Part shown: in pieces, positions 1 through 64,000 of the stretch
Position numbering within the stretch: position 1 is the first letter of the stretch
Layout of the letters: every line of letters begins with the position of its first letter
Source: Planctomycetales bacterium ZRK34
GTDB taxonomy: Bacteria > Planctomycetota > Phycisphaerae > Phycisphaerales > Zrk34
Direction: 5' to 3'
DNA length: 64,000 nucleotides
NCBI GenBank assembly: GCA_014873095.1
Contig: CP050848.1
Coordinates: 124,001 to 188,000, forward strand
Made by a program: the position numbers and the translations under genes
The notes under the pieces: model-generated
The model's database searches: none
What the model was told of the DNA's origin: nothing
The model's input: the letters and a program-made list of their open reading frames with translations, nothing else

Positions 1-642
1 GCTGGCGAAGGTCCAGTTTTCGCGCTTCGTCAGATCGTCGCCCACGTGCCCGCGCAACAACACCGGCGCCAGCGTCGACCAGTCGATGCGCCCGCTGGTG
101 TAATGCTCCATCGGGACATACACGCAGCCGTTGGCGTAGACCACGTTGTGGGCGTGGCCCGTCCAGATCTGTCCCTCGGTCAGCGCGGCGGGTTTTGACC
201 AGGTTTCACCGCCGTCTGTGGAACGCGTGATCTTCAGATCACCGGCGTGACCGAGGATGTAGACATCGTCGCCGACGACAAACGGCGTGCAGTGAAAGAT
301 CGTCAGGTCGGCGGTGTGTTTCCACGTCTTGCCGCGATCGTCGGAGATGAACACCTTGCCCTGATGATCCCAGCGATCGCGAGGCCGCCGGCCTTTGGGC
401 CCAGGCAGCTTGTCGACGCCAATCCCGCCGAGATCGATCGTCGCGATCAACCGCCCGCTCGGCAGGCGAAGCAGACCCGGCGAATAGGTGTACACATCCT
501 TCGGCGAGGGAGAACGATACACCACCACGAAATCCTGCGCCAGCGGCTTGACGCCCTGCGCCGAAACGTCGGCGCCCATCACAAACAACAGACCGATCGC
601 ACACAAAATAACGGCTGGGCGCCCAGGGAAGCTATACATCAT
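1..642 (-). CDS. Sialidase-like (BNR/Asp-box) secreted glycosidase, partial
   Basis: Only the first 214 codons are visible; the frame is still open at the window edge. A signal peptide covers about residues 1-29 (hydrophobic core ILCAIGLLFVMG, then SAQG). The mature part begins a beta-propeller with two Asp-box motifs, SDDRGKTW (100-107) and STDGGETW (141-148), about one blade apart, as in exo-alpha-sialidases. The start ATG (640-642) overlaps the TGA of the pseudopilin gene by four bases (ATGA), so the two are translationally coupled and this is the last visible gene of cassette 1. Sialidases release terminal sialic acids from glycans; the catalytic residues are outside the visible part, so another BNR-propeller enzyme is possible. 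Confidence 0.8.
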   Translation of the reverse strand, partial: MMYSFPGRPAVILCAIGLLFVMGADVSAQGVKPLAQDFVVVYRSPSPKDVYTYSPGLLRLPSGRLIATIDLGGIGVDKLPGPKGRRPRDRWDHQGKVFISDDRGKTWKHTADLTIFHCTPFVVGDDVYILGHAGDLKITRSTDGGETWSKPAALTEGQIWTGHAHNVVYANGCVYVPMEHYTSGRIDWSTLAPVLLRGHVGDDLTKRENWTFAS

Positions 643-1412
643 GGTTGAATAAATCCTTTGCGCAAAGCATTGCTGTATCCGCTGACGTCGGGCTCGTACT
701 TATCCTGTCCACCGATCAGCAGGCCGAACAGACCACTGGTGATCTCCGCCTGGGCCCGGTACTCGACATGCCCGTCGAGAAAGGCGAAGTTCTTGCCTTC
801 GTGCGGTCCATCGGAAATCAGCAGGCCTGAGTCAAAACGCATCCATCCGCTGAACGCCGCATTGGCCTCGGTGGAATTCGCTGAGGTCACCATATGCGGG
901 CGCAACACGCCCGAACTGTGATTCTGCACATCGCAGCCTAATGTTGCAACCATGGCAACCCGGCGGAAGCTACGACCACCGAAGTGGGTGACCACGCCGC
1001 TGGCGACGTAGCTGTATTCGTTGTCCTCGGTGGGAATAAATGTCGTTGAATCTTCATCGACACTGGGACATTGCCACAGGCGCGATCCGCCGGGCGCATC
1101 CGCCAGGTAAGGCTTGATGCTGTAGATCCAGTTGGGCCGACTGTTGATGTTGGTCGCCGGCTCTGCGGCGATCCAATGCAGATTGCCGGTGGGATAAGTT
1201 CCGCCGTCAGCCGGCTGGTAGGGAAAATGTTGTTGGTAGTCCATGCCGTACGCGATCGCTCCGAGGCTGATCTGGTGCTGCTGGGCTCCGCAGGCGACGC
1301 GCTTGGCGACTTCCCGGGCCTGTTGAAGCGAAGGCAGCAGGATCGCGATCAGCAGTGCAATGATGCTGACCACAACCAGCAGTTCGATCAGGGTGAAGGC
1401 ATTTCGGCGCAT
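639..1412 (-). CDS. Type II secretion-like pseudopilin (prepilin N-terminal methylation domain)
   Basis: 257 aa. The N-terminus is a textbook class III prepilin signal: basic MRRNA, cleavage before F6, Glu at +5, then the hydrophobic helix [24 protein letters not shown] and the usual QQAREVAKR continuation. The C-terminus carries the planctomycete DG motif (FAFLDGHVEY, about residues 207-216). Such proteins should be cleaved by a prepilin peptidase and assemble in a pseudopilus or stay as membrane-anchored surface proteins; planctomycetes encode many copies whose exact role is unknown. It sits in cassette 1 after two surface-protein genes and is coupled to the sialidase gene by an ATGA overlap. 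A double hairpin lies 14 bases upstream of its start codon. Confidence 0.92.
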   Translation of the reverse strand: MRRNAFTLIELLVVVSIIALLIAILLPSLQQAREVAKRVACGAQQHQISLGAIAYGMDYQQHFPYQPADGGTYPTGNLHWIAAEPATNINSRPNWIYSIKPYLADAPGGSRLWQCPSVDEDSTTFIPTEDNEYSYVASGVVTHFGGRSFRRVAMVATLGCDVQNHSSGVLRPHMVTSANSTEANAAFSGWMRFDSGLLISDGPHEGKNFAFLDGHVEYRAQAEITSGLFGLLIGGQDKYEPDVSGYSNALRKGFIQP

Positions 1413-1425
1413 GAAACGTTTTCCG

Positions 1426-1476
1426 ATAGCCGCGAATCAACGATTCGCGGTCCGCGATGCGTTGCATCGCGGCTAT
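1426..1476. repeat. Tandem perfect hairpins inside a 10-bp inverted repeat
   Basis: Two hairpins, each a 9-bp perfect stem with a 3-base loop (1430-1450 and 1452-1472), separated by one base and enclosed by a 10-bp inverted repeat (1426-1435 with 1467-1476). It fills most of the gap between the stop codon of the LamG PEP-CTERM gene (1477) and the pseudopilin start (1412). It could act as an mRNA processing, attenuation or stability element within the cassette 1 transcript, or be a palindromic repeat. There is no T-run, so it is not a classic intrinsic terminator. Confidence 0.75.
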
Positions 1477-2379
1477 TTATCCACGGCGGCGGCGCACCAG
1501 CACCATGGCGCCGAAGCTCAGAGCTACGATGGATGCCGGCTCAGGCACCACGGCCGTCGCCGCGGCGTAGTGTGCAGCCACGCGCGTGCTGCTGAGTTCA
1601 CCGCCATACACAGCCAGTTCATCAATCAACCCGTTGTAGGCGTTGGTGAACCCGCTGGCGTTGTTCTGCTTGCCGATGCTGTCGATCAGCGATGTGGCGC
1701 CGCTGGGCGCGTAAGTCGACGAGCCGAAGCTGACACCGATCGTGCCGGCGGACGAGCCGTTGACATAGAGCTTGATCTGATCGTTGGCGAAATCGAGCAC
1801 GCCGACGAAGTGCGTCCAGGTGTCAGTCGAGGCGTATGAGATCGGCCCGGTCGTGAACGAATCAGTGCCGGTGCTGCGTCCAGCCACGCGGAGGACGGTG
1901 TCGGCCGATCCACTGCCTGCTGAGTTCTGCAATGCGACCGAAAGCCCGGTGCCGGTCTCGTTGAGGAACGAGTTGAACAGCAACGCGACGCTGCCGTCGG
2001 CTGGCAACGACGAGGCGTTGAACCAGAGTTCTGCGGTGATCGCTGAGCTTCCGCTCAACGCGCTGCGCAGGGTGGTGCCCAACTCGACGCGTGCGTTGGA
2101 GCCGGTGAAGTCGCCAGAGGTTCCACCGATCGTGCCGGGCGTGTCAGACGACAGAGCGGTCGAGCCCTGGTAGGTTCCGTCGTTGGTCGCGGCGGTTGTG
2201 CCAGAGTTCAACGCGGTCGAGCCGTCGCTGCTGGATGCGTCTTCGAAACGCCAGTAGGCAACGGGGCTGTCGGCGAGCACCTGGTCCTGGTAGGCGGCCT
2301 GTGCCGTTGACGCGCCTGCTACAAACAGCAACAGCAGCGCGAGCTGACAAACCGTGCATTGATGACAATCAAAGTTCAT
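1477..2379 (-). CDS. LamG-domain PEP-CTERM surface protein
   Basis: 300 aa. A signal peptide (about residues 1-28, ending STAQA) is followed by one concanavalin A/LamG-like jelly-roll domain (about 30-270) that begins SPVAYWRFED and ends GLIDELAVYGGEL, both hallmarks of LamG_3 domains. The C-terminus is a PEP-CTERM sorting signal: VVPEPAS, a hydrophobic helix, then RRRRG. Such proteins are exported, processed by an exosortase and displayed on or released from the surface. A strong ribosome site (AAAGGAGA) precedes the ATG. It follows the NHL protein gene by 15 bases in cassette 1. The LamG domain resembles the N-terminal half of the cassette 2 surface protein at 34939-36555. Confidence 0.9.
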   Translation of the reverse strand: MNFDCHQCTVCQLALLLLFVAGASTAQAAYQDQVLADSPVAYWRFEDASSSDGSTALNSGTTAATNDGTYQGSTALSSDTPGTIGGTSGDFTGSNARVELGTTLRSALSGSSAITAELWFNASSLPADGSVALLFNSFLNETGTGLSVALQNSAGSGSADTVLRVAGRSTGTDSFTTGPISYASTDTWTHFVGVLDFANDQIKLYVNGSSAGTIGVSFGSSTYAPSGATSLIDSIGKQNNASGFTNAYNGLIDELAVYGGELSSTRVAAHYAAATAVVPEPASIVALSFGAMVLVRRRRG

Positions 2380-2394
2380 GAATCATCTCCTTTT

Positions 2395-3366
2395 TCAGTT
2401 GCGATTGGATCGGCGGCCAAGCAGCAGAACACCGAACAGGCTGAGGCCCGCGGGCAAAGCGGCCGGCGTCGGAATCGTCACGATCAGCAGGTCAAGCGGG
2501 CGGCCAAGCGACTGAGCGGGCCCGAAGCTCGTTCCAGCATTGGAGTTTGACACGTCATACTTGTAAACGAGCTGATCCGTAAATCCCGCCAGGTACACAT
2601 CGCCGTTATCAGCAACGGCGACACCGACGGAAAATTCATTGCCGGTGGAAAGTCCCGGGATATTGGCGACGAACGTGCCGTCAGTCTGACGCTCGCGGAC
2701 CAGAAAGTTGGTGCCGCCCCCTTCCACGGAGTGGTAGAGATTGCCGTTGGAGCCGATCGTGATTCCCTGGGTGTTGGTCTGACCGGTGGCCAGCACGTCG
2801 ATCAGATCGCCCGAACTGTCGAACTTCAGCACGCGGGTGTCGCCACGGTCGGCCAGGTAGAGATTGCCGCTGGAATCAAACACGATGCCGCGCGGGACGT
2901 TGAGTGTGTCATCACCGGCGTTGTTGCCCGGATCACTGAAGGTATTGGTGACAAATGTCGAGGCGGTGGTGGCGCCGGTGACCTTGTAGATCTGCTTCGT
3001 GCCGAAGGCATCGGAGAAATACACGCTGCCGTCCGGTGCGACCGCGAGCATGTCAACGCGGGTCGTGCTGGAACTGGTGAAATATGTGTCGACGAAGGAG
3101 CCGCCGAGCGTGTACCGATTGATGGCATTGTTGCCGCTGCTGCTGGTGGTGTCGGCAATGTAGACGTATCCGTCGGTCGGGTTGTACGCCAAGCCTCCGG
3201 GTTTGTAGCCGGTAGCGAACGTTCCGAGGAAGTTGCCGTCCAGATCGTAGCTGAGCACGCGTTCGTTGGTGGTGTCACCGACGAGCAACATTTGAGCAGC
3301 CATGAGCGGGCCGGCCGACAGCGTCAGCACGCATACGAGAATCATCAGACGAGTTGTACGAAACAT
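2395..3366 (-). CDS. NHL-repeat secreted protein with IPTPxALPAGL C-terminal sorting tail
   Basis: 323 aa. The start at 3366 is preferred over 3372 because the AAAGGAG ribosome site abuts the upstream ATG but lies six bases from this one. A signal peptide (about 1-22, ending LMAAQ) precedes an NHL-type beta-propeller covering about residues 25-295, with blade motifs such as GYVYIADT, GSVYFSDAF and NLYLADRGDTRVLKF. The C-terminus reads IPTPAALPAGL, a hydrophobic stretch, then GRRSNRN. This is a PEP-CTERM/VPLPA-like sorting signal of a variant type. The propeller is visibly homologous to the C-terminal half of the FecR-type protein encoded immediately upstream, which suggests that the pair interact or compete for the same ligand. 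Confidence 0.88.
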   Translation of the reverse strand: MFRTTRLMILVCVLTLSAGPLMAAQMLLVGDTTNERVLSYDLDGNFLGTFATGYKPGGLAYNPTDGYVYIADTTSSSGNNAINRYTLGGSFVDTYFTSSSTTRVDMLAVAPDGSVYFSDAFGTKQIYKVTGATTASTFVTNTFSDPGNNAGDDTLNVPRGIVFDSSGNLYLADRGDTRVLKFDSSGDLIDVLATGQTNTQGITIGSNGNLYHSVEGGGTNFLVRERQTDGTFVANIPGLSTGNEFSVGVAVADNGDVYLAGFTDQLVYKYDVSNSNAGTSFGPAQSLGRPLDLLIVTIPTPAALPAGLSLFGVLLLGRRSNRN

Positions 3367-3380
3367 GAGCATCTCCTTTA

Positions 3381-5039
3381 TTAATCAGACTTAGAAATCG
3401 GATCCAGGCGAAGCAGGTGGGTCGGGCCTTCGAGGCCATGACCACCATGTGCAAAATCACTGATCTGTCCATTGGGGTCTATGCGTATCAGGCGTCGGCT
3501 GCGCCAATCGCTGATCACCGCGCTGCCGTCTATCAGCACGATGCCGTCGATCAGAAACGGTGATGAGGAACTATCCGTATACACAGCCGCCGGACGCACT
3601 GGTCCGGGCGAGATCAACCACAGACCGGTCTGCCGGCTCGGGTTGGCCGTGACCAACACGCGGTCGTGATCAACGACAAGACCTTGTGGTTTATTCAATC
3701 GAGCGACGATACCGACAAACCGCCCCGGTTGGGTGGATTGCGGGCCCTCGAACTTCAACACCATGCTGCGTTCACGATCGCTGACCAGCAGCGCCCCGGA
3801 AGCGTCGAACGCCAGCCCGCGAGGCAGTTCCAACTTTTGCGACGGCGCATAGGTTTTGGGGATAAACACACGCGCCGCGCCGTCTTCGACTCGATAAACC
3901 TGCTGCGAATCGAAGGCATCGGTGAAATACACCCGGTCGTCGGGGCCAATCGCCACGGCGTCGGGTTTGATCTGCGGGTCGCCCGCGCACACCACCTCGG
4001 CGACGCGCCCCTGTGAATTCAACAGCAGAATGCGGCCGTTTGATTCAGCTTCGGCCAGGTAGATCATGCCATCGGTGCGCTGGGCCATGCCGCCGGGCTT
4101 GCTGAGCGGACGACCGGCCAGATCGCCTTCGACGAACGCGCCGCAGTACATGCCATCTTCACCAAAAGCCATCACACGCCCGGTCTCCGAGTCGCTGACC
4201 AGCACGCGCGACAACGCCAGAATCTCAACCTGGCGGCTGTTCATCGACAGCCTCGCCAGTTGACCCGCTTTCACCTGCGGCAGGTTGATCGCTGATCGAC
4301 CGGACGATTCCCGGTGCAGCGCCACGGCGCCTTCAACGACCCGTACCTCCGCGATTCCATCACCAGTCAGCACGATGGAAAAACGTGTGCCCAGGTCCAC
4401 CACGCGCGACCCATCCGGCAGTTCGACGCTGAACCCGGCGGCTTCTTCACGCACGTAAGCTTCGAGCCTGCCGGCAAGCAGGCGGCCCTGATTGGGACCG
4501 ATCAATTCAAACGAGCACGGGCCGATCAGGTCCACCACCGCCCCGGACTTGAACATGACCTGCGAAGTGCCGGCCGTCAGTTGGATCGGGCCGATCGGCA
4601 ACTCCTGCCCCAGCCGAACCGTCGCGGATCGACCGGCGAAAACCGCGTCAGCCGAAGCGTCCGAGAGCATTGCCACGGCCGTGGTCGGTGCGGGTTTGAC
4701 ATTCGAGTCCTTCGACCCGGCATCCAGCAACAACCATGCGGTGACTGCGATGATCATCGCGGCGGCGATCGCGGCGGCTGAGTACCAGACGCTTCGGCTT
4801 CGCCTCAGCGTCGGCGTGGTATCCATATCGAGGTTCAACTTCGAGCGTTGAGCCGTCGCCGCGGCTGACAGCGATTCACGCAGCACGCGTCCTTCGATGC
4901 AGAATCTGACGAACTGATCGCGCGCCGCTGAATCATCATGCAGCATCGCATTGAGCTGATCGCGCTCCGCGGGTGTCGACTGCCCGTCGAGATGACGGTC
5001 AACCAGGTACTCCAGCGTCATGTTCACGGGTTCAGTCAT
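3381..5039 (-). CDS. FecR-type anti-sigma-like membrane protein with C-terminal NHL propeller (cassette 1)
   Basis: 552 aa. Domain order: a cytoplasmic N-terminal segment (1-83) with the Zn-less anti-sigma-like pattern LVDRHLDGQSTPAERDQL; one transmembrane helix (84-107); an extracytoplasmic FecR domain (about 135-262) containing VDLGTRFSIV; and an NHL propeller (about 275-545) with RVYFTDAF and LPRGLAFDASG. Its ATG overlaps the sigma-factor stop codon by four bases, the usual arrangement for a sigma/anti-sigma pair. By analogy with FecR systems it should hold the sigma factor and release it after an outside signal. The propeller mirrors that of the downstream NHL protein. Codons 75-85, just before the membrane helix, are supplied by a REP-like palindrome (4785-4815). 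Confidence 0.88.
   Translation of the reverse strand: MTEPVNMTLEYLVDRHLDGQSTPAERDQLNAMLHDDSAARDQFVRFCIEGRVLRESLSAAATAQRSKLNLDMDTTPTLRRSRSVWYSAAAIAAAMIIAVTAWLLLDAGSKDSNVKPAPTTAVAMLSDASADAVFAGRSATVRLGQELPIGPIQLTAGTSQVMFKSGAVVDLIGPCSFELIGPNQGRLLAGRLEAYVREEAAGFSVELPDGSRVVDLGTRFSIVLTGDGIAEVRVVEGAVALHRESSGRSAINLPQVKAGQLARLSMNSRQVEILALSRVLVSDSETGRVMAFGEDGMYCGAFVEGDLAGRPLSKPGGMAQRTDGMIYLAEAESNGRILLLNSQGRVAEVVCAGDPQIKPDAVAIGPDDRVYFTDAFDSQQVYRVEDGAARVFIPKTYAPSQKLELPRGLAFDASGALLVSDRERSMVLKFEGPQSTQPGRFVGIVARLNKPQGLVVDHDRVLVTANPSRQTGLWLISPGPVRPAAVYTDSSSSPFLIDGIVLIDGSAVISDWRSRRLIRIDPNGQISDFAHGGHGLEGPTHLLRLDPISKSD
4785..4815. repeat. REP-like palindrome inside the FecR coding sequence
   Basis: A 31-base palindromic sequence with GACGCT (4788-4793) and AGCGTC (4807-4812) as arms. 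Its reverse complement matches the intergenic sequence 11948-11978 at 28 of 31 positions. More degenerate relatives are at 47893-47921 and 58799-58824. Here it encodes residues 75-85, the linker just before the transmembrane helix of the anti-sigma-like protein. Confidence 0.7.
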
Positions 5040-5560
5040 GAGGTTGCATCACGGGAATGTTCACGGCGCAGGCAGTCCGACAGCGCCCGCCGCGCCCGGC
5101 TCAGCGCGATGTATGCTGCCTGGGGTTTACGATTGATCGCCGACGCCAGGGCCTCGCCGGTCAGCCCCTGGGCAAAACGCAGTTCGATCAGCTTCCGGGC
5201 GTATGGCGTCAGCTTGCTGAGGCAGTGCCGCAGCGTGTCGGCCCAGTCGACCGCCCGCTCGGCGTCGTAGCGTTTCCAGTGCGATTCCAGTGCGTCCAGC
5301 ACCTGGGCATCCAGCATATGCGGCGAATTGCCCCGCTTGCGATGCTGAGCCAGCGCCTCGAATCGAGCCGCCCGACGCAGCCAAAGCAGCAGATGCTCGG
5401 CACTGTCGATCTCGTCGAGCTTCCGCACCGCCGCCAGGGATACTTCCTGCAGAATGTCCTCGGCCACATGTTCATCCGGCAGAATCGCCAGAATGTACGC
5501 CAGCAGCTTGGTGCGATCGCGCAATAGGGTTTGCACTAAAATATCGTGATCAATAGGCAT
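5036..5560 (-). CDS. ECF-like RNA polymerase sigma factor (cassette 1)
   Basis: 174 aa, of the small sigma-70 type common in planctomycetes and verrucomicrobia. Region 2 spans about residues 5-75, with DEHVAEDILQEVSLAAVRK as the core-binding and -10 helix. Region 4 spans about 108-165, with LTPYARKLIELRF and a helix-turn-helix around GLTGEALASAINRKPQAAYIALSR. It is the first gene of cassette 1 and overlaps the FecR-type gene by four bases, so it is presumably controlled by it. It probably transcribes its own cassette and surface genes; its targets cannot be read from sequence. The 72-base gap upstream is AT-rich and holds a motif shared with the cassette 2 sigma gene. Confidence 0.88.
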   Translation of the reverse strand: MPIDHDILVQTLLRDRTKLLAYILAILPDEHVAEDILQEVSLAAVRKLDEIDSAEHLLLWLRRAARFEALAQHRKRGNSPHMLDAQVLDALESHWKRYDAERAVDWADTLRHCLSKLTPYARKLIELRFAQGLTGEALASAINRKPQAAYIALSRARRALSDCLRREHSRDATS

Positions 5561-5613
5561 AATTTGGCCTTCTTTCAGCTATCTGCGCCAAAGCACGCCA
5601 CTTATACATCAGA

Positions 5614-5630
5614 TGTGAATATTTTTTTTT
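5614..5630 (-). promoter_or_regulatory. A-tract/TATT/CACA motif upstream of cassette 1 sigma gene
   Basis: Read on the minus strand this is A9-TATTCACA, ending about 53 bases before the sigma-factor ATG. Nearly the same string (A6-TATTTTCACA) lies at 32750-32765, about 48 bases before the cassette 2 sigma-factor ATG. In both cases GGAA lies at or just upstream of the A-tract. It is a candidate promoter or operator element common to the two cassettes, possibly for sigma autoregulation. Confidence 0.4.
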
Positions 5631-5632
5631 GC

Positions 5633-8266
5633 TTATTCCGACGCCCGCCCGGCCTGCAGCAGACTCAGCGTGTCGGAGCGGGCTGCCCCGATCGCCGGTC
5701 GAAGGGCCGCCAACATCGCCACACCCAGCGTCAGCCCCACCCCCATCGCCAGCACGCCCCACGGTATCGTCAGCGGCACCACGTACCCGATGATCTCGAT
5801 GCTCAGATGATTGGCGTCCAGGCTCAACAGAAGCCCCCCGCCGATACCCAACACACTCGCCACTGCCCCGATCATCACCGCCTCGGCGAGAATCAACCGC
5901 ATCAGCGCTCCCCGGGTCAACCCGAGGCTCCGTAAAACACCCATCTGCCATCGCCGACTGCGCACCGACGCGATGATCGTATTGGTCACGCCCAGGGCCG
6001 CCACGCCGATCGCTGCCAGCGCGATCGTGCTGATCAGGTCGAGCAGCCCGCCCAGTGCCGTGTCGACGCCGCGTTTGATCTTGCGTGCGTCGGCCGCCAG
6101 CACACCCCATGTGCGCAGCTTGTCACGCAGCCTGCGTTCAAACTGCCGCTTGTTCACTGATGCGTCAACGTTGGCGCACATCAGGTAGATGCGCTGCGTG
6201 CCGAAGTCGCGCTGCACATCTTCGAGCGTCGTGATCGCCCCGGCCGCGGTGAAGCGGTCAAACTCGCGCCGCATCTCGAACAGCCGCACGACCATGTCGA
6301 TACCGACCGACCGCACCACGCCGGCGATCGTGTACCCCACTTCGCCGCTTAGTGGCGTGTTCAGCTTGATCACATCACCGACACCCATCCCCTTCACGCG
6401 CGTGTAGTGCTCCGACACGATCACGTGATGACCCTGCTTCAGCAACTTCCGCGCGGTGGCCGGGTCGCCCTCGATGTATTGCAGTTCGATCATGGGTTCA
6501 GCATCTTCACTGCCGTCGCCGAACGCCCGATCCGTGTCCATCCCAAACAACATCGTGCCCTCGGGCATTTTCATCATGCCGCCAAGCCCGAAGATGTTCG
6601 TCGCGAACTGCGGCGTCACCATCGCCATGGCCAGCACACCCGGCGGCCGAATCTGTTCCAGCGTCTGCATCGTGTCGATCTGCTGCTGATCAAGCCCCAT
6701 CGGCGCCACCATCAACATGTCCGGAAACTTGGCCGGCATCGACCAACCCGTCGCCATCGATCGCCCGTGTGTCTGCAACACCACCAGCGCCAGCAGGCCC
6801 ACCATCAACCCCGCCGCCGTGCCCACTGTCCGCCAGAGTCCACCCGAAAGCTGCTGCCTCAGCAGCGTCGGCTCCAGTTTCATCACCCGCGCCACGGCCG
6901 ATGAAAACAACCGATCCGCCGCGATCACCAGCAGCGGCGCGATGCCCACCAATCCGATCAGCAATGCAGGCAACCCGATAAACAGGTGCGCATCCATCCG
7001 CAATTCGCGCCCGATGCCGGGTGTGAACACGAGCAGCGGGTCCAGCGCGATCAACACGACGCCCGCGATGCCGCACCACATGGTCGAGCGCCCTTTGCGG
7101 GGGCGGCTGGTCACCGTTAAAGCATCCAGCACATCCGAACGGCTGGCCACCCACGCCGGCAGCAGTGAAGCCGCCAACGCCGCGGTGATCGTTCCCGCGG
7201 CGCCGTACACCGCCCCGCCGAAGCTGAACACCACGCCCGCCGAAAACAACCTCGGGTACATCCAGTTCAGCAGCATGACCCAGCCGACACCCAGCGGCAC
7301 GCCCATCGCCGCCCCGATCACCGCCAGCGCCACACCCTCGCCGATAACCAATGTTGCGATCTGTCCGCGTGTGGCGCCGATCGCGCGCAGCATGCCCAGC
7401 GAGCGCGAGCGTTCGGTCACCCCCATCGTCAGCGCGGAAAACACGATGAACACCGCCGCGATCATCGACAACGTGCCGCCGAGATAGCTGAGCACGGTCA
7501 AGCCCGCGAAGTTGCGTTCGAAGTTGCGCTGCCGGCTCGCCGCGGTTTCGATCTGATACACGCCCGGCCCGACGCGCTGCTGAATCTCCGCCGCCATCGC
7601 GTCGGCATCGGCGCTGTCGACGAGGTCGAGTTTGACTTCGCTGTAAGTGTCGGCTTCACCGAGCCAGCGTTGCAGCGTTGCGATCGGCAGGTACACCGCC
7701 GGGGCCTCGAAGTGCAGCATGTCCGGCCGGCCCAACACACCCACGACTTTTAACCGCAGCGTGCCGGTCGGGCTCGGCAGCCCCAGCGAATCGCCGACGC
7801 CGATTTTGAGCTTCTCGGCGATCTTCTCTTCGATGACCGCCACCTCGCCGCCGCTCTGATCAAACCACTGCCCGCCGATCAGCGCGTCGACTGACGCCTG
7901 ACTGATGTTTTCCGCTTCAATGCCGATGATCGACGACGGCCGCCAGTGCACCGCTTTATCGTCGGCATCCAGCAGCGATGAGGTCGCCACGCGGCGTGCA
8001 TCGACATGGCGCACCCGATCATCCTTGCGCAGCGCGGCAACTGTCGCTTCGTCGATCATTGTGCCGCGCTGTTGATCGGGGCTGATCTGCAGATCGGTCG
8101 AACCGTACATCGTGCCCAGCACGTCGTAAGCGGCGCCGCGCAGTGAGGCGAACGACGTCGTCAGCGCCACCACCAGACTGACCGCCACCATGATCGCGGC
8201 AATCGTCAGCGCCGCGCGCGTGCGGTGATGTCGCAGGTGTCGATTCAGCAGATGTGCAACAGCCAT
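5633..8266 (-). CDS. ABC transporter permease, FtsX/MacB type with two FtsX halves
   Basis: 877 aa. Architecture is TM helix (about 20-42), a large MacB-like extracytoplasmic domain (about 45-260), three TM helices of a first FtsX domain (about 265-385), a central membrane segment (about 395-480), a second periplasmic domain (about 490-730) and a second FtsX domain (about 745-870). The duplicated layout is typical of lipoprotein-releasing or macrolide/peptide-exporting permeases. The repeated motif near the helices (RSRSLGMLRAIGATRGQI and RSRRWQMGVLRSLGLTRGAL) marks the two FtsX copies. The ATP-binding subunit gene lies 14 bases upstream, so the two form one transporter. The substrate is unknown. 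Its stop codon is 72 bases from cassette 1. Confidence 0.9.
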   Translation of the reverse strand: MAVAHLLNRHLRHHRTRAALTIAAIMVAVSLVVALTTSFASLRGAAYDVLGTMYGSTDLQISPDQQRGTMIDEATVAALRKDDRVRHVDARRVATSSLLDADDKAVHWRPSSIIGIEAENISQASVDALIGGQWFDQSGGEVAVIEEKIAEKLKIGVGDSLGLPSPTGTLRLKVVGVLGRPDMLHFEAPAVYLPIATLQRWLGEADTYSEVKLDLVDSADADAMAAEIQQRVGPGVYQIETAASRQRNFERNFAGLTVLSYLGGTLSMIAAVFIVFSALTMGVTERSRSLGMLRAIGATRGQIATLVIGEGVALAVIGAAMGVPLGVGWVMLLNWMYPRLFSAGVVFSFGGAVYGAAGTITAALAASLLPAWVASRSDVLDALTVTSRPRKGRSTMWCGIAGVVLIALDPLLVFTPGIGRELRMDAHLFIGLPALLIGLVGIAPLLVIAADRLFSSAVARVMKLEPTLLRQQLSGGLWRTVGTAAGLMVGLLALVVLQTHGRSMATGWSMPAKFPDMLMVAPMGLDQQQIDTMQTLEQIRPPGVLAMAMVTPQFATNIFGLGGMMKMPEGTMLFGMDTDRAFGDGSEDAEPMIELQYIEGDPATARKLLKQGHHVIVSEHYTRVKGMGVGDVIKLNTPLSGEVGYTIAGVVRSVGIDMVVRLFEMRREFDRFTAAGAITTLEDVQRDFGTQRIYLMCANVDASVNKRQFERRLRDKLRTWGVLAADARKIKRGVDTALGGLLDLISTIALAAIGVAALGVTNTIIASVRSRRWQMGVLRSLGLTRGALMRLILAEAVMIGAVASVLGIGGGLLLSLDANHLSIEIIGYVVPLTIPWGVLAMGVGLTLGVAMLAALRPAIGAARSDTLSLLQAGRASE

Positions 8267-8280
8267 CGCAACGACTCACT

Positions 8281-9024
8281 TCACCGGGTCTGCAGCATGG
8301 TTTGATATCGCTGGGCCAGCGCCGCCGCCGAGTCGACGACGCTCGAGTCGAAACGATCGACGATGTGTCCGTCGGCGATAAACACGCCGCGTTTGGCCCA
8401 TGCCGCCACCGACGGCTCGTGCGTCACCATCAGAATCGTCGCCCCGTCGTGTTCGCACAGGTCACGCAGCAGTTGACACACGCTGACGCTTGCCGCCGAA
8501 TCGAGGTTGCCCGTCGGCTCGTCGGCGAGAATCAGCGTCGGGTGGGTGATCAGCGCCCGGCCGATGGCGACGCGCTGCTGCTCACCACCGCTGAGGGCCT
8601 CGGGGCGATGGTCGGCTCGCTGGGCCAGCCCAAGTCGATCGAGCATGGCGTGCGCCTGCTCCATCACGTCGCCAGCAGCGCCCCCCGCCAGCCGCAACGG
8701 TAGCGCGACATTTTCCACGGCGGTCAATGTCGGAATCAGGTTGAAACTCTGAAAGATCAGTCCGATGTGCTGACGGCGAAACAACGTCAGGTCTTTGTCG
8801 TTCATCGCGCCCAGGTCCTGCCCGGCGACGACCACGCGCCCCGAGTCCGGCCGGGTCAGTCCCGCCGCCAGGTGCAACAGCGTGCTTTTACCCGAACCGC
8901 TGGCGCCCATGATCGAAACGAAATCCCCCGCCTCGACGACCAGGTCGACGCCCGCCAGCGCTTCCACGCGGCGGCCGCCCTGCTCGAAGCGGCGCACAAG
9001 TTGTTCAACGACCAGCGGCTGCAT
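8281..9024 (-). CDS. ABC transporter ATP-binding protein, LolD/MacB family
   Basis: 247 aa from ATG 9024; AGGA seven bases upstream favours this over a GTG at 9030. Walker A is GASGSGKST (40-48), the Q-loop is FQSFNLIPTLT, the signature is LSGGEQQRVAIGRAL, Walker B is LILADEPTGNLD, and the H-loop is VTHEP. The LTAVENVALPL and DEPTGNLDS strings are diagnostic for the LolD/MacB/FtsE group that works with FtsX-type permeases. It powers the permease encoded 14 bases downstream. The length is normal for the family. The gene is divergent from the oxidoreductase gene at 9179. Confidence 0.95.
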   Translation of the reverse strand: MQPLVVEQLVRRFEQGGRRVEALAGVDLVVEAGDFVSIMGASGSGKSTLLHLAAGLTRPDSGRVVVAGQDLGAMNDKDLTLFRRQHIGLIFQSFNLIPTLTAVENVALPLRLAGGAAGDVMEQAHAMLDRLGLAQRADHRPEALSGGEQQRVAIGRALITHPTLILADEPTGNLDSAASVSVCQLLRDLCEHDGATILMVTHEPSVAAWAKRGVFIADGHIVDRFDSSVVDSAAALAQRYQTMLQTR

Positions 9025-9178
9025 GTGCACATCCTACGTTCGGGCATTTGCCGAAGTTCAGCGATTATGGCCCATCCTCGCAATCTTTGCGAGCGTCCTA
9101 CCGTTGAACTGTCGCCCGGTTGCAGACCGGTTTACAATGCCCATCCCGCCGCCTGATGGTTTTAACGAGGTTCGCCAT

Positions 9179-10528
9179 ATGCAATCGAATCGATTCTCGC
9201 GTCGCACCCTCATCCGTTCAACGGCCATGCTGGGTGCGGGTCTTGCCATGCCGCTGCCGCGTCTGGTCCGCGCCGCCTCGCCAAACGGCAAAATGCGCTT
9301 CGCCGGCATCGGCGTCAACGGCATGGGCTGGTCAGATGTCAGTTCAATCGGCGGGTATGACAAGGTCGAGGTCGTCGGGCTGTGCGACATCGACACCGCC
9401 CGCTTCGACAAGGCGGCGGAAAAGTGGCCGAATGCGCCCCGCTTCCAGGACTTCCGCCAGATGTTCGACAAGATCGGCAACCAGATCGACGCCGTGAACG
9501 TGTCGATCCCCGATCACATGCACGCCTTCGTCGCCATGCATGCGATGAATCTCGGCAAGCATGTCTACTGCGAAAAGCCGCTGACGCACACCGTCTGGGA
9601 AGCCCGCCAGATGACGAAGCTCGCCGCGAAGAACAAACTCGTGACACGCATGGGCAACCAGATTCATTCCCGCATCGAGTATCGCCTCGGTGTTCGCATG
9701 CTGCGCGACGGGCTCATCGGCAAGGTCAAAGAGATACACTCGTGGGTTGGCGCTTCGGGAGCGGCCACGTGTGACCTGCCCGCTCCGCCGGATCGCACCG
9801 ACCCTGTGCCCGGCACGCTGGACTGGGACCTCTGGCTCGGCGTCGCGGCGGATCGCCCCTTTGTCAACGAGATTTACCACCCGTTCAAATGGCGCGCGTG
9901 GAAGGACTTCGGCGGCGGCGGGTTCGGTGATTTCGGTTGCCACATTCTCGACCCACCGTTCACCGCCCTGGAACTGACCGCCCCCAAGACGATCGTCGCC
10001 GAGCAGGACGGTCAGACCGCCACGCGCTGGCCGGCCGGTGTCAAGGCGACGTATATCTTCCCCGGCACGAAGTTCACCGCCGGCGAAACTGTCAAGGTCG
10101 TCTGGTACAACGGCAACATGAAGCCGGGTCGTGAACTGGTGCCCGACATGCCCGCTGATCAGGATCTGCCGCGCGCCGGATCGATCTTCATCGGTGAAAA
10201 GGGACAGATGGTGCTGCCGCACTGGAACGGGCCGCGCATCTACCCGCGCGATCTGCTGGCTTCGTATGACAAACCCGACCTCGGGTCACGTCACCACTGG
10301 CACGACTGGGTCGATGCCGTACTCACCGGCGATGTGAACATCAGCGACAATTTCGCCTACGCCGGCCCGCTGACGGAGACGGTCAACCTCGGCCTGATCG
10401 CTGTGCAGTGCGAAGGCCAGACACTCGCGTGGGACCCCGCCGCTTTGGAAATCACCAACAACGCCAAGGCCAACGGCCTGCTCACGCGTGAGTACCGCAA
10501 GGGTTTTGAAATCAAAGCGGTCGATTGA
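9179..10528 (+). CDS. Secreted Gfo/Idh/MocA-family oxidoreductase (Tat-type leader)
   Basis: 449 aa from ATG 9179; the open frame extends upstream but the leader SRRTLIRSTAMLGAG begins just after this ATG. Twin-arginine-like signal about 1-34, then the Rossmann fold starting MRFAGIGVNGMGW (G-x-G-x-x-G, about 38-50), the VEVVGLCDID strand end, and the GKHVYCEKPLTHTVWEA motif whose Lys in EKP is the usual catalytic/cofactor residue. The C-terminal half is the substrate-binding beta-sheet domain. The family catalyses NAD(P)-dependent oxidation or reduction of sugars, and planctomycetes carry many exported copies near carbohydrate genes. It is 70 bases upstream of a paralogue and probably co-transcribed with it. 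Confidence 0.93.
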   Translation: MQSNRFSRRTLIRSTAMLGAGLAMPLPRLVRAASPNGKMRFAGIGVNGMGWSDVSSIGGYDKVEVVGLCDIDTARFDKAAEKWPNAPRFQDFRQMFDKIGNQIDAVNVSIPDHMHAFVAMHAMNLGKHVYCEKPLTHTVWEARQMTKLAAKNKLVTRMGNQIHSRIEYRLGVRMLRDGLIGKVKEIHSWVGASGAATCDLPAPPDRTDPVPGTLDWDLWLGVAADRPFVNEIYHPFKWRAWKDFGGGGFGDFGCHILDPPFTALELTAPKTIVAEQDGQTATRWPAGVKATYIFPGTKFTAGETVKVVWYNGNMKPGRELVPDMPADQDLPRAGSIFIGEKGQMVLPHWNGPRIYPRDLLASYDKPDLGSRHHWHDWVDAVLTGDVNISDNFAYAGPLTETVNLGLIAVQCEGQTLAWDPAALEITNNAKANGLLTREYRKGFEIKAVD

Positions 10529-10598
10529 GCGTTGAACCCGAACGCCAGGCATTTGCCTGTTTCGACATTCCCCCAACCCCGCATGAAAGGTTTTGACC

Positions 10599-11900
10599 AT
10601 GCAGACTCGTCGCACGTTTATCCGCCACCTCGGGGCCGCCGCTTCGCTTCCGCTGGTGATGCCGCCGCTGGCTCGGGCCGCTTCGCCCAATGGCAAGCTG
10701 CGTATCGCGGGTATCGGCGTCGGAGGCAAGGGTTGGGGCGACATCGAATTGACCAGCAAGGGCCAGATCGTCGTAGCCAATTGCGACATCGACCAACATC
10801 GGCTGGATAAGTCCGCCGCCCGCTTTGGCTCCGATGTCCGCAAGTACAACGATTGGCGCGAGCTGCTGGCCCATGCCGAGGACGTCGACGCCTGCACCGT
10901 GTCGACACCCGATCACATGCATGCTCCGATCGCGCTGTCAGCCATCCGCGCCGGCAAGCATGTCTACGTGCAGAAGCCTTTGACGTTCACCGTGCAGGAA
11001 GCCCGTGTGCTCGGCGAAGCGACCGCCAAGCATGGCATCATGACACAGATGGGCACGCAGGGGCATAGCTCCAGCGGGGTTCGCATGGCGGTTGCGCTGA
11101 TGCGTCAGAAGGCGGTCGGACCGGTGCGTGAGGTGCACATCTGGACCAACCGCCCGATCTGGCCGCAGGGCATCGATCGCCCCGCCGGGTCTGATCCCGT
11201 GCCGGACTATATCCACTGGGACAACTGGCTCGGCGTCGCCCCGGCCCGTCCGTACAAGGCCGGCGTGTATCACCCGTTCAAGTGGCGCGGATGGCTCGAC
11301 TTCGGCACCGGCGCCCTCGGCGATATCGGCTGCCATGCCTTCGATCAGTTCTGGGAAGGCCTGGCGCTGACCGCCCCGACCGAGATCTGGTCCGACGGCC
11401 CGGCGCCCAATGGTGAAACCTTCTCGAGCGCCTCGACGGTTCACTACCTCTTCCCCGGCACAGAATACACCGCTGAGTCGCTGCACCTGGTGTGGTACGA
11501 CGGCGGCAACAAGCCGGCCCCCGAAACCCTCGGCCTGCCCGCCGGAACGAATCTCCCCGATGGCGGGCGCGTCGCCATCGGCTCAGAGGGCATCATCAAC
11601 GGCCACCGACTCGGCCCCGATGACAAGTTCAAAGACTACAAATACCCCGAGGTCCAACCCGACGACCACTACCAGCAGTGGACTCGCGCGTGCCTGGGCC
11701 AGGGCAAGACCACGACGCCTTTCGACACGTTCGCCGCCCCGATGACCGAAGCCGTCCTGCTGGGCAACATCGCCCTGCGTTACCCCGGCACGCATCTGAA
11801 ATGGGACGCCACCTCCATGCGCTTCACCAACCACAACCAAGCCAACGCATTCATCAAGCGCCCCTACCGCGACGGCTGGCAGGTCAAGGGCCTCGGCTGA
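10599..11900 (+). CDS. Secreted Gfo/Idh/MocA-family oxidoreductase (second copy)
   Basis: 433 aa from ATG 10599, with AAAGG nine bases upstream; a TTG six bases earlier is less likely. Tat-like leader QTRRTFIRHLGAAASLPL (about 1-28), Rossmann motif RIAGIGVGGKGW, VVANCDID, and GKHVYVQKPLTFTVQEA, where EKP is QKP: the Glu is replaced but the Lys is kept. The C-terminal domain contains YHPFKWRGWLDFGTGALGDIGCH, closely matching YHPFKWRAWKDFGGGGFGDFGCH in the upstream gene, so the two arose by duplication. Function is presumably oxidation or reduction of a glycan-derived sugar outside the cytoplasm or in transit; the substrate is unknown. Confidence 0.92.
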   Translation: MQTRRTFIRHLGAAASLPLVMPPLARAASPNGKLRIAGIGVGGKGWGDIELTSKGQIVVANCDIDQHRLDKSAARFGSDVRKYNDWRELLAHAEDVDACTVSTPDHMHAPIALSAIRAGKHVYVQKPLTFTVQEARVLGEATAKHGIMTQMGTQGHSSSGVRMAVALMRQKAVGPVREVHIWTNRPIWPQGIDRPAGSDPVPDYIHWDNWLGVAPARPYKAGVYHPFKWRGWLDFGTGALGDIGCHAFDQFWEGLALTAPTEIWSDGPAPNGETFSSASTVHYLFPGTEYTAESLHLVWYDGGNKPAPETLGLPAGTNLPDGGRVAIGSEGIINGHRLGPDDKFKDYKYPEVQPDDHYQQWTRACLGQGKTTTPFDTFAAPMTEAVLLGNIALRYPGTHLKWDATSMRFTNHNQANAFIKRPYRDGWQVKGLG

Positions 11901-11947
11901 TCGCCCCCGAAAGTCTCTAAATACCAACTCCGCCCAACCCCCACCAA

Positions 11948-11978
11948 GCCGACGCTGAGGCCCCGCCGAAGCGTCTGG
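11948..11978. repeat. REP-like palindrome downstream of the oxidoreductase pair
   Basis: Intergenic copy of the 31-base palindrome, in opposite orientation to the copy at 4785-4815 and 28/31 identical to its reverse complement. Arms are GACGCT (11951-11956) and AGCGTC (11970-11975). A second pairing, AGCGT (11970-11974) with ACGCT (11991-11995), is followed by a T-rich run (about 11997-12002), so the region may also end transcription of the upstream genes. Confidence 0.6.
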
Positions 11979-12004
11979 TATCGCTGGATCACGCTATTTT
12001 TTCC

Positions 12005-12033
12005 TTGATGCTTCAGCGTCAGGGTGTTACATT
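12005..12033 (+). promoter_or_regulatory. Sigma-70-type promoter for the PEP-CTERM gene at 12108
   Basis: TTGATG (12005-12010) and TACATT (12028-12033) are separated by 17 bases, at a suitable distance upstream of the gene start. The match to consensus is moderate. Confidence 0.4.
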
Positions 12034-12107
12034 CAGGTATTCAGTTCGAAGTTTGGACGGTAAAAAATAGAGCCAGAACACGTGCCAAAAGGAAGGGAAT
12101 CAGTCTC

Positions 12108-12839
12108 ATGTCCAATTTGATCTGCCGCGCTATCACTGTCGCCGTGTTGGGGGTTGTTGCGACCTCAACCCAAGCCGCTATCAGCATCTCGGTCATCGAC
12201 TCCGGCGACCTGGACCCGAGCACCACCTACGATCTGACCGCCCTGGGTCAAACCGACTGGGCACTTTTCGAATCCGCCTCCCTCCCCCTGACCCCCACCC
12301 AACGCAAAGCCGGCGGCTCGGGCATCGGCGCGCTGACCCTCTCATCCGGAACGGTCGGTTCAGCCGCGACCAGTTACTCGCCGTTTTTCAGTTGGACCGA
12401 CGGCGACGCCTCGGGCCTGACCTCCGCCACAGGCTACGACCCGAACCACCTGACCTCAGATTCCAGCGACACCCTTGAAACATTCTCGCTGGTGCTTGAC
12501 GCTGACACCAAGCTGCGACACGCCTACCTGTTCGTCGGACTCGGCCGCTCGCAAGGTCAACTCACCGCCACGCTCTCAGACGACGCGGGCAGCCCGGTCA
12601 GCGCGACCCCTTACACCGCGGGCACCACCGGCTTCGGCCACATCACCTACCTGATCAAATACACCGCAAGCAGCGGCAGCCAGACGATCACCCTCGATTG
12701 GGAAATGACCAACGCCTACACCAGCCCCGCGCTCCTCCGCCTCCAGGGCGCCGCGTTGTCCATCATCCCCGAACCCACCACCGCCGCGATGTTCACCCTA
12801 ATCGCCGGCGCGGTCGGTCTTCGCCGCCGGCGTGTATGA
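12108..12839 (+). CDS. PEP-CTERM surface protein, unknown function
   Basis: 243 aa from ATG 12108 (MSNLICRAITVAVLGVV), chosen because it gives a proper signal peptide (about 1-22, ending STQAA) and has AAGGAAGG upstream; the open frame itself starts earlier. The body (about 23-215) is a beta-rich domain with no motif I recognise, rich in Thr, Ser and Gly (LFVGLGRSQGQLTATLSDD). The C-terminus is a canonical PEP-CTERM signal: IIPEPTTAAMF, hydrophobic helix, LRRRRV. It is expected to be exported and surface-sorted by an exosortase not encoded here. The gene is convergent with another sorted protein gene across a long palindrome. Confidence 0.85.
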   Translation: MSNLICRAITVAVLGVVATSTQAAISISVIDSGDLDPSTTYDLTALGQTDWALFESASLPLTPTQRKAGGSGIGALTLSSGTVGSAATSYSPFFSWTDGDASGLTSATGYDPNHLTSDSSDTLETFSLVLDADTKLRHAYLFVGLGRSQGQLTATLSDDAGSPVSATPYTAGTTGFGHITYLIKYTASSGSQTITLDWEMTNAYTSPALLRLQGAALSIIPEPTTAAMFTLIAGAVGLRRRRV

Positions 12840-12914
12840 TGTCATCAGCATCACAGAATGCGACCCAGGTCAATTCGGTAGTATGCACTGATTGATAACC
12901 GTGTCTTCATCCCC

Positions 12915-12977
12915 TAGCCGGGCCGCTACGCGGCCCTGGTGATCGCATCAAACCAGGGTCGCGTAGCGGCCCGGCTA
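12915..12977. repeat. 26-bp inverted repeat between convergent genes
   Basis: Arms 12915-12940 and 12952-12977 pair at 25 of 26 positions around an 11-base loop. The ends read TAGCCG...CGGCTA, the same termini as the palindrome at 1427-1475. It lies between the stop codons of two convergent genes and could serve as a bidirectional terminator, although no T-run follows; alternatively it is a palindromic mobile relic. Confidence 0.8.
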
Positions 12978-13001
12978 ACAGCTCTTGAATGATGCGAAAG
13001 C

Positions 13002-14360
13002 TCAGCCCCTGCGCTGAGTGCGGAATCGGGCCAACACCAGCAAAGCGCCCACCAGCATCGAGGGAGCCGGAACATTTTCGGCTTCCCCGATCAGGTTCCA
13101 CGTGAAGCTCATACCCGCCTGGCCGTAGTCAGCATTCACGTCTGTGAGCAGGTGAAACTGGGCATCGTTGAACACACCTTCAGCGGTAGGCTTGAAGGCG
13201 ACCTGCAACGTCAGCGAATCACCGGCCATGATCACATCCAGCGGCGTCAGCAACTCGAACTGCGAAGCGTCGGTCCCGGTGAACGAGTAATCGAGCAGGC
13301 TCAGCGCGGTCAGCATGTCGTCACCGACGTTGCCGACGAAATTGTTGGAGATGACCAGTTCGATGATCGTCATCGCGCCGGGCGCCGACACGAGCCCCGC
13401 GTCGAGCGTCTGGCCGGCGGCCGTATCCGCCGCGAAGACAGGTCCGACACCGATGCCCTGCAGCGTGATGGTGTGGGTGCCGGCTGCGGTGTCGACGGTG
13501 ATCGACTGCATGTCGAACCCAGCCCCGTCGGGGCTGTAGCTGAAGGTCTGATTCAGCGGGGCGTCGGCGCCGATGTTGAACGCTTCGCCAGGATCAGGCC
13601 CTGCGAACTCACCGCTCGCCGCGGAGGTGGAGCCGGCGAGGAAGGTTCCAATCGAACCGGCGTTGGCGATTTCGAGATCAAGCTGACTGGTCGAACCAAT
13701 GCGGGTATAGCCGAAGTTGAGCTTGCCGCCGTCGCCAGGCGTGGTGGCCAGTTCGGGCTGGGCCAGGCCGGTGACGCCGATGGTGAAACCGTTCCAGTAT
13801 TCATTGGTCAGGCTGGTCCATGACACGCTGTTGAATGCGCCGGTGAACTGGATGACACCGTGTGGTTCGCCGGAGCCGTTAAGCTGGTAGACGCCGGGCT
13901 CGGGGTTGGTCTTGGTCAATGTGCCGTTGCCCCAGTAGCCTCGACCGTAGCCGAGGATTTCGAAGTCCTGATTGAAGCTGTAACCGTTGCCGTTGAGACT
14001 GACCACGGCAAACAGCGGATTGGCGATCGGTCGGGAAAAAGTCAGCGTTTTTTCGGAGGCTCGCGACAGGGCGATGATGTCGGACGTCGGTGGCGGGTTG
14101 TCGACCAGATCGCTGGTGGTGGAATAGGCATCTGGGACGTAGTAGTTCGTCCCGCCGTTGGTCTGAATAAAAGCAATCTCACCGGTGTAGGTGACTTCGA
14201 CGATCTCACCACCGATATCGAGAAAGCCGGTGGCGGAACCTTCGAGCCCGGAGGTGCCTTCGGTCCAGTCGGTCCAGATGATGGGAACAGCCGACGATCT
14301 CGCCGGCCGCGCCGCCAACACCGCCAAACACAGAACCATAAGCAATACACGTTGATGCAT
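13002..14360 (-). CDS. Choice-of-anchor-D-like surface protein with PEP-CTERM-like tail
   Basis: 452 aa from ATG 14360, chosen for its GGGAGAAGG ribosome site; the open frame runs upstream without a signal. Signal peptide about 1-25. The N-terminal half (about 26-200) is an unassigned beta domain. The C-terminal half (about 205-425) contains two Ig-like repeats of the ASPM/SPD-2/choice-of-anchor D kind (LNFGYTRIGSTSQLDLEIANAG..., then THTITLQGIGVG, and SLTLQVAFKPTAEG). The C-terminus VPAPSMLVGALLVLARFRTQRRG has the PEP-CTERM layout but with VPAP instead of VPEP. Likely a surface or adhesion protein; no enzymatic motif is seen. Confidence 0.82.
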   Translation of the reverse strand: MHQRVLLMVLCLAVLAARPARSSAVPIIWTDWTEGTSGLEGSATGFLDIGGEIVEVTYTGEIAFIQTNGGTNYYVPDAYSTTSDLVDNPPPTSDIIALSRASEKTLTFSRPIANPLFAVVSLNGNGYSFNQDFEILGYGRGYWGNGTLTKTNPEPGVYQLNGSGEPHGVIQFTGAFNSVSWTSLTNEYWNGFTIGVTGLAQPELATTPGDGGKLNFGYTRIGSTSQLDLEIANAGSIGTFLAGSTSAASGEFAGPDPGEAFNIGADAPLNQTFSYSPDGAGFDMQSITVDTAAGTHTITLQGIGVGPVFAADTAAGQTLDAGLVSAPGAMTIIELVISNNFVGNVGDDMLTALSLLDYSFTGTDASQFELLTPLDVIMAGDSLTLQVAFKPTAEGVFNDAQFHLLTDVNADYGQAGMSFTWNLIGEAENVPAPSMLVGALLVLARFRTQRRG

Positions 14361-14440
14361 CGTTACCTTCTCCCAAGGCCCTTTCAAAGAACCTGTATGA
14401 TCATGGCAAATCACCAACAGATGACCCCGGCCACGGAATA

Positions 14441-14470
14441 ATATTACCCCATATTTGAGTGAATGGTCAA
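14441..14470 (-). promoter_or_regulatory. Sigma-70-type promoter upstream of the choice-of-anchor gene
   Basis: On the minus strand TTGACC (14470-14465) and TAATAT (14446-14441) are spaced by 18 bases within an AT-rich patch, about 80 bases before the start codon at 14360. Confidence 0.55.
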
Positions 14471-14519
14471 TGATATCTTGTATTTAAAACGCGCTTGAAT
14501 CAGGGGTGCCCGGGGCGCC

Positions 14520-15440
14520 TCAGTCCTTGGCAAACAACTGTTTGACCTCGGCTTCGGTCAGGACACGATTGTAAACACTGGTTCGGCGGATCCAACCGGT
14601 GAAAAAACCCTGCTGCCAGGCGTGGCGGCCGATGATCATCGCCGCATTGGATGGGTCCGCGGGACCGGCGACGGGGGTCGTGGTGATGAGTTTGCCGTCG
14701 ACGTAAGCGCGAAGGGCCTGGCCGTCGTAGGTGGCGACCAGTTTGTACCACCGTCCGCCGACCAGCGGCCCAAACGAGGCGGCGTGCCACTTGTCACCCA
14801 CACAGACCTGGGCTGCCCCGCGAAACTTGCCTTCAGAATGATCCCAGTTGATCGCCCAGTTCTTCTCGCGGGTGATCACACAGGCCGGCGTGCCTTTGCG
14901 CGGCTCGCGATCAGCCAGGACCAGCGCGGCCACGGTCCAATGATCGTAGTCGATCGAAAAATTGTTCAACGCAAAATGATCTTTTTTCGTGCGCAGCGCG
15001 AGCTTCTGATCCGGGGCTAGTTTGATGCTGGCGGCACTGCGCAGGAGCGTGTCGTAGTCGCTGGACGTCTGGTTTGTGACGACCTTCGGGTTCTCCGGCT
15101 TCACGGAAAAGTCATACGCAACCACAGGCCTCTGCAACGGCGCCTTAGGCGCGGGCGGATCAGGGATCTGATCAATCTTGCGGATGTGGATATTGCGGTA
15201 GTGCAACCGCGCAGCCCGGTGGCTGAACAACCCGCAAAGACCAACGTGCAGCGGAGACCCGGGCTCGTAAGGCAGATCGCTCAACGACAAACAACGCACC
15301 CCGTTGACCTCCAGTCGAAGCTCACGATCAAAGACGATCAACCGGAAGTGATTGCCGCGATGCACAGGGGCGGGAAACTTGGCGGAATCGTGATACAGCC
15401 AGCGCGTCTGAATGTAATCTTCGTTCAGATACATCGGCAA
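14520..15440 (-). CDS. LamG/concanavalin A-like C-terminal half of a frameshifted secreted protein
   Basis: Up to 306 codons, opening at a TTG that lacks a plausible ribosome site. Residues 1-95 are the end of a DUF1080/GH16-like beta-sandwich (YIQTRWLYHDSAKF, LIVFDRELRLEVNGVRCL, GLFSHRAARLHYRNIHIRKI) and residues 105-306 form a LamG domain (AMIIGRHAWQQGFFTGWIRRTSVYNRVL). There is no signal peptide. Read upstream in the same frame, sensible protein continues (FFAGGQHPLRLPMYLNE) into the overlapping gene, so this is the C-terminal part of one protein with 15425-17245, split by a frameshift near 15462-15472. It could be a sequencing or assembly error or a real mutation. Confidence 0.75.
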   Translation of the reverse strand: MPMYLNEDYIQTRWLYHDSAKFPAPVHRGNHFRLIVFDRELRLEVNGVRCLSLSDLPYEPGSPLHVGLCGLFSHRAARLHYRNIHIRKIDQIPDPPAPKAPLQRPVVAYDFSVKPENPKVVTNQTSSDYDTLLRSAASIKLAPDQKLALRTKKDHFALNNFSIDYDHWTVAALVLADREPRKGTPACVITREKNWAINWDHSEGKFRGAAQVCVGDKWHAASFGPLVGGRWYKLVATYDGQALRAYVDGKLITTTPVAGPADPSNAAMIIGRHAWQQGFFTGWIRRTSVYNRVLTEAEVKQLFAKD

Positions 15441-17245
15441 TCGGAGCGGGTGCTGACCGCCGGCGAAGAATTGGCGTTGCTGAAGTCCATCTCGCCGGTC
15501 AATTCAAACCGCCAGCCAAAGTCGATATTGCAGGCGGTGTGCATCTTCGTGTTGACCCCGGCCCCAATGGTGTCGCCCAGACTGTCGTGATCCCAGCGAC
15601 CATCGATGATGCGCCAGTGGTGGTAGTCGGCATCGGGTTGAATCGCGACGCGCCGGCCGACGTGAAAGTCGCTCAGTTTGGCGGCTTCGTCGGCTCGCAA
15701 TGTCAGATAGCGGGCAAGCGGCTCGACGTCGGCGTGCTCGCGGGCCAGCTTTTGATAGGCCTCGCTCGCGCGGTCGTATTCGCCATCATCCAACAGGTCG
15801 TCAGCCTGCATGGTGGCTTCGGCGACATCACCACTGCGTGCAAAACACTCGCCGGGCGCCTCGGCGGGATCGCCCCCGAAGGCCTTGAACTCAACAAACT
15901 GGGCGCGATCGCCGAGTTGGCGGAGCATCTTGCCGGCCGCGTTGTACCGGCCGAAACGCCACGACAACGCCGCGCGGCGTGACTGGTTCATATCGCGCGC
16001 CCGCTGACTGAGCACCTCCGACTTCGCATACCCCTCAAACATGTGATCCAACGCGCCAAACAGCGTCGGTATCTTCGTAACCCGTTCATGCGAATCCCCG
16101 AGTTCCGACACCAGGTCGCGGTAAACTGCCAGCATCGTACCGGGCACATCCGTATCGAATCGCCCCGTCCCGACGCATTCCTGCCCCAGCGCAACCATCT
16201 GAGCGTATGACCCGCCCCATCGCGGACGCAGCGCCCATCGCAATGATTTGTACGCCGGGCGATAGTCAAACTGTGCCTTGACCGCGGCGTCAAACCAGTA
16301 ACGCGGCGATTGATTCGGCGTGGCTCCGGCCATTGCAACCGGTATCAACCGCGCCGCCGCCTCGGGCCATTCGGGGTGAAGTCGATGCGCCGCGACCAGG
16401 TGCTGCCGCGCCACCTCCAGCGTCTCGCCGAACTTCTTCCACTGCTCCGGCGTCACCTTGTGAGCCCAGGCGCTCGTGCGGTACTTCCACGCCTGGTCGA
16501 CGAGGAAGTGGCCGTGCAGATAGTGATACAACCAGGGATCGACATCGGCCTCTGCGGCCGTGAAGGCTTCATCGAATCGCTTGCGTTCATCAAAAGACCA
16601 CGCCTCGATACACCGCAGGCCGATGTTGTGTGCGATCAGCTGTTGATCGTCGGCGTTGAAAAAATCCGAAGTAAATGCTTTGATCGATGCGGCGATCGCT
16701 TCATCGATCAACCGTTTGCGAACGTCTTTGCGCCATTTCAGATCCGGCAACTGCGCCAGGTACGACACCGTCCAGAGGTGAAGAATCGCCGGGTAGTCCC
16801 CCTTGCGGAAGACGTCCAGGCTTTTGCGCAACAGCGGCTCGGCAGCTTTGTAATCCTGAAGGTCATATTGCAACAGCCCCATCGCACCGAGCACGATCGG
16901 GTCGTCACACCCAGCATCGATCGCCTGCCGCAACGCAGCGGCGGCGTCTTCACGGCTCACCTTGATCGCCGGCGGCATCGCCACGTACATCCACGTCTGC
17001 GACATCTGGTCCAGCGCGTGCTCGGCCGCGGCATTCCATGCCGCATCGTGCGGGCCGTGTGCGTGATAGCTGTCGATGAAGATTCGGCGATTCTGCGCCT
17101 CATAACGCAGTGCCCGCTGCCATGACGTGACAACCTCCGGCCCGGCGGGTATCGCCCCGCTCACGCCGCTGCACGCCAACACAACCACCGCCAGTGTCAG
17201 CCAAGCCAATCGCCCCGTTCGCACCCGACCTTGCGCCACGCCCAT
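15425..17245 (-). CDS. Secreted TPR-like protein, N-terminal part of a frameshifted gene
   Basis: 606 codons, ATG 17245 with CGGAG upstream. Signal peptide about 1-31 (LAWLTLAVVVLACSGVSGA). Residues 40-540 are almost entirely helical, with TPR-like pairs (GAMGLLQYDLQDYKAAEPLLRKSL; DDGEYDRASEAYQKLAREHADVE), and one conserved-looking block RPRWGGSYAQMVALG. From about 545 a beta-sandwich begins (YHHWRIIDGRWDHDSLGD; FGWRFELTGEMDFSNA). After about residue 584 the frame runs into nonsense and stops at 15425, while the domain continues in the frame of 14520-15440. The intact product would be about 900 aa with TPR-like, DUF1080-like and LamG parts. Function unknown. Confidence 0.75.
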   Translation of the reverse strand: MGVAQGRVRTGRLAWLTLAVVVLACSGVSGAIPAGPEVVTSWQRALRYEAQNRRIFIDSYHAHGPHDAAWNAAAEHALDQMSQTWMYVAMPPAIKVSREDAAAALRQAIDAGCDDPIVLGAMGLLQYDLQDYKAAEPLLRKSLDVFRKGDYPAILHLWTVSYLAQLPDLKWRKDVRKRLIDEAIAASIKAFTSDFFNADDQQLIAHNIGLRCIEAWSFDERKRFDEAFTAAEADVDPWLYHYLHGHFLVDQAWKYRTSAWAHKVTPEQWKKFGETLEVARQHLVAAHRLHPEWPEAAARLIPVAMAGATPNQSPRYWFDAAVKAQFDYRPAYKSLRWALRPRWGGSYAQMVALGQECVGTGRFDTDVPGTMLAVYRDLVSELGDSHERVTKIPTLFGALDHMFEGYAKSEVLSQRARDMNQSRRAALSWRFGRYNAAGKMLRQLGDRAQFVEFKAFGGDPAEAPGECFARSGDVAEATMQADDLLDDGEYDRASEAYQKLAREHADVEPLARYLTLRADEAAKLSDFHVGRRVAIQPDADYHHWRIIDGRWDHDSLGDTIGAGVNTKMHTACNIDFGWRFELTGEMDFSNANSSPAVSTRSDCRCI

Positions 17246-17302
17246 GATCAGCTCCGGAATGAGATATGCATGTCCCAGAAATCGACGATCAATCTGAAAC
17301 TA

Positions 17303-17316
17303 CCCGCCCAAGCGGG
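17303..17316 (-). terminator. Possible terminator hairpin after the propeller gene
   Basis: A 5-bp GC-only stem (17303-17307 with 17312-17316) with a CCAA/TTGG loop lies just past the stop codon of the gene at 17322. The following bases on the minus strand include only a short T-stretch, so it is a weak candidate. Confidence 0.3.
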
Positions 17317-17321
17317 CATGG

Positions 17322-18602
17322 TCAATGATTAACTATGCCGCGGATGTCGATGAGGTGGACCTGGCGGCCGACGCCGGTGTGAGGCGAGTCGATGGCGACG
17401 GTCAGGCCGTCGTTTGAGGCGCGGGGGTGGGTGTCGCAGCGCCATTCACCGCGGTAAACCTTGGGCAGGTGGAACTTGCCGAGCGTGATGGTCTGACGGG
17501 TCGGCAGGTGGAACAGGTGAACATGCTGGCGGCGGTCTTTGTCGGGGTAGGTGTCGTTGAGGATCCACTGATCGTCGTGGGCCGGCAGATAGGTGCAATG
17601 ACCGTCGCGCGTGGAGATGCCTTCGATGAGTTGCGAATGGTCGGTCTTGTCTTCGAAGAGTTGACACCGCCACAATTTGTTGCCCGGGCCGTACCCGGCG
17701 TAAGCGAGGATGTGGGTCGGGTCGCGCCAGATAAAGTGCGACACCTTGCCTGAGGGGATCAGCAGGTGAAGGTCATTGCCGTCCGCCCCGCAGGTGAGCA
17801 TGCGCGTCTTCCAGCTTCGCCCCTCGGCCTCGCCGCGCCAGCGATGCAGGAAGGTGAAACGCTTTCCGTCCGGCGCGACCAGCAAATGGTTGAACCAGTG
17901 CTTGGCCCCCTTGGAAAACCCACCGGGCTGGGGCACCTCGGTAAGGTCGGCCAGCGACAGCAGCAGTTTCGTATCGCCGGTCTTCAGGTCGACACGCCAG
18001 ATGCCGACATCCTCGGGCGCAGCGACGTCGGCATTCGGATCAGGCAGACCGTCGTACCCGTAACCGGGTCGTGTGTCGTTCAGACGACGAAAGTCGGTGG
18101 CGATGGCCCAGCGACCATCCGGGCTCATCGCGTACACCGCATGCGGCAGCGTGCGTTTATCGCCGGTCTTTACATCCAGAATGTGAGACACGAACCGATC
18201 GCCCTGCCGGTCGTTCCAGATCACTTCGCCGGCCGTGCCGGGAACCCACTGCAGCATGCAGCCCTGCTGCCAGTTCCACGCATGGCTCTGGCCGAGTTCG
18301 ATCCACTTGTCGCCCTCGGCGGTGTCAACCATGCCCACACGGATAACATCCTCGGCTGTCGGCGAGCGATGTTCGAAGTCGACCTCGTTGGACAGCACGA
18401 AGCGATTGGTCGGATCGAATTCAAGCTTGTCGTAATACCCGAACCAGTGATGCTTCGGGCCGCGCGTGATGGTGCGCACCGGCGGCAGAGATGAATCAGC
18501 TGCCAGCAGACGACGCGGCGCGGCGAAGGCCACAGCGGTCAACCCGGCGGCAGTGAATTGCTGAAGCAGGCGACGACGCGTGGGATTCGAATACTGATGC
18601 AT
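17322..18602 (-). CDS. Exported beta-propeller protein, oligogalacturonide lyase/WD40-like
   Basis: 426 aa from ATG 18602; GGAGG seven bases upstream selects this start over an ATG four codons earlier. Tat-like leader NPTRRRLLQQFTAAGLTAVAF (about 5-32). The body is a beta-propeller of PD40/WD40-like blades (LEFDPTNRFVLSNEVDFEHR, AVYAMSPDGRWAIATDFRRLN, HWFNHLLVAPDGKRFTFLHRW, TKMLTCG-like turns). The His-rich blades (GPKHHWFGYYDK; KHWFNHLL; SHFIWRD) recall oligogalacturonide lyases that bind Mn through His, but the assignment is not secure. It lies 38 bases after the unknown gene at 18641-19426 on the same strand and probably shares its transcript. Role perhaps in glycan breakdown. Confidence 0.75.
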   Translation of the reverse strand: MHQYSNPTRRRLLQQFTAAGLTAVAFAAPRRLLAADSSLPPVRTITRGPKHHWFGYYDKLEFDPTNRFVLSNEVDFEHRSPTAEDVIRVGMVDTAEGDKWIELGQSHAWNWQQGCMLQWVPGTAGEVIWNDRQGDRFVSHILDVKTGDKRTLPHAVYAMSPDGRWAIATDFRRLNDTRPGYGYDGLPDPNADVAAPEDVGIWRVDLKTGDTKLLLSLADLTEVPQPGGFSKGAKHWFNHLLVAPDGKRFTFLHRWRGEAEGRSWKTRMLTCGADGNDLHLLIPSGKVSHFIWRDPTHILAYAGYGPGNKLWRCQLFEDKTDHSQLIEGISTRDGHCTYLPAHDDQWILNDTYPDKDRRQHVHLFHLPTRQTITLGKFHLPKVYRGEWRCDTHPRASNDGLTVAIDSPHTGVGRQVHLIDIRGIVNH

Positions 18603-18640
18603 GTAGACCTCCATTGATCAACACGTTCGTGCCGTGTTTT

Positions 18641-19426
18641 TTATTGCGGCCCGATCGGATCACCGTCTGACGGATGCACCTCGAACGTGGCGGGTTCCTG
18701 TTGACGAGCGTACTGACCGGTGATGTCCAGGTCGTCGCCATTCGGCTCTTTACCAAACTTCGCCAGCCACGCCTGACCTTCGTCGTACAACTCGCCGAAG
18801 GTGTCGTTGTCCATCTCCGTCGCCACGAAATCCGCCCGCTGCAGCGGCACAAGTCGACACAGCGGCTGCCCCGCTTCGATGGTGACTTCACCGATCGGCG
18901 ATGTTTCAATGCGCGGCAGTTCGATCACGCAATGCCACGGGTGGGCTGGAAAATACCAGTCGGTTTCGACCACCGCATCCATGATGCGCCATGGTTTTTC
19001 ATCACCGGCGCCAGGCATCGGGATATCGCGCATGCCCAGCATCCATCCCGGATCGGTGTGCAGGAACAGGTATGTCGACACCTTGCACTGATGGCGGATC
19101 GCCGCGTAGGTGTTGTCGGTGATCACATGCGGGCGCGTCTGACCTTTGTCCCAGAACCACGCATTGACCTGCGGGTGAGGACTGGTGCCGTCGCCGAAGT
19201 CGACATCCGACTCGACAGACACCGCTTCGGCGATATCCCAGTTGCCTTCATCATCACGCACGAAGCGCATGTCAAACGGGTTGATCACATCCCACCCGAA
19301 GGCGCTCGCGGCGCGGATCGGCGGGCAGTGTTCAGGCCATCCACTGCCGGGCGCGCGTCGCTGATACACCGGTCGCGCCGGTTGAGGATGCGGCAGGTCC
19401 GCGTGAAATCGAAAGTACTCGAGCAT
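18641..19426 (-). CDS. Conserved protein of unknown function (DUF6065-like?)
   Basis: 261 aa from ATG 19426 (MLEYFRFHADLP); an ATG at 19435 is a near alternative, and the longer open frame upstream overlaps the divergent gene. No signal peptide or membrane segment. It is rich in Trp and Pro, with blocks HCPPIRAASAFGWDVINPF, CKVSTYLFLHTDPGWMLGMRD, TDWYFPAHPW and EAGQPLCRLVPLQRADF. The pattern reminds me of the small DUF6065 family, but I cannot confirm this. It may be a cytosolic metal- or oxygen-dependent protein; no catalytic motif is clear. It is divergent from the beta-helix gene at 19488 and in line with the propeller gene at 17322. Confidence 0.7.
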   Translation of the reverse strand: MLEYFRFHADLPHPQPARPVYQRRAPGSGWPEHCPPIRAASAFGWDVINPFDMRFVRDDEGNWDIAEAVSVESDVDFGDGTSPHPQVNAWFWDKGQTRPHVITDNTYAAIRHQCKVSTYLFLHTDPGWMLGMRDIPMPGAGDEKPWRIMDAVVETDWYFPAHPWHCVIELPRIETSPIGEVTIEAGQPLCRLVPLQRADFVATEMDNDTFGELYDEGQAWLAKFGKEPNGDDLDITGQYARQQEPATFEVHPSDGDPIGPQ

Positions 19427-19487
19427 GCCCACCATTGTACCCGATCGCTCGTGATACAATTGCGCCACCAGAATATGGAGGCTCATC

Positions 19488-21020
19488 ATGCTCTGGCGCC
19501 GCACCATGACGATCTGCATCGCCATCGCCTGCCTGGCGTTATGCCCTGCCAATGCTCAATCCGAAGAGTTTCATGTCGCTATCGACGGCGTCGACACACC
19601 CGATCGCGACGGCCGCTCACCCGCCGCCGCGTGGGCCTCACTCGCCTATGCCTGTCAGCAAGTGCCCGAGGGACCGCACACCATTCAGATCGGTCCCGGA
19701 ACGTTCACCGCCGATCGCCCCGCCCGTCCGCACAGCGGCGTTACCATCGCCGGCTCCGGCGCCACCGGCAACCACGCCACCGTACTCCGCCCCGCTGCCG
19801 ACTGGTCTGCCCCGCCGCCACGCGAGGATGATGATCACGGCGACGGCTATCTGATCTCGCTCTACGCGCCTCGCCAGAAGCTTGACGGCATCACGATCCG
19901 CGATCTTGCCCTGCACGGCGATCCTGCCCATCGCATCAATGGCGCGATCTTCCTCCGTGATGCCAACCACGTTGCATTGTTCAATCTCGATATCCGGCAG
20001 TTTCGCTGGGCCGGCATGCGCCTGATGTTCGCCCACCATCTGGATGTGCATCACAACACCCTCCATAACGCCTCGACCGACAAGTTCGGGTTTCACGGCG
20101 GACTGATTTATACCCGCTGGATCAAGCAGTCTCGCCTCCACCACAATCGCATCACATCCGACACCGGCGGCGGATACGGCTACAAGGGTGGTGGGCATGA
20201 AGACGTTCGCATCGATCACAACCGCTTCGATGTCGCCGGCGGGTTTTCCATCGAGTCTGCCCATGAAAACGAGTATGGCGTGCAGATCGACCACAACATT
20301 GCCACCGGCTGCTTTTCAATCCCCAAACCCGGCCAGTCAGACGACCCCAACAAACGCGGCTTCGAATACACGTTCTGGATTCATCACAATCTGCTGTCGG
20401 ACAGCTACACGATCGAAGGCCCCCGCAATCATCTGATCTTCGAGCATAACTTCGTCAACATCGCAAAGCCCGGCGGGCGCGTCTACACCCATCACGGCGG
20501 AATCAACCACGGCCCGATCGAGATCCGCCATAACGTCATCGTCAACTGCGACCGCGCGTTTGTGTGGATGAACGAAGGCCTCGCTGAGAATATCCACGTG
20601 TACAACAACACGGTCTTCTGCGCCGATGCGGGTGATCGGGCCGGTAAACTTATCGGCGCCTACCGCGGCGACCGCCTGGCAGGGTGGATCGTGCGCAACA
20701 ATGTCTTTGTGGCTCCCGCCTCCCAGCCGCGCCGGTTGTATCAACCCGAGCGCGGCGTCGCGGAGAAGATCACCCTCGATCACAACCTGCTGGTCAACGT
20801 CACCGGCGCGCCCGATGGCAACTTCACCGCCGAGTCGCCCGGGCTGAACATGAGTGGTGAAAAGCCCTGGCCGTATTACGCCCCCGCCGCGGCCGACAGC
20901 CCCGTCGTCGATCGTGGCGCCGACGGCTCCAGTTTTGCAGGCGATGCGCCCAATCTGGGCGCCTACGAATGGACTGTCTCAGAGCCATTCCCGCTCGTGG
21001 GCCCCGAGGCAACGGATTGA
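19488..21020 (+). CDS. Secreted right-handed beta-helix protein (pectate-lyase-like fold)
   Basis: 510 aa, ATG 19488 with GGAGG 8 bases upstream. Signal peptide about 1-25 (ending NAQSEE). Opening segment EFHVAIDGVDTPDRDGRSPAAAWASL is the typical start of DUF1565/NosD-like helices. Beta-helix coils then run from about residue 60 to 440, marked by repeated xHxNxx turns (LDVHHNTLHN, SRLHHNRITS, VRIDHNRFD, VQIDHNIATG, FWIHHNLLSD, LIFEHNFVN, IEIRHNVIVNC, ITLDHNLLVN). Such proteins bind or cleave polysaccharides as lyases, epimerases or hydrolases. I see no definite catalytic signature. Tail-to-tail with msrB, 10 bases apart. Confidence 0.85.
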   Translation: MLWRRTMTICIAIACLALCPANAQSEEFHVAIDGVDTPDRDGRSPAAAWASLAYACQQVPEGPHTIQIGPGTFTADRPARPHSGVTIAGSGATGNHATVLRPAADWSAPPPREDDDHGDGYLISLYAPRQKLDGITIRDLALHGDPAHRINGAIFLRDANHVALFNLDIRQFRWAGMRLMFAHHLDVHHNTLHNASTDKFGFHGGLIYTRWIKQSRLHHNRITSDTGGGYGYKGGGHEDVRIDHNRFDVAGGFSIESAHENEYGVQIDHNIATGCFSIPKPGQSDDPNKRGFEYTFWIHHNLLSDSYTIEGPRNHLIFEHNFVNIAKPGGRVYTHHGGINHGPIEIRHNVIVNCDRAFVWMNEGLAENIHVYNNTVFCADAGDRAGKLIGAYRGDRLAGWIVRNNVFVAPASQPRRLYQPERGVAEKITLDHNLLVNVTGAPDGNFTAESPGLNMSGEKPWPYYAPAAADSPVVDRGADGSSFAGDAPNLGAYEWTVSEPFPLVGPEATD

Positions 21021-21030
21021 CAGGGCGTGA

Positions 21031-21687
21031 TCACTTGTCCGTGGCGGGCTTGGACTCGGACTCGGCATTTTCAGCCTGCTTCTTTTCCGCATCACTGAGT
21101 TCTGACTTGGGCACAAACTTCAGCGACACGCTGTTGATGCAGTAGCGCTGGCCGGTCGGGGTCTGCGGGGCGTCGTTGAAGATGTGACCCAGGTGCGAAC
21201 CACAACGGGTACAGGTGACTTCGGTGCGCTTCATGCCGAACGAGTTGTCGGGCGTCAGCGTCACGCGGTCGCCGGCCTTGGCGGCATAAAACGCCGGCCA
21301 GCCGCAGCCCGAATTGAACTTCGTCTCGGAACTGAACAGCACCGCACTGCAGGCGGCGCACTCATACACGCCCGGTTCGAAGTGCTCATCATACTTGTTG
21401 GTGAACGGCCGCTCGGTGCCCTTTTCACGCAACACGTAATACTGATCCGGCGTCAGAATCTTCTTCCACTCAGCTTCGGTGCGGACGACCTTGTCGGTCG
21501 ACGATGAGTCAGGTGTGTCGGCCATGGCGGTCTCCTTCGAAGTCTGCGGCGCAGCGGCGGGGGTCGATTCAGCAGGCGGTGCGGGCGCAGCGGCCGCTTG
21601 GGAAGTCGACGTCGGCGGAGCCGCGGTATCGTTGCATCCAACCAGTCCGATCGCAGTCCATACCACAGCCAGCATCACAAGTTTCAT
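21031..21687 (-). CDS. msrB: Peptide-methionine (R)-S-oxide reductase, lipoprotein form
   Basis: 218 aa. A lipoprotein signal (MLAVVWTAIGLVGC, lipobox LVGC, Cys at 18) and a Pro/Ala/Ser-rich linker (about 20-62) precede a complete MsrB domain (about 68-200): VRTEAEWKKILTPDQYYVLR, TERPFTNKYDEHFEPG, Zn cysteines in YECAACS and TCTRCGSHLGH, GCGWPAFY, and catalytic Cys in RYCINSVSL. The enzyme reduces methionine R-sulfoxide in proteins, here outside the cytoplasm and membrane-anchored, so it probably repairs envelope proteins. No MsrA is fused or adjacent. ATG 21687 has CGGAG upstream. The acidic/lysine-rich C-terminal tail (AEKKQAENAESESK) is an extension beyond the family. Confidence 0.97.
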   Translation of the reverse strand: MKLVMLAVVWTAIGLVGCNDTAAPPTSTSQAAAAPAPPAESTPAAAPQTSKETAMADTPDSSSTDKVVRTEAEWKKILTPDQYYVLREKGTERPFTNKYDEHFEPGVYECAACSAVLFSSETKFNSGCGWPAFYAAKAGDRVTLTPDNSFGMKRTEVTCTRCGSHLGHIFNDAPQTPTGQRYCINSVSLKFVPKSELSDAEKKQAENAESESKPATDK

Positions 21688-21750
21688 TGTCGACTCCGTG
21701 AAATTAAGTGTGCAGCGATGGATTGTAGGATGCTCAAAGCAGCGTGTCGG

Positions 21751-22833
21751 TTACCGCACCTTCACGGGCTGGCCGGATTTTGCCGACTCGTAGACCGCCT
21801 GAATGATGGCGATCGACTTGCGTGCCTCGCGGCCGCTGATCGGGGGCTGTTCACCGGTGTCGAGCGCCTTGACGAAGTCGCCGATGTTGGCGGTGTGCAG
21901 CCCGTAATCGATCGACATCGGGTCGGCCGCGCCGCCGCCGTGGGCCGTAGCCTTGCCGAACTTGTCGACCGCCTGCTGATCTTCGGGCTTCTCATCACGG
22001 AAAGCGAACTTGGTCAGTTCGTCTTCAAGAATCTCCGCGGTGCCGTCGCGCCCGCCGATCATGAACCGCTTCAGTGATCCCGGGAACAGACTCGTCGTCG
22101 CGAGCATCTGCCCCAGCGCCCCGCCGCGAAAGCGCATCGCCACGATGCATGTGTCTTCGACTTCGAGGCGGTTGGTGTCGTGGGCGCGGACGCCGGTGTA
22201 GGCGAACACCTCTTCGACGGGATTTTCATCGGTCACGCCGAGCGCTGCGCCGGCGATCCACTGCACGAGGTCGACGCTGTGAATCGATTGATTCATCAGG
22301 GCGCCGCCGCCGTCGAGTTTGAGTGTGCCCTGCCAACGGCCGGGGCCGTAATAAGCGTCGTCGCGCCACCATGGCACGTAAGCGTTGACCGTCGCCAGAT
22401 CGCCGAAGCGCCCCGCCGCCGCGGCTTGTCGCACGACGTTGACGACCGGGTTGTAACGTTGCGGGAAGATGCCGCCGACGGTGACCTTGGCCTTTTCGGC
22501 CGCGTCGATCATGGCATCGATGCGCTCGAGCGTGATCTCCAGCGGCTTTTCGCACAGCACATGAATGCCGCGCCCAATGCATGCCGCGGCCGGTTCCAGG
22601 TGCGCGCCGCTGGGCGTGCAGATCGTGGCGAGGTCCGGCTTCTGCTCGTCGAGCATCTGCTCGTAATCGGTGTAGCCTTTGCAGTTGTTCGCCTCGGCGA
22701 AACTGCTGGCCGCCTCGGGGACGGTGTGAAAACCGCCGACGAGTTCGAGATTGTCCAGGTCGGCGATGGCCTTGGCATGAAGCTGGCCGATCGCACCGAC
22801 GCCGATGATTGCTACGCGGTATTTATTGCTCAT
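21751..22833 (-). CDS. Cytosolic Gfo/Idh/MocA-family oxidoreductase
   Basis: 360 aa with no leader. Rossmann motif YRVAIIGVGAIGQLHAKAI (5-23; G-x-G-x-x-G), LVGGFHTVPEAA, TICTPSGAHLEPAAACIGRG, and catalytic GIHVLCEKPLEITLERID. The C-terminal domain shows WRDDAYYGPGRWQGTLKLDGGGALMNQSIHSVDL, with the conserved Gly-rich loop and His of sugar dehydrogenases. It should oxidise or reduce a sugar or inositol-type substrate with NAD(P)H in the cytosol, in contrast to the three leader-bearing paralogues elsewhere in the window. ATG 22833 has no clear ribosome site. The neighbouring msrB gene is 63 bases away on the same strand. Confidence 0.93.
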   Translation of the reverse strand: MSNKYRVAIIGVGAIGQLHAKAIADLDNLELVGGFHTVPEAASSFAEANNCKGYTDYEQMLDEQKPDLATICTPSGAHLEPAAACIGRGIHVLCEKPLEITLERIDAMIDAAEKAKVTVGGIFPQRYNPVVNVVRQAAAAGRFGDLATVNAYVPWWRDDAYYGPGRWQGTLKLDGGGALMNQSIHSVDLVQWIAGAALGVTDENPVEEVFAYTGVRAHDTNRLEVEDTCIVAMRFRGGALGQMLATTSLFPGSLKRFMIGGRDGTAEILEDELTKFAFRDEKPEDQQAVDKFGKATAHGGGAADPMSIDYGLHTANIGDFVKALDTGEQPPISGREARKSIAIIQAVYESAKSGQPVKVR

Positions 22834-23251
22834 GGCGACGATTATGGACCGAACCGTTCATCGATGCCAGCCGCCGGGAAATATCGGGATATTGCAGATG
22901 GAAAACTGCGAACCATGCTCGCCGCGTGCCGGCAAACCACTCACTGGCACCCCGCCAGCAGCCACCCACATCCCATCAGTGTAATCAGGCAATCTGTTAC
23001 ATCATCCGCACACCACTGGCTGTATTCACACGCACCAGTTTCGATCAGCTCACCCATTGGCCGGAACCCCGCTTTAAGCGAGCCAGACGACGCCACCGCA
23101 ATCAATGACATATCACATTGATTCACAACATGTTACCAGCGGCATCGCAATTCCTCACAATGACAACCATTGAAATTTTCAGCCATTGCCCGTCACTTGG
23201 CGAAATACAATCAGTCAGCCGCCCGTTACTGATATAAGCCTAGGGCATTCC
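22834..23251. other. Intergenic region between divergent genes
   Basis: About 418 bases between the Gfo/Idh/MocA gene (minus) and the DUF1549/DUF1553 gene (plus). It has no convincing gene; a 61-codon minus-strand frame here looks random. It holds an 8-bp perfect inverted repeat at 23101-23124 and is more AT-rich in its right half, consistent with promoters. Confidence 0.6.
23101..23124. promoter_or_regulatory. Operator-like inverted repeat AATCAATG-N8-CATTGATT
   Basis: Perfect 8-bp arms (23101-23108 and 23117-23124) around 8 AT-rich bases, 128 bases upstream of the DUF1549/DUF1553 start. The size and spacing suit a dimeric transcription factor. Confidence 0.4.
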
Positions 23252-25408
23252 ATGATGAAGCGTACGACATCGATAGTTTGTGCTTGTATCCTGCTGGCTA
23301 TCGCAGCGGCGAGCCGGGCGGTTGATACATCCAAGTTGATCGGCGTCGACCTGTGGTCGGTCAAACCCGTGCAACACGTCGAACCCCCCGCCGATGGCGA
23401 GGCGGCCAAGTGGTCATCCAACCCGATTGATCGCTTCGTGCGAGCCGCTCAACAGCAGCGTGGGCTGACGCCGGTCAAACCCGCCGATCGTCGCACGCTG
23501 ATTCGCCGCGCTTATTTTGATCTGATCGGTCTGCCGCCGACGCCCGAGCAGGTTGCCGCGTTCGTCAATGACAAGCGCGACAACGCCTGGTCGAAAGTCA
23601 TCGACGAGTTGCTGGCCTCACCGGCCTATGGCGAGCGATGGGGTCGCCACTGGCTCGATGTCGTGCGCTACGCCGACACCGCCGGCGACAACTCTGACTA
23701 CCCCGTGCCGCAGCTTTACAAGTATCGCAACTACGTCATCGACGCCTTCAACGATGACAAGCCCTACGACCAGTTCATCCGCGAGCAGATCGCCGGCGAC
23801 CTGATGCCCCATGCCGATGATGCCGAGCGGCGCGAGCACATCATCGCCACCGGCTACATCGCCCTGTCGCGCCGCTTCGGATCGCAGGTCAAAAACTACC
23901 CGCAGTACCTGACCATCGAAGACACCATCGACAACCTCGGCAAAAGCGTGCTCGGTCTGTCGATTAACTGTGCCCGCTGTCACGACCACAAGTACGACCC
24001 AATCTCCAACGACGATTACTACGCCCTGTACGGCTTCTTCGCCAGCACGCAGTATGCCTTCCCCGGTATCGAGTTGCTGCGGGCGCAGAAGGATTTCGTG
24101 CCGCTGATCCCGCAAGAGCAGGCCGACGCCAAGCTCGCACCCTTCCGTGAGAAAATCGCCGCCGAGCAGAAGAAACTCGACGATCTTTTAGGTCAGCGGA
24201 GCAAAGCCCAAAAAGAGCTCACCGCTGCGAAGAACGCACGAAGCAAAGTAAAAGACGATGCAGATAAACAGGATGTCGACAAGCAGGTCACAGAACTGAC
24301 CCAGCGCGTCGATGCCCTGCGCAAGCAGTACAAAAAGCAGGAGCGTGTCATTTCCTCGGCTCGCCAGAATAAGCCGCATATCGAGGATGCATACGGCATC
24401 TGCGAAGGCAAGCCGATGGATGTACACATCCAGGTCAAGGGCAATCCGAAGGACAAAGGCCCGCTCGCCAAGCGTCACTTTCTGACCATTCTTGGCGGGC
24501 AGACGCTGCCCACGGAAGTCAAAGACTCCGGCCGGCTGCAACTAGCCCAATGGCTCACAGCCAAGTCGAACCCGCTGACCGCCCGCGTCATGGCCAACCG
24601 CATCTGGCAGCACCACTTCGGTGTCGGAATCGTCGCCACCCCCAACGACTTCGGCAACCGCGGCAAGCCGCCGACCCACCCGAAACTGCTGGACTACCTC
24701 GCCAAGCGATTCATGAGCGACGGTTGGTCCATCAAGAAGATGCACCGCCTGGTCATGACTTCGAAGACTTATCAACTGGCCAGCGATAATGACCCGGCCA
24801 ACGCCCGGATCGATCCGACGAATGACTACCTCTGGCGCGCCCGCGTGCGGCGACTCGACGCTGAGGCGATCCGCGATACGATGCTGGCGATCAGCGGAAA
24901 ACTCGATCGCCAGCCGCTTAACGAGCCGCACCCATTTCCGTCGCCGGATAAGTGGAACTTCACACAGCACCGTCCGTTCAAGGCGGTGTACGAATCCAAC
25001 AAACGCAGCGTCTACCTGATGACGCAGCGTATTCAGAAGCACCCCTACCTCGCACTTTTCGACGGCGCTGACACCAACGCCAGCACCGGCCAGCGTGACG
25101 CCTCAACGACGACACTACAGGCGCTGTACATGCTCAACGATCCGTTCGTCCACGAACAGGCTGACGCCCTGGCCGCGAGATTGATCGATGGCGCCAAGCA
25201 AGACACGCAGCGTGTGCGGCAGGCCTTCGAGATGGTCTACTCCCGCGAACCCAGCGAGGGGGAAGTGAAGATGACGCTGGATTATCTGAATCAGATCCAG
25301 GCCCGCTACAAGGCGGTCGGGTCTGATCAGGCGGAGCCGCGCCGAGCGGCGTGGGCGAGCCTGTGCCGGGCGATGCTGCGGTCCAATGAGTTCCTGTTTG
25401 TGGAGTGA
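23252..25408 (+). CDS. DUF1549/DUF1553 (PSCyt2/PSD1) exported protein
   Basis: 718 aa from ATG 23252, giving a clean signal peptide (about 1-24, KRTTSIVCACILLAIAAAS). DUF1549 covers about 55-265, with NPIDRFVRAAQQQRGL, RRAYFDLIGLPPTPEQ, YGERWGRHWLDVVRYADT and the CxxCH-bearing NCARCHDHKYDPISNDDYYALYG. A Lys/Glu-rich coiled coil follows (about 285-385). DUF1553 covers about 430-700 (QLAQWLTAKSNPLTARVMANRIWQHHFG, SDGWSIKKMHRLVMTSKTYQ, WRARVRRLDAEAIRD). The N-terminal PSCyt1 cytochrome domain found in longer relatives is absent. The family is planctomycete-specific and of unknown function, nearly always paired with DUF1501 as here. The next gene starts four bases after its stop codon. Confidence 0.95.
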   Translation: MMKRTTSIVCACILLAIAAASRAVDTSKLIGVDLWSVKPVQHVEPPADGEAAKWSSNPIDRFVRAAQQQRGLTPVKPADRRTLIRRAYFDLIGLPPTPEQVAAFVNDKRDNAWSKVIDELLASPAYGERWGRHWLDVVRYADTAGDNSDYPVPQLYKYRNYVIDAFNDDKPYDQFIREQIAGDLMPHADDAERREHIIATGYIALSRRFGSQVKNYPQYLTIEDTIDNLGKSVLGLSINCARCHDHKYDPISNDDYYALYGFFASTQYAFPGIELLRAQKDFVPLIPQEQADAKLAPFREKIAAEQKKLDDLLGQRSKAQKELTAAKNARSKVKDDADKQDVDKQVTELTQRVDALRKQYKKQERVISSARQNKPHIEDAYGICEGKPMDVHIQVKGNPKDKGPLAKRHFLTILGGQTLPTEVKDSGRLQLAQWLTAKSNPLTARVMANRIWQHHFGVGIVATPNDFGNRGKPPTHPKLLDYLAKRFMSDGWSIKKMHRLVMTSKTYQLASDNDPANARIDPTNDYLWRARVRRLDAEAIRDTMLAISGKLDRQPLNEPHPFPSPDKWNFTQHRPFKAVYESNKRSVYLMTQRIQKHPYLALFDGADTNASTGQRDASTTTLQALYMLNDPFVHEQADALAARLIDGAKQDTQRVRQAFEMVYSREPSEGEVKMTLDYLNQIQARYKAVGSDQAEPRRAAWASLCRAMLRSNEFLFVE

Positions 25409-25412
25409 CGTG

Positions 25413-26795
25413 ATGAGCAGGTTTTTTCAACATGCAGGCTACTCACGCCGCGACATGCTGCGTTCGATGGTGGCCGGCTCGGCGGTGATGCCGGGCATTC
25501 TGGATCTGCTCATGGCCTCGGAATCGCGCGGCGCGACTGCGGCCGCAGCGGCTTCCGCCAACCCGCTGGCCCCGAAGCCGCCGCACTTTCCCGCCCGGGC
25601 CAAGCGCGTCATCTTCCTGTTCCAACCCGGCGGCGTGTCGCATGTCGACTCGTTCGACCCCAAGCCCAAGCTCAACGCCATGGACGGCAAAGACCGCCTG
25701 CTCGGCAGTCTGTGGAAGCCGCGCACCTGGGGCAGCCACGGCACGCAGGCCACGGACCTGTTTCCGCACATCGCGGCTTCGCTGGACGACATCTGTCTCA
25801 TCCGCTCGATGCACACCGACCACAACGACCACTTCCAGTCCACCCTCGGCATCCACACCGGATCGGTCACCTTCGCCCGCCCGAGCATCGGTTCGTGGGT
25901 CAGCTACGGCCTGGGCACGATGAATCAGAATCTGCCATCGTTCATGGTCATCGCCCCACAGCTTCCCTACGCCGGCACGCAGGTCTACTCCAACGATTTT
26001 CTCCCGGCGTATCACCAGGGCACGCGCGTCATCCCCGGCCCGGACCCGATTCGCAATCTCCACCCGCGCACAAAGGTCGCCGACGTCCAGGCGATGGAAC
26101 TCGGCCTCGTCGAAGCGTTCAACAAAAAGCACCTCGGTCATCACCCGACCTCGACCGATCTGGCCGCCCGCATCCGCAGTTACGAAACCGCCTTCCGCAT
26201 GCAGACCGAAGCCCCCGCGGCGTTCGACCTTTCCGACGAGTCTGACGCCACGCTCGCCATGTACGGCCTGAAACGCGGGCAGACCGAAGGCTATGGGTGG
26301 CAGTGCCTGATCGCCCGCCGACTCGCCGAGCGCGGCGTCCGCTTCATCGAACTCATCGACGTCGGCGCCCACAACAACTGGGATGCTCACGCCAACATGG
26401 CCTCACACGGCCCCCTCGCCAAAAACATCGACAAACCCATCGCCGGTCTCATTGCCGACCTCAAACAGCGCGGCATGCTTGAAGAAACACTCATCGTGTG
26501 GACCACCGAGTTCGGCCGCACGCCCCATCATGACAGCCCCAAGGGCCGCAGCCATCACAACCGTTGCTTTACAAGCTGGCTCGCCGGAGGCGGAGTCAAA
26601 CCCGGCTACGTTCACGGCGCCAGCGATGAACTCGGCCGCAACATCGCGTCCGACGGTGTGCACACCCACGACTTCCACGCCACGATTCTGTACCTGCTCG
26701 GTCTGCACCACGAAAAGCTGACGTACAAACATGCCGGCCGCGACTTCCGCCTGACCGATGTCGCCGGTCATGTTGTGCATGACGTCATCGCGTGA
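25413..26795 (+). CDS. DUF1501 family exported protein (sulfatase-like fold)
   Basis: 460 aa from ATG 25413, with TGGAGTGA upstream. Tat-like leader GYSRRDMLRSMVAGSAVMPGI (about 8-30). Body: RVIFLFQPGGVSHVDSFDPKPKL, CLIRSMHTDHNDHFQST, GSWVSYGLGTMNQNLPSFMVI, RFIELIDVGAHNNWDAH, LIVWTTEFGRTPHHDSPKGRSHH, GVHTHDFHATILYLLGL; these are the standard DUF1501 blocks with the His/Asp residues of an alkaline phosphatase/sulfatase-like metal site. Biochemical function is not established. It is in an operon with the DUF1549/DUF1553 gene, the usual pairing, and ends directly against the sulfatase gene on the other strand. Confidence 0.95.
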   Translation: MSRFFQHAGYSRRDMLRSMVAGSAVMPGILDLLMASESRGATAAAAASANPLAPKPPHFPARAKRVIFLFQPGGVSHVDSFDPKPKLNAMDGKDRLLGSLWKPRTWGSHGTQATDLFPHIAASLDDICLIRSMHTDHNDHFQSTLGIHTGSVTFARPSIGSWVSYGLGTMNQNLPSFMVIAPQLPYAGTQVYSNDFLPAYHQGTRVIPGPDPIRNLHPRTKVADVQAMELGLVEAFNKKHLGHHPTSTDLAARIRSYETAFRMQTEAPAAFDLSDESDATLAMYGLKRGQTEGYGWQCLIARRLAERGVRFIELIDVGAHNNWDAHANMASHGPLAKNIDKPIAGLIADLKQRGMLEETLIVWTTEFGRTPHHDSPKGRSHHNRCFTSWLAGGGVKPGYVHGASDELGRNIASDGVHTHDFHATILYLLGLHHEKLTYKHAGRDFRLTDVAGHVVHDVIA

Positions 26796-28208
26796 TCACT
26801 CTTTATTTGACTTGCGCTTTTTCTTCCGCTCATTGGTGCTCGGCGCGGCGTTGATGGTCGGCAGGCTCGATGCGAGGCGGCGTTTGACCGAATCGTATTT
26901 CGACTGATCGGCGAGGTTGGTCCACTCGTTGGGGTCGGTGTCGTGATCGTACAGTTCTTCGGAGCCGTCGGCGTATCGGATGTATCGCCAGCGCTTGTCG
27001 CGAGCTGCATGATTGTTCTGGCCGAAGGTCGTGACACTGGGGCGATTCCAATCTGCTTGCGGGTTCTCGAGCAACGGTCGCAGACTCACGCCTTCGAGTT
27101 CTGACCGCGCCGCCAGTCCGCAAAGGTCAATCAGCGTCGGGTAGATGTCGAGCAGGTTCACCGGCTGATCGCAGCGCGAGCCGGGCTTGGTCACACCGGG
27201 CGCGACGATGGCGAACACGACGCGTGTAGAGCGCTCCCAGAGCGTGAATTTCCGCCAGTGTTCTTTCTCGCCGAGATGCCAGCCGTGGTCCGACCACAGC
27301 ACGATGATCGTGTCGTCGGCATGCCCACTGGCGTCGAAGGCTTCCATGAGTCGGCCGACCTGGGCGTCGGTGAACGAAATCGAAGCCAGATACCCCTGCA
27401 CGCCCGCCGCCCACTGATCGTGTTTCACGACGATCGCGTGATCGCCCTGCGGCTTGGCGAACTTCCGTCCCATCGCGGGCACGTCCGCCAGATCGTCGTC
27501 GATCACGACCGGCAGCTTCACCTGCCCCAGTGGGTGCGCCTCAAAATACGGCCGCGGCACATACCACGGCAGATGCGGCCGATACAACCCGCATCCCAGA
27601 AAGAACGGCTTGTCGAATTTCCGCGTCTTGAGTACATCGCCGACCCAGTCGACGACCTGGTGATCACCCATCGCCGAGTCCTCGACATCCAGCGGAGCCC
27701 AATCGAAGTGGGCTCGCTTCAGGCCGTTCTGATTGATGTGGTCCGGTTTTGGATCGGCGGGTTTGTTCGTCTTCTGACTCGGCCAGTACTCCTGCCAACT
27801 CGGCGGGTCGGGATAGGCGCCGTGATAGATTTTGCCGGAACCCAGGGCTGCATACCCGTTCTGCATGAAATGTTGCGGCAGCGTGACGGCATCCTTGAGC
27901 ACGGGGCTGTCGCGCCAGGGTTGATTGTTTTGATACACGCCGGAGGTCGAGGGCCGAATGCCTGTCAACAGCGATGCACGTGAAGCGTTGCACAGCGGCG
28001 CCGCACAATGCGCATCGGTAAACAGCATGCCGCGCGCCACCAGCTTGTCGATATTCGGCGTTCGGCTCTGCGGGTGTCCGCCCAAGGCGCTGATCCAGTC
28101 GTTCAGATCATCCACCGCGATGAACAGCACATTCGGCCGCCCCGCCCCAACCGCCTGCCCACCGATGAGTATGACCGAGAGAAAACACGCACAGATCATC
28201 CGTCGCAT
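26796..28208 (-). CDS. Secreted sulfatase, formylglycine-type (iduronate/choline-sulfatase-like)
   Basis: 470 aa from ATG 28208, selected by AAGGAG upstream and an immediate signal peptide (MRRMICACFLSVILIGG, about 1-22). Metal-binding DD in RPNVLFIAVDDLNDW (33-34); sulfatase signature PLCNASRASLLTGIRPS with Cys73 as the residue to be converted to formylglycine; YHGAYPDPPSWQEYWP; FFLGCGLYRPHLPWYVP; IIVLWSDHGWHLGEKEHWRKFTLWE with the catalytic His and Lys. The layout suits the iduronate-2-sulfatase subgroup. It should remove sulfate esters from a glycan outside the cell. The C-terminus is Lys-rich (RKKKRKSNKE). No maturase gene is in the window. Convergent with the DUF1501 gene. Confidence 0.95.
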   Translation of the reverse strand: MRRMICACFLSVILIGGQAVGAGRPNVLFIAVDDLNDWISALGGHPQSRTPNIDKLVARGMLFTDAHCAAPLCNASRASLLTGIRPSTSGVYQNNQPWRDSPVLKDAVTLPQHFMQNGYAALGSGKIYHGAYPDPPSWQEYWPSQKTNKPADPKPDHINQNGLKRAHFDWAPLDVEDSAMGDHQVVDWVGDVLKTRKFDKPFFLGCGLYRPHLPWYVPRPYFEAHPLGQVKLPVVIDDDLADVPAMGRKFAKPQGDHAIVVKHDQWAAGVQGYLASISFTDAQVGRLMEAFDASGHADDTIIVLWSDHGWHLGEKEHWRKFTLWERSTRVVFAIVAPGVTKPGSRCDQPVNLLDIYPTLIDLCGLAARSELEGVSLRPLLENPQADWNRPSVTTFGQNNHAARDKRWRYIRYADGSEELYDHDTDPNEWTNLADQSKYDSVKRRLASSLPTINAAPSTNERKKKRKSNKE

Positions 28209-28240
28209 CGACAACTCCTTCACATAGGGCCGACAACCGC

Positions 28241-28270
28241 TTGTGACTCCACGCAACAGGCTGCTATACT
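28241..28270 (+). promoter_or_regulatory. Sigma-70-type promoter of the tRNA-Gly gene
   Basis: TTGTGA (28241-28246) and TATACT (28265-28270) with an 18-base spacer; the -10 box ends 14 bases before the mature tRNA 5' end. Confidence 0.6.
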
Positions 28271-28284
28271 ATGCGACGAACCCT

Positions 28285-28357
28285 GCGGGCGTAACTCAAT
28301 TGGTAGAGTGTCAGCCTTCCAAGCTGAATGTTGCCGGTTCGACCCCGGTCGCCCGCT
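28285..28357 (+). tRNA. tRNA-Gly (anticodon TCC)
   Basis: 73 bases. The acceptor stem GCGGGCG (28285-28291) pairs perfectly with CGCCCGC (28350-28356), and the discriminator base is T. The D arm contains AACTCAATTGGTAGAG; the anticodon stem TCAGC/GCTGA encloses loop CTTCCAA with anticodon TCC at 28318-28320; the T arm has GCCGG-TTCGACC-CCGGT. CCA is not encoded. It reads GGA (and possibly other GGN) codons. Confidence 0.97.
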
Positions 28358-28791
28358 TTCCCCCCAGAAGTTCCCGCCCCCGGAATATAGTATGCCAATC
28401 CGGCTCAACGCCTTCGCGTGACACCCGTCGCCCGATGGCGTCTTTGTTTTACCCACGTCGCGAGTTACGCCCCAGCCGCATCACCGGGCCAACGCGCGCC
28501 CATCGCCAACACACAACAACGTGTGCCACCAGTGGCCTACCGTCCATGCAAGGATTCAGATCGCCGAACTGATTGCATATCCAAGGAAGTCTCGTGTTCG
28601 CGATGCGCGCACAACCGTGCGCATTCGATCGGAGAATTTTGAATATTTTAAGATTTCCCCTATCCCCTTTGTGGCTGCGAGTTAGCGCTGTGACTCCCTT
28701 GTGATGCGGCTGTTCTGCGCGCATACTCGTGTCGTTCCGCCCATATATGATGGCCCACTTTGGGGGGCACTGATTCTGGAGCGCTATTGCC
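28358..28791. other. Intergenic region after tRNA-Gly
   Basis: 434 bases without a credible gene. It contains an AT-rich patch near 28635-28670 that could hold the promoter of the DUF488 gene, and a 12-base string (28711-28722) repeated downstream of that gene at 29323-29334. I see no second RNA gene. Confidence 0.5.
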
Positions 28792-29241
28792 ATGAGCACA
28801 CAGCCACATCGTATCTTTACCATCGGCTTCGCCGGCAAGTCGGCGGAACAGTTCTTCACGATCCTCAAGGACGCAGGTGTCCAGCGCGTGCTGGATGTGC
28901 GGCTGTACAACAGTTCTCAACTGGCCGGTTACACCAAAAGCAGCGACCTACCGTTCTTCTTGCGGACCATCGTCGGGGCGGCGTACATCCATCTGCCCGC
29001 ATTTGCACCGACCAAACAGCTTCTCAATGGTTACAAGAAGGGCGAGTTCACTTGGCCCGAATACGAACGTGAATACGCAGCCATCCTTGATCGTCGCCAA
29101 CCCCATCGTGATCTTAATCCTGATGACATCGAAAGTGGCTGCCTGCTCTGCGCCGAACCAACCGCCGATCAGTGCCATCGGCGGTTGGCTGCCGAACATC
29201 TGCAACGAATCTGGCCGAGTCTGGTGATTACACATCTCTAA
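28792..29241 (+). CDS. DUF488 family protein
   Basis: 149 aa. Typical DUF488 pattern: N-terminal FTIGFAGKSAEQFFTILKDAGVQRVLDVRLYNSS, a central LAGYTKSSDLPFFL with YIHLPAFAPT, and the C-terminal block GCLLCAEPTADQCHRRLAAEHL carrying the conserved Cys residues. The family is cytosolic and of unknown biochemical role. The gene stands alone: it is flanked by 434 and 266 bases without genes and by a short direct repeat, and a hairpin follows its stop codon, which may suggest independent acquisition. Start ATG 28792 is the first Met and is preceded by GGAGCGC; length is normal for the family. Confidence 0.92.
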   Translation: MSTQPHRIFTIGFAGKSAEQFFTILKDAGVQRVLDVRLYNSSQLAGYTKSSDLPFFLRTIVGAAYIHLPAFAPTKQLLNGYKKGEFTWPEYEREYAAILDRRQPHRDLNPDDIESGCLLCAEPTADQCHRRLAAEHLQRIWPSLVITHL

Positions 29242-29255
29242 ATCACCATTGGGCT

Positions 29256-29273
29256 GTGTCAGTGATCTGACAC
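29256..29273 (+). terminator. Hairpin downstream of the DUF488 gene
   Basis: A 7-bp perfect stem (29256-29262 with 29267-29273) and TGAT loop, 15 bases after the stop codon and followed by GGTTGTT. Short and only weakly U-rich downstream, but well placed. Confidence 0.45.
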
Positions 29274-29507
29274 GGTTGTTCTGAGAACCATCTGACGAAA
29301 TACCGCTATTTGCAGCGGCGCTTGTTCTGCGCGCCGGTGTTCCGTGTCACAAATTAGGAAAAAACGATGGCCACTTCAGATATGTTGTGTTTGGCGAACT
29401 CGCCAAAGGAGATGCCCCATTAAAATGATACCGATGCCCTCGAACTCACTGCGGCTTCACCCGGCTTGGGAGCCGGGTCGTCCGTTTTCATTTCATTCAT
29501 GTTGGCG

Positions 29508-30017
29508 TCAGCGAGTTGCACTCGGCGAGGAGAAGTTCTTTTTGAGGTAGGTCAGCACCTGCGTACGTGTCGGCTCGCCGACGTCGGGCATGCCCTGCTG
29601 CTGGATCATCCAGTCCCACAGTTCATCCCAGCGATGCTCGGGCAGATGTTGCTGAGTGACCATCTGAATGGAGTGGCACATGCTGCAGAGGCCGAGCGTG
29701 GTGATCTGCCCTTCGCCGGGCGGCAACCCGCCGAGTTTTTCGTCGCCGCTCGGTGCCGCGGGGTTGTTGATGCCGCTCAGCGCCGCCATGGGGTCGGCAG
29801 GATCCGCCGCGGAACGCTGGGTGTAATACGCCATCGGGTCGTAGTCGACATGTTCGTCGAGCTTCGGCAGGCGCTTCATCGGGTCGAACACGTTGGGCGG
29901 CTGCTGTCCGATGAGGGCCTGCATCGGATCGATGGACGCATCATCCGCCACCGCCACGGCGCCGATCACGCACGTCGCCGCGAACAACATCATCGTCAAA
30001 ATGAGTAATCGTTTCAT
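29508..30017 (-). CDS. Exported monoheme cytochrome c, likely sulfite dehydrogenase electron acceptor
   Basis: 169 aa from ATG 30017 (MKRLLILTMMLFAATC), 10 bases after the molybdoenzyme stop codon. Signal peptide about 1-25. A low-complexity Pro/Asp/Met linker (about 28-100) is followed by one c-type heme site CSMCH (111-115), with TTLGL before it, and WDWMIQQQGMP supplying the probable axial Met. The arrangement matches the small cytochrome subunits (SorB- or SoxD-like) that take electrons from sulfite-oxidising molybdoenzymes. Here the partner is the gene at 30028-31347. Sulfite would be released during desulfurisation or from sulfated compounds; electrons presumably go on to the respiratory chain. 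Confidence 0.85.
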   Translation of the reverse strand: MKRLLILTMMLFAATCVIGAVAVADDASIDPMQALIGQQPPNVFDPMKRLPKLDEHVDYDPMAYYTQRSAADPADPMAALSGINNPAAPSGDEKLGGLPPGEGQITTLGLCSMCHSIQMVTQQHLPEHRWDELWDWMIQQQGMPDVGEPTRTQVLTYLKKNFSSPSATR

Positions 30018-30027
30018 CGGGGTCCGA

Positions 30028-31347
30028 TCAACTGGCAAACAGAGCGATGCGGTGCTGGATATTGTTGAGATAACCCTTGGGATTCCAGCCCGGGCTGACC
30101 GGCGGCTGGGCGACGCCGTTCGAATCCGTCGCGCGGGCCCACACCTCGTAATACCCGGCGACCGGCGGCACAATGTTCACCCGCCAATGCTGCCACGCAT
30201 ATGGATTGACCGGCTTGTCGAGTTCGGCGGCGATCCATGTCTGACCGAAGTCCATGCTCACATCCAGGTTGGTCACAACACGATCGCCGGCCCACGCATG
30301 ACCGTGAATCTCCACGGGCTTGCCCGCGGCCAGTTTGATGCCGGTGCGCGGCGAGGTGATCAACGACTTGACCGGCATCGAGGTGATCGTGACGAAGTCG
30401 GTGTGGTCCACCTTCTCGCCCGGCGCGACCGGCCGATTCGGAATCGAATACGAAGGCGCTTCCATCTTGTGCCCGTCGTGCTTGACGTTGCGGACCCACA
30501 CGCGAGTCAGCCACTTCTGAGAACACGAGCCCGGCCAGCCCGGCACGATCAGCCGCAAGGGGAACCCGTTGAGCGCGGGGATCGCTTCACCGTTCATCGC
30601 GAAGGCGATCAGCGTGTTTTCATCCATCGCCTTTTCGATCGGTACGCCGCGTGAAATGGCGACCTTGCCCGGCTGGCGCGACAGATGTTCATCGGCCCCA
30701 TAGTGCCCGGTGTACACGGCGGTCTTCTTCACGCCCGCAGCATGAAGCACATCGCGTAGCCGCACGCCAGTCCATTTCGAGCAACCTACCGCGCCGAGGG
30801 TCCATTGCGTGCCGGAGGTGCCGGGGCTGTAGAACGCACGTCCATTGCCGCCGCATTCAACGACGATCTGACGTGTGATGACTTCGAAGTCCTTCTTGAG
30901 CTGATCGATGCTGAGTTTGAGCGGTTTGTCGACTTCACCGTCGATGGTCAGTGTCCAACCGGTGGCGTCACCCTTGATCACCGCCTCGGGCAGCAGGCCG
31001 TTGTTGCGAACGAAGTGGCGGTTGGTCGGGGTCACCGTGTCATCGAGCAGGTGCGGCGGCGTCTCGGCACAGACCGGCCGATCCGTCATCATCGTCAGTC
31101 CGTCCTTGGTCGATTTGAGCAACCCGACCTCCCCGCTTTGCGGCGCGACCGGCTCATCGGCGCCCAGCGCGACCGGCGCCAGTCCCTTGGGCCAGTTCGC
31201 CGCATACGGGATCGATGCACCGAGCATCGCCGCCAGCGACGACGTGCTCAAGCCCGCCAGAAAGGCCCGCCGATTCGGCGCAGCCTCGATTTGTTCGAAT
31301 TGGTTCGATTCAGGCACTGCCGTGCGGTCACTGGTATGTGGGGCCAT
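30028..31347 (-). CDS. Sulfite oxidase-family molybdopterin enzyme (SorA/SoxC-like), Tat-exported
   Basis: 439 aa from ATG 31347 (CGGAG upstream; the open frame runs further up without support). Tat leader with NRRAFLAGLSTSSLAAMLG (26-44). Molybdopterin domain about 100-310: RHFVRNNG, LTIDGEVDKPLKLS, VVECGGNGR with Cys165 as Mo ligand, GAVGCSKWTGVRLRDVL, PALNGFPLRLIVPGWPG and KWLTRVWV. Mo-co dimerisation domain about 325-430: EIHGHAWAGDRVVTNLDVSMDFGQTW and GYYEVWARATDSNG. It should oxidise sulfite to sulfate in the periplasm, passing electrons to the cytochrome c encoded 10 bases downstream. The nearby sulfatase makes sulfated glycan catabolism a plausible context, though sulfatases release sulfate, not sulfite. 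Confidence 0.92.
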   Translation of the reverse strand: MAPHTSDRTAVPESNQFEQIEAAPNRRAFLAGLSTSSLAAMLGASIPYAANWPKGLAPVALGADEPVAPQSGEVGLLKSTKDGLTMMTDRPVCAETPPHLLDDTVTPTNRHFVRNNGLLPEAVIKGDATGWTLTIDGEVDKPLKLSIDQLKKDFEVITRQIVVECGGNGRAFYSPGTSGTQWTLGAVGCSKWTGVRLRDVLHAAGVKKTAVYTGHYGADEHLSRQPGKVAISRGVPIEKAMDENTLIAFAMNGEAIPALNGFPLRLIVPGWPGSCSQKWLTRVWVRNVKHDGHKMEAPSYSIPNRPVAPGEKVDHTDFVTITSMPVKSLITSPRTGIKLAAGKPVEIHGHAWAGDRVVTNLDVSMDFGQTWIAAELDKPVNPYAWQHWRVNIVPPVAGYYEVWARATDSNGVAQPPVSPGWNPKGYLNNIQHRIALFAS

Positions 31348-31402
31348 GCTCAACTCCGAAATGATGGGTTCAACGATGCCTGCGCATTGTAACACTTTAG
31401 TG

Positions 31403-31419
31403 ACCCCGCCGAACGGGGT
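31403..31419. terminator. Small GC hairpin between old yellow enzyme and molybdoenzyme genes
   Basis: A 6-bp perfect stem (31403-31408 with 31414-31419) and 5-base loop, in the 132-base gap. No T-run follows in either direction, so it may be a weak terminator or an mRNA element. Confidence 0.3.
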
Positions 31420-31479
31420 GAGGGCCACGTTCGTCACACACACATTTTAGTTGAGCCAGGTTTTCATGAAGGGGTTACA

Positions 31480-32592
<1,113 letters not shown>

Positions 32593-32749
32593 TTAACGAT
32601 GGATGCCTATCAATGTGGCGAAGTTACATTGACGTGTGAGCGTTTGCCAGGGTGTCGATCGACGCAGGCGGCCACGCCAGGCCAGGGAACACAACACATT
32701 AAATACACGTCACTTAGGCTTCCATCTCGCGTGTGCTGTCGTATGCTGG

Positions 32750-32765
32750 AAAAAATATTTTCACA
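32750..32765 (+). promoter_or_regulatory. A-tract/TATT/CACA motif upstream of cassette 2 sigma gene
   Basis: A6-TATTTTCACA, ending 48 bases before the sigma-factor ATG and preceded directly by TGG. Close match to the motif at 5614-5630 in cassette 1, differing by A-tract length and two extra T. Confidence 0.4.
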
Positions 32766-32813
32766 AAATGCGACAATCTTCGTCGCCTCGGCTGCTTCTA
32801 CTAAAGGAAACCT

Positions 32814-33386
32814 ATGCCATCATCAGATCGACATGACGACGCCATGCCCGCCGGTGATGATCGCCCGGCACGATTCATGAAGCTGTTTAATCGGCACAGC
32901 CGCCAGATCTATGCCTACATTCTCTGCCTGGTGGGTAACACGACCGACGTCGACGATTTGCACAGCGAAACCAATCTGGCGATGTGGCAGAGTTTCGACC
33001 AGTTTGATGAGTCTGATCCGCAATCCGATTTCGCCGCCTGGGGTCGCACCATCGCCCGGTATCGCGTGCTTCGATATTTCGACAGTCGCAAGACTGCCGC
33101 GCGTCAATTCAGTACGCAGACGATCGAAGCGCTGTCGCAAGAGGTCGAACATATGGCGCATACGGACCGGGTTCATGAGACGCTCGGCGAGTGTCTTCAA
33201 AAGCTGCCGCCTGAGCAGTACGAACTGATCCGCTGTCGCTATCTGCAGGCCATCCACGCGCGCAAGATTGCTGAGCAATTGGGGATTTCCGTATTCACGC
33301 TCTACAAGCGCCTGGCGCACATCCGTCAGCAGTTGCTCAACTGCATCCGCCGCACGTTGAACCTCGACGCGGAGGGCAGGCTGTGA
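32814..33386 (+). CDS. ECF-like RNA polymerase sigma factor (cassette 2)
   Basis: 190 aa, ATG 32814 with AAAGGAAA upstream. Region 2 covers about 20-90 (FMKLFNRHSRQIYAYILCLVGNTTDVDDLHSETNLAMWQ) and region 4 about 120-180 (LQKLPPEQYELIRCRYLQ, then helix-turn-helix ARKIAEQLGISVFTLYKRLAHIRQQL). It is the same small planctomycete/verrucomicrobial sigma type as in cassette 1, but the two are clearly diverged, so they are not a recent duplication. A four-base overlap (GTGA) couples it to the FecR-type gene. It likely drives cassette 2 after release by that protein. The gap upstream to the divergent old yellow enzyme gene is 251 bases. Confidence 0.9.
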   Translation: MPSSDRHDDAMPAGDDRPARFMKLFNRHSRQIYAYILCLVGNTTDVDDLHSETNLAMWQSFDQFDESDPQSDFAAWGRTIARYRVLRYFDSRKTAARQFSTQTIEALSQEVEHMAHTDRVHETLGECLQKLPPEQYELIRCRYLQAIHARKIAEQLGISVFTLYKRLAHIRQQLLNCIRRTLNLDAEGRL

Positions 33387-34942
33387 GCCCCGACTCCACG
33401 ACACCCCTGGCTGAGTGGATCACCGCCCAACGGGAAGACGCGTTGAGTCACGAAGATCATGCGGCGCTGGACGCCCTGCTTCGTGATGACGCCGAGGCGC
33501 GTCGACAGTACATCCTTCTGGCCATGATCGACACCTCGTGTCAGATGCGATTCGCATCGGATGTTGACTTGGATGTCGCAACAGCCCACGACTATTCGGC
33601 TGGGAACATCATCAATCGTCGCGATGAACGTTTCTGGAATGCCCCCGCGCTCAAGACGATCGCTGCGTTGGCGGCGGCGGTGTTGATCATCGCGACTGTT
33701 GGCTTCGTGGTGCTCAGCAAATCACCACCCACCCCCGGGACGGTGGATCCGCTGCCCATGGTCGCCACGATTGTTCGTTGCGAGGGCGCACGCTGGTCAT
33801 CGACGCCTCTGCATGAAGGGCAGGATTTGCGACCGGGTTACATCGCCATCGATGCCGGCGAGGTCGAAGTGCTCTTTGCCGACGGCTCGATGGTCACGCT
33901 CAGCGGGCGCAGCGAGTTGGAACTGACCAGCACCAACACCGGCTACCTGAGCCTGGGCACCTTAACCGCCACGAGCTTGCCGGGTTTCACGATCACCGCG
34001 CCGCATGGTGTTCGCGTGGTGGATCTGGGGACGCGATTCAGCGTTCAGGTCGGCGCGACTGGTGAAGCGACGGTGGGCGTTTGGGACGGCTCGGTGCGAG
34101 TGTATCGCGATGCAACGGACAGCGGTGTCGTGCTGACGACCGGCGACATGGCGCGGCTCTACGGGGGCCGCGCCGAGTTGAGCCGCGCCGATCGATCCAC
34201 CCCAGCGGCTTACGCTTCGGTTATTGAAGGATTCGATTATCGACTGGACACCACGCTGAGCGGCCAGGGCTTTCTGGGCAACGGGTTTACCGGCCCCTGG
34301 CGCGGCCCGACGGCGTTCAGCGTGACGGCCGAGGGCCAGCACAACATGGTCGGCGAGGTTCACGGAGCAGCCGGCAACGTGTACATCGATCGAACGCTGG
34401 TGTCGCCGATCGATTTTGATCATGACGGCGTGTACTACATGAGCTTTGTGATTCGCGATGAGGATGTCGATGCCCGGGACGAGTATTTCTGGGTGGGTCT
34501 GCAATCCTCCGGCGATGCCGACCCGACGTGGGGAATCAAGGCGGCATTCGGCCTCAGCAGCAACGAGCACGCGATGCTGGCGATCAACAGCACGCTCAAC
34601 GGATACATAGTCGGCCCGGCGATAGCGACCGATCGCTGGCAGCGTTATCTGTGCCGGGTTCAAACACGCGCCGAGGGGGCTGATGAAATCTCGTTGCTCA
34701 TCCTCGACGCTGAAGAAACCACGCCCCGCGATGAGCCGCTGGAATGGACCATGACGCTTTCGCGACCCATCACCGGAATCGCCGACGAGTTGCACATCCA
34801 GGCAGGCCCCAAAACGCGAACGCGTTTCGATGATATTCGAATCGGCGCGACGCTTGATTCGGCCCTGCCTTCACATCGATCCGAATCGCCCCGGAGTGAG
34901 AGTGACAACCATCCGCCATCCCAAAAGGAGATTTCAGAATGA
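33383..34942 (+). CDS. FecR-type anti-sigma-like membrane protein with C-terminal lectin-like domain (cassette 2)
   Basis: 519 aa from GTG 33383, which overlaps the sigma-factor TGA. Domains: cytoplasmic segment 1-88 (EWITAQREDALSHEDHAALDALLRDD); transmembrane helix about 89-112; FecR domain about 125-275 with VEVLFADGSMVTLSG and VVDLGTRFSVQVG; then a beta-sandwich (about 285-505) with EGFDYRLDT, GVYYMSFVIRD, EYFWVGLQ and GPKTRTRFDDIRIGAT. The last domain matches residues about 290-515 of the surface protein encoded next, over its whole length. It is presumed to hold the sigma factor inside and sense the surface outside. Its stop overlaps the next ATG by four bases, so the first three genes are translationally coupled. 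Confidence 0.88.
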   Translation: MSPDSTTPLAEWITAQREDALSHEDHAALDALLRDDAEARRQYILLAMIDTSCQMRFASDVDLDVATAHDYSAGNIINRRDERFWNAPALKTIAALAAAVLIIATVGFVVLSKSPPTPGTVDPLPMVATIVRCEGARWSSTPLHEGQDLRPGYIAIDAGEVEVLFADGSMVTLSGRSELELTSTNTGYLSLGTLTATSLPGFTITAPHGVRVVDLGTRFSVQVGATGEATVGVWDGSVRVYRDATDSGVVLTTGDMARLYGGRAELSRADRSTPAAYASVIEGFDYRLDTTLSGQGFLGNGFTGPWRGPTAFSVTAEGQHNMVGEVHGAAGNVYIDRTLVSPIDFDHDGVYYMSFVIRDEDVDARDEYFWVGLQSSGDADPTWGIKAAFGLSSNEHAMLAINSTLNGYIVGPAIATDRWQRYLCRVQTRAEGADEISLLILDAEETTPRDEPLEWTMTLSRPITGIADELHIQAGPKTRTRFDDIRIGATLDSALPSHRSESPRSESDNHPPSQKEISE

Positions 34943-36555
34943 CACGGTTCAACCCTCAACGCCCGTTTGCCACGGCCTGCTTCGGCGCGCTGCTCGGCCT
35001 GACCCTGACCACCGGCGTCGCCCAGGCGGATGTGCTGACTTACTCACAGCTTGCCGCGCTGGATTCAAACATCATCGTGCAGTACTCCTTCGACGGGGCC
35101 ACCACGACCGAGCGCCAGGAGGACAAAACCTCCGGCACGAACGATCTGATTATCAAGACGCAAGGCTCCGGCAGCGGGGCCGCCATCTCCTACGGCGCGG
35201 GTTTTGACGGGTCCAGCGACGCCGTCTCTCCCCAACGGATCAACGGCTCAAACGGGGCGGCGTTCTCGACGAGCGCCGCAATCAATACGACTGCAAACAC
35301 CGCTTACTCCTACGAAGCCATTCTGCAGGTGCCGGATTTTAACGACAACGGCACAGGCTATATTTTTGCCACGCGATCAAGCACGGCCACCCGGGATTAC
35401 TGGAGTGCGCACCAGCACGCTGGGAGCGGCGCAGATAGCGTCTTCACCACATCGGGCGACAACTTCACCAACTCCTCCAACATCATTCCAAGCGTCACGG
35501 GCGGCAGCTGGTATTACGTCGCGGTGACCAAGGAACTGGTCGCAGGCAACACGCAGGTCAACACATGGATGGCGAACCTGTCCAACGGCGACACCGCCCT
35601 CACCCAGGTCGCGACAAATCAGACCGTGTCGGGCAGTTTCCAGAACAACATCGCCATGGGCGTCGGGATGGTCAACAGCATCGGCAGCTATGTAGAGGCT
35701 TTTGGCGGTTCGATCGACGAAGTCTCGCTGTACAGCGGTCTTCGCACACAGAGCAACTTCCAGACCTCACTGGATCGCATCAACGCCTCGCCGACACTGG
35801 TCTATGAACCGTTTGACTACAGTGCCGGTGATCTGAACACCAACAACAGCAGCGCGCTCGGCCTGACCGGCGCCTGGAACGGGAACACATCGTTCGACGT
35901 CACCGCCGGAAGCCTGAACTACCCTGCCTCGTCCCCGTTGAGTTCCACCGCCAACAAAGCCGAGCTGTCCGGCAGCAATGGCACCAACCCGCGCATCGAC
36001 CGCACGATGAGTACCCCGATCAGCTTCGATGAAGCGGGTGTCTACTACGTCAGCTTCCTGATGAATGACACGAATGCCGGCGGCAGCGAGTACTTCTACG
36101 TCGCGCTGCAGGACTCAACCGCCCCGGATCAGACCTGGGACATCACGGCCGCCTTCGGCATCAGCAGTTCCGAAACCATGCTGCTGACGACCGTCGACGG
36201 TCAGACCGGCTACACAGCGGGCGGAGCCATCCCGACGGGGCAGGACGTGCTGGTGATTGGCAAGATCATCACCACTGCAAGCGGCAACGACCAGGTCTTC
36301 ATGTCGGTCTACGACTCATCGGAAACCGTTCCCCTTACTGAACCGATCAGTTGGGACCTGTCCAAGTCGGTTGAGATCACCGGCCTGGCCGATCAGTTGC
36401 TGCTGATGTCCGGGCCTGACACGCAGACCCGCGTTGATGAAATCCGCATCGGCACCACGTTCAACTCCGTCGCCGTCGCCGCCATCCCCACCCCCACGGC
36501 CCTGCCGGCGGGACTGGCCCTGCTAACGATGGCGGCGATGCGCCGTCGTAAATGA
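34939..36555 (+). CDS. LamG plus lectin-like surface protein with IPTPxALPAGL sorting tail (cassette 2)
   Basis: 538 aa, ATG 34939 with AAAAGGAGA upstream. Signal peptide about 1-30 (ending GVAQA). A LamG-like domain (about 45-280) runs from [14 protein letters not shown] to [15 protein letters not shown] second beta-sandwich (about 290-512) has [28 protein letters not shown] and [16 protein letters not shown], matching the outer domain of the upstream FecR-type protein. The tail is [23 protein letters not shown], the same variant sorting signal as the NHL protein of cassette 1. The protein joins in one chain what cassette 1 encodes as two (mirror domain and LamG). Probably exported and attached or released at the surface; the ligand is unknown. 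Confidence 0.87.
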
Positions 36556-36573
36556 CCACCGTCTGCACGCGAC

Positions 36574-36593
36574 CGTTCGGCGAGAGCCGAACG
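36574..36593 (+). repeat. Perfect hairpin between surface-protein and pseudopilin genes (cassette 2)
   Basis: An 8-bp perfect stem (36574-36581 with 36586-36593) and GAGA tetraloop, 19 bases after the surface-protein stop codon and 38 bases before the pseudopilin start. It occupies the same intercistronic position as the double hairpin of cassette 1 and may serve as a terminator/attenuator or processing site. No T-run follows. Confidence 0.6.
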
Positions 36594-36631
36594 ATCGCTT
36601 TGGCCAACCGCTCATCACTCCGGAGCAATCG

Positions 36632-37366
36632 ATGCAGGATCGACACGATCAAACAGGCTTCACGCTGATCGAACTGCTGGTGGTCGTTTCCATCATCGCC
36701 CTGCTGATCGCGATCCTGTTGCCATCGTTGTCGGCCGCCAGGGAACAGTCGCGCCGCGTGGCCTGCGGGGTGAACATCCGCCAACATCTGACGATCGCGC
36801 TGACCGAAGCGGTCGCCGACAAGGGCAAGCTCCCCGACTGGCACAACGACTCCGGCCGCTGGGGTACGGATTGGACCTACCCCGTCACTTCACCGGTCGA
36901 TAAGAACTATCCGCACATCTTCGACCTTGATGCGCGCAACTATCTGCTTGAAAAACTCAAGACCACGCGCGACATGTACTACTGCCCTTCGAATCATGAC
37001 GAATGGTGGAACCGCGACGACTTCTGGCAGGACAGCGCGTACACCTCCGGCTGGGGCTATGTCTACTTCGGCGCCGCCCCCAAGGGACACGCCAGATGGA
37101 ATTACCTCGCCGGCACGAAAGAGCCTTTCGCCATCAACCTCCATGATCGGCCCATGTACGACATCCTCTGGACGGACCTGAACCGTCAGATCAACGGCGT
37201 CGGATGGTTTCGCTTCGACCCGGCCCGCGGGGCCAACCACTTCGATGACCTGACCGGCAACCCCGTCGGCGCCAACAACGGCTACCTTGACGGCCACGTC
37301 GAATGGGTCAACTTCGCCCGAATGAACGCCGAGATGACACGCCCGAATTGGAAGTTCTGGTGGTAA
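36632..37366 (+). CDS. Type II secretion-like pseudopilin (cassette 2)
   Basis: 244 aa, ATG 36632 with CGGAGC upstream. Class III signal: MQDRHDQTG, cleavage before F10, Glu at +5, then [24 protein letters not shown] and [18 protein letters not shown]. The rest is a globular domain with many aromatic residues ([39 protein letters not shown]) and the DG motif [12 protein letters not shown] near the end, which is also LDGHVE[YW] in the cassette 1 pseudopilin. Expected to be processed by a prepilin peptidase. Position in the operon, after the mirror-type surface protein, matches cassette 1; the next gene follows 48 bases later. Confidence 0.92.
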
Positions 37367-37414
37367 TCCCCCCCCACGCATTCACCGCTGACAATCAAAC
37401 GCAGGAGCTGTTTC

Positions 37415-38887
37415 ATGTCCACAACCCGCAGGCGATTTGTTCAAGGTACGCTCGCCGCCTCCGCCGCACTGTCGACCATGCCGATCCGGGTCCGCGGCGC
37501 CAATGATCGCATCGGTGTTGCCGTCATCGGGATGCGGTCACGTGGCAAGATTCACGTCGACTACGTTTCCGACTGTCGCGAATCGCACAACGCCCATGTC
37601 GTCGCGCTCGCCGAAGTCGACAAGGGCATTCTCGACGATCGCGTGAAGTGGACCGAGAAGACGTACAACTTCAAATGCGATGGTGTGCAGGACTACCGCC
37701 GCCTCCTGGACCGCAAGGATATCGACGTGGTCAGCATTGCCGCGACCAACCACTGGCACGCACTGATGGCCATCGAAGCGATGCAGGCCGGTAAGGACGT
37801 GTATGTCGAGAAGCCGGTCAGTCACAATGTGTGGGAAGGCAGGCAGATCGTCAATGCCGCCCGCAAGTACAAGAAGATCGTACAAACCGGCACGCAGTCA
37901 CGCTCGATGCACGGCATGCACAAGATGATCGACTTCGTCCACAGCGGCCAGCTTGGCAAGGTGCAGTACGCCATCGGCACCTGCTACAAGGCCCGCACAT
38001 CGATCGGCCTGCGCGACAAGCCGCTGCACATTCCCGACAGCATCGACTACGACCTGTGGTGCGGGCCCGCCGCCAAGGTTGATCTTTATCGCAACCAGCT
38101 TCACTACGACTGGCACTGGGACTTCAACACCGGTTGCGGCGACGTCGGCAACCAGGGCATTCATCAGATGGACATTGCCCGCTGGTTCTGCCAGCACACC
38201 GCGCTGTCGCCGCGTGTGATGAGCATCGGCGGCCGTCTCGGGTACAAAGACGCCGGCGACACCGCCAACACGCAGATCGTGTTCCACGACTACCCCGAAC
38301 GCCCGATCTTTTTCGAGGTGCGCGGCTTGCCCGCCGATAAGCAGAAGTTTTTGAAGCACAGTTGGGGCAACGCCGATATGGGCCCCGGCCCCAAGAATGT
38401 CGGCTCCATCGGCGTGCTCGTGCAGTGCGAACACGGCTACATGGCCTGCAACAGCTTCCACTCCGGCACCGCCTTCGACAGCGATGGCAAGAAGATCAAA
38501 TCCTTCTCCGGCGGCGGCAACCACATGGGCAACTTCCTCGACGCCGTCCGCTCGCGCAAACACGAACAACTCAACGCCGACATCCTCGACGGTCACATCT
38601 CCTCGGCCCTGTGCCACACCGGCAACATCAGCTACCTGCTGGGCTCGAAGAAACCCGCCCCCGAGATCACCGCGCAGATCAAAAGCCATCCGATTCTGGC
38701 CGATTCGTTCGCCCGCATGAGTGACCACCTGGCCAAACTCGACATTGATATCGCCACCCCGACCCTCGCGATGGGCCCGCAGTTGGAAATGAATCCGCAG
38801 ACTGAGCGTTTCACCAACAGTGATGAAGCCAACACAATGCTCAAGCGAGAATACCGCGATGGATTCGTGGTCCCCGAAGTGTCTTAA
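37415..38887 (+). CDS. Secreted Gfo/Idh/MocA-family oxidoreductase (cassette 2)
   Basis: 490 aa, ATG 37415 with GCAGGAG upstream. Tat-like leader STTRRRFVQGTLAASAALS (about 2-30). Rossmann motif IGVAVIGMRSRGKIHVDYV, HVVALAEVDKG, VVSIAATNHWHALMAIEAMQAGKDVYVEKPVSH with catalytic EKP. The C-terminal domain contains LHYDWHWDFNTGCGDVGNQGIHQMDIARWF, the usual substrate-site Asp and His residues. Compared with the pair at 9179-11900 it is a more distant paralogue. It probably acts on a sugar from the glycan that the surface proteins of the cassette bind; that link is inference. The DapA-like gene follows 36 bases later. Confidence 0.93.
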   Translation: MSTTRRRFVQGTLAASAALSTMPIRVRGANDRIGVAVIGMRSRGKIHVDYVSDCRESHNAHVVALAEVDKGILDDRVKWTEKTYNFKCDGVQDYRRLLDRKDIDVVSIAATNHWHALMAIEAMQAGKDVYVEKPVSHNVWEGRQIVNAARKYKKIVQTGTQSRSMHGMHKMIDFVHSGQLGKVQYAIGTCYKARTSIGLRDKPLHIPDSIDYDLWCGPAAKVDLYRNQLHYDWHWDFNTGCGDVGNQGIHQMDIARWFCQHTALSPRVMSIGGRLGYKDAGDTANTQIVFHDYPERPIFFEVRGLPADKQKFLKHSWGNADMGPGPKNVGSIGVLVQCEHGYMACNSFHSGTAFDSDGKKIKSFSGGGNHMGNFLDAVRSRKHEQLNADILDGHISSALCHTGNISYLLGSKKPAPEITAQIKSHPILADSFARMSDHLAKLDIDIATPTLAMGPQLEMNPQTERFTNSDEANTMLKREYRDGFVVPEVS

Positions 38888-38923
38888 CTCGTAAACCATC
38901 GCAGCCCCAGTGAGGATTCAACA

Positions 38924-40057
38924 GTGAACCAAGCCAGCCACACGCAAGGACACATCACCAGGCGACACATGCTCAGGACGGCGACGGCCGGCGCGGTTGG
39001 CGCGGCAGCAGCCAGCCTCGTGAGTCGCCCCGGCACAAGTCTTCACGCCGCCAACGAGGTCGCGGCGGACCCTCGAATTCTGGGCCCCTTCCTGATTCTC
39101 TCCACGCCGTTCACTGCATCCGGCGAGGTCGACTACGACTCACTGGCGCGCGAAGCCTGCTACTTGGACTGGTGCGGTTGTCCGGGCATGATCTGGCCCC
39201 AGTCGGGCGACAGCATTGACTTGCTCACCAACGAAGAAAAACTCAAGGGCATGGAAGTTCTGGCCGAGACCTCGCGCAAGTTGAAGACGACGGCGTTGTG
39301 CCTCGGCGTGCAGGGTAAAGACACCGACGAGATGCTCATGTTTGCCCGGCATGTCGAAAAGCTCAACCCGCCAGCCATGATCTCGCGGCCGCTGGATTCG
39401 GGGAAGACCGAAGACGATCTGCGTCAATACTGGAGCGCCCTGGCGGCGGTCGCCAAACGCCCCGTCTTCATCCAGACCACCGGTGGTGTGACCTACAAAG
39501 GGCCGATCCCTTCGGTGAAGCTGCTGGTTGAACTCGCCGAGAAATTTCCCCGGTTCGGCTATGTGAAGGAAGAGGCGGGTGATGTCTTCGGTCGAATGCG
39601 TCAAGAGATCGCCGCCAAGCCACCGATCCGGCGTGTCTTCAGCGCGCGGGGCGGATACCACTGGCTCAAAGAGTTGCAGATGGGCTCCGAAGGCCTGATC
39701 ACCGAGCGCAACATCTACGCCGATGTCCTGACACACATCTGGCGCCTGCACCAAAGCGGATCAGATCCGGCCGCAATGAAAGACGCGTTCGGCAAATTCC
39801 TGCAGATGCTCAAGCTGAACAAGTCGCTACCCGGCAGCGATCTGCGCGGAATCCAGCTTTACCTTCTGAAAAAACGAGGCGTATTCCAGACGATGGTGTC
39901 ACGCCATTACGGGCCGAACAAATCGATTCCCGAGTCGCCGATTTACTCAGACCTGAAACTCAGCCCGGAAGACATCGTCAAGATTGAACGCGGCTATGAA
40001 ACGTTAACACCGTATCGAAAACCCGGTGAGCCCAGTTTCGCCGCGGCCGCCCGGTAG
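38924..40057 (+). CDS. DapA/NanA-family aldolase-like protein with Tat-type leader
   Basis: 377 aa from GTG 38924, with GTGAGGA upstream. Leader TRRHMLRTATAGAVGAAAASL (about 13-35). The TIM-barrel domain (about 50-340) opens LGPFLILSTPFTASGEVDYDSL, as in dihydrodipicolinate synthase/N-acetylneuraminate lyase. The Schiff-base Lys is kept (YVKEEAG, Lys215), but the GxxGE substrate loop reads PQSGDS and the usual barrel Tyr is Gln184 (FIQTTGG). So it may be a lyase of altered specificity or a binding protein. An exported member is unusual, since most are cytosolic. Last gene of cassette 2; convergent with the giant surface protein gene, 16 bases apart. Confidence 0.85.
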   Translation: MNQASHTQGHITRRHMLRTATAGAVGAAAASLVSRPGTSLHAANEVAADPRILGPFLILSTPFTASGEVDYDSLAREACYLDWCGCPGMIWPQSGDSIDLLTNEEKLKGMEVLAETSRKLKTTALCLGVQGKDTDEMLMFARHVEKLNPPAMISRPLDSGKTEDDLRQYWSALAAVAKRPVFIQTTGGVTYKGPIPSVKLLVELAEKFPRFGYVKEEAGDVFGRMRQEIAAKPPIRRVFSARGGYHWLKELQMGSEGLITERNIYADVLTHIWRLHQSGSDPAAMKDAFGKFLQMLKLNKSLPGSDLRGIQLYLLKKRGVFQTMVSRHYGPNKSIPESPIYSDLKLSPEDIVKIERGYETLTPYRKPGEPSFAAAAR

Positions 40058-40073
40058 ACTTCGATCAACTGAC

Positions 40074-43000
40074 TCATCGCCTGCGTCGACTGAAACAAAT
40101 CGCAGACCCCACGATCAACAAGCCGGCGACACCCGGCTCGGGGGTATTGACCAACGCCAGCAGTCCGTCGACAGTCTGACCGTAATGCTGACTCAGCAGC
40201 GTCAGGTCGGCGATGTCTATAAAGCCATCCTGGTTGAAGTCGCCGTCGGACCAGGCCACATCCGATGTTCGGCCGTAGTTCTGCGACAGCAGGACCAGGT
40301 CGGCAATGTCAACGAGGTTGTCGACATTGGCGTCGCCGAGGAGCGTGGCGCGGGCGAGGATCGACCCCTCAACGCCGCCGAAGTCATCATCGTAAAGCAC
40401 CGCGAGCGTCAGATCGCCCAGCGGACCGACCGCCGATGTGTCGATCTCCGCAAAACGTCCGTTGCGCAGCCCGTCATAGTTGACCAGCTCAAACACTTCG
40501 CCGGCGACAGGCATGTATCCATCGAGCAGCGAGAGGTTGAGTGCGCCGTTGAGCGACACATCGTCGGTGATCACCAACTGGTCATACTCATCACCGGCTG
40601 TCGGGCCGGCGATCTGGAAATTGAATGTGCTGGTTTCAGACTGATCCACGCTGCCGAAGACCTGCAGGCGGCCGGGCGAATTGCCGATATCCAGGTCGCC
40701 GTCGCTGACCAGTTGCCCCGCGATGCGGCCGCTGCCGCTCAGCGTGGTGTCGGGCGTGATGTTGAGTTGGCCGGTTTCGACCACGCCGTCGACGTTGACC
40801 TGCCCGCCGCTGAGCGTGACGGAATCCGCGGAAAGATAGCTGTTTTCGTCGACGTGGAGCACGCCGCCGGAGGGGCTGTCGGGCTCGAACGTGTTGAAGA
40901 AATCCCCGTGGACAATGATCTGGCCGCCGTCGGTGATGTTCAGCGCGCCGTAGTTGTCGAAGCGGCCGGCGGTGTTGTCGATGTCGAGCTGATTACCGTT
41001 GGCGATAGTCAGTTCGCCGTAGTTTGTCCTCAGCGCGGCGCCGAGGCCGACAAAGGATGCTTCTTTGCCCGCGAGGGTGAGTTTGCCGGAGGGGTCGATG
41101 ACGAAGTTGTCGGACAGCGCAACGTCGAGCGTTGTCGGGTGGGTGGTGTTGGTCTCCGCGTCGTAGTTGTCGTTGATGGTCAACGTACTGGCGAGTTCAT
41201 TGCGGATGTTCGCACCGCCGATGCGGATATCGGATGAGGCGTCAGCGACCACGGAGCCAGCGTTGATCACGAGGTTGTAGACCTTCATCAAGGCGCTGTT
41301 GGTGAGCGTGGTGGCGCCGCCGTTGTTGGTGTAGTCGCCGCGGACATCAAGAATGGCATTGGTGTCGATGTTGATGGCGCCGGAGTTTGCCAGGCCGCCG
41401 GTGGTGATGAAGTTCTGACGACGGGCAAAATTGATCGTGCCGCGGTTTTCCTGGACGGTGTTGAAGTACCGGAACGAGGCGGCGCCGGAAAGGGTGACAT
41501 TGGCTTCGTTGATGACAAGCTTGGTGTCGTAGGCGCTGATGTCGTAGACGTTGGAGAGGATGTTGTCGCCGTTGCTGATTTTGACGACGTCGACATTGAG
41601 CACGGCCAGATCCGGGTCAAGCGCCTCGTCGGGCGCGGGCGGCGCGGTGGTGTTGGTCCAGAATTGATCGGCGCCGATGAGGTTCCACGTGCCGCCGACG
41701 AGTTTGGCCCCGCCTTCGGCGTAGTCCTTGATCTCAACCTGGAAACCGAACTCGGCGCCGGCGTTGATCTGAATGGTGCCATCGTTGACGAGATTGATCG
41801 GAACGATGAACGGTTCGGGCACCACCGGGGGCGCGTCGGGGTCCAGCGAGCCAATCGGCTTGAGGAAGAGATTGTTGCGGCCGGAAGCGATGATCAGCGT
41901 GCCGTGGTTCTGAACATCGATGAAGCGCGAGGCGGCCTCGGTGTATATGTCTGAGTCGCTGAGCGAGACGCCGCCCTGCTCGGGAAAGATGATGCCGTTC
42001 AGCGTGAGCGTGCCGCCGGCATCGGTCACGAAGCGGGACTGTACATCAAATCGCTGCTGCAGCGCCTGGCTGAAAAGAATCTCGCCGCCGCCCGCCGCGT
42101 GGAACATCATTGCTTTCTGTACCGCCGCGCCGAAGTCCACGGTGCTCTGCAGGCCCACCTTCGGCGTTCCGGCAAAGACCACCATGCCGCCGTCAGACGC
42201 GGCGAATTCACCCGTGGTGGATGTAGTGGTGATGAACGGATTGCCGGTGATCATCAGCATCGAGCCGGCGCCATCGGCGCTGATCACGCCGTCCTGCGTA
42301 AAAGTTGGCGCGTTGATCGTCAACAGCCCGGCATTGCGGACCTGCATCTGCCCGGTAGTCTGGTTGGCGAGCTGATTGCTCAGCGTCAGCGCGACGCTGT
42401 TGCCGTCGATGATGATCGTGCCGGCATTGTCGAGTGTCTGCGAAATCGCAAACTGATGTGTGCTCACGTTGTAGGCGGTGGGGTAATCAACCTGGTAGCC
42501 CAGCCCGTCCACTGGTAGCGCACCGGCCCTGAAGAGCTGCGTCGAACGGACCAGGTTCTGATACTGCTGACTGTAAGTGATATCAATGATGGGATTGCCG
42601 GTGGAGATCGACGACGGCGGGTTGTGATCAAGGTACAGGTCGACGGTGTCATCACCGCCGGGCGTGGAGAAAGGCGTCGGCGCGTTGAGCACGATCGTGT
42701 GGCCTTCGCCGTTGACCAACAAGTCGGCCGTGAACTTCGCCGGGCCGTCGAATGTCATCTGGCCCGATCCGACGATGTTCAGCACGCTGCCGGTGGCGAT
42801 GAATTCGGTATAGCCGCTGCCGTGATAATCGCCGTCGTTTTTCACCTCGTTGAGTTGCCACCGCCGCACACCAGACTGCTCATAGGTCGAGCCCGGTAGA
42901 ATCTGAAGCCGATTCACCGACGTGATCGCGTCAGTATTCATAGCCTGGATGGTGGTCAGATCCAGATTCCAGTAGTCAACGATGTTCGAGTAGGTGGTGG

Positions 43001-44777
43001 TGATCGACGACTTGGCGGTGATGCTGTTGATCGTGGTGATTTCCGACATCGCCCCGTCATCGTGAAACACCATCGGCGTCAGTTCACCGACATGATCGAC
43101 CGGGGCGGCGCTGTAACCGATCACCAGCGTCTTGCCCGCCAGCGAACTCGGCGCAACACCGCCGTCGAGCGTCCGCCATTTCGACAAATCATCCAGTGCG
43201 TCAGCCGCATCGTCCTGGGTGCGATACACACGCGTGCTGGCCTGTGCCTGCAGGGTGAACAACTGCTGCGCCAAATCCAGCGCGATCGGATCGATATCGA
43301 CGGTCGTCGAAAAGATGTCCAACTCAATGTCGCCGAGCAAACTGCCCAGCAGCGAAGTCTTTTTCTCCACCAGGGCCGGCAGCGAAAGGCTGTATTCATC
43401 GAGCACGTTCAGTTCGGTCACCGTCAGCAGGCTCAGGTCCAGAAAGTCGGTCAGGTAGAACGAGCCGGTCTTGGTCTGCGTGCCGATCAGATTGTTGAAG
43501 TCGACCGCGACCTGCACCGATTCGTCACTGAGCAAAGAAATGTCAGGCAAATTGCTCCACTTGCCGCTGAAGCTGTCGACGAGACTGACAATGCCGTCGG
43601 CATCCTTCATGACAATGGTGTGATCAAAATGCAGCGTGACATCGAAATCGGTTTCGACATTGACGGTTTCGCGATACCCGATCTGCGGGCCGTATTTGAT
43701 GTCGAACAGCTCAGCATCGATCGTTGCGACATCGCCGATTTCCGCCTGGATGTCGGGGCTGAATGACGGATTGCCACTGAGCACCGTAGCCACGCCGTCA
43801 AGGTCGAGTCCGAGTTGCAGCAGCGGCGTTTCGAAGGAGTAGTTCACGCCCGTTGAATCCGACGACGCGCTGACCTTGAGGTTCGGCCCGGTATCACCGA
43901 GAAACGAATCGCCGGAGCCGAATGGATTGACCAGCTTCACCGAGCCAACCTCGACCTGCTTGCCGAACACCAGTACGCTGATGTCTTTCTCGCCGATGTA
44001 CTCCCCGCCGGGCGCCTCCCCGAGCGTCTGCTCGATCGCCGTGCCGGTGAACATGCTGAACGTCGGCGGCGTGGGATTGGCCGGGTCCAGATCAAATCCG
44101 AAATTCAACAGGTTCTGATTCACGTGCAGTGGGTCGGGGCTAAAGCTCGTCGAGCTGTAGGGAATGAACGGAAACAGGCCGGTTTCTACCGTGCTGTTCA
44201 GCGCCATGTCGAAGTAAAAGTCCATGCCCGCGTTGAACGAGGGCAGCGTGACATTGCTGTTGTCGAACGCAGCGTTGGACTGCATCCCGGTGGTCGTCTG
44301 CAGTTTGATAAATGAACCGACCTGAAACTCCGTCGGCGTGTCGACGGTCGGTTTGAAATCGAAATCGCTGCCGGTCTTGAGTTGGCTCGCTTGGAAATTC
44401 GCGTAAAAGTTCAGCCCGACGCCGCCGGAGATGCTGCCGCTGAATTTCGCGCCGGTGCGTGTGTCGGCCTTCACTTCGGGAATGACCGTCTTACCGGCGA
44501 TGGTCACCTCCGGAATGATCGTCGCATTCTCCGAGCCGATGATGCCACCGAGCGAAAAGTTGGTGTCCCACGAGGTACCGAGGTTGTAGTTCCAATCGAT
44601 ACTGCCGATCGCATTGACCTCGCCGAGATCGATCGCGCTGCCAAGGTCCAGTTCGGCCGCTCGTGTCCATGCCCCCCCGCCGCACATCATCACCAGCGTG
44701 ACAAATCCGACCACCCCACGGCGAGCGGTTTTGTACAATCCAGCCCACAATCCAAGTACCACATCATGCTTCCGCAT
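40074..44777 (-). CDS. Giant PEP-CTERM surface protein with dockerin-like Ca-binding repeats
   Basis: 1567 aa from ATG 44777, chosen for GGAGGG upstream; the frame opens earlier. Signal peptide about 1-45 after a basic start. Residues 46-600 form beta-rich modules with no family I can name. Residues about 600-1430 are repetitive beta strands with recurring xxGxIxIDxNAxLxVxG-like units (GTIIIDGNSVALTLSN, GAINIDTNAILDVRGD), the pattern of autotransporter/adhesin beta-helices. At about 1470-1530 are two dockerin-type EF-hand repeats (GDANVDNLVDIADLVLLSQN; GDFNQDGFIDIADLTLLSQH), then TPEPGVAGLLIVGSAICFSRRRR as PEP-CTERM signal. Likely a long adhesin or sheath protein. Confidence 0.88.
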   Translation of the reverse strand: MRKHDVVLGLWAGLYKTARRGVVGFVTLVMMCGGGAWTRAAELDLGSAIDLGEVNAIGSIDWNYNLGTSWDTNFSLGGIIGSENATIIPEVTIAGKTVIPEVKADTRTGAKFSGSISGGVGLNFYANFQASQLKTGSDFDFKPTVDTPTEFQVGSFIKLQTTTGMQSNAAFDNSNVTLPSFNAGMDFYFDMALNSTVETGLFPFIPYSSTSFSPDPLHVNQNLLNFGFDLDPANPTPPTFSMFTGTAIEQTLGEAPGGEYIGEKDISVLVFGKQVEVGSVKLVNPFGSGDSFLGDTGPNLKVSASSDSTGVNYSFETPLLQLGLDLDGVATVLSGNPSFSPDIQAEIGDVATIDAELFDIKYGPQIGYRETVNVETDFDVTLHFDHTIVMKDADGIVSLVDSFSGKWSNLPDISLLSDESVQVAVDFNNLIGTQTKTGSFYLTDFLDLSLLTVTELNVLDEYSLSLPALVEKKTSLLGSLLGDIELDIFSTTVDIDPIALDLAQQLFTLQAQASTRVYRTQDDAADALDDLSKWRTLDGGVAPSSLAGKTLVIGYSAAPVDHVGELTPMVFHDDGAMSEITTINSITAKSSITTTYSNIVDYWNLDLTTIQAMNTDAITSVNRLQILPGSTYEQSGVRRWQLNEVKNDGDYHGSGYTEFIATGSVLNIVGSGQMTFDGPAKFTADLLVNGEGHTIVLNAPTPFSTPGGDDTVDLYLDHNPPSSISTGNPIIDITYSQQYQNLVRSTQLFRAGALPVDGLGYQVDYPTAYNVSTHQFAISQTLDNAGTIIIDGNSVALTLSNQLANQTTGQMQVRNAGLLTINAPTFTQDGVISADGAGSMLMITGNPFITTTSTTGEFAASDGGMVVFAGTPKVGLQSTVDFGAAVQKAMMFHAAGGGEILFSQALQQRFDVQSRFVTDAGGTLTLNGIIFPEQGGVSLSDSDIYTEAASRFIDVQNHGTLIIASGRNNLFLKPIGSLDPDAPPVVPEPFIVPINLVNDGTIQINAGAEFGFQVEIKDYAEGGAKLVGGTWNLIGADQFWTNTTAPPAPDEALDPDLAVLNVDVVKISNGDNILSNVYDISAYDTKLVINEANVTLSGAASFRYFNTVQENRGTINFARRQNFITTGGLANSGAINIDTNAILDVRGDYTNNGGATTLTNSALMKVYNLVINAGSVVADASSDIRIGGANIRNELASTLTINDNYDAETNTTHPTTLDVALSDNFVIDPSGKLTLAGKEASFVGLGAALRTNYGELTIANGNQLDIDNTAGRFDNYGALNITDGGQIIVHGDFFNTFEPDSPSGGVLHVDENSYLSADSVTLSGGQVNVDGVVETGQLNITPDTTLSGSGRIAGQLVSDGDLDIGNSPGRLQVFGSVDQSETSTFNFQIAGPTAGDEYDQLVITDDVSLNGALNLSLLDGYMPVAGEVFELVNYDGLRNGRFAEIDTSAVGPLGDLTLAVLYDDDFGGVEGSILARATLLGDANVDNLVDIADLVLLSQNYGRTSDVAWSDGDFNQDGFIDIADLTLLSQHYGQTVDGLLALVNTPEPGVAGLLIVGSAICFSRRRR

Positions 44778-45084
44778 GGCTACCCTCCACTGAACAACAA
44801 AACACAAACGCATGGAATGCCGCACGTTGATCTAACTACAACCCGACCCCAGGAAAAACCCCGACCCCGTGCGAACGCTAGTTTTAAATATGTCGCTGCG
44901 ATGCTGAGCGGTCCCGTCTGCGGACCGTTGACTGACGATAACAGTCACCTAAGGTCGCCGCAAGCAAATATTCAACAATTCACGGCAGTTGCGTATATGC
45001 GCTGTGCGCGCGCCCACCCTGTAGACATGCCGGATTTCGTTGTGGTGGCGGAGACTGATGCGCCGCGGTTGCGATCGTTGATGA
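44778..45084. other. Intergenic region upstream of the giant surface protein gene
   Basis: 307 bases without a gene. It holds a 6-bp GC hairpin (44909-44914 with 44922-44927), which might end the Na/Pi cotransporter transcript, and an AT-rich patch (44880-44892, GTTTTAAATATG) that could be the -10 area of the giant gene's promoter. Confidence 0.4.
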
Positions 45085-46740
45085 TCAACCTTCGGGAACG
45101 GTCGACTCCGGCTCGCGCGGCGCGCGTTCGGCGTGAATGACAGCGAAACCGATGTGAGACACGGCACTGTTGATGCGCTTCAGGTGCGTCAGCAGGTCCA
45201 GGTGGATGGCGCTGGTTTCGTGGGCCTCGGCGAGACCGGCGTTCAACCGAGTGAAGTGGCGGTCGCGCAGTTCCTGGGCGTAGGTGTGCAGTCGCTGCTT
45301 ATGACGGATCAACTGGTCGGCAAGCTGGTGATCGCGCGTGACGAAGGCGGTCTCGGCGATCTGCAAGTTTTCAAGCACCTTGTTGAAAAAGTCGTCGAGT
45401 TCAGCCCAGCCCTCGGGGGAGAACACGACGCCGAGTTCGATCTTCTTGTGGGCGAGTTCGCAGAGGTTTTTGTCGATGATGTCGCCGATGGTCTCCAGGT
45501 CGGCGGTGTAGCGAAGCTGAAGCATCTGCTCGGCGGCTTCATCGTTGTCGGTGTCCGAACCGATGACGCGCGTCAGGTAGCGTTTGAGCTCTTCGTCGAG
45601 TAGATCGACGTGATCATCGCGGTGGGCAACATCGCGGACGAGGCGTTCATCGTTGGCCTTGAGAGCGCGCCACATGTCGGCAAGCATGCCGCGCACGATT
45701 TCGGACATGTGCAGTATTTCCTGCCGTGACTGCCCGAGGGCCAGGGCGATCGAATCAACCGGCCCACGGGTGTTGATGTAGCGCGGCCCGAAGGCGGGCT
45801 TTTCGGTCTGCGGCGGTGCGGGAGACAGCAGTTCCGCAAGACGCGACATCCGCACCACCAGCGGCAAGCCGACCAGGGCGACGAGGATGTTGAAACCGGT
45901 ATGCATGTTGGCGATCTGTCGGGTGACCGTGGCGGCGGACTCGGCAGCGAGATCAGCCACAGGCGAGGCGGCGGCGAGAATGATCAGGCCGACCGCGAGC
46001 TTGATCATGAGGTTGCCCAGCGCCAGGCGGCGTGATTCCAGATGCCCCCAGCCGATCAGCAGGGTCGTGATGACGATGCCGATGTTGGCGCCGACGACCC
46101 AGGCGACGCAGATCGACATCGGCAGCATGATCTGGCCGCCGGCGACCAGGCCGATCATCAGCGCGATCGTGGCGGTCGACGACTGCAGCGCGATGGCGGC
46201 CAGCGCGGCGAGCACCGCCATGAAGAACGGATAGCGCGAGGCGATGTCCAGCAGTTGGGTGACATCGCCGGAGGGCTCGATCAGTGACGCGGCGTTTTTA
46301 ATCGTCAACACGCCGAGGAACATGAACCCCAGCGCCAGGATGACCTGCCCGATGCCGCGCGTGCGGGAGCGCTTGGTGAACTGAAACAACACGACGCCAA
46401 TGAGGATGAGAATCGGCGCGTATTCGTGAAGATTCAGGGCGATGAGCTGGACGGTGACGGTCAGGCCGATGTCGGCGCCGAGGAGGATGGCGAGGGTCTG
46501 GCGTGCGGTCAGATGGCCGGCCTGCACAGTCTGCACGGCCAGCACACTCATCGTCGTCGACGACGGCGCCAGCACGCTGATCCCCAGCCCGGTGAAAAAG
46601 GCGCGGACCCGACTGCGGGCCAGGCGCTGCATGCCCGTGGCGAGCCGACTGCCGAAAAGCCGGTCCAGCCCCTTGCGCAGGTAGCGCACCCCAAACAGGA
46701 TCAGAGCCACCCCGCCCGCAATGGTCAACAGTGTAAACAT
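45085..46740 (-). CDS. Na/phosphate cotransporter (PNaS) family protein with PhoU-like domain
   Basis: 551 aa. Two inverted Na_Pi_cotrans repeats: about 1-140 (GGVALILFGVRYLRKGLDRLFG, LAPSSTTMSVLAVQTV) and about 150-300 (LAAIALQSSTATIALMIGLVAGGQ); the Q/P-SST motifs are the substrate/ion sites. About eight transmembrane helices. The C-terminal cytoplasmic part (about 320-540) is a PhoU-like helical bundle (ILHMSEIVRGMLADMWRAL; TADLETIGDIIDKNLCELAHKK). It should couple sodium entry to phosphate import or export, with PhoU-type regulation; in related bacteria the full-length proteins often act on phosphate homeostasis or c-di-AMP-linked stress. ATG 46740; no partner gene is adjacent. Confidence 0.92.
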   Translation of the reverse strand: MFTLLTIAGGVALILFGVRYLRKGLDRLFGSRLATGMQRLARSRVRAFFTGLGISVLAPSSTTMSVLAVQTVQAGHLTARQTLAILLGADIGLTVTVQLIALNLHEYAPILILIGVVLFQFTKRSRTRGIGQVILALGFMFLGVLTIKNAASLIEPSGDVTQLLDIASRYPFFMAVLAALAAIALQSSTATIALMIGLVAGGQIMLPMSICVAWVVGANIGIVITTLLIGWGHLESRRLALGNLMIKLAVGLIILAAASPVADLAAESAATVTRQIANMHTGFNILVALVGLPLVVRMSRLAELLSPAPPQTEKPAFGPRYINTRGPVDSIALALGQSRQEILHMSEIVRGMLADMWRALKANDERLVRDVAHRDDHVDLLDEELKRYLTRVIGSDTDNDEAAEQMLQLRYTADLETIGDIIDKNLCELAHKKIELGVVFSPEGWAELDDFFNKVLENLQIAETAFVTRDHQLADQLIRHKQRLHTYAQELRDRHFTRLNAGLAEAHETSAIHLDLLTHLKRINSAVSHIGFAVIHAERAPREPESTVPEG

Positions 46741-46832
46741 CTACATGAATACTATCGGCGTGCGACGACGTCTCGCATAGGATAAAATAGTTTGTGGACT
46801 GAAAGAAATCATACTCCCATGGAGGCTTCGCT

Positions 46833-47843
46833 ATGAAAAAGATGATCAAGGTCGTGATCGGACTCGTGTTGGCGCTGGTGCTGCTGGTGCTGGCGGCGGT
46901 GGGTGTTGCGATCTGGAAGATGGACTCCATCGCCAAGCGCGGCCTGGAGGCCGGGGGCACTCACGCGCTGGGTGTGGACACGACGGTGGACTCGGTTTCG
47001 ATCTCGCTGATGGGCGGAACCGTCGGCGTCTACGGGATGAAAGTCGACAACCCCGAAGGCTTCCACTCCGACAGCATCACCGACTTCAAGTCATTCGACA
47101 TCGCGGTGGTCACCTCGTCGCTGTTTGAACCGGTGATCGAAGTGCCGTCGATCGACCTGTCTGACCTGACGATGAACATCGAAAAGGCCGGCGGCAAGAC
47201 CAACGTCAACGTCATCGTCGAGAACCTGAAAAAACTCGGCGGCGAAACGGCGGACGCGCCCAAGGAAGAAGGCGGCTCCGGCAAGAAGGTGAAAGTCGGC
47301 CGCGTCACGATCAAAAACATCACGGCCAACGTGCAGTTGATGGAACTCGGCGGTCAGGCGTCGACCGTGCATGTCAATGTGCCGGAGCTGGTGCTGGATG
47401 ATGTTTCCAGCGACGAGGGCGTGCCAATGGCGGAAGTGATCAAACGCATCTGGCCGGCGATTCTTGCGGCGATCGTTGAGAAAGGCGGCGACATCATTCC
47501 CGTCGACCTGCTGAATGATCTGCGCGGCGACGTGATGGGGCTGGCCACCAGTCTCGGCGGCGACGCGGCGAAGCTGATGAGCCAGGTCGGCGGCGACCTC
47601 GGCAAGCAGCTTGGCGACGTGGCGGGCCAACTCGGCGAGGGCGTCGGCAAGGCAGTGGAAGATGTCACCGGCAAGCTCGGCGAAGACGTCGGCAAATCCG
47701 TCGAGGAAGGCGTCGGCAAGATCCTCGGCGGCAAGAAGACCGGCGACGGTGAGAGCACCGAGGGCTCGAACGCTGTCGAAGAAGGCACTAAGAAACTGAC
47801 CGAAGGCCTGGGCAATCTGCTCGGCGGCGACAAGAAGAAATGA
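46833..47843 (+). CDS. AsmA-like membrane-anchored protein with amphipathic Gly-repeat tail
   Basis: 336 aa, ATG 46833 with GGAGG upstream. One N-terminal transmembrane helix (about 5-28) is followed by an AsmA-like domain (about 35-205): VDSVSISLMGGTVGVYGMKVDNPEGF, IEVPSIDLSDLTMNIEK, VKVGRVTIKNITANVQL, typical of the short planctomycete relatives. Residues about 245-336 form an unusual repeat of Gly, Lys, Glu and Asp at 4-7 residue spacing (QLGEGVGKAVEDVTGKLGED), which would fold as an amphipathic helix like LEA proteins. AsmA-like proteins are linked to envelope biogenesis and lipid transport. It stands alone, divergent from the Na/Pi cotransporter gene. Confidence 0.8.
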   Translation: MKKMIKVVIGLVLALVLLVLAAVGVAIWKMDSIAKRGLEAGGTHALGVDTTVDSVSISLMGGTVGVYGMKVDNPEGFHSDSITDFKSFDIAVVTSSLFEPVIEVPSIDLSDLTMNIEKAGGKTNVNVIVENLKKLGGETADAPKEEGGSGKKVKVGRVTIKNITANVQLMELGGQASTVHVNVPELVLDDVSSDEGVPMAEVIKRIWPAILAAIVEKGGDIIPVDLLNDLRGDVMGLATSLGGDAAKLMSQVGGDLGKQLGDVAGQLGEGVGKAVEDVTGKLGEDVGKSVEEGVGKILGGKKTGDGESTEGSNAVEEGTKKLTEGLGNLLGGDKKK

Positions 47844-47880
47844 CCCGATCAGCGGATTGACTGGACGACTGACTCTGATG

Positions 47881-47929
47881 AACCTGACATACCCCGACGC
47901 TTCGCTGCGCTCAGCATCGGGCTTAGGTT
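47881..47929. repeat. REP-like palindrome upstream of the HAD gene
   Basis: The core (47893-47921) pairs CCCGACGCT with AGCATCGGG (8 of 9) around an 11-base centre, and an outer AACCT/AGGTT pair (47881-47885, 47925-47929) encloses it. The core is related to the palindromes at 4785-4815, 11948-11978 and 58799-58824. Confidence 0.6.
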
Positions 47930-47938
47930 GTTATTCCC

Positions 47939-48793
47939 ATGAAGTACCAACTGTTGGCGATCGACATTGACGGCACATTGCTGAATTCACAGGGCTGCGT
48001 GCCGGAGGCGAATCGCGCCGCGGTGCAGCGTGCTCGCGATGCGGGGGTGATGGTGGCGCTGTGCACCGGGCGCGGGCTCGTTGAAACACGCCCCGCCATC
48101 GAGGCGCTGGACCATCATGGTCCGGTCGTGCTCGCCGGCGGCTCGCTGGTGACTGATCCGTCGTCCGGCTGCACGCTTCACCGCGCGATCATCGAGCCTG
48201 AACTCGCCGGCGCGTTGGCTGAGCATCTGTTGAGTTTCGACGAGGCGGTGCTCGTGTTGGTGGACCCCGAGCAGTCGGATGAAGATTACCTGATCGTCAA
48301 CGCGGCGAAGCTGACGGATAACACCAAGTGGTGGTTTGGCCGCATCAATGCGAAAGTACGACACGTCGATGAGTTGAGCGATCGTGATCTACATCATGTA
48401 TTGCGTGTGGGGATGGTCGGACCGGGATCGCGTATGGACCCGATCGAACAATCGCTGAAAGCGGCGTTCGGCCAGCGCATCTTCATGCAGCACTTCACGG
48501 CTCTGGCGTACGAAGGCCACGAGGCGGTTCACGTGATGGAGATCTTCGCGTCGGGCGTGAATAAATGGTCGGGGCTTAAATGGCTGGCCGCCGAGCACGG
48601 GATCGCCCCGGAGCACGTGGCGGCGGTCGGGGATGAAATCAACGACGTGGCGATGATAGCCGAAGCGGGATGCGGCATCGCCATGGGCAACGCCGTGGAG
48701 GCGGTTCGCCAGGTCGCCGACCAGATCACCGGCCCCTGTGATGAAGACGGCCTCGCCGCCGCCATCGACAACCTGCTCGCCGGACGCTGGTAA
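47939..48793 (+). CDS. HAD-superfamily hydrolase, Cof/YidA type
   Basis: 284 aa. HAD motif I is LAIDIDGTLLNS (Asp nucleophile at 9 and acid at 11), motif II is VALCTGRG, motif III is the Lys in NKWSGLKWLAAEHG, and motif IV is VAAVGDEINDVAMIAEAGCGIAMGNA. A C2B cap lies between motifs II and III (about 85-195). Cof-type enzymes dephosphorylate sugar phosphates, FMN-like compounds or nucleotides; the substrate cannot be fixed from sequence. Cytosolic, no leader. It follows a REP-like palindrome directly, and the ATG at 47939 has no strong ribosome site (TTATTCCC precedes it). Length is normal. Confidence 0.95.
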   Translation: MKYQLLAIDIDGTLLNSQGCVPEANRAAVQRARDAGVMVALCTGRGLVETRPAIEALDHHGPVVLAGGSLVTDPSSGCTLHRAIIEPELAGALAEHLLSFDEAVLVLVDPEQSDEDYLIVNAAKLTDNTKWWFGRINAKVRHVDELSDRDLHHVLRVGMVGPGSRMDPIEQSLKAAFGQRIFMQHFTALAYEGHEAVHVMEIFASGVNKWSGLKWLAAEHGIAPEHVAAVGDEINDVAMIAEAGCGIAMGNAVEAVRQVADQITGPCDEDGLAAAIDNLLAGRW

Positions 48794-48873
48794 GGTCCAC
48801 AAATACCACCCGCAACGGCCTGCCCAAGCCCGAAAGCCACCATTATCGGACGACCAAATCGCGTAAAAATAAC

Positions 48874-48903
48874 TTGGCAAAGAGGTTGGTGGTAGGGTAT
48901 ACT
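48874..48903 (+). promoter_or_regulatory. Sigma-70-type promoter for the PEP-CTERM gene at 48975
   Basis: TTGGCA (48874-48879) and TATACT (48898-48903) with an 18-base spacer, leaving a leader of about 65 bases. Confidence 0.55.
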
Positions 48904-48974
48904 CGCAGGGTCGATACGGCTCGACCAATCAGACCGCCGCAGCGGGCCAATCAGCCCTGCTGTCTGAAAGAAAG

Positions 48975-49826
48975 ATGGATGCACGCATCATGAATGCCAC
49001 TGGACGACTTTTCATCGCTGTTTGCATGGCGTTGGGCTTGACCGCAGTCAGCGCGCAGGCCGTGCTGGTCACCTTCGACGATCTGGACGCCACCACGACT
49101 CCGTCGGGTACGCCCAATGAGCCGAACCGACCCGGCGCTCTGACCGAATTGACCGGCGATCCCGGTGGCATCGACATCTCCATCACACGCCGCAGCGGCG
49201 GCCGCTTCGACATCATCGACAACGCCCAGCAGGGCAACACCAAGGCCCCGACCGATTCGGATGTGGTCAACGGCAAATGGGGCGCCCGTTCGCTGGACAC
49301 CTTCATCAGCAACACCCAGACGCTCATCATCACCTTCGACACCGCCGTGCACACCTTCTCAGCACTGCTGGGCGATTACGGCGATGACGACGACGCGGTG
49401 ATGATCAAGGCCTTCTCCAACTCGACCGCCAGCGGAGCCCCCCTGGCCATCGGCACCGGCGACATCTTCAAAGCACAAACCGTCCCCGGCGGCAACTTCA
49501 CTGAAAAGCGCGTCACCGTTTACACCGGCGCCGCCAATATCCTCAGCGTCGAAATCTATGCCGGCGCCGGATCGGGCGGCGACGTGCTGAGCGTGTTCAT
49601 CGATCGCCTGTTTTTCTCGGCGAATCCTGAGCCGATCGGCCTCGATGGTGAAGGCTTCGTCTTCGGCATTCCGGATACCAAGCCGGAAGTCGACTTCATG
49701 CTCACGTTCCTGGACATCGACAACGCGGCCGTCGGCGGCTCGGCATTCAACACGATTCCCGAACCGGCCAGCGTGGGCGCCATGCTGTTGAGCCTGATGC
49801 TGGTCCGTCCCCGCCGCCGGGTGTAA
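48975..49826 (+). CDS. PEP-CTERM surface protein, unknown function
   Basis: 283 aa from ATG 48975 (an ATG at 48990 is an alternative). Signal peptide about 1-30 (LFIAVCMALGLTAVSAQA). The body (about 31-250) is one beta domain opening VLVTFDDLDA and continuing with TLIITFDTAVHTFSALLGDYGDDDD and LSVFIDRLFF, a layout common among sorted proteins with jelly-roll-like folds; no catalytic motif. The C-terminus is IPEPASVGAMLLSLMLVRPRRRV, a standard PEP-CTERM signal. A sigma-70 promoter lies upstream. It precedes the small gene at 49982, which has its own sigma-54 site, so they are likely separate units. Confidence 0.85.
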   Translation: MDARIMNATGRLFIAVCMALGLTAVSAQAVLVTFDDLDATTTPSGTPNEPNRPGALTELTGDPGGIDISITRRSGGRFDIIDNAQQGNTKAPTDSDVVNGKWGARSLDTFISNTQTLIITFDTAVHTFSALLGDYGDDDDAVMIKAFSNSTASGAPLAIGTGDIFKAQTVPGGNFTEKRVTVYTGAANILSVEIYAGAGSGGDVLSVFIDRLFFSANPEPIGLDGEGFVFGIPDTKPEVDFMLTFLDIDNAAVGGSAFNTIPEPASVGAMLLSLMLVRPRRRV

Positions 49827-49867
49827 ACACTCACAACATCATATTTTTACCCCGCTTGTCGCGCTTT

Positions 49868-49883
49868 TGGCGCGCCGCTTGCA
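49868..49883 (+). promoter_or_regulatory. Sigma-54 promoter upstream of the 107-aa gene
   Basis: TGGCGCG-N4-TTGCA: the -24 GG and -12 GC are exactly spaced, and only one base departs from the TGGCACG-N4-TTGCA consensus. It lies about 100 bases before the start at 49982. Confidence 0.6.
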
Positions 49884-49981
49884 TCTACATTTTACGTTGC
49901 CCATATCTGACTGATTAATGGGCACTCACAAGACGCCCAGGCGTCCCATCTGGAACCCCGTTGTGCAAAGGGAGTATTGTT

Positions 49982-50305
49982 ATGCTGCGCTGGTTCACAC
50001 ACGAGTTCGATACCTCTTCCAATCGTCAGGTTCTCGTCCGGATGGCGACGCTGGTTGACCACTACTTTGTGGAAGTCCGACGTGTCTTGGGCCCCGGTGT
50101 TTCGATTCCGATCCAGCCGCCGCGACTGGTGCCTCGGCGCGGCATCGCCCTGCTCAAACGGCTCGCACAGTTCGGCATCCGCGAGGCTGATGCCGTGGTC
50201 TGGCTGACCGAGCAACTGGGCTCGGACCTGCGCCTCGCCCCCACCGTGGAACCCGCTGCAGCCCCTGAAAACGCCGATCATCCGCCCCGCCGCATGGCGA
50301 TGTGA
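49982..50305 (+). CDS. Small protein of unknown function
   Basis: 107 aa from ATG 49982, with AAGGGAG upstream; the open frame starts slightly earlier. No leader or membrane helix. It is basic in the middle (PPRLVPRRGIALLKRLAQFG), with an N-terminal segment MLRWFTHEFDTSSNRQVLVRMATLVDHYFVEV that looks helical and a Pro/Ala-rich tail. I do not recognise a family. The good ribosome site and upstream sigma-54 promoter support a real gene. It lies between a PEP-CTERM gene and rpsA. It might be a small regulator or adaptor; this is a guess. Confidence 0.6.
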   Translation: MLRWFTHEFDTSSNRQVLVRMATLVDHYFVEVRRVLGPGVSIPIQPPRLVPRRGIALLKRLAQFGIREADAVVWLTEQLGSDLRLAPTVEPAAAPENADHPPRRMAM

Positions 50306-50400
50306 AAGAAGACTCCGGGTTTGAAGTTTCAGGCTCGAAGGTGATGGGTTGTTACGCCCAAAACGAGGTTCACCTTCCACGTTCCCACTTCTTGTTCCCG

Positions 50401-50430
50401 TTGGTTTTCCGGGAAACTTGCTGATATACT
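50401..50430 (+). promoter_or_regulatory. Candidate sigma-70 promoter of rpsA
   Basis: TTGGTT (50401-50406) and TATACT (50425-50430), spacer 18 bases, about 140 bases before the rpsA start. The long leader may hold a translational control region. Confidence 0.45.
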
Positions 50431-50581
50431 CACTGCTCTTGGCCCAGGTCGGCGGATCGATCCGAAGTGGATCGACCGACTCAGGTCATCGTTTTTCCAG
50501 GACGTCGCACGCGGCGGCGTCGGCGGATGCGGCGCGACGGTCGTGCCCAACCGCAAAAGCACACCGCAAAGGACATATCAC

Positions 50582-52378
50582 GTGGTTGACTACAATCTAA
50601 TCAAAGATCTCGAAGATGACGCTTTGGCCAGCAGTGCCCTGCTGACCGAGGCGGAAGAAATTGGCGCCGAGATGGACCAGTTCCTCGGCGAAGATGTCAG
50701 CGAATTCACGCGCGGCACCATCCTCAAGGGCAAGGTCGTCGGATTCGCCGGCGACGACGTCGTGCTCGATGTCGGTTTCAAGAGCGAGGGCCTGGTCAAC
50801 AAGGGCGAGTTCGACGATTTCGATCAGATCAAGCCCGGCGACGAATTCGAAGTGCTCCTCGAAGCCATCGAAGCTGAGAACGGCGAGATCGCCCTGTCCA
50901 AGCGCAAGGCCGACCGCATCCGCGGTTGGGAGCGCATCATCAGCGAGAACGAAGAAGGCGACGTCGTCGAAGGCAAGGTCATGCGCAAGATCAAGGGCGG
51001 CCTGCTCGTCGACATCGGCGTGCCGGTCTTCCTGCCCGCTTCGCAGGTCGACATCCGCCGCCCCGCCGACATCGGCGACTACATCGGCAAGAGCATTCAG
51101 GCCAAGATTCTGAAGATCGACACCGAGCGTCGCAACATCGTGATCTCACGCCGCAAGCTCGTCGAAGAAGACCGCGCCGAGAAGCGCGAGAAGCTGCTGT
51201 CGACGCTCAACGAAGGCGACCTGGTTCAGGGCGTCGTCAAGAACATCGCCGACTTCGGCGCGTTCGTCGACATCGGCGGTCTCGACGGCCTGCTGCACGT
51301 CACCGACATGTCGTGGGGCCGCGTGAATCACCCCTCCGAAATGCTCTCGATCAACGACAAGATCGAAGTCAAAGTCCTCAACATCGACCGCGAAAAAGAG
51401 AAGATCGCCCTCGGGCTCAAGCAGCGTGAAGTCAACCCGTGGGAAGAGATCGAATCCAAGTACCCGGTCGGCTCCCGCGTCAAGGGCGAAGTCGTCAACA
51501 TCGTCAGCTACGGTTCCTTCGTCAAGCTCGAAGACGGCATCGAAGGCCTGGTCCACATCTCCGAAATGTCGTGGACGCGCCGCGTGAATCATCCGTCCGA
51601 AATCGTCGCGATGGGCGACGAGGTCGAAGTCGTCGTGCTCGACATCAACAAGGACAAGCAGGAAATCAGCCTGGGCATGAAGCAGGCCGAGGCCAATCCG
51701 TGGGACACCGTCGCCGAGAAGTACCCGCCCGGGACGGTCATCGAAGGCACGGTCCGCAATCTCACCAACTACGGCGCGTTCGTCGAGATCGAGCCCGGCA
51801 TCGACGGCATGCTGCACGTGTCGGACCTGTCGTGGACCAAGAAGGTCGCCCATCCCAACGAAGTGCTCAAGAAGAGCGACAAGGTCAACTGCGTCGTGCT
51901 GGAAGTCGACCAGGACAAGCAGCGCGTCAGCCTCGGCGTCAAGCAGCTTTCCGAAGACCCGTGGATCGAGGCCATCCCGACCCACTACCAGCCCGGCATG
52001 GTCGTGCACGGCCAGGTCACCAAGATCACCAACTTCGGCGTCTTCGTCGAACTCGAAGATGATCTCGAAGGCCTGCTGCACATCTCCGAACTGTCCGAAG
52101 AGAAGATCGAAAACCCGCAGGACGTGGTCAAGGTCGGCCAGGACCTCGAGGTCAAGATCCTCCGCGTGGACATCGAAGAGCGCAAGATCGGCCTGTCGCT
52201 GAAGCGTGCCCAGGCCGGCGCCGACACCGCCGAAGCCCTGGAGCAGGCCAACCGCCCCGACCGTCCGCGCCCGGCGCGTGGCGGCATGGACGCCGACGCC
52301 TCCATCCTCGGCACCGACAAGATCAGCTTCGGCCCCGGCGGCGCCAAGGGCGCCGGCGGCGAGCGGGAAGAAGACTGA
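50582..52378 (+). CDS. rpsA: 30S ribosomal protein S1
   Basis: 598 aa from GTG 50582, chosen because AAAGGA lies eight bases upstream; an in-frame GTG at 50543 lacks one. Six S1 RNA-binding OB-folds start near residues 41, 125, 210, 295, 382 and 469. Repeats 3-6 carry the full FG[AV]FV...GLLH[VI] pattern (GAFVDIGGLDGLLHVTDMSWGRV). The C-terminal tail (about 550-598) is Gly/Pro/Arg-rich. The protein binds mRNA upstream of start codons and helps the 30S subunit initiate. The acidic N-terminus (IKDLEDDALASSALL) is compatible with ribosome docking through S2. Strong intrinsic terminator downstream, so it appears monocistronic. Confidence 0.97.
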   Translation: MVDYNLIKDLEDDALASSALLTEAEEIGAEMDQFLGEDVSEFTRGTILKGKVVGFAGDDVVLDVGFKSEGLVNKGEFDDFDQIKPGDEFEVLLEAIEAENGEIALSKRKADRIRGWERIISENEEGDVVEGKVMRKIKGGLLVDIGVPVFLPASQVDIRRPADIGDYIGKSIQAKILKIDTERRNIVISRRKLVEEDRAEKREKLLSTLNEGDLVQGVVKNIADFGAFVDIGGLDGLLHVTDMSWGRVNHPSEMLSINDKIEVKVLNIDREKEKIALGLKQREVNPWEEIESKYPVGSRVKGEVVNIVSYGSFVKLEDGIEGLVHISEMSWTRRVNHPSEIVAMGDEVEVVVLDINKDKQEISLGMKQAEANPWDTVAEKYPPGTVIEGTVRNLTNYGAFVEIEPGIDGMLHVSDLSWTKKVAHPNEVLKKSDKVNCVVLEVDQDKQRVSLGVKQLSEDPWIEAIPTHYQPGMVVHGQVTKITNFGVFVELEDDLEGLLHISELSEEKIENPQDVVKVGQDLEVKILRVDIEERKIGLSLKRAQAGADTAEALEQANRPDRPRPARGGMDADASILGTDKISFGPGGAKGAGGEREED

Positions 52379-52407
52379 TCCGTCTTGTCGACAACCTGAT
52401 CCGTTAC

Positions 52408-52440
52408 GGGACGCGCCCCGCGGCGCGTCCCTTTTTTTAT
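52408..52440 (+). terminator. Intrinsic terminator of rpsA
   Basis: A 10-bp perfect GC-rich stem (52408-52417 with 52422-52431), CCGC loop and seven T (52432-52438), 30 bases after the stop codon. Confidence 0.93.
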
Positions 52441-52738
52441 TTGCGCCCCCGATATACCAATCCGGACATGCACGATGTGCCGTAAGCGCACCACGGCGCC
52501 ACGACCGCACGTAAATAATTTTCCCACGCATTTCTAAGCGTTTTTTTGTTATTCCTTGGAAAACTTTTATTTACAAATATACCGGCAATTCGTGCGGCGC
52601 GACTGGCACGGCAGTTGCATTTGAAACCACGACTAGCGCATCACCGCCGCACCTCCATGTCGGGGGCATGCGCGTCGAGGTTCATCGTAAAACCCTCGAA
52701 ATGGCCGGATTATCAACACATTTACAGGAGACGGTGAC
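52441..52738. other. Intergenic region with the sigma-54 site of the PEP-CTERM gene
   Basis: About 300 bases without a gene. It includes an AT-rich stretch (52530-52580) upstream of the sigma-54 promoter at 52604-52619, as would suit DNA bending between an activator site and the promoter. Confidence 0.5.
52604..52619 (+). promoter_or_regulatory. Sigma-54 promoter of the PEP-CTERM gene at 52739
   Basis: TGGCACG-N4-TTGCA is a perfect match to the sigma-54 consensus, with GG and GC at the right spacing. It sits 120 bases before the ATG of a PEP-CTERM protein. Exosortase/PEP-CTERM systems in other bacteria are often linked to RpoN and the PrsK/PrsR regulators. Confidence 0.75.
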
Positions 52739-53425
52739 ATGTTATTACATGGATTAAGATGCTCTCTGGTTATCGCATGTGCGATGGCGGCGCTGCTCGG
52801 CGGCACGCTTCGCGCGGACACGGTGTTCGAAACACTCAACGGCGGGTTTACACCCGGCAACTTTTTCTGGGCCGCCGACGACACGGGCTGGTACTGGACG
52901 CCGTCCATGAATGTCGACCTGGTCGGCATTCAGACCAAACTGGCCACCAACACCAACATCAACAACAACTTCACCTTCACCACGACGGTCTACACGGACC
53001 GCCCGGACAACGGCGGCATGGTGCTTGATTCATTCACGTGGAACGGCACCGCCTTCGTGGATGGTCCGTGGCTCGGCGGTAGTTTCAGTTCGCCGCTGAG
53101 CCTGACCGGCGGCACCACGTACTTCCTGGGGTTCAGCGGCTGGCTTGCCGCTGTCACTGGAAGCGGCGGAGCCGGCGTCATGATGGTCGGCCCGGCGGAC
53201 TCCTCCGGCAACGCCACCGCGGGCACCACGCTGCTCGACGGCTGGATCAGCGGCTCCGGCAATCCTGGCAGTTTCGACACGCCGTATGCGACCGGCTCGT
53301 GGCCGAACACACCGATCCTCCGCTTCATCGCCGCCGATTCGAGCACCATTCCCGAGCCCGCCGCCGCCTCGTTGATCGGTCTGCCGGCGCTGGCGATGGC
53401 GATGCGTCGCCGCCGCAGGGGTTGA
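52739..53425 (+). CDS. PEP-CTERM surface protein, sigma-54 controlled
   Basis: 228 aa, ATG 52739 with CAGGAGACGGTGAC upstream. Signal peptide about 1-27 (LVIACAMAALLGGTLRA). The body (about 28-200) is a beta-rich domain with Asn/Thr-rich strands (TKLATNTNINNNFTFTTTVY) and GTTYFLGFSGWLAAVTGS, resembling choice-of-anchor R-like domains, though I cannot assign it with certainty. The tail IPEPAAASLIGLPALAMAMRRRRRG is a PEP-CTERM signal. The perfect sigma-54 promoter upstream sets it apart from the other sorted proteins in the window. The DUF4139-like gene follows 165 bases later. Confidence 0.85.
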   Translation: MLLHGLRCSLVIACAMAALLGGTLRADTVFETLNGGFTPGNFFWAADDTGWYWTPSMNVDLVGIQTKLATNTNINNNFTFTTTVYTDRPDNGGMVLDSFTWNGTAFVDGPWLGGSFSSPLSLTGGTTYFLGFSGWLAAVTGSGGAGVMMVGPADSSGNATAGTTLLDGWISGSGNPGSFDTPYATGSWPNTPILRFIAADSSTIPEPAAASLIGLPALAMAMRRRRRG

Positions 53426-53589
53426 ATACGCCCGGCGCTTCGCGGTTCAAATTCAATACACTTCCCCACGACGGAGCGCGCCCTTGGCGAACTCCGTCAT
53501 TTTTCATCTACAATGATTCGAACGCCGCCCGTCCGCGTGCGTCATGTCTTGTGGGAATCGATCGCATGAATCATTGCAGGAGCCGCCCC

Positions 53590-55668
53590 ATGTCCAGCAT
53601 CACCCAACGTCTGATCTGCGTCCTCGCCGTCGTCTGCCTGCCGCTGATCGCCGGCGCCCAGGACAAACCGCAGGCCGATCTGCCCGTCACCCGGGCCGTC
53701 CTGTTTTCCAGCGGCGTGGGGTACTTCGAGCACACCGGAGCCGTCACCGGCAACACCTCGATGCCGCTGAACTTCAAGGCCGACCAGATCAACGACGTGC
53801 TCAAGTCGATGGTGCTCATGGACACCGGCGGCGGCAACGTCACCAGCGTGTCGTATCCCTCGCAGGAACCTGTCGAACGCGCCCTGCGCAGCTTCGGCGT
53901 CGACATTTCCGGTGATCCATCCCTGCCCGAGTTGCTCGATCAGCTGCGCGGGGCGAAGGTCGTCGTGCAGGCGCCGGACAACATCGCCGGCTCGATCCTC
54001 AGTGTCGAAACGCGCACCAAGATCGTGGGCGATCCGCCGACCAAGATCGAAGAACACCTGCTTACCCTCGTGACCGATCGCGGCATTCGCACTGTCGGGC
54101 TGGATTCGGTTCAGAGCCTGACGCTTGCGGACCCGAAGCTGCAACAGGAACTCAACCAGGCGTTGAGCCTTCTGGTGCAATCACGCGACAAGGACCGCAA
54201 GCCGGTAAACATCAAATTCGAAGGCGAAGGCAAGCGGAATGTCCGCATCGGTTACCTGGTCGAAACACCCGTGTGGAAGACGTCGTACCGGCTGGATCTG
54301 TCGCAGGAAAAACCGCTGATGCAGGGTTGGGCGATCGTCGAGAACACCTCCGACAGCGACTGGGAGGACGTCAGTCTGTCGCTGGTTTCGGGGCGGCCGA
54401 TTTCGTTCGTGATGGACCTGTACACGCCGATGTTTGTTCCGCGGCCGGAGGTCAAGCCCGAACTGTACGCCTCACTGCAGCCGCGCCGCTATGAGGGCGG
54501 CATCGAGGCGGAAGAGAAGATCGCCGAACTGCGTCAGAGCAACCGCCGCAAGGGTGTGGCGATGGACAAGCCCGCCGCGCCGCGGGCCGCCATGGCCGAT
54601 GCGATCACCGGCGGCGGGGCTCTGTTTGCCGGGCGCGGCATGGCCAAACAGCAGGCCGAAGCCCAGGATCTGGCGTTGGATCGTGGCGTGCAGTCGGTCG
54701 CATCGGCCGGCGATCTCGGCGAGCTCTTCGAGTACACACTGCAGCACCCGATCAGTCTCGCCCGCCGCCGCTCGGCCATGCTGCCGATCATCAATCAACC
54801 CATCGACGCGGAGAAAGTCAGCATCTACAACCAGTCCGTGCTCGACAAGCACCCGCTCAACGGCGTCTGGCTCACCAACGACACCGGCCTGAAAATGCTC
54901 TCCGGCCCGGTGACCGTCTTCGACGGCGGGGCCTACGCCGGCGACGCGCAGATCGGCCACCTCGCTCCCAACGACAAGCGGCTGCTCAGCTACGCGGTCG
55001 ACCTGGCCGTAACGGTCGATCCGTCCGTCCGTTCCAACGATGAAATCACTGCCGCCAAAATTGTCCGCGGCGTCCTGCACATATCGCGCCGCCACACCTA
55101 CGAACAGACCTACACCATCGCCTCCAAGGCCCCGGTCAAGCGCACCATCATCATCGAACATCCCTTCGTCAACGGTCGCAAGTTGCTCGAACCCGACAAG
55201 GCCGCGGAAAAGACCCCCCAGCTCTACCGCTTCCGCGTCCCGCTCGAAGCCAACCAGACCGGCAAATTCACCGTCAAGGAAGAACAGCCGATCTCGCAGA
55301 CCATCGCCCTGCTCAGCTACAACGCCAACGCGCTGGGCGTCTACCTCAATCAGAAGCAGATCGATGCCGAAGTCCGCAACGCGCTGGCCAAGGCGATCCA
55401 GATGAAGCAGCAGATCAACGCGCTGGAGTCCAAGCGCAACGACCTGCAGCGCCAGCTCAACAATATTCAAAACGGCCAGGACCGCCTCCGCAAAAACATT
55501 CAGACCGTCGGGGCCGGGTCCACGCTCGGCCAGCGTTACCTGGCCAAGCTCTCGGCCGAGGAAGATCAGATCGAATCGCTCGACAAGCAGATCAAAAGCC
55601 TGAGCGATCAGATCGAAAAGCTCAACAACGAACTGGCCGACTACCTGAACAAACTCAACGTCGGATAA
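53590..55668 (+). CDS. DUF4139/mucoidy-inhibitor-like secreted protein with C-terminal coiled coil
   Basis: 692 aa from ATG 53590, with CAGGAG upstream and an immediate signal peptide (about 1-23, ending IAGAQ). Residues about 33-240 form an N-terminal beta domain (RAVLFSSGVGYFEHTGAV, FKADQINDVLKSMVLMD). Residues about 215-600 hold the DUF4139-like body, with VETPVWKTSYRLDLSQ, GWAIVENTSDSDWEDVSLSLVSGRPISFVMDLYTP and FEYTLQHPISLARRRSAMLPI. Residues about 600-690 are a Lys/Gln/Asn-rich coiled coil (QINALESKRNDLQRQLNN; LDKQIKSLSDQIEKLNNELA). Function is not established; relatives are tied to exopolysaccharide control. Its codon use and GC match its neighbours. Confidence 0.85.
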   Translation: MSSITQRLICVLAVVCLPLIAGAQDKPQADLPVTRAVLFSSGVGYFEHTGAVTGNTSMPLNFKADQINDVLKSMVLMDTGGGNVTSVSYPSQEPVERALRSFGVDISGDPSLPELLDQLRGAKVVVQAPDNIAGSILSVETRTKIVGDPPTKIEEHLLTLVTDRGIRTVGLDSVQSLTLADPKLQQELNQALSLLVQSRDKDRKPVNIKFEGEGKRNVRIGYLVETPVWKTSYRLDLSQEKPLMQGWAIVENTSDSDWEDVSLSLVSGRPISFVMDLYTPMFVPRPEVKPELYASLQPRRYEGGIEAEEKIAELRQSNRRKGVAMDKPAAPRAAMADAITGGGALFAGRGMAKQQAEAQDLALDRGVQSVASAGDLGELFEYTLQHPISLARRRSAMLPIINQPIDAEKVSIYNQSVLDKHPLNGVWLTNDTGLKMLSGPVTVFDGGAYAGDAQIGHLAPNDKRLLSYAVDLAVTVDPSVRSNDEITAAKIVRGVLHISRRHTYEQTYTIASKAPVKRTIIIEHPFVNGRKLLEPDKAAEKTPQLYRFRVPLEANQTGKFTVKEEQPISQTIALLSYNANALGVYLNQKQIDAEVRNALAKAIQMKQQINALESKRNDLQRQLNNIQNGQDRLRKNIQTVGAGSTLGQRYLAKLSAEEDQIESLDKQIKSLSDQIEKLNNELADYLNKLNVG

Positions 55669-55704
55669 ACCCGACGTGACCATTGGACCATAGCATCACG
55701 CCGC

Positions 55705-55733
55705 AGGCCCGGGCCCATTCCGCCCCCGGGTCT
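55705..55733 (+). terminator. Hairpin downstream of the DUF4139-like gene
   Basis: A 9-bp stem with one G-T pair (55705-55713 with 55725-55733) and 11-base loop, 37 bases past the stop. No T-run, so only a weak terminator candidate. Confidence 0.35.
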
Positions 55734-55797
55734 GTGGCCATCTGTCGCCGCAAATCGGTCAGATCGAACGCGATTTGTAAGCATTTCAAAATAATCG

Positions 55798-55826
55798 TTG
55801 ACAAATCCACGCTCGGCGTTTTCAAT
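55798..55826 (+). promoter_or_regulatory. Sigma-70 promoter for the PEP-CTERM gene at 55880
   Basis: Perfect -35 box TTGACA (55798-55803), 17-base spacer, and TTCAAT (55821-55826) as -10, about 54 bases before the start codon. Confidence 0.55.
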
Positions 55827-55879
55827 AAGTCAGTCGGGTTCTTTAACGATCGCAGCAAGATTTGGACACACGGAGATCG

Positions 55880-56452
55880 ATGATGGTTCATCGCACTTGG
55901 ATGATCGGAGCGGCTGTTGCGCTGCTGGGGATGACTTGCACCGCGAACTCCGCGTTTGCCCTGCTGACGGGCGACTACGTCGGCGGTTGGCACAACATCA
56001 CATTCGGCTCGACCGGCGATGCTTCGGCCAATGTGCAGATCACCGGCCCCACCGCCGTCACCGTCAGCCTCGACCTCGATGGCAATGTCTTCGGCGGATC
56101 GGATCCGACTCCGCTCGTGCTGATGGGCGCGATCCAGATGGACGGCAGCGTGCTCTTCGACGACGTGATGGGCCACCCGACCTACGGTGATGTCAGCGGC
56201 GCGTCGATCTCACCGACCGGTGATGTCTCCGCGATCGGCGTGAACGTCCCCGCAGTCTTCATCGACACCTTCGAACTCGGCGGCGGATTCACCACGGAAG
56301 AACACGCCGACCTGACCTACATCGTCACGTTCACCGACACCTCCACGGCCAACGGCACCATCACCCTCGACCGCGTCCCCGAGCCGGCCGCCCTCGCCGT
56401 GCTGTCAGTCGGCGCCGCCCTGCTGCCGACCCGCCGCCGCGCGACACGCTGA
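55880..56452 (+). CDS. PEP-CTERM surface protein, unknown function
   Basis: 190 aa from ATG 55880; a second ATG at 55883 is better spaced from CGGAG (55871-55875). Signal peptide about 1-30 (MIGAAVALLGMTCTANSAFA). The body (about 31-165) is one small beta domain (LLTGDYVGGWHNITFG, AVTVSLDLDGNVFGG, ADLTYIVTFTDTSTANGTITL), with no enzymatic motif. The tail VPEPAALAVLSVGAALLPTRRRATR is a PEP-CTERM signal. It is convergent with the sugar isomerase gene; a perfect hairpin lies between. Confidence 0.85.
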   Translation: MMVHRTWMIGAAVALLGMTCTANSAFALLTGDYVGGWHNITFGSTGDASANVQITGPTAVTVSLDLDGNVFGGSDPTPLVLMGAIQMDGSVLFDDVMGHPTYGDVSGASISPTGDVSAIGVNVPAVFIDTFELGGGFTTEEHADLTYIVTFTDTSTANGTITLDRVPEPAALAVLSVGAALLPTRRRATR

Positions 56453-56483
56453 ATCTTCAGCCAACTGTAATAACCACACTATG

Positions 56484-56505
56484 GCACAGCCGCCCCCGGC
56501 TGTGC
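56484..56505. terminator. Hairpin between convergent genes
   Basis: A 9-bp perfect stem (56484-56492 with 56497-56505) and CCCC loop, 32 bases after the PEP-CTERM stop and 27 bases from the isomerase stop. Likely a shared bidirectional terminator; only short T-rich stretches flank it. Confidence 0.55.
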
Positions 56506-56531
56506 TGTAGTTTGCACCCGCTACGGCTGAA

Positions 56532-57353
56532 TCAAACGCCGTACACGCGGTTGAGGTAATCAATCGCCTCGCGGGCGATCGTCGGGGCGTCGGGGTCGTA
56601 CTTGAAGACTTCGACACTGACGTAGCCTTCGTAGCCAACCTCACGCAGCACGGCGGCGATGGGTGTGTGATCGACATCGCCGGCGCCCGGGCCGCGCAGG
56701 TTCGGGTCGTTGGCGTGGAAGTGCGCCAGGTGCGGGGCTGACTCGCGGATGATGTCCGGAATCGGTTTGTCCTCGGCGCTCATGGCTTTGACGTCCAGGT
56801 GCAGGCGGCAGGCGGAACTGCCCACCGCTTCGATGAGTTTGACCGTTTCGGCGGCCGACGTCAGAAAGTTCGTCTCGGCCTCGCCCAGCGGTTCCAGGGC
56901 GATGGTCACATCCAGCGGCTCGGCGACCTCGCAAATCGCCTTCAGCGCGTCGGCCGCATGACCGAACGCCTCGTCGTAGCTCTGGCCGTCGGCGATGTTC
57001 CGCTGCTTGGGCGAACCCCAGACCATGATGTTGCCGCCCATCGCGGCGCAGAGTCGCGCCAGGTGCTGGGCGTATTCGACGGTGTGCTGGCGCACGGCCG
57101 CATCGGGTGTTGTCAGGTGAAGGGTCGGCCCCTTGGGTCGCACCAGCAACCAGTGCAGCCCGATCACATCGAGCCCGGCTTCGCGCGCGACCAATCCAGC
57201 CGCCTCCGCCTGCGACTCGTTGAGCGTCAGCGGGTCTTCATCGAGCGTGAACGGAGCAATTTCAATCCCGGTGTAACCGGCCGCGGCGATGTCCTCACAC
57301 GCCTGTTGCAGCGGCCAGTTCTGATACGTCTCGTTGCAGATCGCAAACTTCAT
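56532..57353 (-). CDS. Sugar phosphate isomerase/epimerase (AP endonuclease 2-type TIM barrel)
   Basis: 273 aa from ATG 57353, which overlaps the TGA of the upstream PQQ-like gene by four bases. TIM-barrel pattern of the IolE/hydroxypyruvate-isomerase group: MKFAICNETYQNWPLQQACEDIAAAGYTGIEIAPF, IGLHWLLV, MVWGSPKQRN, VTIALEPLGEAETNFL with metal-binding Glu, RLHLDVKAM, LAHFHANDPN and GYVSVEVF. It isomerises or epimerises a sugar or keto acid with a divalent metal. Relatives are commonly placed beside Gfo/Idh/MocA or PQQ-type genes for sugar breakdown. Cytosolic. The coupling to the PQQ-like propeller gene suggests a common pathway. Confidence 0.92.
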   Translation of the reverse strand: MKFAICNETYQNWPLQQACEDIAAAGYTGIEIAPFTLDEDPLTLNESQAEAAGLVAREAGLDVIGLHWLLVRPKGPTLHLTTPDAAVRQHTVEYAQHLARLCAAMGGNIMVWGSPKQRNIADGQSYDEAFGHAADALKAICEVAEPLDVTIALEPLGEAETNFLTSAAETVKLIEAVGSSACRLHLDVKAMSAEDKPIPDIIRESAPHLAHFHANDPNLRGPGAGDVDHTPIAAVLREVGYEGYVSVEVFKYDPDAPTIAREAIDYLNRVYGV

Positions 57354-58636
57354 TGAATCTCCAGGCATTTGAGCGTCTTTTGATTACGAATCACCAGCAG
57401 GCCGTCCGACAGCGCCATCGGCGCCCAGATGTCGTTGCCGCGCTGCGAATCGAGTTCGAACACCTTGGCGCGCGACACTTCGTTGTACTTGGTCGAATCG
57501 GGCTTGATGAGATAAATGTCGCCGTTCTGTCCGTCGAGCACGATGAACCGATCACCGGCCAGCATCACCGCGCCGCGGTCCATGTTCGGGTCTTCACCGG
57601 TGCGCCAGATGATCTTGCCGGTGTTGGGGTCGATGCAGGCGAATCCGCCGTCCTTCATCGTCCGCCGGCGAAGCGTGGCGTTTTCGTTGATGTTGGCGTA
57701 GAGAAAACCGTCGTACTCGATGGCGGGGTGAATCTGAGCGCCGCTCTTGAGACGGAACAGCTCTTCGACTTTGAATGAATCACCCGCCGAGGTGACGCGG
57801 ATCATCACGGAACCTGCGTCGTATCCACCGGTCACGAAGATGCGCTGCCCGTCGGACAGAACCGTCGGCGCGGGGATCGGCCAGTTGCAATCGGGGTAGC
57901 CTTCGTACTTCCACAGCGTCTTGCCCGTGTCCGGGTCGACGAAGGCGAGCACCTTATTGGCAAGTTGCATGATGCCCTGCTTGCCGGCGACGGTTCTAAT
58001 AATCGGCGAAACGTAGTAATCCCCGCCGAAGGCTTCGGATTCCCACACGACCTTGCCGGTCTTCGCGTCGAAAGCGACCAGGCCCGGCGTCTCGGCTTTG
58101 GTCGGGGCGGCGATAACCATCCCCTTGTACAGCAGCGGCGACTGGGCGAAGCCCCACTTCAGGTCGCCGCGCGGATACTGCTCGGCGAGATTCACATGCC
58201 ACAGCGGCTGATGCGTCTTGCGGCTGATGCAGTAGAGATTGCCGAACCCACCAACGGTGTACACCGCCTCGTCGTCGACCGTCGGCACGGAGCGCGATCC
58301 GTAATGCGAAAGTCGCCCCTTGGCATCGTAGCGGTACGACCAGAGTTCTTTGCCCGTGTTCAGATCGAGCACGCGAAGCACGTCGGCTTCGTCCATCACG
58401 CGATCGAGAATGAACACCTTGCCATCACGAATCGCTGCCCCACCGAAGCCCGGGCCCACGTCGATGGACCATTTGACCTTCGGCCCGCCGGCCGGCCACT
58501 TCGCAGCGACCTTCTCCGTCGACACCGCATCGCGATTGGGTCCGAGAAACTGCGGCCATTCGCCGGCAAAACCCACCCCTGTAAAAACCAACAGCATCAC
58601 GAATCCGGTCACAATACGGTGCAGCGCATGGTGCAT
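57350..58636 (-). CDS. Secreted PQQ-like beta-propeller protein
   Basis: 428 aa, ATG 58636 with AAAGGAG upstream. Signal peptide about 1-24 (GFVMLLVFTGVGFAG). The start EWPQFLGPNRDAVSTEKVAAKWP is the usual opening of outer-membrane-assembly-like/PQQ propellers. Blades follow, each with GKxLWxY-type ends (DLNTGKELWSYRYD, DAKTGKVVWESEAFGG, DPDTGKTLWKYEGYP, DPNTGKIIWRTGEDPN). No dehydrogenase active site or heme site is evident, so it is probably a binding/scaffold propeller instead of a quinoprotein enzyme. Overlaps the isomerase gene. Planctomycetes have many such exported proteins of unknown role. Confidence 0.9.
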   Translation of the reverse strand: MHHALHRIVTGFVMLLVFTGVGFAGEWPQFLGPNRDAVSTEKVAAKWPAGGPKVKWSIDVGPGFGGAAIRDGKVFILDRVMDEADVLRVLDLNTGKELWSYRYDAKGRLSHYGSRSVPTVDDEAVYTVGGFGNLYCISRKTHQPLWHVNLAEQYPRGDLKWGFAQSPLLYKGMVIAAPTKAETPGLVAFDAKTGKVVWESEAFGGDYYVSPIIRTVAGKQGIMQLANKVLAFVDPDTGKTLWKYEGYPDCNWPIPAPTVLSDGQRIFVTGGYDAGSVMIRVTSAGDSFKVEELFRLKSGAQIHPAIEYDGFLYANINENATLRRRTMKDGGFACIDPNTGKIIWRTGEDPNMDRGAVMLAGDRFIVLDGQNGDIYLIKPDSTKYNEVSRAKVFELDSQRGNDIWAPMALSDGLLVIRNQKTLKCLEIQ

Positions 58637-58735
58637 GGCAAGGCTCCTTTGCAGGGATTGTAACCACCGTCACGGCCTGCGTCACTGGTCAGCGAGAATT
58701 CACCCAATAAGCTCGCGGACCGACCAAACTCGCCG

Positions 58736-59737
58736 GTGTATCTACCCGATGTAAAAAGCGTGAGTCGCTCTACTTCTTCCACCACGCCCCTGGTTTCCGC
58801 CGACGCTGACGCGCCGAAGCATCGCCGCGCCGGTTGGGTCCACACTCCAACGCGAACCAAGCTGACGCTGATCATTCTGCTGGCGCTGGTCGGCGGTTGC
58901 CTGATCGGCATGGTGGAAACCCGCGAGGGTAATCAGGTCTGGCCCATGATGATCGGGTTGGGGCTGCTGGCCGCGGTGCTGATTTCGCTGGTCCACCGCA
59001 GCGTGTGCGAACCGCTGGAGGATGTGCTCGAAGCCGCCCGGCGCGCCCGGCGCACCCAACGCCCCGCCGAGGCCCGCCGCCTGCCGCTGCAACGCGATGA
59101 CGAACTCGGCGACCTCTCCAAAATTCTCTGCGACCTGACCATGCAGGCCTATCGCCATTCCACGACCGTCAATCGCCTGCGGCGCACCCTCGACGCCCGC
59201 GTCGCCAAGGCCACCCACCGCGCCACCAGTCAACTACAGCAACTGGCCATGCGCGATCCGCTGACCAACCTCGGCAACCGCCGCTTCCTCGATACCCATC
59301 TGACTGAACTGGTCGACACCTGCCGCGCCACCGCCACCGACCTGATCTGCATCGTGATCGACATGGACAACTTCAAATCGATCAACGATCGCTTCGGCCA
59401 TGCCGTCGGCGACAAGATGCTCAGCTTTCTGGCGCAGCTGATTCGCGCCAATGTGCGCGGCGACGACTACGCGGTTCGCCTGGGCGGTGATGAGTTTCTC
59501 GTGTTGATGCCCGGCGCCGGTGATGAACGCGCCCGACATTTCACCGAGCGCGTGCCTTCGTTGTTCGCTCACCAGATGCGGACGATGCTGCCGCGCGATG
59601 TGCGTACGGGGCTGTCGATGGGAGTCGCCTCACTGCAGCGTGATCACCTCGAAACCGGCGATGCTCTGATCGAACATGCCGACGACAATCTCTACCAGGC
59701 CAAGGATGCCGGCAAAGGCTGCACCTGCGGCATGTAA
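58736..59737 (+). CDS. Membrane-anchored diguanylate cyclase (GGDEF)
   Basis: 333 aa if GTG 58736 is used; a GTG at 58760 is equally possible, and neither has a clear ribosome site. Two transmembrane helices (about 42-60 and 69-87) enclose a very short periplasmic loop, followed by a HAMP-like linker (about 88-145) and a GGDEF domain (about 165-325). The active loop is intact (RLGGDEFLVLM), with an inhibitory I-site RGDD five residues before it, so the protein should make c-di-GMP and be product-inhibited. Such output often governs attachment and matrix, fitting the many surface proteins here. The cytoplasmic N-terminus includes a REP-like palindrome (58799-58824). Confidence 0.92.
   Translation: MYLPDVKSVSRSTSSTTPLVSADADAPKHRRAGWVHTPTRTKLTLIILLALVGGCLIGMVETREGNQVWPMMIGLGLLAAVLISLVHRSVCEPLEDVLEAARRARRTQRPAEARRLPLQRDDELGDLSKILCDLTMQAYRHSTTVNRLRRTLDARVAKATHRATSQLQQLAMRDPLTNLGNRRFLDTHLTELVDTCRATATDLICIVIDMDNFKSINDRFGHAVGDKMLSFLAQLIRANVRGDDYAVRLGGDEFLVLMPGAGDERARHFTERVPSLFAHQMRTMLPRDVRTGLSMGVASLQRDHLETGDALIEHADDNLYQAKDAGKGCTCGM
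58799..58824. repeat. Degenerate REP-like palindrome in the GGDEF gene
   Basis: CGACGCT and AGCATCG arms (6 of 7 paired) around ten bases. The sequence resembles the copies at 11948-11978 and 47893-47921 and encodes about residues 22-30, before the first membrane helix. The match is weaker than that of the first two copies. Confidence 0.4.
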
Positions 59738-59761
59738 GTTCGCCGCCTCCGGCCAGCAACG

Positions 59762-60442
59762 TCACTTCAACTTCTTGAGTTCGATCTTGCGGATCGCAGC
59801 GGTCGTCCCGTAGGACGCAATGCCCAGCGGGCGCGACGGATCGACTTCAACACGAATGCCGATGCGGCGGTTTTCGATGTCCTGGTCGACGATCTGCTTG
59901 CCGTCGAGCCAGGCCTGAATGCGAGTCGGCTCGACACGCAGCTTGATCGTGTACCACTTGCCGGCCTGATAGTCCTGCCAGGTCGAGGTCTCGTTTTCCG
60001 AAGCGTCGTAACCATCCAGGCTCGACAGCCCGGTCACACCGCCGCCCCACCCGCCACAGATCAGCGAGCAGAATTTGTCGCCGACCGGGAAGGTCAACCC
60101 GCAGAAAAAGTCGTTGCCGTCGACGCGCTGAGCTTCGACGGTGATCTCGTAGTTCATCTTCACCGGGGGCTCGCCCTTCCAGGTGATGCCGGTCATCATC
60201 GAACCGAACGGCAGAATAAGGTTGCCGTCTTCGATATGCACTTCGCCTTCGCCGCCGAACTGCGTCGACTTCCAGTTGCCCATCGTCTTGCCGTCGAACA
60301 GCGCGATCGTTTCGCCGACGGCCGGTTGCTTGTCGGCTGGTCCCGCCACATCGCAGGATTCACACTGCGGCTCGGACGCGCACGCAGCAAGCAACATCAT
60401 CATCGCGGTAATCATCAACAGGCAGGTGGTGTAACGGAGCAT
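59762..60442 (-). CDS. DUF1080 (3-keto-disaccharide hydrolase-like) lipoprotein
   Basis: 226 aa from ATG 60442, with GGAGG upstream; the longer open frame is not supported. Lipoprotein signal MITAMMMLLAAC (lipobox LAAC, Cys at 21). One beta-sandwich (about 40-225): ETIALFDGKTMGNWKSTQFGG, EGEVHIEDGNLILPFG, VKMNYEITVEAQRVDGNDFFCGLTFPVG, AGKWYTIKLRVEPTRIQAWLDGKQI and RPLGIASYGTTAAIRKIELKKL, typical for DUF1080/GH16-like domains that act on 3-keto sugars or bind glycans. Anchored to the envelope. Tail-to-tail with the GGDEF gene (24 bases between) and divergent from the exonuclease gene. Confidence 0.92.
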   Translation of the reverse strand: MLRYTTCLLMITAMMMLLAACASEPQCESCDVAGPADKQPAVGETIALFDGKTMGNWKSTQFGGEGEVHIEDGNLILPFGSMMTGITWKGEPPVKMNYEITVEAQRVDGNDFFCGLTFPVGDKFCSLICGGWGGGVTGLSSLDGYDASENETSTWQDYQAGKWYTIKLRVEPTRIQAWLDGKQIVDQDIENRRIGIRVEVDPSRPLGIASYGTTAAIRKIELKKLK

Positions 60443-60559
60443 GAACAGACCTCCAGAACAGGCTTGAGGGTTGGGTTGAAAAATCGACTCCACTGTACCG
60501 CGTGGCGGCCGATGACGCCACGTGATCGAAAAATCCCCACGAAACGTTACACTACCCCG

Positions 60560-61333
60560 ATGCGCATCACCACGTGGAACGTCAACGGCATGCGGGCCGC
60601 CCTGCGCAAGGGATTCGCCGACCATCTGAATCAGATCGCCCCCGACGTGCTGTTGCTGCAGGAAATTCGTGTCACGCCGGACAAACTGCCCGATGAGTGG
60701 GCCGCCCCCGACGGGTGGCATGTTCACTGGCACCCCGCCCAGCGCCCCGGCTATGCGGGCACGGCCGTGTGGTCACGCCACCCGATCGATGATGTGACAA
60801 CGGGCCTTGAAGCCGATGACGACGATGCCGAGGGGCGCGTGTTGAGTGTGCGCGTCGCCGGCGTGCAACTGGTCAGCATCTATCTACCCTCCGGCTCGTC
60901 GGGTGATCACCGCCAGGCGGAAAAGGAAAAGTGGATGGCCCGGTTTCGGCCCTGGGCTGATGCGATGAAGCGCGCCCGGCGACCGATCGTGCTCGGCGGT
61001 GATCTGAACATCGCCCACACCGAGCAAGACATCTTCTACGCCAAGGGCAACGAAAAGAACTCGGGCTTTCTGCCGCACGAGCGGGCGTGGATGGGCGACC
61101 TGATCGACTCCGGCTGGCGCGACCTGGTGCGTGAGCACTACGGCGATCGCCACGGGCCATATACGTGGTGGTCTAACCGCGGGCAGGCTCGCAAGCTCGA
61201 CCGCGGGTGGCGCATCGACTACCTGCTGGCCAACAAGCGCGCCGCCGGTACATTCACCGGCGCCGAGGTCCACCGCGAGGGCGGATTAACCGTCTCCGAC
61301 CACGCCCCCGTCAGCATCGACCTCGATCTGTGA
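60560..61333 (+). CDS. xth: Exodeoxyribonuclease III
   Basis: 257 aa from ATG 60560; the longer open frame upstream runs into the divergent gene's promoter. All ExoIII motifs are present: MRITTWNVNGMRAALRKGF, LLLQEIRV (metal-binding Glu), GTAVWSRHP, VVSIYLPSG-like strand, VLGGDLNIAHTEQDI, GFLPHERAWMGDLIDSGWRDLVR, YTWWSNRG, DRGWRIDYLL and VSDHAPV. The enzyme cuts abasic sites and degrades 3' ends of duplex DNA in base-excision repair. Cytosolic, normal length. No neighbour is functionally linked; the PVC-type dehydrogenase gene follows 64 bases later. Confidence 0.96.
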   Translation: MRITTWNVNGMRAALRKGFADHLNQIAPDVLLLQEIRVTPDKLPDEWAAPDGWHVHWHPAQRPGYAGTAVWSRHPIDDVTTGLEADDDDAEGRVLSVRVAGVQLVSIYLPSGSSGDHRQAEKEKWMARFRPWADAMKRARRPIVLGGDLNIAHTEQDIFYAKGNEKNSGFLPHERAWMGDLIDSGWRDLVREHYGDRHGPYTWWSNRGQARKLDRGWRIDYLLANKRAAGTFTGAEVHREGGLTVSDHAPVSIDLDL

Positions 61334-61397
61334 CCACATGCAATGCCGATCGCGTTCGGCTCGTTACCGTATCAACCGCAGCAACGGATACGACATC

Positions 61398-64000
61398 ATG
61401 AAGCCACACCAATCGTTCGCCATCGCTGTCATTGTCACATGCCTGGTCGCCGGCTCCGCCATCGCTGAACCGACCGGGGCTTTCGAACTGCGTGACGGCG
61501 ACCGCGTGATCATGCTCGGCTCCGAGTTCATCGAGCAGGACATTCACCACAACTATCTCGAAGCCGCCCTGACCGCCCGCTGGCCCGACCGTCGCATCGT
61601 TTTCCGCAACATGGGTTGGTCCGGCGATACGCCCGCCGCCGACTCACGCGGGTATTTCAAAGGGGCCGATGAAGGCTACAAGCGACTGATCGCCGAGATC
61701 GACCGCATCCAGCCGACGGTCGTGTTCGTTTTCTATGGCTCGGTCGCCGCCTACGACGGTCCCGCCGGCATCGACCCGTTCATCAAAAACCTCGACCACC
61801 TGGTCACCGACCTCAAGCGGCACGCGCGACAGGTCGTGCTCGTGTCGCCCCCGCCGGCCGTGGCGATGCCTGCCCCGCTGCCGCCGGTCGATCAGATCAA
61901 CGCCAATCGCCGCGCGATCACGCAGGCCATTGGGCAATACGCCGATCAGAACAAACTGCGCTTCGTCAACCTGTTCGAGCCGATGCTCGCCGCGATCGGC
62001 AGGCAGCCCGAGCCCGTGTCGTATGACACGATCCGTTTCAACGATCGCGGGTACCAACTCGCCGCGGGTGTCATCCTCGATCAGCTCGGCATCGACCCGC
62101 CGAAGCTGCCCGCCAACGAACATGCCGCGCTGCGTGATTTGATCGAAGCGAAAAACGACCTGTACTTTCACCAGTATCGCCCGCAGAACGAAACCTACCT
62201 GCGCGGCTTCCGCAAACATGAGCAGGGACAGAACGCCAAGGAGATCGCCGAATTCGATCCGCTGATCGAACTGGCCGAGGCCCGCATCGCCGCTTTCGTG
62301 CAGGGTAAATCATTACCCGAACCGCCACGTGCCAAGCCCGCCGCACCAAGAAAGGTCGACGCGCTGACGCCGGAAGAGGAACTGGCCGCGCTCAAGCCCG
62401 CCGAGGGTTTCGAGCTGAGTCTCTTCGCCAGCGAGCCGATGATCGCCAACCCGATCCATATGAACTTCGACGCCCGCGGTCGGCTCTGGGTCGCATCGAG
62501 CCCGATCTATCCGCACATCCGCCCGGGGGCCAAACCGTCCGACGAAATCATCATTCTCGAAGACACCGACGGCGACGGTCGCGCCGACAAGCGCACCGTC
62601 TTCGCCGACGACCTGCTGATTCCCACCGCGGTGATGCCCGATGATCGTGGCGGCGCATACGTAGCGGACTCGACCCGCCTGCTGCACCTGTCCGACACCG
62701 ATGGCGACGGCCGCGCCGATCAGCGCCGCATCATCCTCGCCGGGTTCGGCACCGAAGACACCCACCACATCCTGCACACCTTCGGGTGGGGCCCCGACGG
62801 CTGGTTGTACTTCCACCAGTCGATCTACATCCATACCCACGCCGAGACGCCGCGCGGCATCGAGCGCCTCATGGGCTCGGGCATCTGGCGGTACCAACCC
62901 GAAACGCTTCAAACGCAAATTGTTTCACGCGGGTTGATCAATCCGTGGGGGCGGCAGTTCGACCGCTGGGGTCAGTGCTTCGCCACCGACGGCGCCGGCG
63001 GCGAGGGCATCAACTACGCTTTCCGCGGCTCGGCCTTCCCGACAGCCGTCGGATACCCGCGCATCATTCACGGATTGAACCCCGGCCAGCCCAAGCACTG
63101 CGGGCTGGCGCTTGTCACCGGCCGCCGCTTTCCCGGCGACTGGCAGAACACGCTGGTGACCAGCGACTTCCGCGGCAACCGCATCAACCACTTCCGCCTC
63201 GAGCCCGAAGCCTCCGGCTACATCAGCAAGCAACTGCCCGATGTCGTCACCACCACGCATCGCGCCTTCCGCCCGGTCGATCTGAAGATGGGCCCCGACG
63301 GCGCGCTGTACCTGGCCGACTGGTACAACCCGATTATCAACCACGGCGAAGTCGACTTCCGCGACCCGCGCCGTGACACGCAACACGGGCGCATCTGGCG
63401 ACTGGTTGCAAAGAACACCCCGACCGTGAAGCGCCCCGACATCGAAGGCGCGACGATCAGACAGCTTGTCGAAATGTTGCGCGCCCCCGAGCGGTGGACT
63501 GTCGAAACAGCACGTCGCCAGCTTGCGTTGCGTGATCGCTCCGCCGTGGCCACTGCCGTGCGTCAGTGGGTCGGCAAGTTGAACACCAGCGATGCCGATT
63601 ACGAACACGCGCGGCTCGAAGCCCTGTGGACCATGCAGACGATCCGCACGCCGGATTCGACCCTACTGCGTGCTGTGCTGAAATCACCCGATTATCGCGC
63701 CCGTGCAGCAGCTATTCGTGTGCTCGCCGACTGGCAGAATGCTGTGCCCGATGCCAACGATCTGCTTGCCGCGGCCGTTGCAGATCAGCACCCGCAGGTG
63801 CGCCTTGAAGCGGTGAACACCGCCCGCGATTTCGACAGCCTCGATGCGGTCAAACTCGCCGCCGGGGCGCTGGATCACGAGATGGATCAGAACATCGACT
63901 TCGCGCTGTGGGAGACGCTGCGCCGCACGCAGGATCGCTGGCTGCCCGCGGTGAAGTCAGGGAAGTTCAACTTCGGGGGTGACCCGACCAAACTCGCTTT
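61398..64000 (+). CDS. SGNH-like domain fused to PVC-type (heme-binding) dehydrogenase, partial
   Basis: 867 codons are visible and the frame is open at the window edge. Signal peptide about 1-23 (AVIVTCLVAGSAIA). Residues about 28-230 form an SGNH/GDSL-like domain (GDRVIMLGSEFIEQDIHHNY, FRNMGWSGDTPAAD, SYDTIRFNDRGYQLAA), but block I lacks the GDS serine and block III reads GSVA. Residues about 330-680 are the PVC-type dehydrogenase propeller (FELSLFASEPMIANPIHMNFD, ILEDTDGDGRADKRTVFAD, DLKMGPDGALYLADWYNP). From about 690 HEAT-like helices follow (RAAAIRVLADWQ). Longer relatives end in a cytochrome c domain, which would lie beyond the window. Confidence 0.9.
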   Translation, partial: MKPHQSFAIAVIVTCLVAGSAIAEPTGAFELRDGDRVIMLGSEFIEQDIHHNYLEAALTARWPDRRIVFRNMGWSGDTPAADSRGYFKGADEGYKRLIAEIDRIQPTVVFVFYGSVAAYDGPAGIDPFIKNLDHLVTDLKRHARQVVLVSPPPAVAMPAPLPPVDQINANRRAITQAIGQYADQNKLRFVNLFEPMLAAIGRQPEPVSYDTIRFNDRGYQLAAGVILDQLGIDPPKLPANEHAALRDLIEAKNDLYFHQYRPQNETYLRGFRKHEQGQNAKEIAEFDPLIELAEARIAAFVQGKSLPEPPRAKPAAPRKVDALTPEEELAALKPAEGFELSLFASEPMIANPIHMNFDARGRLWVASSPIYPHIRPGAKPSDEIIILEDTDGDGRADKRTVFADDLLIPTAVMPDDRGGAYVADSTRLLHLSDTDGDGRADQRRIILAGFGTEDTHHILHTFGWGPDGWLYFHQSIYIHTHAETPRGIERLMGSGIWRYQPETLQTQIVSRGLINPWGRQFDRWGQCFATDGAGGEGINYAFRGSAFPTAVGYPRIIHGLNPGQPKHCGLALVTGRRFPGDWQNTLVTSDFRGNRINHFRLEPEASGYISKQLPDVVTTTHRAFRPVDLKMGPDGALYLADWYNPIINHGEVDFRDPRRDTQHGRIWRLVAKNTPTVKRPDIEGATIRQLVEMLRAPERWTVETARRQLALRDRSAVATAVRQWVGKLNTSDADYEHARLEALWTMQTIRTPDSTLLRAVLKSPDYRARAAAIRVLADWQNAVPDANDLLAAAVADQHPQVRLEAVNTARDFDSLDAVKLAAGALDHEMDQNIDFALWETLRRTQDRWLPAVKSGKFNFGGDPTKLA

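Follow-up and report, generated by a model that had tools for sequence, protein, structure and literature searches.

In the SigI/RsgI systems of Clostridium (Acetivibrio) thermocellum, membrane anti-sigma factors carry outer CBMs that bind polysaccharides (PMC4711584), and their outer domains resemble products of the regulon, as illustrated by the GH10 domain of RsgI6, which is 57% identical to the regulon's Xyn10D, binds xylan and shows very little activity (PMC4711584). RsgI is cleaved within the membrane by RseP (PMC12203970), and several paralogous sigma/anti-sigma pairs serve different polysaccharides in the same organism. The locus described here lies in a window of 64,000 nucleotides (positions 124001-188000 of the genome of Planctomycetales bacterium ZRK34, a single contig of 5.71 Mb) and resembles this arrangement both in the likeness between outer domain and product and in the multiplicity of paralogous pairs. 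It differs in its protein families, a TIGR02989-like ECF sigma factor being paired with a FecR-type anti-sigma protein; in the matched product, which the operon itself encodes and which in most cases is an exported protein of exosortase type without known enzymatic domain; and in number, with about 95 cassettes against 8. Pfam gave no match to the RsgI N-terminal domain in the FecR-type protein of the locus (P0002), and the paired sigma factor has regions r2 and r4_2 and TIGR02989 similarity. The functional mark of RsgI-like proteins, an outer domain homologous to a regulon product, appears here as homology to the product of the adjacent gene.

Signalling of the FecI/FecR type offers another comparison, as the locus has a homologous FecR-like domain, an ECF sigma gene directly upstream, one transmembrane helix and a FecR domain that probably lies outside, but its cassette has no TonB-dependent receptor and its FecR protein bears an additional outer domain. 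Genome-wide, four Plug-domain proteins and one STN match stand against about 95 FecR-type proteins, and classical Fec signalling was rejected on these grounds. With PEP-CTERM/exosortase sorting (PMC1569441) the locus has in common cargo tails of PTPAALPAG-like or PEP type, with a hydrophobic helix and a basic end, and the genome encodes two exosortases (TIGR02602 proteins above cut-off); that system, however, describes export, and the literature searched showed no connection to FecR-type anti-sigma proteins that mirror their cargo. Finally, the exported NHL protein of the locus (P0001) is weakly similar to the ScyE/ScyF NHL proteins of scytonemin clusters, the ScyF model being named for a PEP-CTERM protein, but its scores are well short of what the families require (36.6 of 350 bits and 26 of 80), and it stands in another gene context.

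Literature searches for FecR together with PEP-CTERM, and for FecR, LamG, a sigma factor and Planctomycetes, returned no report, which is weak evidence because most subscription papers and all preprints lay outside the search. The paper that combines FecR, ECF sigma factors and Planctomycetes does not describe mirrored cassettes, and the Kiritimatiellales papers that were searched contain no sigma-factor or prepilin cassettes. RsgI is a precedent for this kind of logic; what appears to be new lies in the families of protein involved, in the pairing within an operon, in the exosortase cargo and in the scale.

Organization of the window cassette

The cassette runs along the minus strand in the order sigma, FecR-type, NHL, LamG/PEP-CTERM and prepilin-like, neighbouring genes overlapping or lying no more than about 65 bases apart, and comprises the following features:

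5036..5560, minus strand: ECF sigma factor, TIGR02989-like (Sigma70_r2 and r4_2 in Pfam; TIGR02989)
3381..5039, minus strand: FecR-type anti-sigma protein P0002 with outer NHL propeller, 552 aa
4725..4787, minus strand: predicted transmembrane helix of P0002, residues 85-105 (hydrophobic stretch and AlphaFold2 helix)
4245..4679, minus strand: FecR-like beta domain of P0002, residues 121-265 (alignment, paralogue search, AlphaFold2 model)
3405..4229, minus strand: outer NHL propeller of P0002, residues 271-545, without sorting tail (BLASTP, alignment, AlphaFold2, PDB matches)
2395..3372, minus strand: exported NHL propeller protein P0001, 325 aa
2473..3297, minus strand: propeller of P0001, residues 26-300 (AlphaFold2 and PDB matches)
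2398..2466, minus strand: PTPAALPAG-type sorting tail of P0001, a hydrophobic helix and basic end (sequence; model helix 308-324)
1477..2379, minus strand: second cargo, a LamG domain with PEP-CTERM tail (Laminin_G_3, 1e-16; TIGR02595)
639..1412, minus strand: prepilin-like DUF1559 protein, the final gene of the core cassette (N_methyl and SBP_bac_10 in Pfam)

The sigma gene adjoins the gene of P0002 with a 4-bp overlap, and its product scores 118 bits against TIGR02989, slightly below the cut-off. AlphaFold2 gives P0002 a helical region at the N-terminus, a single predicted transmembrane helix, the FecR-like beta domain and the propeller (mean pLDDT 82.6), and P0001 a propeller of the same kind between a signal-like N-terminal helix and the sorting tail (mean pLDDT 80.1). 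PF04773 does not match P0002 up to E 0.1, and the protein is counted as FecR-type because it is homologous to paralogues above the Pfam FecR threshold, of which the genome has 34; sampled paralogues align with it across the entire N-terminal half at 26-46% identity, one paralogue in a second NHL cassette aligns over the full length at 33%, and the FecR-like beta domain is kept across about 95 paralogues. The PEP-CTERM model TIGR02595 matches the LamG cargo, not P0001, whose C-terminal motif, hydrophobic helix and basic end nevertheless have the features of exosortase sorting in a genome that encodes exosortases.

After or beside NHL-containing cassettes, at genome positions C1:123329-124642, 1476718-1478364 and 1485235-1486467, lie proteins whose ends resemble one another (F..(V/L)(S/K)(N/D)FR...); the one that was scanned gave weak BNR-repeat matches, and the group may mark a common substrate.

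The NHL pair

The sequence-only reading from which this work set out held that the outer half of the FecR-type protein aligns with the NHL protein encoded downstream, and this is borne out by BLASTP (34% identity over 170 aa, E 2e-26), with all three motif pairs that it quoted inside the match, and by a multiple alignment that spans the entire propeller. The NHL repeat PF01436 is above cut-off in both proteins (E 7e-11 in P0001, 4e-8 in P0002), AlphaFold2 predicts a propeller with good confidence in each (residues ~26-300 and ~271-545, respectively), and in Foldseek searches of the PDB both match the six-bladed designed Pizza6, NHL-domain and LRP6-type propellers. The likeness exceeds the generic NHL signal, in that P0001 scores 74 bits against its neighbour's propeller and 20-25 bits against NHL proteins elsewhere in the genome.

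The same reading had proposed a best reciprocal match as the sign of co-evolution between the two proteins, and this is absent in both directions. The P0002 propeller scores 97.1 bits against the NHL half of a cargo encoded in a different cassette (genome 1488765-1490348), slightly more than the 95.9 against its own neighbour (82 and 74, respectively, in HMMER), its nearest relative is the other FecR propeller at 190 bits, and the best matches of P0001 sit in other cassettes. Taken literally, then, the observation that was to overturn the idea, an NHL protein closer to the FecR propeller than its neighbour, is provided by the cargo of the other cassette; the pairing itself stands, as a weak example of mirroring in which the own partner is not the best match.

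Six closely related propellers occur in the genome, within three cassettes. Cassette two (~1.481-1.485 Mb) contains the FecR-NHL paralogue that aligns over the full length, together with two NHL cargos; its neighbour, cassette three (~1.487-1.490 Mb), has a LamG-NHL cargo and a FecR protein that carries the LamG part. In the tree the two FecR propellers are grouped weakly (support 71/67); a tree constrained to unite the propeller of P0002 with that of its own cargo is worse by 11.8 log units (p-AU 0.042), and the corresponding constraint on the FecR and the cargos of cassette two is clearly rejected (p 8e-7). A YF(T/S)DAF..(Q/K)Q(V/I)Y motif is present in both FecR propellers and P0001 and absent from the other three. 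The tree therefore suggests that the divergence of sensor from cargo propellers probably predates that of the two cassettes and that they were kept as a pair, so that the window pairing is probably old and co-duplicated; private co-evolution of the window pair is unsupported, since the reciprocal match fails and the tree groups the FecR propellers.

Between the two NHL cargos of cassette two lies a 94-aa ORF (genome C1:1481660-1481944; L083:5661-5945, minus strand) in which a damaged prepilin-like start (FTLIERFMVVRIIARLTAI) is fused to an end nearly identical to the C-terminus of the neighbouring FecR protein (APTHVLLMPIENPFTEKE), a piece apparently left behind by a local duplication.

Mirroring across the genome

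A search with P0002 returned about 95 paralogues, all of whose neighbourhoods were taken, with genes called by our own codon-score procedure, on which gene starts rest. The order is nearly everywhere sigma, FecR-type, exosortase-type exported protein or proteins, and prepilin; among the 93 cassettes with a usable outer domain, an exported gene is present in 89, a prepilin in 85 and both in 84. Each FecR outer domain was compared with about 680 non-FecR genes from all neighbourhoods, a match being defined as E<1e-3, with E-values that refer to small pools.

The suggestion that the anti-sigma protein carries a copy of what the adjacent gene encodes proved to extend well beyond this one pair: in 43 of 89 cassettes the FecR outer domain is homologous to its own downstream exported protein, which is the top match in 40. 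Shuffled cassette pairings (2000) gave on average 1.7 matches and 0.64 top matches, with maxima of 8 and 5, and widening the comparison to genes within 8 kb on any side gave 45 mirrored cassettes, 42 of them top-ranked. For 38 of these 43 outer domains, no other FecR outer domain scores as high as the own cargo, although the N-terminal halves of the FecR proteins are ~40% mutually identical; the outer domain therefore follows the cargo and not the FecR family. Identity in mirrored pairs ranges from 27 to 62% and nearly the entire outer domain is covered in most; where a cargo has two domains, it is usually the C-terminal one, beside the sorting tail, that is matched. Examples of mirrored pairs are genome 528691-530250 with 527911-528687, at 62% identity, and 1804707-1806170 with 1806167-1806907, at 58%. 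That hydrophobic tail is found in 103 of 119 cargos and in none of the 95 FecR proteins. Of the roughly 95 cassettes in the genome, about half thus encode a FecR-type protein whose outer domain is homologous to the exported protein of the same cassette but lacks its tail.

A second complete cassette in the window (32814-37366) also follows this pattern, its FecR outer domain matching the next gene at 41% over 227 aa, rank 1, through residues 288-510 of the exported protein, a domain without Pfam family:

32814..33386, plus strand: sigma gene (ORF directly upstream of the FecR gene; assigned by position)
33383..34942, plus strand: FecR-type protein, mirrored (FecR PF04773)
34939..36555, plus strand: exported protein mirrored by the FecR protein, with PTPTALPAG-type tail and no Pfam family
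36632..37366, plus strand: prepilin-like protein

In the remaining 46 of 89 cassettes, HMM-HMM comparison of the outer domain with its own cargo scored no better than with random cargos. The set is therefore bimodal, these cassettes are unmirrored at the sequence level and not merely under the sensitivity of BLAST, and the copying of cargo is not obligatory.

Five unmirrored FecR proteins (genome C1:2818707, 3860599, 2519449, 1677929 and 944807) have a common C-terminal outer domain of ~170 aa with a GADYVQT-like motif, which is also present in many Verrucomicrobia FecR proteins (several of L166-L200), gave no Pfam match in the one member scanned, and is possibly the ancestral outer domain of the family. 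The mirrored partner is sometimes a prepilin-type protein with a LamG-like end and not an exosortase-type cargo, as at genome C1:3506131-3507054 and at L230 of a second genus (G005), where the prepilin start was observed.

Another question concerns the age of the copies. Across the twelve strongest mirrored pairs, identity is 65-79% at second codon positions and 43-67% at third positions, which indicates that the copies are old, with third positions near saturation, and that both members have been conserved as proteins. The same near-saturation rules out that the similarity stems from recent duplication or gene conversion alone. Comparison with G005 orthologues gave a mixed picture, some FecR outer domains being closer to each other than to the cargos (3510497) and others closer to their own cargo than to the orthologue (528691: 62% own, 53% orthologue).

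Occurrence in other genomes

The relatives compared, partly draft genomes, include one in the family of the source genome (G003), one in another family (G029) and the second genus, G005. In G005, 14 of 42 sampled cassettes are mirrored, 10 of them top-ranked in a pool that includes the genes of the source genome. Mirroring as a PVC-wide rule is refuted by the other genomes: G003 has weak or partial matches in 2 of 18 FecR genes, G029 has 2 of 17 mirrored, the named PVC genomes have 3 of 45, and G001, G008 and G002 have none of 16. Shuffling over the named-genome loci together with G005 and G003 gave 1.7 (maximum 7) against 19 observed. In G003, prepilins with LamG-like ends follow FecR genes (L243).

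Some cases outside the source genome involve enzymes. One Verrucomicrobiaceae MAG (L173) encodes a FecR-type protein with a complete GH6 domain at its end (E 1e-85), which is 80% identical to the GH6 of the adjoining GH6-CBM2-GH5 cellulase (L173:9659-15456). The NRDGSALASNGEL stretch, which holds the GH6 catalytic acid, is the same in both GH6 domains; the sensor copy may thus still be catalytic, unlike the nearly inactive GH10 of RsgI6. In Rhodopirellula rubra and strain CA13 (L198, L196), the LamG region of the FecR protein shares 42-50% identity with the LamG region at the C-terminus of a GH78-type alpha-L-rhamnosidase encoded ~2 kb downstream.

Proposed mechanism and alternatives

Pfam families on the 93 outer domains comprise LamG (23), NPCBM (5), HpiC1-like (4), CBM96 (3), F5/8C (2), NHL (2), CBM4_9 (1) and L-type lectin (1), which makes the named outer domains mostly lectin-like or carbohydrate-binding as judged from their families. 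Among the genes that follow the cassettes are those for sulfatases (7 of 60 proteins), BNR proteins, fucosidases, GH39, sialate esterases and DUF1549/1553 proteins, and site-2 proteases are encoded in the genome.

We consider it somewhat more likely than not that the cassettes are ligand-sensing ECF sigma/anti-sigma switches, in which the outer domain would sense the ligand of the cargo. The sigma factor would be held by the cytoplasmic N-terminus of the FecR-type protein until the outer domain binds the extracellular ligand, most often a polysaccharide, that the exported protein binds or processes; binding would alter the FecR domain, intramembrane proteolysis by a site-2 protease would free the sigma factor, and the freed sigma factor would activate its own cassette. 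This last step is an assumption, because a simple k-mer count found no conserved promoter motif upstream of the sigma genes. By copying the cargo's recognition domain as a sensor, each cassette would respond to the ligand that its product handles, which in the window cassette would be whatever the NHL propeller of P0001 binds. NHL propellers are not typical sugar binders, and the sugar reading is therefore weakest for the window pair; candidate ligands for such propellers are glycans, peptides and other surface proteins.

The sequence-only reading had left two roles side by side for the mirrored domain, sensing of a shared ligand and feedback on surface assembly through a shared partner. The former is favoured by the carbohydrate-binding outer domains, the GH6 and rhamnosidase cases and the RsgI precedent. 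The latter, in which the outer domain is bound by the cargo's partner or assembly, or by the cargo itself, and reports the amount of cargo assembled at the surface, is to our mind fairly unlikely: in most cassettes the mirrored partner is no enzyme but an exported, anchored protein, the genome has two exosortases, and tail-less FecR copies would compete with cargo for a partner, but the GH6 cellulase and the LamG of the rhamnosidase are substrate-handling domains that need no assembly feedback, the mirrored folds are mostly lectin-like, and self-association is without support.

It is improbable that mirroring is a by-product of duplication, with recombination between neighbouring genes copying a cargo domain onto the FecR gene to no regulatory purpose. 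Adjacent genes with a common domain recombine easily, the degenerate 94-aa piece with its FecR end sequence lies between the NHL cargos of cassette two, and half of the cassettes are unmirrored; the copies, however, are old, conserved at the protein level and intact in dozens of cassettes and two genera, where neutral copies would decay. That the window propellers are simply members of a common repeat fold, adjacent by chance, is very hard to credit, even though NHL repeats are widespread and the P0002 propeller has a better match than its neighbour, given the gap in bit scores to non-cassette NHL proteins, the motif that among the six cassette propellers only P0001 and the two FecR propellers have, and the recurrence of the arrangement in the second NHL cassette and, with other folds, in 43.

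Within the ligand-sensing switch, free and tethered copies of the cargo domain might compete for one ligand, such that a cassette would be on only while ligand exceeds exported protein, a ratio meter whose rule the NHL propellers would extend beyond carbohydrates; we regard this elaboration as speculative and rather doubtful.

Implications

The ligands of most anti-sigma factors are obscure, and here the genome itself points to a likely ligand for dozens of them, namely whatever the neighbouring exported protein handles. Uncharacterised planctomycete signalling proteins thereby become testable sensor-product pairs, and mirroring offers a route for matching surface proteins to ligands. More broadly, the cassettes suggest that the RsgI logic of clostridia arose independently, in roughly tenfold number and with a different sigma/anti-sigma family.

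Follow-up and report, generated by a model that had tools for sequence, protein, structure and literature searches.

Why should a membrane anti-sigma factor carry, in its outer part, a copy of a domain that also makes up half of the surface protein whose gene comes next? The question is raised by the second of two gene cassettes in a window of 64,000 nucleotides, the whole stretch of DNA that was analysed, from Planctomycetales bacterium ZRK34. Cassette 2 lies on the forward strand and runs in the order ECF sigma factor, FecR-type anti-sigma factor, exported PEP-CTERM-type protein and prepilin. The sigma factor (32,877–33,386, with an alternative longer reading from 32,814) was identified with Pfam and NCBIfam; it has sigma-70 domains of regions 2 and 4 (Pfam) and matches the Rhodopirellula/Verrucomicrobium family TIGR02989 with 126.6 bits (cut-off 124.55). 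The 3' end of its gene overlaps by 4 bp the gene of a FecR-type membrane anti-sigma factor of 519 aa (33,383–34,942; Pfam), so that an ECF sigma gene is followed at once by the gene of a FecR-domain protein with one membrane span, the arrangement of a FecI/FecR-type pair. The single transmembrane segment at residues ~91–112 (33,653–33,718), placed from the sequence and an alignment with 38 paralogs, divides an inner part of about 90 aa from an outer part. The latter holds a FecR domain (PF04773, residues 159–239, 33,857–34,099; 27.2 bits against a cut-off of 24, E 5e-6) and the first copy of the mirrored domain (34,226–34,867, delimited by BLASTP alignment and a structural model). The next gene (34,939–36,555), whose first 4 bp (34,939–34,942) lie within the FecR gene, encodes an exported surface-type protein of 538 aa, as judged from sequence and BLASTP. 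It consists of a signal peptide, an N-terminal half that looks LamG-like by eye on account of a 13-residue motif scoring below the Pfam thresholds (35,035–35,800), the second copy of the mirrored domain (35,806–36,474; alignment and model) and a C-terminal sorting-type signal of 22 residues (36,487–36,552). This signal is a PEP-CTERM-like variant common to most such proteins of the genome, and its tail, ending in RRRK, stays under the Pfam and NCBIfam thresholds. The final gene, which is a conserved feature of the cassette, encodes a prepilin-type (pseudopilin) protein with an N-methylation motif and a weak DUF1559 match (36,632–37,366; Pfam, NCBIfam). We refer to the anti-sigma factor as the sensor and to the exported protein as the target, roles that we infer from their domain architecture.

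The earlier note, made by reading the sequence, had proposed that the outer domain of the sensor matches the second half of the next-gene surface protein, quoting four pairs of motifs. BLASTP bears this out: sensor residues 255–493 align with target residues 260–510 with 101 identities over 255 positions (40%, 153 bits, E 6e-45), and all four motif pairs are present in the alignment. When a profile of the pair was run against the complete genome and 60 relatives, just these two copies scored above 100 bits (428 and 419), followed by a paralog at 97 bits and by matches at 28 and 20 bits, with a single match above 50 bits in the relatives; the similarity is thus specific to this sensor and this target. 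A profile built from a four-row alignment of the domain found two loci in a collection of genome contigs, and one built from two rows found no match there. In a tree of 25 sequences (the two copies, one paralog and 22 homologs), the sensor and target copies are sisters with support of 99/94, the sensor copy sitting on a long branch (1.31) and the target copy on a short one (0.23).

No Pfam or NCBIfam name could be given to the mirrored domain of cassette 2, and no PDB chain matched it by sequence. AlphaFold models of both copies are all-beta, with a pLDDT of 71.6 and a pTM of 0.72 for the sensor copy and 66.8 and 0.75 for the target copy. Foldseek searches with either model return calreticulin and other lectin domains, L-type lectins, alginate/glucuronan lyases and sialidase chains (E 1e-7 to 1e-5, TM about 0.45–0.59). 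The models have the two-sheet jelly-roll of the ConA-like folds, at moderate model confidence (pLDDT 72 and 67), and as modelled both copies are ConA-like lectin sandwiches. Elsewhere in the class Phycisphaerae, relatives of the domain mostly occur as accessory modules at the end of BNR-repeat sialidase-like enzymes; one sits on a GH18 enzyme, and some occur with dockerins, LamG or PEP-CTERM. By sequence and model, the domain fits a putative carbohydrate-binding module. Cassette 1, on the reverse strand, is built on another fold. Its sensor is a FecR-type protein (3,381–5,039, found with the FecR profile and below the Pfam FecR model) with an outer domain of NHL repeats (3,384–4,238; profile match), and its target is an NHL-repeat protein with a PTPAALPAGL-type C-terminus (2,395–3,345), 34% identical to the sensor over 170 aa. 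As the earlier note had said, the mirrored fold differs between the two cassettes of the window: both proteins of cassette 1 have NHL repeats, and both of cassette 2 a ConA-like sandwich.

From these two cases, that note had drawn the rule that the sensor equals the target whatever the domain, and had proposed a survey of FecR proteins. In this genome next-gene matches prove to be far more frequent than in shuffled pairs. A profile of FecR N-terminal halves found about 94 proteins in the 5.71 Mb chromosome, of which 93 sensors were analysed; genes around all FecR loci were called by a codon-usage script, the 1.24 Mb around the FecR genes served as the background gene set with three whole-genome searches as checks, and the database size for E-values was set at 2 million residues throughout. 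The cassette itself is highly regular: directly upstream of 89 of the 93 sensors lies a same-strand gene of sigma-factor size (100–260 aa), mostly overlapping by 4 or 8 bp, and a prepilin gene lies within five genes downstream of 89, most commonly as the second gene (67). At a threshold of E<1e-3, 43 of the 88 cassettes have the sensor's outer domain in the next gene; 5000 shuffles of next genes among cassettes gave 1.08 on average and never more than 6. At the stricter E<1e-10 the count is 38, against 0.56. A profile search of the unmirrored half raised the total only slightly, to 45 of 88 (5.6 after shuffling). The match is also confined in position, being found at the first gene downstream of the sensor in 43 of 93 cases, at the second in seven and at the others in none to two.

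Lectin-like domains might simply be so abundant near FecR genes that matches between neighbours are to be expected. LamG-type domains are indeed frequent in sensors and targets alike, but shuffling was done within the genome, and the numbers that it yields, with single sequences as with profiles, refute LamG-type abundance as the cause of the matches. Moreover, the neighbour is the top non-self match in the whole genome both for the cassette 2 pair and for another sensor, for which it is the sole strong one (61% identity). For the cassette 1 sensor the whole-genome search likewise found the neighbour, with paralogous cassettes scoring higher. An origin of the pattern by chance is therefore exceedingly improbable.

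The pattern extends over many kinds of domain. Depending on the threshold, the 93 outer domains form 44–54 sequence clusters, and mirrored cassettes occur in 31–36 of these. Such clusters are not to be equated with folds: several families among the 31–36 may share the ConA-like superfold. The number of unrelated folds is accordingly smaller, and Pfam names at least five of them in mirrored sensors (NHL, F5/8 type C, CBM_4_9, LamG and HpiC1-like). Across 90 sensors, Pfam recognises Laminin_G_3 in 24, NPCBM in five, CBM96 and HpiC1-like in three each, F5/8 type C in two, and L-type lectin and CBM_4_9 in one each, NHL being seen as well; the targets carry largely the same set. Domains private to one sensor are mirrored in 30 of 42 cases, and those in clusters of four or more in 4 of 37. 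Since similarity between outer domains is uncorrelated with similarity between the inner halves of the anti-sigma factors (Mantel rho -0.04), domains have been swapped between cassettes with the match of sensor and target preserved.

To what extent the rule holds beyond this genome depends on the lineage. A second genus of the family (G005) has 14 of 42 next genes mirrored, against 0.69 expected. In a third family member (G003) none of 27 is mirrored, and the prepilin follows FecR directly in 13; in a related family, f6, the next gene is mirrored in none of 37 cases and the second gene in one. With mirroring present in two genera and absent from the next gene in these others, the rule is restricted to a lineage. 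The claim that the sensor equals the target rather than being tied to a particular domain is therefore strongly supported for this genome (43 of 88 against 1.1, in 31–36 families), but does not extend to planctomycete FecR proteins in general: it describes about half of this genome's cassettes, one third of those in the sister genus and no next gene in the other surveyed members of the family and order. The unmirrored half in the same genome, together with the related genomes that keep the cassette without mirroring, indicates that the machinery does not need mirroring in order to work.

Some of the mirroring is old. Four mirrored cassettes are clearly orthologous between the two genera, with 44–51% identity from sensor to sensor and 44–61% from target to target, against sensor–target identities within the cassettes of 33–42% in this genome and 27–52% in the second genus. 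Because the identities between proteins of the same role mostly exceed those within a cassette, the duplications predate the split of the genera and both copies have been retained. These data bear on the idea that mirroring is a by-product of duplication, in which a domain copied between neighbouring genes makes new targets or sensors that are then kept without any sensing logic. The idea would account for the several sensor–target pairs that are 58–62% identical, for the homology between neighbouring targets (12 of 29) and for the limitation of mirroring to two of the tested genera, one case apart. It would not lead one to expect that at least four mirrored cassettes are older than the two-genus split with both copies kept, that the match falls at a single sharp position, the next gene, when homology is seen in 25 of 488 ordinary pairs of neighbouring same-strand genes (5%), or that dozens of distinct domain families are involved. 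In particular, the persistence of both copies in two genera and the sharply defined position make a pure by-product less likely, and we regard it as improbable.

What could such a sensor be for? The reading that we favour, at about even probability, is that the anti-sigma factor responds to the same ligand as its target, which would make each cassette a self-contained regulatory operon spanning the membrane. An ECF sigma factor would be held by the FecR-type anti-sigma factor in each cassette, and the latter, where mirrored, would display outside the cell the binding domain of the target in a second copy. The cell would thereby sense what the surface protein is going to bind, a ligand that is most likely a glycan. 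Binding of the ligand outside would lead to RseP-type proteolysis of the anti-sigma factor; its cleavage would free the sigma factor and switch on the operon, that is, the exported surface protein, most likely under sigma control, and its dedicated prepilin. M50 (RseP-type) proteases are present in the genome, as are two exosortases (PF09721), and the targets have the C-terminal P-x-P motif, hydrophobic stretch and basic tail of exosortase substrates. That the outer modules may bind polysaccharides is suggested by the lectin and CBM families to which many of them belong and by the ConA-like models. Control of the next gene by the sigma factor is predicted from the operon structure; a search upstream of the sigma genes found A/T-rich words and no common sigma-dependent promoter. 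It counts against the reading that NHL propellers, the fold of cassette 1, have no specific tie to glycan binding.

Parts of this scheme have precedents. The ligand of the RsiV/SigV system is a protein, and this anti-sigma factor is not known to share its outer domain with the product of the regulated gene; our cassettes resemble it in that the anti-sigma factor would itself be the receptor for an extracellular ligand, as in this lysozyme receptor. (PMC5014341 describes the latter.) The closest likeness is to SigI/RsgI of Clostridium thermocellum (RsgI1–6), which likewise occurs in many parallel copies of a membrane anti-sigma factor with an outer CBM or enzyme module. The outer CBM, PA14 or GH10 modules of these proteins bind polysaccharides (PMC4711584, PMC6056542), and the GH10 module of RsgI6 shares 57% identity with Xyn10D, the product of a gene that sigma-I6 activates (PMC4711584). 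RsgI6/Xyn10D is the one published mirror in that system, whereas here the homology of the outer domain is to the product of the next gene. SigI is without region 4 and RsgI-N belongs to a different family, whereas here an ECF sigma factor of TIGR02989 is paired with a FecR-type anti-sigma factor; cassette 2 has neither an RsgI N-terminal domain nor a SigI-type sigma factor. Furthermore, the SigI/RsgI targets are mostly enzymes of the regulon, against exported next-gene proteins without a recognised enzyme domain, and eight or nine copies there compare with about 90 here, with dozens of domain types. The gene pair, the single-span FecR protein and the presence of an M50 protease are shared with FecI/FecR cell-surface signalling (PMC9249621, PMC8144685), in which FecR of E. 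coli is processed by RseP (PMC8144685). Unlike that system, the sensors have a separate outer domain of 170–320 aa after the FecR domain, followed by the gene of an exported PEP-CTERM-type protein; no TonB-dependent transducer of the FecA type was matched in cassette 2, the next genes encoding PEP-CTERM-type proteins and prepilins. The targets resemble PEP-CTERM/exosortase surface proteins in ending in a PEP-CTERM or PTPAALPAGL...RRR tail (PMC1569441). The open-access literature, to which our search was directed, yielded no description of FecR cassettes of this kind and no mirrored anti-sigma factor linked to a PEP-CTERM protein in the same operon.

The chief rival to the sensing of a shared ligand is that the outer domain recognises the target itself, through self-association of the same domain or competition for a shared partner, so that the anti-sigma factor reports the presence, export or assembly of its target. 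Such homotypic feedback would explain why any fold serves, NHL propellers included, why sensor and target share one operon and are mostly adjacent, why private domains are mirrored so much more often than shared sensor families, and why mirroring has been retained in orthologous cassettes. Against it stands the origin of many of the domains in ligand-binding lectin and CBM families. The rates of evolution are relevant here as well. Orthologous targets are more alike than orthologous sensors in five of six cassettes, and this faster evolution of the sensor copies does not obviously fit an equal ligand constraint on both; together with the working non-lectin folds, it leaves room for target recognition. 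The residues conserved in the family do not discriminate between the models, most of them, 18 and 21 of 28, being retained in the two copies. We consider homotypic feedback possible, at a probability well below even. Its broader form, a "self-image" logic in which the anti-sigma factor senses its own target, or the export or assembly of it, independently of the fold, and in which dozens of surface proteins would be individually homeostatic, is doubtful to a similar degree. The idea that the prepilin recognises the cargo domain found no support, as similarity between prepilins does not co-vary with that between sensors or between targets.

About half of some ninety sensors in this genome carry a copy of a domain, often lectin-like, of the surface protein encoded next to them, which suggests that each such sensor "tastes" the ligand of its protein. 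To our knowledge, the principle of a mirrored sensor is otherwise limited to a few proteins that sense cellulose in one unrelated bacterium. If the sensor does report the ligand of its target, the clostridial cellulose-sensor principle would have arisen again, on the scale of a genome and in an unrelated sigma/anti-sigma family, with the many domain exchanges as natural replicates. The genome could then be read as a lookup table, in which the wiring of sigma factors to targets in some ninety ECF systems is legible from sequence, and the ligands of the surface proteins could be studied through reporters of their own sigma factors. Mutual recognition of sensor and target, on the other hand, would make the cassettes a new mode of surface-protein regulation.

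The outer domain of a sensor, as the FecR-type anti-sigma protein is called here, does not in every case mirror the product of the next gene. For the ZRK34 sensor g1420535 (chromosome, near 1417196-1420535), the best match, at 42%, lies four genes upstream, preceding the sigma gene, with additional homologs situated between the two, and the downstream position is not the match. In the NHL-type cassette of the window, a second PEP-CTERM gene further downstream (1477-2379) bears a LamG_3 domain that has no counterpart in the sensor. The window also encodes an exported protein of 1567 aa (40074-44777) with a weak dockerin-type match and a PEP-CTERM-like tail, and dockerin-like modules adjoin the ConA-like mirrored domain in other genomes. 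In Phycisphaerae, BNR sialidase-like enzymes repeatedly end in an unnamed ConA-like accessory domain (locus L064, 316-2439; loci L192-L218), which is a candidate for a new family of carbohydrate-binding modules.

A cassette-specific prepilin-type gene closes 89 of 93 cassettes (639-1412 and 36632-37366 in the window, and 87 others), and among the cassette prepilins compared, similarity did not track that of sensor or target. In a genome of another genus of the family (G003, loci L150-L169), the PEP-CTERM-type target is often absent, FecR being followed directly by the prepilin in 13 of 27 cases, and exosortases are present despite these frequent target-less cassettes. Judging by this genome, it looks as though the prepilin, rather than the target, is the constant third gene.

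The ZRK34 chromosome carries two exosortase genes (2907321-2908100 and 5243417-5244190), and target tails in this genome are of two kinds, VPEP... and PTPAALPAGL..., which may correspond to different exosortases of the two. Few or no cassettes occur in many other members of the order, while dozens are present in G003 and in G005, a further genome of the family; the approximately 94 sigma/FecR/target/prepilin cassettes counted across the whole 5.71 Mb ZRK34 genome constitute an extreme expansion within a single genome.
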